From NCBI GenBank assembly GCA_028701035.1, contig JAQVRO010000003.1:1-34521 (forward strand): a stretch of DNA of 34,521 nucleotides, read 5' to 3'. Origin of the DNA: Minisyncoccota bacterium. Lineage in GTDB: Bacteria > Patescibacteriota > Minisyncoccia > Minisyncoccales > CSSED10-335. The notes under the pieces were generated by a model. The model was not told the DNA's origin. It made no database searches and saw only the letters and a list, made by a program, of their open reading frames with translations. Positions 1 through 34,521 of this stretch are shown here, piece after piece (position 1 is the stretch's first letter; each line of letters starts with the position of its first letter). A program made the position numbers and the translations under genes.

Positions 1-8
1 AAAAAACT

Positions 9-332
9 ATGACATTTTTTATACTTGGTTTTGTTGGAGGTATTATTAGAGGATCTATGGGGATTATTAAACACAAGCAGTCGTATAGCAATGTTAAAAT
101 TGATCAAAAGTATTTAATAACAACACTAGCAATATCTGGTGCTATCGGTTTTGCTTCGGCTTGGGCATTGAAAGACTTAGGAGTTATGTTTGCGGGAGCA
201 GAAACATTGCCGTTGAGCTTAGCTCTAATTGTTGGTTATGCCGGAGGTGATTTCTTAGAAAACATATTTAAGATAATTACTAAAAACGAAGACATATTCA
301 AAATAGGAAAAATTACAGAAAAGACAGAATAA
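9..332 (+). CDS. Small predicted membrane protein, unknown function
   Basis: 107-aa ORF with hydrophobic segments; its stop overlaps a downstream ATG (TAAATG). Confidence 0.6.
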   Translation: MTFFILGFVGGIIRGSMGIIKHKQSYSNVKIDQKYLITTLAISGAIGFASAWALKDLGVMFAGAETLPLSLALIVGYAGGDFLENIFKIITKNEDIFKIGKITEKTE

Positions 333-372
333 ATGAGAATTCTCTACACCATTACTAAATCAGAAGCTGGGG
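332..372 (+). repeat. 41-bp direct repeat, copy 1 (duplicate of glycosyltransferase start)
   Basis: aatgagaattctctacaccattactaaatcagaagctgggg is identical to 716-756. Confidence 0.95.
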
Positions 373-405
373 CCACGCCCGCCTCGCCTAAGCGAATATA
401 GTTTT

Positions 406-663
406 ATGTATTACACTTATGTTTTGTTGAGCAAAAAAGATGAAAATTTTTATATCGGTTATACTTTTGATTTAAAAAGAAGGCTGAGTGAACATAATTC
501 AGGGGCAGTATCTTCTACCAAAAACAGAGGAAAGCTTATATTGATATACTGTGAAATTTGTTTAAACAAAAACGATGCTATCAAAAGAGAGAAGTATTTT
601 AAGACAGGTTTTGGTAGAAGATTTTTAAATAATAGATTAGAAAATTATTTAACCAAGAATTAA
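406..663 (+). CDS. GIY-YIG domain nuclease, single-domain (UPF0213/YhbQ-like)
   Basis: MYYTYVLLSKKDENFYIGYTFDLKRRLSEHNSG contains the YVL/YIG core and RRLSEHN helix of GIY-YIG nucleases. Confidence 0.85.
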   Translation: MYYTYVLLSKKDENFYIGYTFDLKRRLSEHNSGAVSSTKNRGKLILIYCEICLNKNDAIKREKYFKTGFGRRFLNNRLENYLTKN

Positions 664-715
664 GCTCGCGATGGCGGGCCCCCAAGAATTCATATCGATT
701 AACCATAACAACTTC

Positions 716-756
716 AATGAGAATTCTCTACACCATTACTAAATCAGAAGCTGGGG
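716..756 (+). repeat. 41-bp direct repeat, copy 2 (intact glycosyltransferase start)
   Basis: Identical to 332-372; offset 384 bp. Confidence 0.95.
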
Positions 757-1775
757 GAGCTCAAACCCATGTTTTTCAATTGTCTAAGTATATGAAAGAA
801 AAAGGCCATAGCGTAGCCATAATGTCTTTTCCCGGAGGAGAATTAGAGAAGCTTGCAAAAGAGAACAATATTACTTTTCATCCAAATATATACTTTAGAA
901 ACACTTTTAATCCAATTCCGGGATTAAAAGCAATGAAAAGAATAATTGAGGTGGCTAGCATATTTAGCCCAGATATTATAGCCTGTCATAGCTCTATTGC
1001 TGGTTTTTGGACCAGATTAGCTATTAAAAACAGAATACCAACCGTATTTACTGCTCATGGCTGGGGATTTACCGATGGAGTACCCAAAACAAAGAAACTA
1101 CTTGTTTCTTTGGCAGAAAGAGTTGCTCAAAAATATTGTAATAGAATAATATGTGTTTCTGAATATGATAGGCAGTTAGCTATTAAAAACAAAGTGGCCA
1201 AAGAAGATAAGCTAATTACAATACATAACGGAGTAGAGTTGTTTCAAAGAGAAAAGACAGATAACAATATTAATATAGTATTTGTTGGCAGATTAAGCAA
1301 TCAAAAAGACCCAGAATTATTAATACAAGCTTTCGGTGAATTAAAAGAGTCAAACACTAATCTTTTTATAATCGGAGGCGGAGAAAAAGAAGAGAAGATT
1401 AAAAGAATGGGCGGTGATAATATTCAGATTACAGGATCCCTTACAAGAGCAGAAACACTAAACAAGCTAAAGAATGCTGACATATTTGTTTTAACATCTA
1501 ACTACGAGGGATTCCCCATTACTATTTTAGAAGCAATGAGTTTTGGCTTGCCAGTTATTGCCTCGGATGTTGGAGGAGTATCAGAAATAGTAGATGATAG
1601 TGTTGGCTATTTAATTAAAAGAGGAGACAAAGAAGAATTAAAAATAGCTCTAAAAGAATTGATAACCAACAAAAGCTTAAGAGAAGAAAAAGGAGCTAGG
1701 GCTAGAAAAAGAATACAAGAGAGTTTTACCATTGAAAAAATGCTTGAAAAAACAGAGCAGGTGTATTTACAATAA
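717..1775 (+). CDS. Glycosyltransferase, GT4-like
   Basis: N-terminal SEAGGAQTHVFQL and C-terminal SNYEGFPITILEAMSFGLPVIASDVGGVSEIV typical of GT4 enzymes. Confidence 0.9.
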   Translation: MRILYTITKSEAGGAQTHVFQLSKYMKEKGHSVAIMSFPGGELEKLAKENNITFHPNIYFRNTFNPIPGLKAMKRIIEVASIFSPDIIACHSSIAGFWTRLAIKNRIPTVFTAHGWGFTDGVPKTKKLLVSLAERVAQKYCNRIICVSEYDRQLAIKNKVAKEDKLITIHNGVELFQREKTDNNINIVFVGRLSNQKDPELLIQAFGELKESNTNLFIIGGGEKEEKIKRMGGDNIQITGSLTRAETLNKLKNADIFVLTSNYEGFPITILEAMSFGLPVIASDVGGVSEIVDDSVGYLIKRGDKEELKIALKELITNKSLREEKGARARKRIQESFTIEKMLEKTEQVYLQ

Positions 1776-1788
1776 TTCCATGTCATGC

Positions 1789-1814
1789 TATCCTGTACAA
1801 AAGTGTACAGGATA
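1789..1814 (+). promoter_or_regulatory. Perfect inverted repeat, probable autoregulatory operator of AbiE-like module 1
   Basis: TATCCTGTACA-AAAG-TGTACAGGATA, 11-bp arms, 14 bp before the AbiEi-like ATG. Confidence 0.6.
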
Positions 1815-1827
1815 ATATAACAAGAAT

Positions 1828-2367
1828 ATGGATAAATCAAAAATTCAAAAGCTTCTCCACGATGGAAAAAGTGTTTATCATACTCAAGACTTAGCTGTTA
1901 TTTGGGGAATCAGTAATTCAAACACCCTTTATACTACTATTAAAAGGTATGTCCAAAAAGGCCTTTTGAATAAAATTCATAAGGGTTTTTATTCTACCAT
2001 TCCAGTAAAAGACATTAATCCTTTTTATCTTGGTCTTTTAGCTATTCATAGATATGGATATATTAGCACCGAGAGTGTGCTAATTGATGAAGGATTGATG
2101 TTTCAAGATGTAAAATATATTACAATAGTATCTAGTGTATCCAGGAGGTTCAATATCGTTGGGTATGATTTTTTGGTTCGTAAAATGAAAGATGATTTCT
2201 TATATAATAACTCGGGTATTATTGTTAAAGATGGAATTTCTATTGCCTCTACTAATAGAGCTATAGCCGATATGCTTTATTTCAACCCAAAATATCATTT
2301 TGATTGTAATAAAAAAATTAATTGGTCGGAGATAGACAAGATAAAGAAGAAAATAAATTATGTATAA
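1828..2367 (+). CDS. AbiEi-like antitoxin / transcriptional regulator (module 1)
   Basis: N-terminal winged-helix-like region, KIHKGFYS and YGYISTESVL motifs, overlaps a nucleotidyltransferase ORF. Confidence 0.7.
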   Translation: MDKSKIQKLLHDGKSVYHTQDLAVIWGISNSNTLYTTIKRYVQKGLLNKIHKGFYSTIPVKDINPFYLGLLAIHRYGYISTESVLIDEGLMFQDVKYITIVSSVSRRFNIVGYDFLVRKMKDDFLYNNSGIIVKDGISIASTNRAIADMLYFNPKYHFDCNKKINWSEIDKIKKKINYV

Positions 2368-3094
2368 CAAAAAAAGAGAACAGGCTAGGCACGAAGCTCA
2401 AATGCATCGTTTGCTTACAGAAATATTAGATGATAAAAATCTAGCATTAAATATTTTTTTTAAAGGAGGAACATGCGCACGAATGTTAGGCTTTTTAGAT
2501 AGGTTTTCGGTAGATTTAGATTTTGATCTTAAAGAGGGTGCAGATAAAAAAGAACTCAAGAAATCTCTTTATGGTATTTTCAAAAAATTAAACTTAGAAA
2601 TTAAAGACGAAAGCAAAAATGCTTTGCAATTCTTTTTAAAATATTCCGCTCCAAAAGACGAAAGAAATACAATTAAGTTGGAGATATTAGATAAAACCTT
2701 TACTTCTAATAAATATTCTTCTCAGTATTTATTACCGATAAATAGAACTGCAATTTGTCAAACAATTGAAACTATGTTTGCTCATAAATTAATAGCTCTT
2801 ATTGATCGTTTTGAGCAGGGTGGTGGAATTGCTGGAAGGGATGTTTATGATATACATTACTTCTTTTCTCAAGGTTACGATTATTCTAGTGATGTTGTAG
2901 AGGAGAGAAGGGGTATACCAGTTAAGCAGTTCTTTAAAGAATTAAAAGAGTTTATAGATAAAGAGGTTAATAGTAGTGTTATAGATCAAGACCTTAATGT
3001 TTTACTAGATTACGATAAATTTAAAGTTATTCGCAAACATCTTAAACAAGAAACCGTTAATTTTATTAATTCTGAAATTAACTACTTGCACTAA
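2360..3094 (+). CDS. AbiEii-like nucleotidyltransferase toxin (module 1)
   Basis: FFKGGTCARMLGFLDRFSVDLDFDL matches the GG..R...S.DLDF core of AbiEii/AbiGii nucleotidyltransferases. Confidence 0.8.
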   Translation: MYNKKREQARHEAQMHRLLTEILDDKNLALNIFFKGGTCARMLGFLDRFSVDLDFDLKEGADKKELKKSLYGIFKKLNLEIKDESKNALQFFLKYSAPKDERNTIKLEILDKTFTSNKYSSQYLLPINRTAICQTIETMFAHKLIALIDRFEQGGGIAGRDVYDIHYFFSQGYDYSSDVVEERRGIPVKQFFKELKEFIDKEVNSSVIDQDLNVLLDYDKFKVIRKHLKQETVNFINSEINYLH

Positions 3095-3117
3095 TCGTAT
3101 CATAATGATACGATTAG
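3091..3117 (+). promoter_or_regulatory. Perfect palindrome before the fic gene
   Basis: CTAATCGTATCA-TAA-TGATACGATTAG; an extra half-site AATGATACGAAT lies at 3126-3137. Contains the stop codon of the previous ORF. Confidence 0.65.
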
Positions 3118-3137
3118 AGTAGCTAAATGATACGAAT

Positions 3138-4205
3138 ATGTTTGATTTAAACAAGAAACAACAAGAGATATTAAATATAGTTGTTAAAGATGAATCTTTG
3201 CAATCATCAGAAGTTTTTGAAAAGATGAGCGATGTTTCTCTTGTAACAGTCAAAAGAGCTTTATCAGATATGGCTCGTCTTGGGCTTTTGAATAAAAGTG
3301 GTTCGGGGAGATCTGTTAAGTATAGTATTGGCATCATCGGAAGAATATTCCTAGACATTGATGCTCGCAAATATTGTTCTATTGATCCTGACGAAAGGTT
3401 TGGTCTTGCTAGATATAATTTTGAATTCTTGTCATCTATACCAAGCGAATTATTTTCAAAAGATGAAATTAATCTTTTGAACAATTCAACAGCAAATTGG
3501 CAAGGCAAGATAAAGAATATAACACCAGTTATCCAAGAAAAAGAACTAAAAAGATTTGTAATTGAGCTTGCTTGGAAATCTTCTAAAATCGAAGGAAATA
3601 CTTATTCTCTTGTAGATACCGAGCAATTAATATTAAATAACAAAGAAGCAAAAAACAGAACTAAAGAAGAAACCCAGATGATTCTAAACCATAGAGACGC
3701 CTTTCATACTATTTTTAATAATCCAGATAAATATAAGAAGATTAAAAAAGGAGAAATAGAAGAAATACATTTTTTGTTAACTAAAGACTTAAAAATCAAA
3801 AAAGGTTTTAGGCAGAGCCCAGTTGGAATTACTGGATCAATATTTAGGCCATTGGATAATAGTTATCAGATATCAGAAGCTGTTGATTTATTAGAAAAGG
3901 CAATTACACAAGCGAAAAGCCCATTCTCTAAGGCACTTATTGCTTTATTGGGAATATCTTATATCCAACCATTTGAAGATGGAAATAAGAGAACAGCTCG
4001 CTTTACTGCTAATGCGATATTAATCTCTAATAATCTCCCCCCAATATCTTATCGTAGTGTTGACGAAAGAGACTATAGAGATGCCATATTAACCTTATAT
4101 GAAATAAACTCTATTATTCCGATTAAAAAGATATTTATTAATCAGTACGATTTTACAGCAAACAATTATACGATAGCAATTAATGAAAAATCAAGAAATA
4201 TTTAA
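3138..4205 (+). CDS. Fic-domain protein with N-terminal winged helix; degenerate Fic motif
   Basis: IQPFEDGNKRTAR corresponds to HPFxxGNxR; SSKIEGN resembles the Fic inhibitory (S/T)xxxE(G/N) motif; N-terminal HTH-like region. Confidence 0.85.
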   Translation: MFDLNKKQQEILNIVVKDESLQSSEVFEKMSDVSLVTVKRALSDMARLGLLNKSGSGRSVKYSIGIIGRIFLDIDARKYCSIDPDERFGLARYNFEFLSSIPSELFSKDEINLLNNSTANWQGKIKNITPVIQEKELKRFVIELAWKSSKIEGNTYSLVDTEQLILNNKEAKNRTKEETQMILNHRDAFHTIFNNPDKYKKIKKGEIEEIHFLLTKDLKIKKGFRQSPVGITGSIFRPLDNSYQISEAVDLLEKAITQAKSPFSKALIALLGISYIQPFEDGNKRTARFTANAILISNNLPPISYRSVDERDYRDAILTLYEINSIIPIKKIFINQYDFTANNYTIAINEKSRNI

Positions 4206-4240
4206 TATTAGATTTTTCAAGCAATATATTAATAGTTAAA

Positions 4241-4420
4241 ATGAGCAAAAAAGATAGCCCTAAAAAAGAAATTGATTCTTTAATAAAAAACAACAGCTTT
4301 TCTAGTTGTAGATTCTACTCTATAAAAGAAAACAAACTATTAAAGAATTTACTCAAAAGTAAAGAAGAGATGATTTCTGGTAAAGGTAAAAAGCTAGAAT
4401 CGTTGAAGGATTTGGGTTAA
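4241..4420 (+). CDS. Small hypothetical protein (59 aa), possible antitoxin-like
   Basis: Read directly: MSKKDSPKKEIDSLIKNNSFSSCRFYSIKENKLLKNLLKSKEEMISGKGKKLESLKDLG*; just below the ORF-track length cutoff. Confidence 0.4.
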   Translation: MSKKDSPKKEIDSLIKNNSFSSCRFYSIKENKLLKNLLKSKEEMISGKGKKLESLKDLG

Positions 4421-4451
4421 TGGGAATACATAAATTAACCCTGAAATTTAA

Positions 4452-4470
4452 TCGTATCAAAATGATATGA
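4452..4470 (+). promoter_or_regulatory. Degenerate copy of the fic-proximal palindrome overlapping the polX start codon
   Basis: TCGTATCA-AAA-TGATATGA versus TCGTATCA-TAA-TGATACGA upstream of fic. Confidence 0.5.
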
Positions 4471-6146
4471 AAAACCAAGAAATAGCTAAAATACTCTACG
4501 ATATGGCAGATAGATTTGCTATGGATGGAGTTGCCTTTAAGCCCTATGCTTACAGGAAAGCTGCCGATGTTTTAATATATGAGGAAGATATTGAGAACAT
4601 ATATGAAAGGGGCGGGCTTAAAGAGCTAGAGAGCATGCCTGGAATTGGCAAGCACATTGCTTTAAAAATTGAAGAATATTTAAAAACAGGCAAGATCAAG
4701 CAATATGAATTGTTGAAAAAAGAAACACCCGTAGATCTTGAAGAATTAACTAAAGTAGAAGGGGTGGGGCCCATGACCGTTAAGACCCTTTACCAAGAAT
4801 TGAAAGTTAAAAACATTAAAGATTTGAAGCGGGCAGCCGAGAGGCACAAGATTGCCCCTCTTTTTGGATTTGGAGAAAAAACAGAGCAGGCAATACTAGA
4901 GGGAATAGGGTTTTTAGACAAAACTCAAGGCAGAGTGTCTGTTGCTATAGCTTTCGTTGAAGCTAATAGAATAATTGATTATTTAAAAACCATGCCTGAA
5001 GTTGAAAATATTAGCATAGCAGGATCACTTAGAAGAATGAAAGAAACAGTGGGTGACATTGATATTTTAGTAAGCTCAAAGAATCCTAAAAAGGTAATGG
5101 AGTATTTCGTTAAAATTCCTGAGGTTCAAAAAGTATGGGGTCAAGGCACCACCAAAACATCGGTAAGAATGAAAGGGGGATACAATGTTGATTTGAGGGT
5201 GGTGCCCAAAACAAGCTTTGGATCAGCTCTACAATACTTTACTGGATCTAAAGAACATAATATTAACCTCAGAAAGATTGCAATAGCAAAAGGATTAAAG
5301 TTAAACGAATATGGTGTTTTTAAAGGCAACAAAAAGATTGCTGGAGAAACAGAAGAATCAATATACTCTGCTCTAGACTTAAACTGGATTCCTCCAGAAT
5401 TGAGAGAAGGGGCAATTAAGCCAAAACCAAAAAACTTAATAGATTACAATGATATTAAAGGAGACCTTCATTGCCACACTACTTGGTCTGGTGGATCTGG
5501 TTCAATAGAAGAAATGGCTCAGAAAGCGATGAGCTTAAATTACTTATATATTGGTATTGCAGACCATACAAAGTATTTAAGAATAGAAAATGGGTTAGAC
5601 GAGAAAAGACTAAAAGAACAAAGAAAAGAAATTGATTTATTAAATAAGAAACTAAAGATACATATTCTTCAGGGTTGCGAAGCTAATATTTTAGCCGATG
5701 GCTCTATTGATATTAAAGATAGCGCCCTAAAAGAACTAGACTTTGTTATTGCTGGGATACATTCTCATTTTAAACTAAGCAAAGACAAAATGACAAGGAG
5801 ATTAGTAAAAGCAATGAAAAACCCAAATGTGGATATCATATCACACCCAACAGGGAGAATTATTGGTAAACGAGCGGAATATGATATTGACTTTGATAAA
5901 ATACTAGTTGTCGCCAAAGAAACAAAAACTGTTTTAGAAATTAATGCTCATCCCGCTAGACTAGATTTAAACGATATTAATATTAATAAGGCAGTTAAAG
6001 CGGGAGTAAAGATGATAATTAATACCGATGCTCACCAAAAGGAAAATATGGATTTAATGAATCTAGGCATAGCTCAAGCACGAAGAGGTTTCGCTACCAA
6101 GAGTGATATTGTTAATACTCTAGACTTAACAACCTATTTCCAATAA
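4467..6146 (+). CDS. polX: DNA polymerase/3'-5' exonuclease PolX (family X + PHP domain)
   Basis: HhH region (SMPGIGKHIALKI, VEGVGPMTVKTLY), GSLRRMKETVGDIDILV nucleotidyltransferase motif, PHP motif DLHCHTTWSGG. Confidence 0.95.
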   Translation: MKNQEIAKILYDMADRFAMDGVAFKPYAYRKAADVLIYEEDIENIYERGGLKELESMPGIGKHIALKIEEYLKTGKIKQYELLKKETPVDLEELTKVEGVGPMTVKTLYQELKVKNIKDLKRAAERHKIAPLFGFGEKTEQAILEGIGFLDKTQGRVSVAIAFVEANRIIDYLKTMPEVENISIAGSLRRMKETVGDIDILVSSKNPKKVMEYFVKIPEVQKVWGQGTTKTSVRMKGGYNVDLRVVPKTSFGSALQYFTGSKEHNINLRKIAIAKGLKLNEYGVFKGNKKIAGETEESIYSALDLNWIPPELREGAIKPKPKNLIDYNDIKGDLHCHTTWSGGSGSIEEMAQKAMSLNYLYIGIADHTKYLRIENGLDEKRLKEQRKEIDLLNKKLKIHILQGCEANILADGSIDIKDSALKELDFVIAGIHSHFKLSKDKMTRRLVKAMKNPNVDIISHPTGRIIGKRAEYDIDFDKILVVAKETKTVLEINAHPARLDLNDININKAVKAGVKMIINTDAHQKENMDLMNLGIAQARRGFATKSDIVNTLDLTTYFQ

Positions 6147-6181
6147 TATACAATTGTTGTATATTAACAGAAGCAAGTTAT
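6142..6181 (+). repeat. 40-bp direct repeat with operator palindrome, copy 1
   Basis: Contains TAATATACAA-TTG-TTGTATATTA (6144-6166); 39/40 identical to 6661-6700. Confidence 0.9.
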
Positions 6182-6199
6182 AGATAAATTAATAAAAAT

Positions 6200-6607
6200 A
6201 TGATTAAAATTAAAGTTATAAAAACAAATGAAGATTATCAAAAAGCTCTTAGGGCAATTGAAGGGCTAATTGATTATGATCCAAATCCTAATACAGTAAA
6301 GGGTGAGCAATTAGAATTGCTTACAATCTTAGTTAAAGATTATGAATCTAAAATGTTTCCCAAATCATTGCCTAATCCAATTGAGGCAATAAAATTTAGA
6401 ATGGAACAAGCTGGTCTTAAACAAGCAGACCTCGTTCCTTATCTAGGTGGTCGTAATCGTGTTTCAGAAATTCTTTCTGGTAAACGCCAACTAACCGTTG
6501 AGATGATAGCTAATTTATCTGAAGGTCTTGGCATTCCAGCAGAGGTCTTAATAGGTAAATCCAAAGATATGCTTGCATATCAAAAAAGGGAGAATGTTTT
6601 GCTTTAG
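6200..6607 (+). CDS. HigA-like (COG5499-type) HTH antitoxin, no adjacent HigB toxin
   Basis: IKFRMEQAGLKQADLVPYLGGRNRVSEILSGKRQLTVEMIANLSEGLGIPAEVLI is a Cro/CI-type HTH typical of HigA. Confidence 0.8.
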   Translation: MIKIKVIKTNEDYQKALRAIEGLIDYDPNPNTVKGEQLELLTILVKDYESKMFPKSLPNPIEAIKFRMEQAGLKQADLVPYLGGRNRVSEILSGKRQLTVEMIANLSEGLGIPAEVLIGKSKDMLAYQKRENVLL

Positions 6608-6660
6608 ATGTGACTATAGAACATCTTTAATATTACCACAAAGCTTGACAACTCATTTCG

Positions 6661-6700
6661 AATAATATACAATTGTTGTATATTAACAGAAACAAGTTAT
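6661..6700 (+). repeat. 40-bp direct repeat with operator palindrome, copy 2
   Basis: TAATATACAATTGTTGTATATTA at 6663-6685, immediately upstream of AbiEi-like gene 2. Confidence 0.9.
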
Positions 6701-7331
6701 GATTAAATCAAGAGAACTTGAAAGCATAATAGCGGGTATGCCATACTTCTTGCCCGAGAATCTCTTGTCTTTGGGTTTTAAAAGGCACCATTTAAACATG
6801 GTGTTATCTCGGCTCAAGAAAAGAGGAGATGTTGTCCTTCTTAAGAGAGGAATGTATGTTTCAGTAGAATACTTAAACAAGGTAAAAAGAAGTGGCGAAT
6901 ACAACAAATACCTAGAAATGATATCTGGAGTGCTATACTCTCCATCGTATTTAAGTTTAGAGTATGTTCTAAATGAGTATAACATCTTAAGCGAAGCCTC
7001 TTTTAGCTTTTCTTTAGTAAGTAATAAGAAAACATTTGAAATGAGAAACGATCTTGGGCTATTCCGTTATCGTAGTATTAAGGAAAGTCTCTTCACTGGA
7101 TTTAAGGTGATTAGAAAAGGTGACTTCTTAATATACAAGGCAACTCCCGCAAAGGCTTTATTTGACTTCTTGTATTTTCGTAAGAATATAATTACGGGAG
7201 ATGATTTTTTAGAATCCTTTAGGATTAATAAAGAGGCAATGAAAGCTAGCGACTTAAAAGAATTTAAAAGATATATTTTAATTTCGAACAACAAGAGAAT
7301 GAAAGAAATTGGAAAATTTTATGCACACTAA
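6699..7331 (+). CDS. AbiEi-like antitoxin / transcriptional regulator (module 2)
   Basis: N-terminal HTH with RLKKRGDVVLLKRGMYV, SPSYLSLEYVLNEYNIL, KATPAKALFDFLYF; overlaps the AbiEii-like ORF. Confidence 0.75.
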   Translation: MIKSRELESIIAGMPYFLPENLLSLGFKRHHLNMVLSRLKKRGDVVLLKRGMYVSVEYLNKVKRSGEYNKYLEMISGVLYSPSYLSLEYVLNEYNILSEASFSFSLVSNKKTFEMRNDLGLFRYRSIKESLFTGFKVIRKGDFLIYKATPAKALFDFLYFRKNIITGDDFLESFRINKEAMKASDLKEFKRYILISNNKRMKEIGKFYAH

Positions 7332-8154
7332 AGAAATATTAAAAAAGATAGTAAGCGACAATTACGACAAGTCTGACTTCTATACCCGCAATCTTTTAAG
7401 AGAATACTTGCAGATTTTTATTTTAAAATACATTTATTCTTCTAAAGATTATAAAGATTTGTTTTTCTATGGTGGAACTTGTCTATCTCAGTGCTATGGT
7501 ATTCCTCGTCTATCGGAAGACTTAGATTTTGTAGATACTAAGAAAGATATCAATTTAGATAATCTTGCCAAGGATGTTAAGAGTTTCTTTGAAAACAACA
7601 CAGACATTTCTCCAGAAATTAAAATCCAGAAGTTTAGAATATATCTTAAGTTTCCAATATTAAAAGAATTAGGTTTTGTAAAAGACTTATCTGAACCTAC
7701 CCATCTTTTTATTAAAATAGAGGTTTTCTCTGATTTTGATTTTTGCAATAAGTTTAAAACAGAATTTAAGCCTATTTTTAAGTTTAATCACTCGGTTTTA
7801 ATAAAAACATTTGATATTGAAACATTAATGGCAACAAAGGTAAGAGCTATAATGTATAGAAAGTGGGAGAAAACTAGCAAGGATGGTAAATCGTTAGCCT
7901 CAGTAAAAGGCAGAGATTTTTTTGATCTAATGTGGTTTTTAGAAAAAGGGATAGAGCCAAACCTTGATTGTATTGAAGGTGTGCAAACCAAAGAAGAACT
8001 TAAATGCATTTTATTAGAGAAGGTAGACAATGCAGACAGTAAGAGTATAGAGTATGATTTGAAGGCATTCATATCCGATCAAGACTTTGTTTTAAACATA
8101 TCATCTAATATCAAAGATATAATAATTAAAAATCTTAACAATTGGAAAAATTAA
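7321..8154 (+). CDS. AbiEii-like nucleotidyltransferase toxin (module 2)
   Basis: LFFYGGTCLSQCYGIPRLSEDLDFVD motif. ATG at 7321 preferred over the TTG start at 7309. Confidence 0.85.
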   Translation: MHTKEILKKIVSDNYDKSDFYTRNLLREYLQIFILKYIYSSKDYKDLFFYGGTCLSQCYGIPRLSEDLDFVDTKKDINLDNLAKDVKSFFENNTDISPEIKIQKFRIYLKFPILKELGFVKDLSEPTHLFIKIEVFSDFDFCNKFKTEFKPIFKFNHSVLIKTFDIETLMATKVRAIMYRKWEKTSKDGKSLASVKGRDFFDLMWFLEKGIEPNLDCIEGVQTKEELKCILLEKVDNADSKSIEYDLKAFISDQDFVLNISSNIKDIIIKNLNNWKN

Positions 8155-8164
8155 TAAAAAAAAT

Positions 8165-8518
8165 ATGAAAGAAAAAATTGGAAATTTTGAACCATCGGCA
8201 GAGTATGAAAAAACAAAAGAATTAATAGGTAAAACAGAAGACAAGATTAAAGAAGTAGCAACTCTAATCAATCAAACAAGAGAGGAGGGTTTTGATATAA
8301 AAAAAATTAATCATCCATATATTAATATTTTATCTAGAAATATTGTTTCTAGAAAGAAAATGATATCTCTTTTTGAGATGAATGGCTCAGAAGAAGTATT
8401 GTGGGAGGGCAATCATAGCAATATTGAAGAGGGAATCAAAGAAATAGAATCGTTAATAGCTCAAATGAAAGAAAGTGGAATTATAATAAGTGATTTGTAT
8501 AAGAGGTATAATAATTAA
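8165..8518 (+). CDS. Hypothetical 117-aa protein following AbiE module 2
   Basis: Complete ORF 11 bp after the AbiEii-like stop; charged, helix-rich composition. Confidence 0.55.
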   Translation: MKEKIGNFEPSAEYEKTKELIGKTEDKIKEVATLINQTREEGFDIKKINHPYINILSRNIVSRKKMISLFEMNGSEEVLWEGNHSNIEEGIKEIESLIAQMKESGIIISDLYKRYNN

Positions 8519-8698
8519 CAATATTAATTTTAATTCGTACTCAATATCGAGTATAATTGTACTCAAGAGCATATTATAGATAAGAAAACGATTATTGTTT
8601 AATAACTAAAAAATAGATAACCAATTATAAGCCGAATAAGATTTCCTAAAAATAATAATTATAAAATTACCATACTTCTATAACATATTTTATGGGTA

Positions 8699-8727
8699 TT
8701 GACAAAAAAATTAATTAAAGATATATT
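8699..8727 (+). promoter_or_regulatory. Predicted sigma70-type promoter
   Basis: TTGACA (8699-8704), 17-nt spacer, TATATT (8722-8727). Confidence 0.6.
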
Positions 8728-8743
8728 TATATTACTATGATCA

Positions 8744-8780
8744 CCACCCCTGCATATTTGCAAGGGTGGCTTTTTGTTTT
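8744..8780 (+). terminator. Intrinsic terminator/attenuator-like hairpin just after the promoter
   Basis: CCACCCCTGCA-TATT-TGCAAGGGTGG (one C-A mismatch) followed by cTTTTTGTTTT. Confidence 0.6.
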
Positions 8781-8817
8781 AGTTTATATTATAATTACAT
8801 ACATAATTATTTATTTT

Positions 8818-9390
8818 ATGGAATCTCAAAAAAACAAAAAAGAAAGGGTCGCTGTTTATATAGACGGTAATAATTTTTATGGATATTTAAAAGATGAAGA
8901 AATATTTTTGAATAAGGGTGATAGGTTTAATTTTCAATTATTTGTTAATTTTTTGATTGGAAATAGAGAGTTGGTTTCGAAAAGATATTATGTCGGAATT
9001 GCAAGAAACATTGATCAGACAGAAAAAAGTAAAGCTATAGTTATGGGTCAACAAAAGTTCTTGTCTCATCTTGAAGACGATGGATTTAAAATAAAAAGGG
9101 GAAGAGTTATGTATGATAAAGGTAAAATTAGAGAAAAAGGAGTAGATGTTAAAATTGCCATAGATTTAATTATCGGAGCAATAGATGATTATTATGATAC
9201 CATGATAATTGTTAGCTCTGATACGGATCTCATTCCAGCCATTAAATATGTCAAACACAAAAATAAGAAAATAGAATATGTCGGATTTGCTCATAATTAT
9301 TCTTTTGGAATTAAAAAACATGCTGATGTTTGTCACTTATTAACACCAAGCGATATAGATAAGTTTAAGAATAAAAAATCAATCCTCTAA
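8818..9390 (+). CDS. NYN-domain (LabA/DUF88-like) predicted ribonuclease
   Basis: VAVYIDGNNFYGYL, GVDVKIAIDLIIGA, MIIVSSDTDLIPAIKYV acidic motifs. Internal ATG 8818 chosen because the upstream part overlaps the hairpin. Confidence 0.8.
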   Translation: MESQKNKKERVAVYIDGNNFYGYLKDEEIFLNKGDRFNFQLFVNFLIGNRELVSKRYYVGIARNIDQTEKSKAIVMGQQKFLSHLEDDGFKIKRGRVMYDKGKIREKGVDVKIAIDLIIGAIDDYYDTMIIVSSDTDLIPAIKYVKHKNKKIEYVGFAHNYSFGIKKHADVCHLLTPSDIDKFKNKKSIL

Positions 9391-9391
9391 T

Positions 9392-9416
9392 TATTTAGAG
9401 AGTTTTCCTCTAAATA
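9392..9416 (+). terminator. Hairpin after the NYN gene
   Basis: TATTTAGAG-AGTTTTC-CTCTAAATA, 9-bp stem; no strong T tail. Confidence 0.35.
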
Positions 9417-9464
9417 TAATATAAAACTAATGACATTTGGAGTAAAATTTGCTAAGATTAGCAA

Positions 9465-10151
9465 ATGATATTGTCTCAAATTATATTGCCCAGTGTCTTT
9501 ATTCCTATTATAATTTTAATTGGAACTCTTTTAGTATTTAGCAAGGGATACAAATTTGGAAGAATTGTTTTAATTGTTGGATTAGTGGCATATTATGGTT
9601 TTTCAATAACCCCTACTGCAGACTTATTGCTAAAACCGCTAGAGCAAGAGTATAGTACTGTGAGTGATATTCGCAAAGCCGATAAAATTGCTTTGTTATT
9701 GGGTGGACGAGAGAGTGATGTTTTGCGCTCTAGCGAAGTTTTAAGAATTGCACATTTAACTGATCATGCTACTCAAATTATTATATCCGGAACAGATCCA
9801 CAGAATCCAAATAGTGGAGAAGCTTTAGCAGTAAGAAACTTCTTTATTAATCGAGGAATACCAGAAGAGGATATTATTATTGAGGGAAGTTCTAAAAACA
9901 CTAAACAAAATGTTAAAAACATTTATGACATTGTTGGCGAAGAACCTTTTTTCTTAGTTACATCAGCTTATCATATGAAGAGAGCCATGTTAGAGTTTGA
10001 AAAACTTCATGCGAACCCTATTCCAGCGCCAATAGACTTTAAAAGTATTGGGGAATATGGTATCTTAAGCTATATTCCAAATGCTAAGAATTTACGCAAT
10101 TCAGATTTAGCAATGCACGAATATTTCGGGATAATTTTTTATAATATATAA
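9465..10151 (+). CDS. YdcF/SanA-like (DUF218) envelope protein
   Basis: ADKIALLLGGRESDVLRSSEVLRIA..., IIISGT, EGSSKNTKQNVKN, FFLVTSAYHMKRAM characteristic of DUF218. Confidence 0.85.
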   Translation: MILSQIILPSVFIPIIILIGTLLVFSKGYKFGRIVLIVGLVAYYGFSITPTADLLLKPLEQEYSTVSDIRKADKIALLLGGRESDVLRSSEVLRIAHLTDHATQIIISGTDPQNPNSGEALAVRNFFINRGIPEEDIIIEGSSKNTKQNVKNIYDIVGEEPFFLVTSAYHMKRAMLEFEKLHANPIPAPIDFKSIGEYGILSYIPNAKNLRNSDLAMHEYFGIIFYNI

Positions 10152-10155
10152 ATAT

Positions 10156-12258
10156 ATGGGAAAAACATACGGAGATAAAAGTATAATAAACAGTTTATTA
10201 CAATACACTGTTTGGATTGGTATATTCTTATCCTTGTTAACACCACTCGCCGTTAATTTGAAAATGATGTATCCCTTTATGGGACCTCGACTACTTTTTT
10301 TTATGGGGGTTGTCCAGGTAATGTTTTTTGCCTGGCTTGTCCTAGCCATTTTTGATAAAAAGTATCGACCTAATAAAAATGCCATAACCTTATCGGTTCT
10401 GGCTTTTATCGTAATAGCTTTTGTGAGCGCAGTATCTGGATTTGATTTTGAGTTTAGTTTTTGGTCTAACTTTGAGAGAGGAATGGGGTTGTTTATGCAC
10501 CTACATATATTTGCTTTTTTCTTAGTCCTTTCATCATTTATTAAAAAGCGTAGCGATTGGATGATGGTGTTTTCTGCAATATCTATTATTGCGTCAGCTG
10601 TAGCTCTTGTAAGCATAGGAAATGTTTATGGTTTCTTTGAGCTAGCTAGCTATTACAAAAATGGTTCAACCTTGGGCAATACATCTTTTATGGGTAGCTA
10701 TTTGTTAGTAGCAATATTCTTTGCTTTTTATGGGTTGTTAAAGTCACAAAAACCAATTCAATATTTCTATCTAATTAATTTTATTATAATCGCTTTAGGA
10801 ATTTTAACTAATCCGGGTGGAAGAGCTATGAAAGGAGCATTTTTAGCAGGAATGATTTTGTTTTTTTTATTATACTATGCTTTTAAAAATCAAAACAAAT
10901 ACATCAAGATTGGATGTCGGGCTATTTTAATTTTGGGTTTCTTCTTTTCAATTGTAATTGGCGTATCGGCATTTATTGACGGTAATCCTGTAAGAGAGAA
11001 GATATTTGGTTTTCATGGTATGGCTCCTCGTTTTACAGTGTGGGATATTTCTTGGCAATCTTTTAAAGAAAGGCCAATGTTGGGTTGGGGAATTGAGAAT
11101 TATCGAGTTCCCTTCGAAAGGAAATTTGAGCCAAAATTATTACTTCAAGAATATGGTGGTGAAGTTTGGTTTGATCGAGCTCACAATGTTGTTTTTGATT
11201 CTCTGGTTGCTTTTGGGTTAGTCGGCACAATAATATTCTTTATGATGTTTGCCGTAGCGATATATGCTCTGTGGAGATACTATCTAAAAGAGGATAGGGA
11301 TATTATTGCACCAGCAGTATTTACTTCTCTTTTTGTAGCCCATTTTATTCAAAATCTTACAGTGTTTGATATGATTGCCAGCTATATGCTTATTTTCCTA
11401 GCTTTTGCTTTTATATCTTTTAACACATCAAAAGAAGAAGTGGTTGATGATGACAAGAAAGAAATTAATTTGGTTGTCTTATTAATTATCACAATAGTAT
11501 TTACTATATCATTTATTGCTGGTATTTCTAAACCATATAATGCTAATCATTATGGATCAATGTCACTATCTGCCCCAATAGACTTTGAAGATACGCTAGA
11601 TTATTTTGAGACTGCTATTAGTGTTCCAATGGGAAGAGAGAATTTCTTACTTTCAATCACTGATAGAGTAATTGCATTATCCAATAAGGGTGTGGTGGCC
11701 GAGATAGAAGACGAAGAATTAAGAAGCGAGCAAATATCTTTTGAAATTAATAAAATGGAGTATTTAATTGAGAAGCTAGAGGGTTTAATAGAAAAAGACT
11801 CTGTTAGATTTAAAGATTATTGGACGCTGTCTAAGCTATACAACCACTATTTTGACTATTATCATTTAGAGCAATTAATAGCGGATAATAACGAAGAGAA
11901 TAGGGAGTTGGCTATGGAAGCAATCTCTAGAGCGCTAGAGGTCGCTGAATTAGGATTAGCAGAAAGTCCTAAAAATGTTCAAGGTCATTGGGAGGTTGCA
12001 CAAGCCAAGATAAACATTGGTAAAATATATTATCTATCTCTAGACTTTGATACATCAGATAAATACTTTTCCGAAGCCTTTGAGTTATTAGAAAAGGCAG
12101 TTGATTTAGAGCCAAGATTTTTGTCATCTCATGAGAAGTTAATCAGAACCGCCGATCAGGTTTTGGGAGATAAAGAATTAGCTAAGGAAAAAGCACTAGA
12201 AGCAGTAGAGATTAATCCTGACTGGGAAGAGAGTTTTAAAGAATATTATGGCAATTAA
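10156..12258 (+). CDS. O-antigen ligase-like (Wzy/WaaL-type) polytopic membrane protein with C-terminal TPR-like region
   Basis: Multiple TM segments, GRAMKGAFLAG and GWGIENYRVPFERKF...FDRAHNVVFDSLVAFGLVG typical of the Wzy_C region; helical-repeat tail. Confidence 0.8.
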   Translation: MGKTYGDKSIINSLLQYTVWIGIFLSLLTPLAVNLKMMYPFMGPRLLFFMGVVQVMFFAWLVLAIFDKKYRPNKNAITLSVLAFIVIAFVSAVSGFDFEFSFWSNFERGMGLFMHLHIFAFFLVLSSFIKKRSDWMMVFSAISIIASAVALVSIGNVYGFFELASYYKNGSTLGNTSFMGSYLLVAIFFAFYGLLKSQKPIQYFYLINFIIIALGILTNPGGRAMKGAFLAGMILFFLLYYAFKNQNKYIKIGCRAILILGFFFSIVIGVSAFIDGNPVREKIFGFHGMAPRFTVWDISWQSFKERPMLGWGIENYRVPFERKFEPKLLLQEYGGEVWFDRAHNVVFDSLVAFGLVGTIIFFMMFAVAIYALWRYYLKEDRDIIAPAVFTSLFVAHFIQNLTVFDMIASYMLIFLAFAFISFNTSKEEVVDDDKKEINLVVLLIITIVFTISFIAGISKPYNANHYGSMSLSAPIDFEDTLDYFETAISVPMGRENFLLSITDRVIALSNKGVVAEIEDEELRSEQISFEINKMEYLIEKLEGLIEKDSVRFKDYWTLSKLYNHYFDYYHLEQLIADNNEENRELAMEAISRALEVAELGLAESPKNVQGHWEVAQAKINIGKIYYLSLDFDTSDKYFSEAFELLEKAVDLEPRFLSSHEKLIRTADQVLGDKELAKEKALEAVEINPDWEESFKEYYGN

Positions 12259-12964
12259 AATATTAAAAGGATTTTGTAGGAGGGTTCTTTCTTGGAAAAT
12301 TATCAACGATGCGCTGGGCTATGTTATCGTTTCTACTGATTCTGGTTATAGTGTTTATTATAATGACCCCGAGAGGTTAAAAGTATTAGACTTGGTTAAA
12401 AAGATAAAAGGGGAGACCGAGATGCTTTTGGGAGATAACGAAGGGTATCAATTATATATGGCTGTAAAGTCAACTAGTAAGATTGATGGTGATATTGCTG
12501 AGGTGGGAACATATATGGGAGGCTCGGCTAAGATAATATGTGAAGCTAGAGAAAATGATAAGTATGTTTATTTATTTGATACTTTTAATGGTTTACCCGA
12601 ATTATCAAACCATGATAACAATATTCATTTTCAAGCCGGAGAATTTAAATCTTCACTAGATTATGTCGCTAACTATTTAAAAGAATATTCTAATGTTTTT
12701 ATCACTAAAGGATTGTTTCCTCAAACTGCAGATATAATCAAAAACAAGAAATTTTCTTTTGTAAACTTAGATGTTGATTTGCACGAAGGAACAAGGGATT
12801 CTTTAGATTTTTTCTATCCCCGTATGTCTAGGGGTGGTGTTATTATTTCACACGACTACATCTCTACTCCCGGAGTTAAAAAAGCATTTGATGAATTTTT
12901 TAAAGATAAGCCCGAGCCGATAATAGAATTGTCGGGGTCACAATGTTTAATTATTAAATTATAA
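12248..12964 (+). CDS. TylF/MycF-like methyltransferase
   Basis: DIAEVGTYMGGSAKII, LFDTFNGLPE, FVNLDVDLHEGTRDSLDFFYPRMSRGGVIISHDY. Confidence 0.85.
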   Translation: MAIKILKGFCRRVLSWKIINDALGYVIVSTDSGYSVYYNDPERLKVLDLVKKIKGETEMLLGDNEGYQLYMAVKSTSKIDGDIAEVGTYMGGSAKIICEARENDKYVYLFDTFNGLPELSNHDNNIHFQAGEFKSSLDYVANYLKEYSNVFITKGLFPQTADIIKNKKFSFVNLDVDLHEGTRDSLDFFYPRMSRGGVIISHDYISTPGVKKAFDEFFKDKPEPIIELSGSQCLIIKL

Positions 12965-12965
12965 A

Positions 12966-13916
12966 ATGATCAAAAGAAACATCTGCCTAAAAAAATATAA
13001 TACTTTTAGGATTGGTGGGCGAGCTAAGTATTTTGTTGAGGCTAGCACTATAGAAGAAATTAAAGAAGCAATTAATTATGCTAAGAAAAATAGCGTTCCA
13101 TTTTTTATCTTAGGTAATGGAAGTAATGTTTTAATTAATAGCAATGGCTATCCCGGATTAGTAATTAGAATTGTTGGTGGAGAAGCTGTGGTTAGTGGAA
13201 CTTCTGTTGTTGCCGATGCTGGAGTATTTCTACCGGCGTTAATAGCCCTTTGCACTAAGAATAATTTGAGTGGAATTGAATGGGCTAGTGGAATACCAGC
13301 AACAGTAGGCGGATCTGTTTATGGCAATGCTGGTTGCTTTGGCAAAGCTATGCAAGATAGTGTTGTTTGGGTAGATGTGATTAATATTAAAACAAAAAAG
13401 ATAGAGAGGTATAAAAACGAAGAATGTAAGTTTGGCTATCGCGAAAGTATTTTTAAAAACAATCCACATCTTATCATCTTGAGAGCAAAGTTAAAATTTA
13501 AAAAAGGTAATTCTGTAAATATAAAAGAAGAAATTAAGAAATGCTTAGACTTAAGAAGAAAAAAACAAGTTGTTGGTTTTTCCGCCGGTAGCGTTTTTAA
13601 AAACTATGAGTTTAAAAATATAAGAGAGAAAAAAGAATTTTTAAAAAAGTTCCCCGACTTAGAAAAAAACATTTCCAATAACACAATTGCTACAGGAATA
13701 TTATTAGATTTAATTAATTTGAAAGGATTAAAAGTAGGAGATGCGACGGTGTCACCTAACCATGCTAATTTTATTACTAACAATGGAAAAGCACACTCAC
13801 AAGATGTTTTAGATATAATTAATATTGCTAAAAAAAAGGTAAAACAAAAATTTGGAATTGTGATAGAAGAAGAGATTCGTCTTTTAGGGTTTGAAACTCT
13901 TGACAAAAAAGAATAA
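12966..13916 (+). CDS. murB: UDP-N-acetylmuramate dehydrogenase MurB
   Basis: NTFRIGGRAKYFVEA, ILGNGSNVL, GIPATVGGSVYGNAGCFG, GYRESIFK, SAGSVFKNYE, HANFITNNGKA. Confidence 0.95.
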   Translation: MIKRNICLKKYNTFRIGGRAKYFVEASTIEEIKEAINYAKKNSVPFFILGNGSNVLINSNGYPGLVIRIVGGEAVVSGTSVVADAGVFLPALIALCTKNNLSGIEWASGIPATVGGSVYGNAGCFGKAMQDSVVWVDVINIKTKKIERYKNEECKFGYRESIFKNNPHLIILRAKLKFKKGNSVNIKEEIKKCLDLRRKKQVVGFSAGSVFKNYEFKNIREKKEFLKKFPDLEKNISNNTIATGILLDLINLKGLKVGDATVSPNHANFITNNGKAHSQDVLDIINIAKKKVKQKFGIVIEEEIRLLGFETLDKKE

Positions 13917-14042
13917 AACTAAGATAATGGAATTAGTAAAGCACATTGATATTAATTTTTGCAAATAACGGTCGGCTATTTGCTTCCTGTGTTTTTAAAA
14001 AATATTTAAAAGTTTTTTACGAAACTTTTAAGTGATAAAAAA

Positions 14043-14186
14043 ATGCCTGTAAAGAAAAAAACTGCAACAAAAAAACCAGCTAAAAAAGCTGTAAAAAAAG
14101 TTGTTAAGAAAGCGGTTAAGAAGGTTGCCAAGCCTGCTAAGAAAGCCGTTAAGAAAGTAGTTAAGAAGGTTGGCAAGAAGAAATAG
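14043..14186 (+). CDS. Lysine/alanine/valine repeat protein (47 aa), histone H1/Hc1-like basic protein
   Basis: Read directly: MPVKKKTATKKPAKKAVKKVVKKAVKKVAKPAKKAVKKVVKKVGKKK*; terminator follows. Below the ORF-track length cutoff. Confidence 0.75.
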   Translation: MPVKKKTATKKPAKKAVKKVVKKAVKKVAKPAKKAVKKVVKKVGKKK

Positions 14187-14202
14187 TTTTCTAAGAGAAA
14201 CC

Positions 14203-14232
14203 CCCTATGCGAGAGCATAGGGCTTTTCTTTT
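14203..14232 (+). terminator. Rho-independent terminator
   Basis: CCCTATGC-GAGA-GCATAGGG followed by CTTTTCTTTT. Confidence 0.85.
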
Positions 14233-14279
14233 CCGATTACATTTGCTAAAATATAATTAGTGAAATTAATATAAAAAAT

Positions 14280-14732
14280 ATGAAAAATATTATCAAGTCT
14301 CCAAACATAGAAGTTACCGAAGCAATTAAGTTATACATAGAAAAAAAGATGCACTCTTTGGAGAGACCAATCACGAGTTTTTTAAATGAAGAAGATGCTC
14401 AAGAGAATCCAATAGAGTCAAGAAGAGATCGAATTGAAATTATTTGGGAAGTTGGAACAGAATCATCGGGATCTAAGAAAGGACTATTCTTTTGTAAGGT
14501 AATTATATCAATTCCCGGTAGGGATAATGATATTATCGCTCAAGCCATTTCGGGAGATTTATACAGTGCAATAGACGAAGTTAAAGATATTGCTATTAAG
14601 CAATTAGTTACTAATAAGGAAAAACCAGATAGTTTGAGAAAGAGGGCAGCTAGAAAGTTTAAGAGGTTTTTTAACTTTGATCCTGCAGCTCATGAAGATG
14701 AAGGGGAAAGGGTTAGAGAAGAGGGGCGCTAG
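14280..14732 (+). CDS. hpf: Ribosome hibernation promoting factor-like (HPF/RaiA)
   Basis: KNIIKSPNIEVTEAIKLYIEKKMHSLER...FFCKVIISIPGRDNDIIAQAISGDLYSAIDEVKDIAIKQL. Confidence 0.8.
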   Translation: MKNIIKSPNIEVTEAIKLYIEKKMHSLERPITSFLNEEDAQENPIESRRDRIEIIWEVGTESSGSKKGLFFCKVIISIPGRDNDIIAQAISGDLYSAIDEVKDIAIKQLVTNKEKPDSLRKRAARKFKRFFNFDPAAHEDEGERVREEGR

Positions 14733-14819
14733 ACAAAAACAATCTTTCGTGTTAAAAGGAAATTATTGTTATTTACAAATTTAATCGCTGGTTGCTTTTT
14801 TTATCTCTTTGTTTTTTAG

Positions 14820-14841
14820 CTTTACTAAATATTTAGTAAAG
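14820..14841 (+). repeat. 22-bp perfect palindrome between hpf and speD
   Basis: CTTTACTAAATATTTAGTAAAG equals its own reverse complement. Confidence 0.8.
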
Positions 14842-14853
14842 TAGAAGAAATTC

Positions 14854-14914
14854 CGTCACTTTCTTAAGTGGCGAGGATGGCTTTGCATAATGATCTAATT
14901 AGCCCATTATGCAA
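14854..14914 (+). ncRNA. Structured leader candidate upstream of speD (two hairpins)
   Basis: CGTCACTT-TCTT-AAGTGGCG (8 bp, one G-U) and TTGCATAATG-N12-CATTATGCAA (10 bp); loop AGCC can pair with adjacent GGCT. Confidence 0.45.
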
Positions 14915-14936
14915 GGTAAGCAACTAGTTTTTGACC

Positions 14937-15329
14937 ATGGTCAATAAAACAAAGAGGTCCAGTAAATGGATCCCGACCAAAAAAAATTCCCAGAGTGCGG
15001 GAGTTCATATTATCGCAGAGCTTTGGGGTGTGGTAGATATCAAAGACCCTAAAAAGTTTGAAAAGATGCTTCTAGATGCAGCCATACTAGCTAAGGCTCA
15101 ACCTTTAAAAGTATATGTTCATAAATTTTTACCCCAAGGAATGACTGGGGTTGTTGTGCTTGCCGAATCTCATATTACTTTCCATACTTGGCCCGAGATG
15201 AAATATTTCGCTCTAGATATATTTACTTGCGGTGAGCATTCTGAGCCATACAAAGCTTTAGATCATTTTAAGCAAATTCTTAAACCTAAGAGTATACAGG
15301 TGATTGAAATTAAAAGAGGTGTAGAATAA
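14937..15329 (+). CDS. speD: S-adenosylmethionine decarboxylase proenzyme-like (SpeD)
   Basis: AESHITFHTWPE processing site and FTCG motif; adjacent to speE. ATG 14937 preferred over TTG 14931. Confidence 0.85.
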   Translation: MVNKTKRSSKWIPTKKNSQSAGVHIIAELWGVVDIKDPKKFEKMLLDAAILAKAQPLKVYVHKFLPQGMTGVVVLAESHITFHTWPEMKYFALDIFTCGEHSEPYKALDHFKQILKPKSIQVIEIKRGVE

Positions 15330-15330
15330 T

Positions 15331-16167
15331 ATGAAAAAGAATTTCCTTGGCAATAAATGGTTCTTTGAGGATTTTCTTGAAGTAGAGGATAGTGCTTCTA
15401 CTTGGGGTTTTGAAATTAAAAAAGAGGTTCTTTCTCTTAAGAGTAAATTTCAAAAGATAGAAATTTTTGATACCAAAGAGTTTGGTAGAGTTTTGGTTTT
15501 GGATGGAATAGTTCAGCTTTCAACCAAGAACGAATTTGTTTATCATGAGATGTTGGTTCATCCCTCTATGTTCTATCATGCAAAGCCCAAGCGAGTATTA
15601 ATTATTGGGGGAGGAGATGGTATGGCTTTAAGAGAGGTTTTGAAGCATCCAGTTGACGAAGTTTTTTTAGTTGATATTGATTCTAAGGTTATTGAAGTGT
15701 CAAAAAGATATTTCAAAAGTGATTTTAGTGATAAAAGAGTGAAAATATTTAATGAAGATGCGCTAGCTTTTGTTAGACAATACAAAAATTATTTTGATGT
15801 AATTATTACGGATTTAACAGACCCTACACCAGTAGCTAAGTTTTGTTGGAATAGGATATTTTATAGTGATGTTTTGAACGCTTTAACCGATAATGGTGTC
15901 GCCAGTTTTCAGAGCGGTTCTCTTAACGAGCCGTTCGCAATGAAGATAAGGAAAGACTTATCTAATATTTTTAAATACTTCAAAACTCATAGAGCATTTA
16001 TTGAGTCTTTTCCTTTTAGTGAATATACTTTTTCTTTTGGTTCTAAGAGAGTTAATTTAGATAAAGTTAATGTTAAGAATATGTTTAGGGGTTTTGACTT
16101 AAAATATTACTCTCCAGAAATTCATTATGCCTCAGGTGTTATGCCAAAGTTCTTTAGTGCGAAATAG
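15331..16167 (+). CDS. speE: Spermidine synthase-like aminopropyltransferase (SpeE)
   Basis: VLDGIVQLSTKNEFVYHEMLVHP, VLIIGGGDGMALREVLKHP, VDIDSKVIEVSKRYF, DVIITDLTDP. Confidence 0.92.
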   Translation: MKKNFLGNKWFFEDFLEVEDSASTWGFEIKKEVLSLKSKFQKIEIFDTKEFGRVLVLDGIVQLSTKNEFVYHEMLVHPSMFYHAKPKRVLIIGGGDGMALREVLKHPVDEVFLVDIDSKVIEVSKRYFKSDFSDKRVKIFNEDALAFVRQYKNYFDVIITDLTDPTPVAKFCWNRIFYSDVLNALTDNGVASFQSGSLNEPFAMKIRKDLSNIFKYFKTHRAFIESFPFSEYTFSFGSKRVNLDKVNVKNMFRGFDLKYYSPEIHYASGVMPKFFSAK

Positions 16168-16200
16168 CCTCTTGAGGTATTTTTAATTTCGTATAATTAT
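16108..16200 (+). repeat. 93-bp direct repeat, copy 1 (speE 3' end and downstream)
   Basis: Aligns without gaps to 16847-16939 with 3 mismatches, all in the first ~27 bp. Confidence 0.92.
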
Positions 16201-16205
16201 TTTAT

Positions 16206-16234
16206 TTGACAATAATAAAATTAGTAGATATAAT
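16206..16234 (+). promoter_or_regulatory. Consensus promoter for the DUF433/DUF5615 module; near-leaderless
   Basis: TTGACA, 17-nt spacer, TATAAT, then 8 nt to ATG 16243. Confidence 0.75.
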
Positions 16235-16242
16235 TAAGATAT

Positions 16243-16470
16243 ATGAAAGATAATAAAAGAATTGAAATTAATCCAGATATAATGTTGGGCAAGCCAGTTA
16301 TTAAGGGAACAAGAATAACTGTTGAATTGATATTGAAACAATTATCAGAGGGAATGTCGGTTGAGGAGATACTAGCAAACTATCCTCAATTAAAAAAAGA
16401 AGACATTAGCGCTGCCATTCAATACGCGACTCAGCTTGTTAGGCAAGAAAAAGTTTTTTCATTTAAATAA
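16243..16470 (+). CDS. DUF433 family antitoxin-like protein
   Basis: RIEINPDIMLGKPVIKGTRITVELILKQLSEGMSVEEILANYPQLKKEDISAAI. Confidence 0.9.
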   Translation: MKDNKRIEINPDIMLGKPVIKGTRITVELILKQLSEGMSVEEILANYPQLKKEDISAAIQYATQLVRQEKVFSFK

Positions 16471-16477
16471 TATTACT

Positions 16478-16831
16478 ATGAAATCACCTGGATTGTTGTT
16501 AGACGAAAACATAGGTGTTTCGGTTGCTATTTATTTAAGAAAGATGGGTTGGGATGTTGTTAGTGTTTTGGATGGTTTTTCGGGTATTACAGATAATCAG
16601 GTTTTATCTTGGGCTAAAAGAGAAAATAGGGTAATTGTAACTCTTGATCAGGATTTTGGGGTACTTGTTTTTAAGAATTCGAATCGGCATGTTGGAATCT
16701 TATTATTAAAACTCAAAAAAGAATCTAGTAAAAAAATACTCACCGTAATCGTTAAGGTCTTAGAGTTGCATGGCGACAAATTAAAAAATAATTTTATCGT
16801 TGCATCTGAATATCAAATAAGAATGCATTAA
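16478..16831 (+). CDS. DUF5615 PIN-like toxin candidate
   Basis: LLLDENIGVSVAIYLRKMGWDVVSV...DNQVLSWAKRENRVIVTLDQDFG; ATG 16478 chosen. Confidence 0.88.
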   Translation: MKSPGLLLDENIGVSVAIYLRKMGWDVVSVLDGFSGITDNQVLSWAKRENRVIVTLDQDFGVLVFKNSNRHVGILLLKLKKESSKKILTVIVKVLELHGDKLKNNFIVASEYQIRMH

Positions 16832-16846
16832 ATCTATTACATTCAC

Positions 16847-16939
16847 TACTCTCCCGAAATTCATTTTGCCTTAGGTGTTATGCCAAAGTTCTTTAGTGCG
16901 AAATAGCCTCTTGAGGTATTTTTAATTTCGTATAATTAT
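16847..16939 (+). repeat. 93-bp direct repeat, copy 2 (orphan speE 3'-end fragment)
   Basis: Encodes YSPEIHFALGVMPKFFSAK* versus YSPEIHYASGVMPKFFSAK* in speE. Confidence 0.92.
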
Positions 16940-16959
16940 GGGATTGTAGTCCCATAATT
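16934..16959 (+). repeat. Perfect hairpin at the end of the speE fragment
   Basis: AATTATGGGA-TTGTAG-TCCCATAATT, 10-bp stem. Confidence 0.7.
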
Positions 16960-17282
16960 CAACAAATATGATAAAAGTAGGAATAGGGCCAATGTTTATT
17001 TTCGAATAGTATTTATTAAAAAATAAATTATATCGAATATGGGCAAGGGCAAGATCTCTAATCCTGTAGAATTTATTAATGCTTATAGTAATTCACAATT
17101 TGAAGTTGTAAACAAAGAAAACTATCTCAATTTTATTGCTTAGTTTTCTTGGTCGACTAATTAACGGTTGTTTTTTCAAGATGTATTTATTTCTATCTGT
17201 TCTAGGCTCGGTCACAGGAGGCTTGAAGCATTTTTTAATCCAGCAATGAGTATGAAACGAAGGTTGCACTAAGGAGGTTAGA

Positions 17283-17303
17283 TTAAGGAGCTTAGCTCCT
17301 TAA
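17283..17303 (+). repeat. TTAAGG 21-bp palindrome upstream of secA
   Basis: TTAAGGAGCTTAGCTCCTTAA. Confidence 0.9.
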
Positions 17304-17341
17304 TCATGAATTTTATGTTATCGTTGCGTTGGATAAGACTA
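17304..17341 (+). repeat. Partial copy of dispersed element adjacent to the secA promoter
   Basis: TTTTATGTTATCGTTGCGTTGGATAAGACTA aligns to the ends of 20753-20825 and 30313-30371. Confidence 0.75.
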
Positions 17342-17345
17342 TTCT

Positions 17346-17374
17346 TTGTGTTTTAGCTTCCCTTATGCTATAAT
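17346..17374 (+). promoter_or_regulatory. secA promoter, predicted leaderless
   Basis: TTGTGT, 17-nt spacer, TGC-TATAAT (extended -10), 6 nt to ATG 17381. Confidence 0.6.
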
Positions 17375-17380
17375 CTCAGC

Positions 17381-19876
17381 ATGTCTTTTTTAGATAAAAT
17401 ATTTGGTGATCCAAATGAAAAGTATATTAAAAAACTTCAACTAACAGTTGAAGGCATTAATGCTTTAGAGGTTGAATTAAAATCTCTAAAAGATGAGGAC
17501 TTTCCTAAAAAAACAGCTGAGTTCAAAAGTAGATTGGAGTCTGGTGAGGCAATGGATGATATCTTGCCCGAGGCTTTTGCTGTTGCTAGAGAAGCATCAA
17601 GAAGAGTTTTAGGTCAAAGACATTATGATTCTCAGGTTATTGGTGGTATTGTTTTACATCAAGGTAAAATTGCTGAAATGAAAACTGGTGAGGGTAAAAC
17701 TCTTACCGCAACCCTACCTATTTACTTAAACGCTCTTAGTGGAAAGGGAGTCCATGTAGTAACGGTAAACGATTATCTAGCCCGAAGAGATCTAGTTTGG
17801 ATGGGTCAAATTTATAATTTCTTGGGATTATCTTCTGCTTGTATTAATCACATGCAGTCTTTTGTCTATGATGCTAATTTTTCTGCCGAGGGTAGCGATG
17901 AAGACATTAAGAGGGATGAGCTTGGCGGTTTTAAGGTAGTGGAAAATTACTTAAGACCATCTACTAGAAAAGAAGCTTACGATGCTGATATTACCTACGG
18001 AACGAATAATGAGTTTGGATTTGATTATCTTAAAGATAATATGGTTTATGATTTATCGGCCAAATCTCAAAGAGAATTTAATTTTGCCATAATTGATGAA
18101 GTTGATTCTATCTTAATTGATGAAGCTAGAACTCCATTAATTATTTCTGCCCCCGATTCTGATAGCTCGGATATGTATCAAAGTTTCTCTCGAATTGTGC
18201 CAAGACTTCAACCAGGAAAGCACTATGAGGTATTTGAGAAAGAAAAAACTGTAACAGTAACCGAAGAAGGCGTGGCTGAGTTAGAAAATATACTAGGAGT
18301 AGAAAATATATACGAAGAGAAAGGTATTAAGTATCTTCATCATTTAGAGCAAGCTCTTAGAGCTCAGGCTCTAAATCCTACGACTAAAAGGCCTTTGTTT
18401 GAAAAAGATCATCACTATATCGTTAAAGATGATCAGATTATTATTATCGATGAGTCAACTGGAAGACAAATGCCTGGACGAAGATGGTCTGGCGGTCTGC
18501 ATCAAGCAATAGAGGCAAAGGAAGGTGTTTTTGTTCAACCCGAATCAAAGACATTAGCTTCAATAACATTTCAGAACTATTTTAGAATGTATGGCAAGTT
18601 GTCAGGTATGACAGGTACTGCCCTTACATCGGCCGAAGAATTTGATAAAGTTTACAAACTAGAGGTTATCGCTGTTCCTACTAATAAGCCAATGATTCGG
18701 CGTGATTTACCTGATTTAGTTTACCGGACTACTATGGGTAAATACCAAGCTATTGTTAGAGAGATAAAAGAGAGACACGAGAAGGGCCAACCAGTATTGG
18801 TAGGGACAACATCAATTGAGAAGAATGAGTTTTTAGGTAAGCTCTTAGAAAGAGAGGGTGTTTCTCACCGTATACTTAATGCAAAGAATCATGAAAAAGA
18901 AGCAGAGATTATTGCTCAGGCGGGAAGGTTTGGCGCAGTAACTGTTGCTACCAATATGGCTGGAAGAGGAGTTGATATTATTCTAGGAGGTAATCCACCA
19001 GAAGACGCAGAAAAGGTTATTAATTCTGGTGGTCTCCATATTATTGGAACCGAGAGACACGAAGCCAGAAGAATAGATGATCAATTAAGAGGTCGTGCTG
19101 GAAGACAAGGAGATCCGGGCTCCAGTCAGTTCTTTTTATCCCTAGAAGATGATTTGTTAAGAGTCTTTGGTGCAGATAGAATAGAATCCTTAGCAGGGTA
19201 TCTCCATATGCCCGAAGACCAACCAATAGAAACTAAAATGTTATCAGGTATTATTGAATCGGCTCAAGGGAAAATAGAGGGGTTTCACTTCGATGCCAGA
19301 AAGTATTTGCTTGATTATGATGATGTAGCCAACAAGCAAAGAGAAGTTATTTATAAAAAAAGATTAGAAGTTCTTAAAAAATGGAAAGAAGGCACTCTAA
19401 GAGATATAATGCTATCTTTGATTGGTGATTATGGCTATACAGAAGAAGACTATCAAAAGAAAGAGTCAGATATTGGGTTAGAGAATATGAAAAGCCTAGA
19501 AAAGGTTGTTTGTTTAAGGGTATTAGATTCTTTGTGGGTTGATCACTTAGAAAACCTACAATCTTTAAGAGAATCAGTCCGACTTAGAGCTTATGGCCAA
19601 AAAGATCCTTTGATTGAATACAAAAACGAAGCTCGTAGGATGTTTCAAGAACTTATTAATACTTGGGAGAAAGAGGTTGTAGAGATGATGTTTAAAGTTA
19701 AGTCAGTTTCTTTTGCTCCAAGCCCCATAGAAAAAGGTGGTATGGAGATGAGACAACAATCTAGAGTCCCTGTCTCTAAAAAATCTGATAAAGTTGGGCG
19801 AAATGATCCTTGTCCTTGCGGAGCTAAACATAAAGATGGGAGACCTAAAAAATACAAACAGTGTTGTGGTGCATAA
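17381..19876 (+). CDS. secA: Protein translocase subunit SecA
   Basis: MKTGEGKTL, VNDYLARRD, YGTNNEFGFDYLRDNM-like, DEVDSILIDEARTPLIIS, GRAGRQGDPGSS, C-terminal zinc motif CPCGAKHKDGRPKKYKQCCG. Confidence 0.99.
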   Translation: MSFLDKIFGDPNEKYIKKLQLTVEGINALEVELKSLKDEDFPKKTAEFKSRLESGEAMDDILPEAFAVAREASRRVLGQRHYDSQVIGGIVLHQGKIAEMKTGEGKTLTATLPIYLNALSGKGVHVVTVNDYLARRDLVWMGQIYNFLGLSSACINHMQSFVYDANFSAEGSDEDIKRDELGGFKVVENYLRPSTRKEAYDADITYGTNNEFGFDYLKDNMVYDLSAKSQREFNFAIIDEVDSILIDEARTPLIISAPDSDSSDMYQSFSRIVPRLQPGKHYEVFEKEKTVTVTEEGVAELENILGVENIYEEKGIKYLHHLEQALRAQALNPTTKRPLFEKDHHYIVKDDQIIIIDESTGRQMPGRRWSGGLHQAIEAKEGVFVQPESKTLASITFQNYFRMYGKLSGMTGTALTSAEEFDKVYKLEVIAVPTNKPMIRRDLPDLVYRTTMGKYQAIVREIKERHEKGQPVLVGTTSIEKNEFLGKLLEREGVSHRILNAKNHEKEAEIIAQAGRFGAVTVATNMAGRGVDIILGGNPPEDAEKVINSGGLHIIGTERHEARRIDDQLRGRAGRQGDPGSSQFFLSLEDDLLRVFGADRIESLAGYLHMPEDQPIETKMLSGIIESAQGKIEGFHFDARKYLLDYDDVANKQREVIYKKRLEVLKKWKEGTLRDIMLSLIGDYGYTEEDYQKKESDIGLENMKSLEKVVCLRVLDSLWVDHLENLQSLRESVRLRAYGQKDPLIEYKNEARRMFQELINTWEKEVVEMMFKVKSVSFAPSPIEKGGMEMRQQSRVPVSKKSDKVGRNDPCPCGAKHKDGRPKKYKQCCGA

Positions 19877-20333
19877 ACAAGACTCAGTTTATTGGATGAA
19901 TAAAGCGGCAGAAACTGCTAAGGGTTCGTTGTGTCTTAATGCTAAATGTGGTGCAATTATTGTAAAAGATAATGAAATAATTGGAGCAGGGTATAATGCT
20001 CCGGCACTAGACCAAGAGAAAAACAGAATGTGTAATAAAGAGTTTGGTCCTAGAAAGCCAAACTATGACTATACTTGTTGTATGCACGCCGAATGGCGAG
20101 CAATAATTGATGCTTTAAAAAGTAACCCCGATAAAATAAAAGGATCAAAACTCTATTTCACTCGAGTTGATGTTGATGGATTAATAATTAAATCGGGTGA
20201 ACTATACTGCACAGTATGCAGTCGTTTAGCACTAGATGTTGGAATTGAATATTTTGTTTTATGGCACGATCGTGGTATTCGTGAGTATCCAACAGATGAG
20301 TATAATCAGCTATCATATCAGTATACTATTTGA
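19866..20333 (+). CDS. dCMP/cytidine deaminase-like zinc enzyme
   Basis: CGAIIVKDNEIIGAGYNAP, CCMHAEWRAI (HAE), ELYCTVCSR (CxxC with Y in place of the usual P). GTG start inferred. Confidence 0.8.
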   Translation: MVHKQDSVYWMNKAAETAKGSLCLNAKCGAIIVKDNEIIGAGYNAPALDQEKNRMCNKEFGPRKPNYDYTCCMHAEWRAIIDALKSNPDKIKGSKLYFTRVDVDGLIIKSGELYCTVCSRLALDVGIEYFVLWHDRGIREYPTDEYNQLSYQYTI

Positions 20334-20388
20334 CTTTTATCTTAAAGGGGTATAAATTGATATTATGTGCTATAAGGCATACAGGAAA

Positions 20389-20492
20389 CCTTCTTCTTCG
20401 GAAGAGGAAGACACTCACAAGTGTGAGTGCGAGGAGAAGGGCAAGTGCGATGGCGCTTGCCAGCGCGAAAAAGGAACTGATAAATCAGTTCC
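20389..20492 (+). ncRNA. Candidate structured RNA with four consecutive hairpins
   Basis: CCTTCTTC-TTCG-GAAGAGGAAG; CACTCAC-AAGT-GTGAGTG; GGCAAGTGC-GATG-GCGCTTGCC; GGAACTGAT-AA-ATCAGTTCC. Confidence 0.5.
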
Positions 20493-20604
20493 TCTTAAAA
20501 TATTGTTCTTTTGTGGTGCTTGAAATGGAGCGAGAAAAGATTTCGAGACTATCAGAAATAATCTTGGTTATTGTGATTATTATAATCGTAATCCAAGTTA
20601 TCAT

Positions 20605-20631
20605 ATAATCACTTTTTAAAAAAGTGATTAT
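20605..20631 (+). repeat. 13-bp-arm inverted repeat
   Basis: ATAATCACTTTTT-A-AAAAAGTGATTAT. Confidence 0.85.
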
Positions 20632-20657
20632 CTTATATTTAAATAATGAAAAAATTA

Positions 20658-20731
20658 TTAAGGAGCTAAGCTCCTTAACGGAGTAAAGCGCACGAATTAA
20701 GGAGGTTAGATTAAGGAGCTTAGCTCCTTAA
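20658..20731 (+). repeat. Two TTAAGG palindromes upstream of secD
   Basis: TTAAGGAGCTAAGCTCCTTAA (20658-20678) and TTAAGGAGCTTAGCTCCTTAA (20711-20731). Confidence 0.9.
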
Positions 20732-20752
20732 AGAACGCTTTTTGTCGTATGA

Positions 20753-20825
20753 TCATGAAATTCATACTCATCTTGTATTGGAAAGCGGGGAGCATTTCAT
20801 GTTAGCGTTGCGTTGGACAAGACTA
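20753..20825 (+). repeat. Dispersed intergenic element, copy upstream of secD
   Basis: 20767-20825 aligns gap-free over 59 bp to 30313-30371. Confidence 0.85.
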
Positions 20826-20874
20826 AGAATTGACAAAAAGCTAGATTTGATATAGAATACGGTATAAATTAATC

Positions 20875-22527
20875 ATGAATTACTATCGAATAACAGTTGC
20901 GTTCATATTCATAATTGCTCTTGCTCTGGGGGCTTTTGTTTATCCAATTCCATTTGGCAAGTTTGTTGATATTCCTCAAGTTGATTTTAAATTAGGTCTT
21001 GATTTACAAGGAGGAACCCAGTTGGTTTATCAAGCCGATCTTAGTGATGTTGATGAAATTGAATACGAGGATAGAATGAATGGTTTAAGAGATTTGATTG
21101 AGAGAAGAGTCAACTATTTTGGAGTATCGGAACCTTTAGTCCAAGTAAAAGGAGATCGTTTAGTAGTAGAGTTGGCCGGAGTTGTTGATCCAGTAGAAGC
21201 TATCAAAATGATCGGAGAGACTCCTTTTTTAGAATTTAGGGAGCTTAGTGGCGAAGAAGACATTACTCCAGAGATATTAAGCATTGTTGAAGAAAAAAAC
21301 AAAGTAGCTCTTGAAAAAGCAGAATCAGTATTTCAAACTATTTTAGACGGTGCTGACTTTGCCGAGACTGCTAAAGAATATTCTGATGATCCTGCTAGTG
21401 CTCAAGACGGAGGTTCTTTGGGCTCTTTTAAAAAGGGAGATATGGTTACCGAGTTTGACGAAGCTGTTTTCAGCTTAAGTGCTGGAGAGATTGCTGATTC
21501 AATTGTAGAGACTGATTTTGGTTATCATATTATTAAAAAGGATGAGGATGAAAACGAAGACGGAGAAATAGTCGCTAGTCATATATTAATCAGAAAGACA
21601 TATCCTCAAGAATATTTAAGCGAATGGAAGAGGACAGAGCTTAGTGGGGAGCACTTGAAAACAGCTAGATACTTTTTTGATCAAAATACAAGAGATGTTA
21701 TTATTGAGTTAGAGTTTACCTCTGAAGGTGGTGCAATATTTGAAAGTATCACTGAAAGAAATGTTAATAAGCCATTAGCGGTTTTTCTTGATGGTAAATC
21801 AATCGTTGATACAACTGGAGATGGGGAGATTACTGAGGATGATTTATATGCTCCAATTATTCAAGAGAAAATATCTGGAGGCAAGGCCATTATTACTGGA
21901 GAGTCTGATATAGAGAGTGTTAGGCAGATTGTAACTCGTCTTAGAAGTGGAGCATTGCCTGTTCCTATTGATCTTTTAACATATCAAAATGTTGGTCCAA
22001 CTATGGGCATGGAATCGTTAAATAAATCTCTGAGTGCTGGTTTTTGGGGGTTTTTAGCAATAGTTTTGTTTATGATTGCATTCTATAGGTTACCAGGATT
22101 GTTGGCTGTTATTAGTTTAGTTTGTTATACTATTTTCGTTTTGGTAATATTTAAGTTATTACCAGTTACATTGACATTATCAGGCATAGCTGGGTTTATT
22201 CTTTCAATTGGTATGGCGATAGATGCTAATATCTTAGTATTTTCTAGAATGAAGGAAGAGTTAGATGGAGGTAAGAATCTAAAAGATAGTATTGATAATG
22301 GATTTGAAAGAGCTTGGCCATCTATTAGAGATGGAAACTTTACAACATTAATTGTGGCCTTTATTCTTTTCTTTATTGGAACTAGCTTTGTTCAGGGGTT
22401 TGCCTTTACTTTAATTATTGGAATATTAATGAGTTTATTTGCTGCTTTAGTTATTACTAAATCATTGCTTAAGATTTTTGAAGGAACTAGGTTAGAAAAA
22501 ATTAATTGGCTTTGGAAAAAGAAATAA
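20875..22527 (+). CDS. secD: Protein translocase subunit SecD with parvulin-like (PpiC) insertion
   Basis: [56 protein letters not shown]; insertion [31 protein letters not shown]...FGYHIIK. Confidence 0.95.
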
Positions 22528-23405
22528 TGAATTTTATTAAACACAAAAGAATATATTACGCAATATCTTCCATATTGATTTTGGCAAGTTTAGTGTCGCT
22601 TGCTTTCTTGGGGGTTAACTTTGGTATAGAGTTTACTGGAGGAAGTATGATGGAGATAGAGTATAGCGAAAATGTTCCTAGCGTTTCAGAGTTAAGGGGG
22701 GTATTAAATAATGCCGGTCTTAGCGATGCTATAATACAATCGGCCGGAGAAAACGGTTTCGTTTTAAGAATGCCTGACATATCTCAAGAAAAATATATTG
22801 AATTAAGAGGATTACTAGTTGGCTCTACTGAGAATTATTTCGAGTCAATTGGTCCAACAATAGGGGATGAGTTAAAAGATAAGTCTGCTATTAGTATTAT
22901 TATTGCGTCCTTAGCAATTATACTATACATTGCATTAACTTTTAGAGACGCAGGAGATAGAAAAGTAAAATCGTGGCAGTATGGTATGGTAGCGGCTGGT
23001 GTTGGTTTTTTCCACGATGTTTTGATAGTTTTGGGCGCTTTCTCAATTATGGGATATCTGTATGGTATCCAATTTACTGTGCCAATAGCAGTTGCCCTTT
23101 TAACGGTTTTGGGTTATTCAATTAATGACACTGTAGTTGTTTTTGATCGAATTAGAGAAAATATTGCAAAGAATCCTCGTCTTTTGTTTCCAGACATTGT
23201 CAATAAAAGTTTAAACGAAACATTAGAAAGATCAATTAATACTTCTGCGACAACGTTATTCGTTTTGATCGCAATATTTATTTTGGGTGGGGAAACAATC
23301 CGTTGGTTTGTTTTTGCGATGATATTAGGAATATCTGTTGGTACTTATTCTTCAATTTTTATAGCGGGACCACTTCTGGTTACTTGGTTTAATAATAAAA
23401 AATAA
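22527..23405 (+). CDS. secF: Protein translocase subunit SecF
   Basis: GVNFGIEFTGGSMMEIEY, VLGYSINDTVVVFDRIREN, TLERSINTSATTL. ATG 22527 overlaps the secD stop. Confidence 0.96.
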   Translation: MNFIKHKRIYYAISSILILASLVSLAFLGVNFGIEFTGGSMMEIEYSENVPSVSELRGVLNNAGLSDAIIQSAGENGFVLRMPDISQEKYIELRGLLVGSTENYFESIGPTIGDELKDKSAISIIIASLAIILYIALTFRDAGDRKVKSWQYGMVAAGVGFFHDVLIVLGAFSIMGYLYGIQFTVPIAVALLTVLGYSINDTVVVFDRIRENIAKNPRLLFPDIVNKSLNETLERSINTSATTLFVLIAIFILGGETIRWFVFAMILGISVGTYSSIFIAGPLLVTWFNNKK

Positions 23406-23407
23406 CT

Positions 23408-24382
23408 ATGTTTGATTATAAGAAAATTTCAACAAACATTGTCGGAAAATTACCCGACAGAACAAAAGATATTATATCTCGTCGTTTTGGGCTTAATCAA
23501 GAAAATAAGAAGAGAGAATCCCTAGAGTCTATTGGGGTAGATTATGGTATTACTAGAGAAAGAGTTCGTCAGATTGAACAAGATGCTATTAAGAAAATGC
23601 AAAGAGGTGTTGAAGAATATCAGCCGTTATTTGATGTTTTTAAAGAAAGAATGATTTCTTTTGGGGGCATTAAGAGAGAGGATGGCTATATTGAATCATT
23701 AGGTAAGCCCGAGGATCATAATCACATATCTTTTCTCTTAACCCTTAACAAGTCTTTCTATCGATCATCGGAGAGCAAAGATATTCATCCTTTTTGGGCT
23801 GTTGATAAGAATAGTTTTGATAATGCTCAAGAGACAATTGGTAGAATCCATCAAACACTAGAAGAAAACAGGCAACCAATAAGAGTGGAGCATTGTATTA
23901 ATATTGCCCCAGTCAAACCAACTAAAAAAATAAATTCCTATCTAGAACTTTCAAAGAAGATTCATTTAAGTCCAGAGGGTGTTATTGGTTTTAAGAGTTG
24001 GCCCGAGATTAATCCACGGGGCACTAAAGATAAAGCATATTTGTTACTAAGAAAAAATGGTAAGCCACTTCATTTCAGAGAAGTTGCAAAATTGTTAGGT
24101 AATCATGGTGAACAAACAGTCCATAACGAATTGATTAAAGATGAAAGGTTTGTCTTGGTTGGTCGGGGACTGTATGCTCTAAGAGAATGGGGCTATGAGC
24201 CAGGAGATGTTAAAGATGTTATTAAAAAAATTCTTTTACTTGAGAATAGACCTCTTTCGGGAGAAGAAATAATAGCTCGAGTATTAGAAAAAAGAATAGT
24301 TAAGAGAAATACCATTATTCAGAATTTATGCAACAAAAAGCATTTTAAGAGGACTCCTGATGGTAAATATTTGGTCAAATAA
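23408..24382 (+). CDS. Sigma-70 region-4-like HTH fused to HARE-HTH-like domain
   Basis: LPDRTKDIISRRFGL...ESLESIGVDYGITRERVRQIEQDAIKKM; C-terminal KDKAYLLLRKNGKPLHFREVAKLLG...HNELIKDERFVLVGRGLYALREWGY. Confidence 0.8.
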   Translation: MFDYKKISTNIVGKLPDRTKDIISRRFGLNQENKKRESLESIGVDYGITRERVRQIEQDAIKKMQRGVEEYQPLFDVFKERMISFGGIKREDGYIESLGKPEDHNHISFLLTLNKSFYRSSESKDIHPFWAVDKNSFDNAQETIGRIHQTLEENRQPIRVEHCINIAPVKPTKKINSYLELSKKIHLSPEGVIGFKSWPEINPRGTKDKAYLLLRKNGKPLHFREVAKLLGNHGEQTVHNELIKDERFVLVGRGLYALREWGYEPGDVKDVIKKILLLENRPLSGEEIIARVLEKRIVKRNTIIQNLCNKKHFKRTPDGKYLVK

Positions 24383-24393
24383 TTTAAAATTTA

Positions 24394-25713
24394 ATGGAAA
24401 TCAACTGGGCAGAGATCTTAATTCAAGTTAACGGTCTTTTGGTTGCCGCAATACCCGGTCTAGTTATTTTTTGGCAGTTAATTTTGGCGTGGTGGTGGTT
24501 ACCACTGCCTTTTCTTTTGTGGAAAAAGTTTTTATACTTTTGGCTTTGGTGGAGAAATGATTTATGGGTTGCTAAACAAAAAACAATTTTATTAGAAATT
24601 AGAATACCAAAAGAAAACCCTAAACCAATAAGAGCGATGGAACTAGTTTTTACTGGTTTGTGGCAAATATGGGCCGAACCAAATTGGATTGAAAAATGGT
24701 GGGATGGTCAATGTTTGCTTAGTTATTCTTTTGAAATTGTCGCTGTCGATGGAGTGCCTCATTTTTACATCCGTTGTTCTAGTTCAGCCCTAGGAATGAT
24801 TGAAACTCATATATATGCTCAATTTCCTGAAGCTGAAGTTTTCGAAGTAGAGGATTATACCAAGAAGGTTCCTCAAGATATGCCTAATAGTAAGTGGGAT
24901 TTATGGGGAACTGATTTTAAGCTCGCTAAAGCAAATTGTTATCCTATTAAAACATTTCATGATTTTGAAACTGAGCGAGAGGCCAAAGAAGAAAAAAGGA
25001 TAGACCCAATCTCTTCTCTCTTGGAAGGTATGAGTTTTCTTAAAAAGGGAGAGCAAATATGGGTTCAAGTGCGCGCTACACCAATATTTTCTGAAGTTCC
25101 TTGGCTTGAGGAGGGTAAGAAAATTAAAAATCAACTTTTATCTAGGAAAACACCATCAAAACCTCAACCACTATACCAAGATATTATTAATGCTCTTATT
25201 GGGGCTGAGAAGAAAGAAGAAAAGAAAGATGATATTTTGCCTCCAGAGATGCGTCTTACAGAGGTAGAAAGGGAAACTGTTGCAGCAATCGAGAGAAAGA
25301 TGGACAAAGTTGGATTTGAAGTTGGTATCCGCTATATCTATCTCTCCAAAAAAGATGTTATGGTGAAATCAAATCTCAGGCTTCCGATGAGTTATTTTAC
25401 CAATTTTAATACTCAACATGCTAACGCGCCTATTCCCGATGGTAAAACAATCCCCAAAGCAAGAAAAGTGTGGTATGACCCTTTTTGGTTTCCCGAGAGA
25501 AGACTTCACTTAAAAAAGAGAATTATTTTTAGGCGATATGTCGATAGATTGCCGTTTTTCTTTCCACTTTCTGGAGGAACATTTGTTTTAAACGCCGAAG
25601 AATTGGCAACGATATATCACTTCCCATCAAAGATTTTGACTCCAGCGTCTATGGTTCCAAGAGTAGAAGCAAAAAAGGGCGAAGCTCCATTAGAATTACC
25701 AATTGAAGAATAA
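24394..25713 (+). CDS. Uncharacterised membrane-anchored protein paired with the VirD4-like ATPase
   Basis: N-terminal Trp-rich hydrophobic segments then a large soluble region; overlaps the ATPase gene. Confidence 0.7.
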   Translation: MEINWAEILIQVNGLLVAAIPGLVIFWQLILAWWWLPLPFLLWKKFLYFWLWWRNDLWVAKQKTILLEIRIPKENPKPIRAMELVFTGLWQIWAEPNWIEKWWDGQCLLSYSFEIVAVDGVPHFYIRCSSSALGMIETHIYAQFPEAEVFEVEDYTKKVPQDMPNSKWDLWGTDFKLAKANCYPIKTFHDFETEREAKEEKRIDPISSLLEGMSFLKKGEQIWVQVRATPIFSEVPWLEEGKKIKNQLLSRKTPSKPQPLYQDIINALIGAEKKEEKKDDILPPEMRLTEVERETVAAIERKMDKVGFEVGIRYIYLSKKDVMVKSNLRLPMSYFTNFNTQHANAPIPDGKTIPKARKVWYDPFWFPERRLHLKKRIIFRRYVDRLPFFFPLSGGTFVLNAEELATIYHFPSKILTPASMVPRVEAKKGEAPLELPIEE

Positions 25714-27256
25714 TATGAGCATTATATTTTTTGGAGAAACAACATTTAGAAACAAGCGAAAAAAGTTTGGTATTAAGGCTGATGATCGCAGAAGACATGT
25801 TTATGTAATTGGTAAAACTGGAGTTGGAAAAACTTCGCTGATGGAGAACAAAGCAATACAAGATATTCGTCTTGGTCATGGTATGGGGTTTATTGATCCT
25901 CATGGTGAAGCTGCCGAGAAAATACTTAGCTTTATTCCACCCGAGAGGATTAATGATGTAGTGTATTTTAATCCAGCCGATTTGGCTTATCCAATAGCTT
26001 TTAATGTAATGGAGAGCGTTGATCCAGCTCATCGCCACTTAGTCTCTTCTGGGTTAATGGGTGTTTTCAAAAAAATATGGCCTGATGTTTGGTCGGCTAG
26101 AATGGAATATATTTTGAATAATACTGTTTTGGCGCTATTAGAATATCCTAATGCCACCCTTTTAGGGATTAATCGAATGTTTGCTGACCCCGAGTTTAGG
26201 GAAAAAGTAGTGGATAAAATTAGTGATCCGATAGTTAAGGCTTTTTGGACTAACGAATATGCTCAGTATAGCAAACAATACGAGTCAGAAGCTACGGCAG
26301 CAATACAAAACAAAGTTGGTCAATTTATATCAAATCCATTAATTAGAAATATTGTTGGTCAGGTAAAGTCTACTATAGATATTCAAGACATTATGAATAA
26401 TGAAAAGATATTCATTATGAATCTTTCTAAGGGTAGGATAGGAGAGGATAATTCAAAGTTACTTGGTTCGTTATTAATCACTAAGATTCAATTAGCGGCA
26501 ATGTCTAGGGTTGAGATACCAGAAGAAGAAAGAAAAGACTTCTTTCTTTATGTTGATGAGTTCCAAAACTTTGCTACAAGTTCTTTTGTTACTATATTGT
26601 CCGAGGCTAGAAAATATCGACTAGCTCTCATACTTGGTCATCAATACATTACTCAAATGGAAGAAACTGTTAGAGATGCTGTTTTTGGTAATGTGGGCAC
26701 GCTGGTATCGTTTCGGGTGGGGCCAGAAGATGCAGAGTTTTTAGAGAAAGAGTTTGGGCCTGAGTTTACTGCCAATGATTTAGTTAATTTGCCCAAATAC
26801 AATTACTATGTTAAATTAATGATAGATGGTCTTACTAGTAATCCTTTTTCTGCGGAATCACTTCTTCCAATAACGATTGAAAACGAAGACAATAAAGAGA
26901 AGATTATTCGTGTTTCTAGAGAGAAATACGGTAAATCACGAGAAGATGTGGACCAAAAGATTCGTCAGTGGTTTGAGTCTTTTAAGCACGAAGATCCACC
27001 ACAGAAATTATACGATGCGGTTTGCTCTGTTTGTGGTCGGAAAACAAAAGTTGTTTTTGAGCCTCAACCAGGCAGAGAAATATATTGCAAAGCTTGTCGT
27101 AAGAAGAAACCAGCCGAAGTTGAGAAAAAACCAATACTCTTTTCTTCCTTAAGAAAGCAAGAAGAAAAACCTAAGAAATCAATAGAGGTTAATAAGCTTA
27201 GGGATGTTTTAAAAAACTCTTTAGCGAGAATTAAAAAGAATAATGAAGACAATTAG
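25703..27256 (+). CDS. VirD4/TraG-like ATPase with C-terminal zinc ribbon
   Basis: Walker A VIGKTGVGKTSL, FIDPHGEAAEKIL, Walker B-like DFFLYVDEFQNFAT, C-terminal CSVCGRKTKVVFEPQPGREIYCKAC. Confidence 0.85.
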   Translation: MKNNMSIIFFGETTFRNKRKKFGIKADDRRRHVYVIGKTGVGKTSLMENKAIQDIRLGHGMGFIDPHGEAAEKILSFIPPERINDVVYFNPADLAYPIAFNVMESVDPAHRHLVSSGLMGVFKKIWPDVWSARMEYILNNTVLALLEYPNATLLGINRMFADPEFREKVVDKISDPIVKAFWTNEYAQYSKQYESEATAAIQNKVGQFISNPLIRNIVGQVKSTIDIQDIMNNEKIFIMNLSKGRIGEDNSKLLGSLLITKIQLAAMSRVEIPEEERKDFFLYVDEFQNFATSSFVTILSEARKYRLALILGHQYITQMEETVRDAVFGNVGTLVSFRVGPEDAEFLEKEFGPEFTANDLVNLPKYNYYVKLMIDGLTSNPFSAESLLPITIENEDNKEKIIRVSREKYGKSREDVDQKIRQWFESFKHEDPPQKLYDAVCSVCGRKTKVVFEPQPGREIYCKACRKKKPAEVEKKPILFSSLRKQEEKPKKSIEVNKLRDVLKNSLARIKKNNEDN

Positions 27257-28352
27257 AGATATTGATTTTAAAAACAAGACTGCTTTAGTGAGGTGTGATT
27301 TTAATGTTTCTTTTAATGATTCGGGAGAGATAACTGATGATTTTAGAATAAGAGAATCGATCCCTACTATTAAATATATTTTAGACCAAGGGGGCAAGGT
27401 ATTGTTAGCCACACATATGAAAAAGGAAGTTAAGCATATTATTCCTTTAATAGAGGATTTACTTGGAGAGAAAGTTAATTTAGTTAAAGATGGTGTTGTA
27501 GGTGATGTATCTATATTAGAGAATATCAGAAGTTTTAAAGGAGAAATAGAAAACGATGATGCTTTTGCTCAGGAATTAGCTTCTATGGCTGATGTCTATG
27601 TCAATGAAGCTTTTTCTGTTTCTCATAGGGCTCATGCATCAGTTGCCAAGACTCCATTATTAATGCCCAATTGTGTTGGGCTATTGTTTGAAAAAGAAGT
27701 TAAAGTTTTGTCCCGAGCCAAAGATAATCCATGGAAACCTTTAGTTGTAATAATTGGAGGATCAAAAGTGCCTTCTAAGGTAAAAGTTGTTAGAGCTTTT
27801 TTAGAAAAAGCAGACCATATACTACTTGGAGGCAAGGTTGCTAATGATATACTTGTTGTTAAGGGTATTTCGGTAAACAAGCCTTGGCCCAAAGAAGATG
27901 TTGTCTCAGAGATTGAATCAATTGATTTAACTTCCACTAAACTACACTTACCAGTAGATGTTAAGTTATCTAATAGCGATGGTTCTTTTAATAAAATTGA
28001 TGCCCCAGGTGCTGTTAAAAATGAAGAGGAGATTTATGATATTGGACCCGAGACAATAAAGATTTATTCTGATATAATAGCCGAAGCGGGGATGATTGTT
28101 TGGGCTGGGCCATTAGGTTTCTTTGAGAAAAAAGAGTTTGAGCTTGGCACTAAAGAAATAGCTTGTGCTGTTGCTAGAAATAACAAGGCTTTTAGAATAA
28201 TAGGAGGAGGAGATACCGGAGTAGCGATTAGTAAGTTTAATATTAAAAAAGGAGTAGATCATATCTCTACTGGTGGAGGAGCGATGCTTGATTTTTTAGC
28301 TAACAAAGAGCTTCCGGGTCTAAAAGCACTAAACTATTATGACCAAGATTAA
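27243..28352 (+). CDS. pgk: Phosphoglycerate kinase
   Basis: ALVRCDFNVSF, VNEAFSVSHRAHAS, GGSKVPSKV, WAGPLGFFE, GGGDTGVAI, STGGGAMLDFLANKELPGLKAL. Confidence 0.96.
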   Translation: MKTIRDIDFKNKTALVRCDFNVSFNDSGEITDDFRIRESIPTIKYILDQGGKVLLATHMKKEVKHIIPLIEDLLGEKVNLVKDGVVGDVSILENIRSFKGEIENDDAFAQELASMADVYVNEAFSVSHRAHASVAKTPLLMPNCVGLLFEKEVKVLSRAKDNPWKPLVVIIGGSKVPSKVKVVRAFLEKADHILLGGKVANDILVVKGISVNKPWPKEDVVSEIESIDLTSTKLHLPVDVKLSNSDGSFNKIDAPGAVKNEEEIYDIGPETIKIYSDIIAEAGMIVWAGPLGFFEKKEFELGTKEIACAVARNNKAFRIIGGGDTGVAISKFNIKKGVDHISTGGGAMLDFLANKELPGLKALNYYDQD

Positions 28353-29493
28353 AAATATTGAAATAGCAGCACAAAGAATTGAAGGTGCAATTAAAAATGA
28401 AGAAAAAATTGTTCTCTATGGCGATGCAGACTTAGATGGAACCGTCTCTGTTGTTTTACTAAAAGATATTATTGAATTATTAGGTGGCAAGGTTTTTATG
28501 GTATATTTCCCCGATCGTGAAACGGAGGGATATGGTATTAATAGTAAAGCACTAAAGCTTATAAAACAAAAAGCAAAGAAATCAAAAACTCTTTTGATTG
28601 TTGTGGATTGTGGTATTGCGAATTTTAAAGAAGCGATTTTAGCTAAGAAATTAGGTATAGATTTAATTATAGCAGATCATCATCAACCTCATAGCGAATT
28701 ACCTTTGGCCGATATTATTGTATGCCCTAAACAAAAAGGCGATAAATATCATTTTAAAGACTTTGCTAATGCTGGAATTATTCTTTATTTATGCCAAGAA
28801 TTACTCGGTTCTAAGTTTGCTAAAAAAGAAAAAGACTTTTTAACTTTGGCTGCTCTAGCTACAATAGCCGATATGATGAAGCAAGAAAGTGACAACAAGG
28901 AGATTATTGATTTAGGACTGAAGTATTTAAAGCAAAACAAAAGACCAGGATTGAAGTATTTTTGGAAGAGCGGTTTGGTTACTAAATGTCCTCAAGAAAG
29001 AGACGCTGTTCAAAAAATTAATTCAATAGTAGGTTCTAGCGGAATTAAATATCATAGGACACAGATATACGATCTTTTGGTTGCGAAAGACATTAAAAAA
29101 GCAGAGAAAATTGTTAATAATTTAGTCAAAAAGTGGAAAGAAAAACAAGCTAGAGTCTTAAAAATGATAGATAAGGTAGAAAAAATAGCCGATTTAAACT
29201 CTCCTATAATATTTTTCGGTAGTCCAGATTGGAAGATTAATTTATTGGGCTCTGCTGCTTCTAAAATAGAAAACAAATATAAGAAACCAGTCTTTCTTTA
29301 TAAAAAAGGTGGGAAGAATAGTCGGGGGGCGGTTAGGGTTCCAGCCAAGATGAATGCTGTCCTAGCTATGGAGAAGAGCGCCGATATACTTTTGACTTAT
29401 GGTGGCCATCCACCAGCTGCTGGGTTTAATGTGGAGAATAAACATATTGAAGAGTTTGAATCAAGATTAATTAAATATTTTAAGAATATATGA
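28339..29493 (+). CDS. RecJ-like DHH/DHHA1 phosphoesterase
   Basis: GDADLDGTVSVVLL, VVDCGIAN, IIADHHQPHSELP, GGHPPAAGFNV. Confidence 0.88.
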   Translation: MTKIKNIEIAAQRIEGAIKNEEKIVLYGDADLDGTVSVVLLKDIIELLGGKVFMVYFPDRETEGYGINSKALKLIKQKAKKSKTLLIVVDCGIANFKEAILAKKLGIDLIIADHHQPHSELPLADIIVCPKQKGDKYHFKDFANAGIILYLCQELLGSKFAKKEKDFLTLAALATIADMMKQESDNKEIIDLGLKYLKQNKRPGLKYFWKSGLVTKCPQERDAVQKINSIVGSSGIKYHRTQIYDLLVAKDIKKAEKIVNNLVKKWKEKQARVLKMIDKVEKIADLNSPIIFFGSPDWKINLLGSAASKIENKYKKPVFLYKKGGKNSRGAVRVPAKMNAVLAMEKSADILLTYGGHPPAAGFNVENKHIEEFESRLIKYFKNI

Positions 29494-29930
29494 AAAAAGT
29501 AATAATATATACCGATGGTGCTTCTCGTGGCAATCCGGGAATGGGTTCTATTGGAGTTGTTTTTTGTAACGAAAAAGAAGAGATTATTAAAAGGTATAGC
29601 GAGTATTTGGGAGATAAGGTGACCAACAATGAAGCTGAGTATTCGGCTGTTGTCTTTGCTTTTAAAAAGTTTAGCTCGGTTTTTGGTAAGAAGTTAGCTG
29701 CTAGCACCGAAATAGAGCTTAGAAGTGATTCAGAGTTGTTAGTTAAGCAGATGAAAGGGGAGTATAAGATTACAAATCCCAGAATGCAAGATCTTTTTAT
29801 GCAAGTCTGGAATTTAAAAATAGATTTTGCCAAAGTTACATTTAGGGCTATTCCTAGAGAGAAAAATAAAGAGGCCGATAGACTAGCTAACGAAGCCCTA
29901 GACGCGCTTAATAAAAAGAGCTTGTTTTGA
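29490..29930 (+). CDS. rnhA: RNase HI-like ribonuclease H
   Basis: IYTDGASRGNPGMGSIGVV, NNEAEYSAV, LRSDSELLVKQM, NKEADRLANEALD. Confidence 0.92.
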   Translation: MKKVIIYTDGASRGNPGMGSIGVVFCNEKEEIIKRYSEYLGDKVTNNEAEYSAVVFAFKKFSSVFGKKLAASTEIELRSDSELLVKQMKGEYKITNPRMQDLFMQVWNLKIDFAKVTFRAIPREKNKEADRLANEALDALNKKSLF

Positions 29931-30170
29931 TAACACAATTAAGGCACCTAGATTAAGGCGCCTGGCGCCTTAATTAAGCGAAGTATAAATTAAGGAGGTC
30001 GGATTAAGGAGCTAAGCTCCTTAACGGAACGAGTTCAATAAAAAGAGTTTGTTTTGATAACACAATTAAGGCGCCTAGATTAAGGCACTAAGCCCCTTAA
30101 TTAAGCGAAGTATGTAGAAAGTTAAGGATCTTAGATTAAGGAGGTCGGATTAAGGAGCTAAGCTCCTTAA
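29911..30170 (+). repeat. Tandem duplication of rnhA 3' end plus TTAAGG palindromes
   Basis: ataaaaagag[c/t]ttgttttgataacacaattaaggc... begins at 29911 and again at 30038 (offset 127). Confidence 0.88.
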
Positions 30171-30285
30171 CGGAAAGGAAGACTAAAATATTAAGGCGCC
30201 TAGATTAAGGCGCTTAGCGCCTTAACGAAAAGAGGAATTGATCCCTCTTTTTTTTAGAGAAGCATTAAGGAGCTAAGATCCTTAA
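29953..30285 (+). repeat. Cluster of six TTAAGG 21-bp palindromes
   Basis: Copies at 29953-29973, 30004-30024, 30080-30100, 30150-30170, 30205-30225, 30265-30285. Confidence 0.9.
30229..30255 (+). terminator. Rho-independent terminator downstream of rnhA
   Basis: AAAGAGG-AATTGATC-CCTCTTT followed by a T run. Confidence 0.8.
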
Positions 30286-30289
30286 GCAT

Positions 30290-30371
30290 ACAAGATGAGC
30301 ACGGAATTCATGCTCATCTTGTATTGGAAAGCGGGGGGCATTTCATGCTCATGTTGCGTTGGATAAGACTA
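30290..30371 (+). repeat. Dispersed intergenic element, copy upstream of rnpB
   Basis: Includes stem ACAAGATGAGCA-cggaattca-TGCTCATCTTGT (30290-30322); 30313-30371 aligns to 20767-20825. Confidence 0.85.
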
Positions 30372-30375
30372 CATT

Positions 30376-30403
30376 TTGACTTTTACTCTATTTCTGGTAT
30401 TAT
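30376..30403 (+). promoter_or_regulatory. rnpB promoter
   Basis: TTGACT, 16-nt spacer, TATTAT, 6 nt before the RNA 5' end. Confidence 0.65.
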
Positions 30404-30409
30404 ACTCTT

Positions 30410-30768
30410 GTCCAAGGAGTTGGGGTAATCGCTCCTTTTAGTTTAAATTAAAAGGGGAGGAAAGTCCGAACACTCACTAGCAATAGTAAAAGGGTAGCGG
30501 GTAATACCCGTCTTTTGCCGAAAGGTAAAAAGAGGTGCGAACAGAGACGTCTTTAATCGAAAGAGAGAAGATATCCTAAATTAGGATAAGCCCTTAAGAG
30601 ATTAAGGGGGTGAAACGGCTAAACCCTTACTCGGGTGCAAGAACAAACTTCACTTTGTGAAGAAAAAGTAGTTCGCTTGATTTTGCAGGGCAACTTGCAA
30701 AACAGATAAATGATTGCCACTCTTTCAATAGAGAGAGAACAGAATTCGGCTTATACAACTCTTTGGAC
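30410..30768 (+). ncRNA. rnpB: RNase P RNA (bacterial)
   Basis: GAGGAAAGTCCGAACAC, GGTGAAACGG, AGATAAATGATTGCCAC, ACAGAATTCGGCTTATA; 5' GTCCAAGGAGTTG pairs with 3' CAACTCTTTGGAC; T run follows. Confidence 0.97.
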
Positions 30769-30781
30769 TTTTTTAATATCT

Positions 30782-32410
30782 ATGGTTGGAAAAATCTTTA
30801 ATTCTAAAGCTAAGACAATAACATTTGCTGCACTATTAATCGGATGCTCTACTTTGATAAGTGGTTTATTGGGAATATTGAAGATGCGTTTGTTGGCTGG
30901 TAAGTTTGATGTAGCCTTCACGCTAGATTGTTATTTCGCTGCTTTTAGAATACCAGATTTAATTTCTGCTGTTATTATTACTGGAGGAATTATTGTGTCT
31001 TTCCTTCCTTTGTTTTCAGAAGAATTTCAGAAAGACGAAAAGAGTGCTTGGCGGTTAACAAACAATATGATTAACATATCGTTTGCTATCTTAGCCGGCC
31101 TTTCTTTTTTTATATGGCTCTTTGCTCCATTTTTAATAGATCTTATTGTTCCAGGATTTTCAGCTGAACAGAAGTTATTAACAGTTGACCTTACTAGAAT
31201 AATGTTTATCGCTCCTTTAATCTTTGCTTTGTCGGCTGTTTTTTCTGGAGTTTTGCAACACTTTGATAGATTTTTAGCATATTCTTTAGCTCCAATATTG
31301 TATAATATTGGTATCATTTTTGGCATTTTGTTTTTTACTGGATTTTTTCCCGAAGATAAAATGATCTTTGGTGTTGCTTATGGTGTTGTCTTTGGGTCTT
31401 TATTACATTTGCTAATTCAAATACCGCCAGCAATTAAATGTGGTTACAAGTATCAATGGCATTTTAATTTAAAAGACAGTCAGTTAATTAAGATATTTTA
31501 TCTAATTATTCCCAGAATGATAAGTCAAGCTTCTTCTCAGATTAACTTAATTGTTATTACCGCCATTGCTTCTATTCTAACTGCTGGTAGTGTTGCTGTT
31601 TTTAACTTTGCTAACAACCTATACCTTTTCCCAGTATCCATAATCGGAGTTTCCTTTGCAGTTGCGGCATTTCCTAGTTTTTCTAAATCTTTGGCTAACG
31701 GAAACCAACACGACTTTATCTCGGCTTTGTCTCTTTCTCTCCGTCAAGTAATTTTGGCAATTGTGCCAATTGGTTTTATGTGTTTTATCCTAAGAGCTCA
31801 GATTGTTAGGGTTGTTTTGGGAACTGGAGAGTTTGGTTGGACCGAGACCAGACTAACTGCAGCATCCCTAGGAGTATTTTCTTTAGGAATCATATTTGCT
31901 GGAATTATACCAATTTTAATTAGAGCATTCTTTGCTTTTAAGGATACCAAAACTCCCGCTTTGTTGAGTATTTTTTCGGTGGGTGTGAATATATTGCTTT
32001 CCTTTGTTTTTGTATGGTTGATAGATAGAAGTGATATATTTAGTTCTTGGCTCTCGTCTTTTTTCAAACTTGATGGTATAGAGGATATTAGGGTTATTGG
32101 TCTAGCTTTAGCTGTGGCGATAACATCAATTGTGCAATTAGTTCTTCTGTTTGCCTTTTTAAGAAGAAAGGTTAGAGATATCCCACTAAAAGAGATTGGA
32201 GTTTCTTTTGCTAAAGTTTGCTTTGGGACATTGATTATGGTTTTTGTTACTTATACCTCGCTACGAATAGCTCTATTCTTTGTTGAATTAACTACATTTG
32301 GAGCAGTGTTATTTCAATTATCATTTTCGTTTGCTCTTGGATTTTTGGCATATGTTGTTACACTTCACTTAATCCGCACCAAAGAATTATATACATTAAT
32401 TAAAAGATGA
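30782..32410 (+). CDS. murJ: Lipid II flippase MurJ/MviN
   Basis: 14-TM MviN-like protein: GLLGILKMRLLAGKFDVAFTLDCYFAAFRIPDL. ATG 30782 chosen because the 30710 start lies in rnpB. Confidence 0.93.
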   Translation: MVGKIFNSKAKTITFAALLIGCSTLISGLLGILKMRLLAGKFDVAFTLDCYFAAFRIPDLISAVIITGGIIVSFLPLFSEEFQKDEKSAWRLTNNMINISFAILAGLSFFIWLFAPFLIDLIVPGFSAEQKLLTVDLTRIMFIAPLIFALSAVFSGVLQHFDRFLAYSLAPILYNIGIIFGILFFTGFFPEDKMIFGVAYGVVFGSLLHLLIQIPPAIKCGYKYQWHFNLKDSQLIKIFYLIIPRMISQASSQINLIVITAIASILTAGSVAVFNFANNLYLFPVSIIGVSFAVAAFPSFSKSLANGNQHDFISALSLSLRQVILAIVPIGFMCFILRAQIVRVVLGTGEFGWTETRLTAASLGVFSLGIIFAGIIPILIRAFFAFKDTKTPALLSIFSVGVNILLSFVFVWLIDRSDIFSSWLSSFFKLDGIEDIRVIGLALAVAITSIVQLVLLFAFLRRKVRDIPLKEIGVSFAKVCFGTLIMVFVTYTSLRIALFFVELTTFGAVLFQLSFSFALGFLAYVVTLHLIRTKELYTLIKR

Positions 32411-34188
32411 AAAATACAAGAAACTTTTCAATAATATCTCACATTGATCACGGCAAATCTACTCTTGCTGATAGAATGATTGAAATTACCGGAACCATAT
32501 CCGCAGATAAAATAGGGGAACAGATGTTGGACTCTATGGATTTAGAGCGCGAGAGAGGAATTACAATTAAAATGCAACCAGTAAGAATGAAGTATTCTTT
32601 AGACGGAGAAGATTATATTATTAACATGATAGATACTCCCGGACACGTTGATTTTTCTTATGAAGTCTCTAGATCTCTGGCAGCAGTAGAGGGTGTTGTT
32701 CTACTTGTAGATGCCACCAAGGGAATACAAGCTCAAACATTAGCTAATTTGGAATTTGCTAAAAGACAAAACCTTGTTATTGTTCCTGCAGTGAATAAAA
32801 TAGATTTGCCTAACGCAATGGCTGACGAGGTAGCTAATAGTTTAGCCGAGTTTTTGGGCATTGACCCAGAAGAAGTAATACACATTTCAGCTAAAAAAAA
32901 TATTAATGTAGACAAGCTTTTGGCTAGAGTTATAGAGAGGATACCTGCTCCTAAAAAAGAAGTAGGAGAAGATTTTAAAGGATTAATTTTTGATTCTAAG
33001 TATGATTCTTTTAAGGGTGTTATCGCGTATATCCGAGTAGTAAGTGGATCAATTAAAAAAGGTGAAAAGATATATCTATTATCGGTAAATGCTAAGGGCG
33101 AAGCAAAAGAGATTGGCTATTTTATTCCTACTCTATCGCCTCAAGGTATTTTAACTGCTGGAGATATTGGTTACATTGCCACGGGTATTAAAGAAGCGGG
33201 GATTATTAAGATAGGGGATACTATTAGTGACAACAAAGAGGCAAAGCCATTACCGGGCTACAAAGAGCTTAATCCTGTTGTTTTTGTAAGTTTTTATCCC
33301 GAAGACACCGACGATTATAATTTATTAAGAGATTCTCTAGATCGAATACGATTAACTGATCCGGCCCTTACCTTTGAGCCAGAGTTTAAAGAAGTTTTGG
33401 GGCGTGGTTTTCGTTGTGGATTTTTGGGATCTCTTCATGCTGAGATAATATCGGAGAGACTCCATCGTGAATTTGATTTAAATTTAGTTATTACATCGCC
33501 TTCGGTAGTTTACAAAATAATAGATGGCAAGGGTGGCGAGATGACAATTATGTCTCCAGCTGACTGGCCCAACGCTTCGCATATCAACCAAACCTTAGAA
33601 CCGTGGGTTTGCCTAGAGGTTATGACCCCCGCAACATATATCGGAGGAGTTATGGAATTATTAAGCTCTATGGGTGGCAAGATGATTGAGAATAGATACT
33701 TTAAAGGAGATAAGGTTTTAGTTATTTACGAAGCACCACTAAGAGAAATTGTTACTGGATTTCATGATAAAATTAAGAGTGCTACTCAAGGATACGCCTC
33801 ATTTAACTATAACTTTATTGGTTTAAGAGAGGGAGACTTAGTTAAGCTAGAAGTTTTGGTGGGGGGCAATGTGGAAGAAGTTTTTTCTCAAATTGTAGAC
33901 AAGAAAGAGGCATATAGTGAAGGTAAGAAGATAACAGAGAAGCTTAAAGAGTTGTTACCACCCCAGCAATTTGCTCTAGCTATTCAGGCAGCGATATATG
34001 GCAAGATTGTTGCCCGAGAGACTGTTAAAGCTCAAAGAAAAGATGTCACTGCTCCACTATACGGAGGTGATGTCACTAGAAAAAGAAAACTTTTAGACAA
34101 ACAAAAGAAAGGAAAAAAGAAACTTCAAGAAAGAATGGGTAAGATTAGAGTTCCATCAGAAGTATTTTTTAATGTTTTCAAAAAGTGA
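32407..34188 (+). CDS. lepA: Elongation factor 4 (LepA)
   Basis: NFSIISHIDHGKSTLADRMIE, DTPGHVDFSYEVSRSLAAVEGVVLLVDATKG, LEPWVCLEVMTPATYIGGVMELL, DVTRKRKLLDKQKKGKKKL. Confidence 0.99.
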   Translation: MKNTRNFSIISHIDHGKSTLADRMIEITGTISADKIGEQMLDSMDLERERGITIKMQPVRMKYSLDGEDYIINMIDTPGHVDFSYEVSRSLAAVEGVVLLVDATKGIQAQTLANLEFAKRQNLVIVPAVNKIDLPNAMADEVANSLAEFLGIDPEEVIHISAKKNINVDKLLARVIERIPAPKKEVGEDFKGLIFDSKYDSFKGVIAYIRVVSGSIKKGEKIYLLSVNAKGEAKEIGYFIPTLSPQGILTAGDIGYIATGIKEAGIIKIGDTISDNKEAKPLPGYKELNPVVFVSFYPEDTDDYNLLRDSLDRIRLTDPALTFEPEFKEVLGRGFRCGFLGSLHAEIISERLHREFDLNLVITSPSVVYKIIDGKGGEMTIMSPADWPNASHINQTLEPWVCLEVMTPATYIGGVMELLSSMGGKMIENRYFKGDKVLVIYEAPLREIVTGFHDKIKSATQGYASFNYNFIGLREGDLVKLEVLVGGNVEEVFSQIVDKKEAYSEGKKITEKLKELLPPQQFALAIQAAIYGKIVARETVKAQRKDVTAPLYGGDVTRKRKLLDKQKKGKKKLQERMGKIRVPSEVFFNVFKK

Positions 34189-34521
34189 TGAAGATCAAAA
34201 AGAAAATTAATCGTAAACCGGCAGACTATATCACGCCTTTGATTTTTTTCTTTATGTTTTTTATCTTAACACTTCTTATTGTTTCAAATATTCGCCTATA
34301 CCATAAAAGAGTTAGTATTGAAGAATATTTAGGTGGTAAAAAAGAAGAATTAATTTTGCTAGAACAAGAGGCCAAGACCAGTCTTAATGTTGATCCCAGC
34401 GAGGAAGCTTTTAATATTGAAAAGATGGCCAGAGAGCAACTACTTTTGAAAAAGCCTGGTGAGGAGGTAGTTATAATTAAGTATCCTGATACCGAAGAAG
34501 AGAAAGACGCTGAAGAAGAGA
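34188..34521 (+). CDS. FtsB/DivIC-like septum formation initiator, truncated by window end
   Basis: MKIKKKINRKPADYITPLIFFFMFFILTLLIVSNIRLYHKRV...NIEKMAREQLLLKKPGEEVVII; ATG overlaps the lepA stop. Confidence 0.75.
   Translation, partial: MKIKKKINRKPADYITPLIFFFMFFILTLLIVSNIRLYHKRVSIEEYLGGKKEELILLEQEAKTSLNVDPSEEAFNIEKMAREQLLLKKPGEEVVIIKYPDTEEEKDAEEE

Follow-up and report, generated by a model that had tools for sequence, protein, structure and literature searches.

Near its left end, the window (the whole 34,521-nt stretch of DNA analysed) carries the truncated start of a glycosyltransferase gene, a small GIY-YIG nuclease gene and a complete copy of the same glycosyltransferase gene. The features of the locus are listed below; numbers preceded by L denote related loci elsewhere.

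3..332, + strand: upstream small membrane-protein-like ORF, the stop codon of which (TAA, 330-332) abuts ATG 333
332..372, + strand: repeat copy 1, a 5' fragment of the glycosyltransferase gene and probably its original start; 41/41 nt identical to 716-756
333..401, + strand: truncated fragment ORF, MRILYTITKSEAGATPASPKRI*, with a TAG stop (399-401) located 4 nt before the nuclease start
373..756, + strand: 384-bp segment presumed, from the repeat, to be absent from an uninterrupted gene; it comprises the element, a 36-nt leader and the second 41-bp copy
377..395, + strand: left element end, GCCCGCCTCGCCTAAGCGA, the left half of an imperfect palindrome, common to L005, L098 and L100
406..663, + strand: GIY-YIG nuclease ORF (PF01541), 85 aa, without an extra DNA-binding domain
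664..679, + strand: right element end, GCTCGCGATGGCGGGC, the right half of the imperfect palindrome, common to L005, L098 and L100 and present in a single copy in the genome
680..715, + strand: 36-nt leader of the complete gene, which differs from the sequence upstream of copy 1
716..756, + strand: repeat copy 2, the start of the complete glycosyltransferase gene; 41/41 nt identical to copy 1
717..1775, + strand: complete GT4 glycosyltransferase, 352 aa; orthologues lack the element and start with a similar, MKILYLITKSEAGGAQTH-like sequence

The direct repeat is exact (332-372 and 716-756, 384 nt from start to start), and its length rules out a chance origin. A duplication of the glycosyltransferase start with this spacing had been noted in a preliminary description made from the sequence alone, which assigned to it 13 codons and two upstream bases; the repeat in fact comprises a single upstream base (A332 or A716) followed by 13 codons, and extends to the first G of codon 14. 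The lone GIY-YIG ORF reported between the copies matches PF01541 with an E value of 2e-16, and the decoy reading frame described at 333-401 is present, ending 4 nt ahead of the nuclease ATG (406). No Pfam match was obtained for the upstream ORF at 3-332. Since there is no gap between the stop codon of this ORF and ATG 333, an arrangement like that of a tight operon, copy 1 probably occupies the native start, and the leader preceding copy 2 would therefore be new.

The genome holding the window measures 580 kb and is 91% complete. At its end, contig C22 of this genome repeats positions 1-127 of the window exactly, and the upstream gene on that contig encodes another glycosyltransferase. An overlap of 127 bp suggests an assembly graph built with k = 127. 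As the 41-bp repeat is far shorter than this, an assembly error is unlikely, and an artefact was rejected both on this ground and because the same layout recurs in unrelated assemblies. On the other side of the locus, the glycosyltransferase gene is directly followed by an AbiEi antitoxin-like gene (NF047376, under the curated cut-off) paired with an AbiEii toxin-like gene (PF08843; 1828-3094 for the pair), and then by a Fic-domain gene (3138-4205). Similar sequence follows the glycosyltransferase in a genome of the same genus. A perfect palindromic site, TATCCTGTACA..TGTACAGGATA, is found just before the AbiEi-like gene (1789-1814) and is kept in two related genomes (L004, 1459-1484; L036, 1866-1891); this site may serve as operator of the toxin-antitoxin pair.

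The GC-rich ends GCCCGCCTCGCC (377-388) and GCGATGGCGGGC (668-679) can pair with one bulge. The energy of this duplex (-26.5) was compared with that of 500 one-arm shuffles (-12.2 +/- 3.2), the best of which reached -25.5. Pairing thus exceeds all shuffles and, as the same ends bracket related ORFs elsewhere, the proposal that a GC-rich imperfect inverted motif marks the ends of the insert holds. The nearest relatives of the ORF are those of L098, L005 and L100 (71%, 68% and 67% protein identity, respectively), and some tRNA-linked loci show similar identity. All three loci feature the same two ends as the window, CCCGCCTCGCCTgAGCGa .. GCTCGCGATGGCGGG, in unrelated surroundings (left end, CCCGCCTCGCCTGAGCGA; right end, GGCTCGCGATGGCGGG), and their core spans 289-319 bp (301 bp in the window). 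The same loci adjoin the window in a maximum-likelihood protein tree, the 85 columns of which resolve few forks. L104 contains a solo palindrome, cccgcccgcttcgcctgagcggcgagcgatggcgggcggg, which has no ORF and the halves of which are nearly those of the window element. The shared ends and this solo palindrome delimit the element, and suggest that ORF-less derivatives exist. Further GIY-YIG ORFs with CCCGCC/GGCGGG termini, which the preliminary description proposed to seek in the genome, were not found in its 580 kb, and neither were any other GIY-YIG relative, a second right end or a CCCGCC..GGCGGG palindrome.

In most relatives, inverted ends bracket the ORF. To the right of the element in L025, an AbrB-like gene carries an ORF-less solo palindrome, CCCTATTAAATTGTGGTACCCCACATTATTTAACAGGG, near a complete GIY-YIG element with similar ends. 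In L058, the left end of the element is directly adjoined by another element end (CTTCTAACGGGATGA), as if two elements had inserted successively at the same regenerated start codon.

The encoded protein belongs to the GIY-YIG nuclease superfamily, as indicated by the PF01541 match, the conserved catalytic Tyr, Arg and Glu residues and the fold of the model. Residues Y16, G18, R26, H30 and E62 are invariant in 12 aligned sequences, and the AlphaFold model of the 85-aa protein has a pLDDT of 91. Among solved structures, UPF0213 proteins are nearest by sequence (E 3e-10) and SLX1 matches weakly; by fold, the Foldseek neighbours of the model are UPF0213, SLX1 and the catalytic domain of I-TevI. 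Because the protein has 85 residues and no separate DNA-binding domain, the hypothesis that it may choose its target by DNA structure, as SLX1 does, is attractive. The similarity to UPF0213 proteins would also be expected if a housekeeping nuclease gene of this type happened to lie beside a tandem duplication, but the ends, positions and strand shared by the relatives contradict such a neighbourhood by chance. This explanation is extremely improbable, and a coincidental housekeeping gene was rejected on the comparative data.

Relatives of the ORF were collected at 168 distinct loci. Most of the named ones are found in Patescibacteria, which suggests that the organism of the window also belongs to this group; others occur in Bacteroidales, Aminicenantes and other non-Patescibacteria genome bins, which hints at a wider spread if the contigs are correctly binned. 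Among the secF starts read in one family, the element is found only at that of G208 (L190), so that the remaining starts represent empty sites; in L201, a GIY-YIG match lies away from the secF start. L051 and L066, which belong to one genome, carry elements that are 97% identical, while their 100-bp flanks are 48% and 44% identical, the level of unrelated sequences. The empty secF sites and the near-identical copies at unrelated loci support the mobility of the family. The unit recognised in the window is real and is not isolated, being one member of a large family (168 loci), and the minimal nuclease-driven mobile unit proposed earlier is supported, with the nuclease as the putative driver. 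At the window locus itself, neither an empty site nor a donor allele was found. In a relative of the same genus, the contig ends inside the glycosyltransferase, at codon 243. Orthologues at the order level carry no element, are approximately 45-52% identical and have unrelated upstream sequences. No empty allele of the L005 target was found either, the gene being absent from all relatives in the family of L005.

The succession of a 5' gene fragment, the element and the complete gene is also observed at protein genes in L005, L007, L102 and L141. Fragment and complete gene are identical at 52 of 59 nt in L005 (88%) and at 57 of 60 nt in L007 (95%). In L141, they share 28 identical nt of an epimerase-like gene, and approximately 10 nt of the original gene remain past the right end, followed by the new complete gene. 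The two copies in L102 encode a shared peptide, MK(I/V)L(V/I)TGGAGF, and have clearly diverged in DNA sequence. DNA scores range from 82 to 105 for the window, L005 and L007, against 38 for the best unrelated pair; the protein scores of L102 and L141 (57) barely exceed that of the best unrelated pair (55), and inspection was also needed to recognise these two. The protein-gene form was seen in only 5 of the 99 non-tRNA loci. Together with dozens of tRNA loci in which a fragment, the element and the complete target follow each other, these cases agree with the early proposal of an inserted unit that leaves its target complete. In five of the six cases in which the element lies within a gene, 1-23 nt separate the stop of the fragment ORF from the nuclease ATG, and in the sixth the fragment ORF overlaps this ATG; such spacing fits a translational coupling of the nuclease to the captured start, as the preliminary description had envisaged.

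The element interrupts an AbrB-like gene in L100, and no complete copy is restored. Similarly, an epimerase-like gene is interrupted in L147, where no complete copy is present and the nuclease is decayed, with an internal stop. Both resemble unrescued disruptions, and may be taken to favour a sequence of events in which a gene is first interrupted and a complete gene is later restored downstream by recombination or DNA uptake, leaving a dead 5' fragment. The stretch of the original gene retained past the right end in L141 favours the same sequence of events. On the other hand, dozens of independent loci share the layout, and in nearly all of them the restored gene immediately adjoins the right end. 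This suggests one concerted event. Disruption followed by rescue is improbable, but has to be taken seriously as a rival.

The association with tRNA genes is extensive. A tRNA gene lies within 200 nt downstream in 69 of the 168 loci, and the downstream tRNA genes are all on the nuclease strand (77, with 0 on the opposite strand). The tRNA starts within 60 nt of the nuclease end in 59 loci, 35 of which feature a clear 5' fragment of the same tRNA upstream of the nuclease. Twelve fragments are identical to the complete tRNA, nine show one or two mismatches and 14 show at least three. A palindrome of the same kind as the element ends lies inside the tRNA fragment in 22 of the 35 loci. The acceptor stem of tRNA-Thr(tgt) differs between the fragment and the complete copy in L023 and L044, suggesting an outside origin of the latter.

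A strand bias is also seen for downstream genes, which lie on the nuclease strand in 74 loci and on the opposite one in 11. When target ORFs of at least 60 codons are considered, the right end falls within -4 to +10 of the start of a long ORF in 40 of 77 inverted-repeat loci, against 10.7 expected. The ATG of the target itself reads in frame into the nuclease in 16 of the 77, and in several start-codon loci the regenerated ATG shares bases with the TGA stop of the nuclease. These loci belong to other subfamilies, which feature ends such as ATCCCGTTAGAG..CTCTAACGGGAT, the right end overlapping the last nuclease codons. A search of 384 genomes for the exact pattern CCCGTTAGAG..CTCTAACGGG at a set spacing yielded 40 places, distributed over 35 genomes, and none for the reversed control. 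In a contig from a viral collection (L178, 3001-3246), a relative is bracketed by the ends ACCCCGTAGGATTT..AAATCCAACGGGGT. Elements may also ride in phages, or this contig may be host DNA. L178 is the single relative found in viral contigs, and phage records yielded no DNA match.

Insertions on the strand of the target, with ends able to pair, might be expected of an element acting at the RNA level, either intron-like or processed by an RNase, in which the ends pair in RNA and the fragment is joined to the remainder. GIY-YIG-coding inserts are indeed known from rRNA genes of Patescibacteria, according to the excerpted text of PMC11270868. Yet an Rfam search of positions 1-2400 revealed no intron or other RNA match, and excision at constant boundaries restores the reading frame inconsistently (L008 versus L016), so that precise splicing was rejected. 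As the complete target is located downstream, splicing would not be needed. An RNA-level element is very improbable.

The duplicated segment is approximately 0-4 bp long at start codons and 28 to over 40 bp long elsewhere; insertion points vary, and no target duplication of constant length was found among the relatives. These data bear on transposition of the insertion sequence type, in which the GIY-YIG protein would act as a transposase on the paired ends and the 41-bp repeat would be a long target duplication made in place, by a staggered break or by template switching, with no donor. Several traits are in line with this: most relatives have inverted ends around the ORF, ORF-less palindromes with the same ends (e.g., L104) resemble small non-autonomous elements, the target genes are unrelated, and the duplicated copies are identical in the window and in L141. 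However, the range of duplication lengths is difficult to reconcile with it, as is the divergence of the copies in L102, L005, L023 and L044. Moreover, the element nearly always points in the same direction as its target, a bias that transposons with symmetric ends need not show, and the 36-nt leader separates the right end from copy 2. We consider in-place transposition unlikely, though a serious rival to the reading favoured below.

The reading that we favour, to which we assign a probability of roughly 60%, is that of a minimal mobile element with a GIY-YIG nuclease, which captures the start signals of its target, leaves a complete gene behind it and moves by donor-templated break repair. 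Its two components differ in strength. That the window segment is a mobile, gene-sparing unit is highly probable, while the exact route of movement, copying-in by break repair from a donor, is about as likely as not. According to this reading, the element would correspond to positions 373-679 and consist of one small GIY-YIG gene flanked by the halves of an imperfect palindrome. Members of the family would settle in the 5' part of genes, on the strand of the target, so that the promoter and start codon of the target are placed in front of the nuclease and could express it, while a complete target copy is located directly behind. The nuclease, possibly guided by a hairpin or palindrome structure, would break an intact target allele near its start. 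Repair from a donor already holding the fragment, the element and the complete gene would copy in the element together with the donor 5' end, and the target would keep working. The shared ends at unrelated sites, the strand bias, the start-codon and tRNA positions, the fragments with complete targets and, in the family, the empty sites and repeated copies are seen in the sequences; we infer that the nuclease is expressed, is coupled in translation, cleaves DNA and drives this movement by the repair route. Copying from a donor is favoured by the diverged 5' ends of L102 and L005 and of the tRNA-Thr genes in L023 and L044. The 41-bp copies of the window do not differ from each other and are neutral in this respect, with no sign of a foreign donor. 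The favoured reading has several weak points. The complete right-hand copy retains the presumed cut site, which would expose the host to cleavage by the nuclease, should this be active and sequence-specific. It is also not obvious how a single 85-aa domain could recognise a long site. The varying insertion points, the unrestored genes of L100 and L147, the small number of loci of the protein-gene form and the failure to find an empty site or donor for the window locus speak against it as well.

More than 100 related units in ultra-small bacteria sit alike before tRNA or protein genes. If the favoured reading is true, many annotated small GIY-YIG genes of Patescibacteria form one mobile-element family, the members of which share the trick of capturing the start signals of a needed gene while keeping that gene whole. 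The family could then explain the GIY-YIG inserts in CPR rRNA genes that fall outside the intron classes, as well as truncated tRNA copies and the GC-rich palindromes around them, and could be one source of assembly breaks. It would also provide very small nucleases with a testable target rule.

Among known systems, insertion sequences with their MITEs and REP/RAYT systems combine inverted-repeat ends around one gene with ORF-less palindromic derivatives, and use DDE or HUH/Y1 transposases. The window element likewise has terminal inverted repeats around a gene. In contrast, its sole ORF is a GIY-YIG nuclease: no DDE, HUH or serine/tyrosine transposase is present, and no other ORF of at least 80 aa lies in the element. 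We tentatively entertain, as somewhat doubtful, a separate class of minimal bacterial transposable elements of approximately 280-300 bp, in which a bare GIY-YIG nuclease would recognise palindromic ends and be aimed at start codons or tRNA 5' regions, usually sparing the gene; the small palindromes of Patescibacteria would be non-autonomous derivatives. A group I or group II intron or an intein was ruled out, as there is no Rfam match and the 85-aa ORF holds a GIY-YIG domain alone. Seg proteins of phages carry further DNA-binding domains, and a homing endonuclease of this type was rejected because the 85-aa protein has one domain and no separate DNA-binding region. In the literature covered, which was partial and did not include preprints, there is no account of palindromic ends, 5' target fragments or start-codon positions, nor of the family.

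The excerpted text on T4/T6 SegB (PMC13096335) describes a free-standing, intron-less phage GIY-YIG homing endonuclease close to tRNA genes. SegB shares with the window family the association with tRNAs and, as proposed for this family, movement or amplification through break repair, but it is a phage gene, for which the excerpt describes neither terminal inverted repeats nor a captured 5' target fragment. The insertion sequences of CPR rRNA genes are closer in host, as they occur in the same bacteria, encode the same nuclease fold and are neither group I nor group II introns, as far as the excerpt of PMC11270868 extends. In that excerpt, they are reported only in rRNA genes, and end structure, palindromes and duplicated target ends are not mentioned. 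They may represent the same elements.

The closest known analogue is provided by the mobile endonuclease ORFs (mORFs) of fungal mitochondria with a duplicated gene end, which have been described in Allomyces atp6 and in Glomus atp6, atp9, cox2 and nad3 (PMC3630166). As in the window, these feature a free endonuclease ORF (GIY-YIG in Glomus atp9) and a second copy of one gene end, the gene being complete and the displaced end surviving as a remnant (PMC3630166). Fungal mORFs bring along a duplicate of the 3' (C-terminal) end, which is fused to the gene, and their ORF comes after it, whereas in the window the duplicated part is the 5' end and the nuclease ORF lies ahead of the complete glycosyltransferase gene. 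In contrast to the mORFs, the window element is bacterial, spans approximately 300 bp and has palindromic ends, and its family is very often located at tRNA genes.
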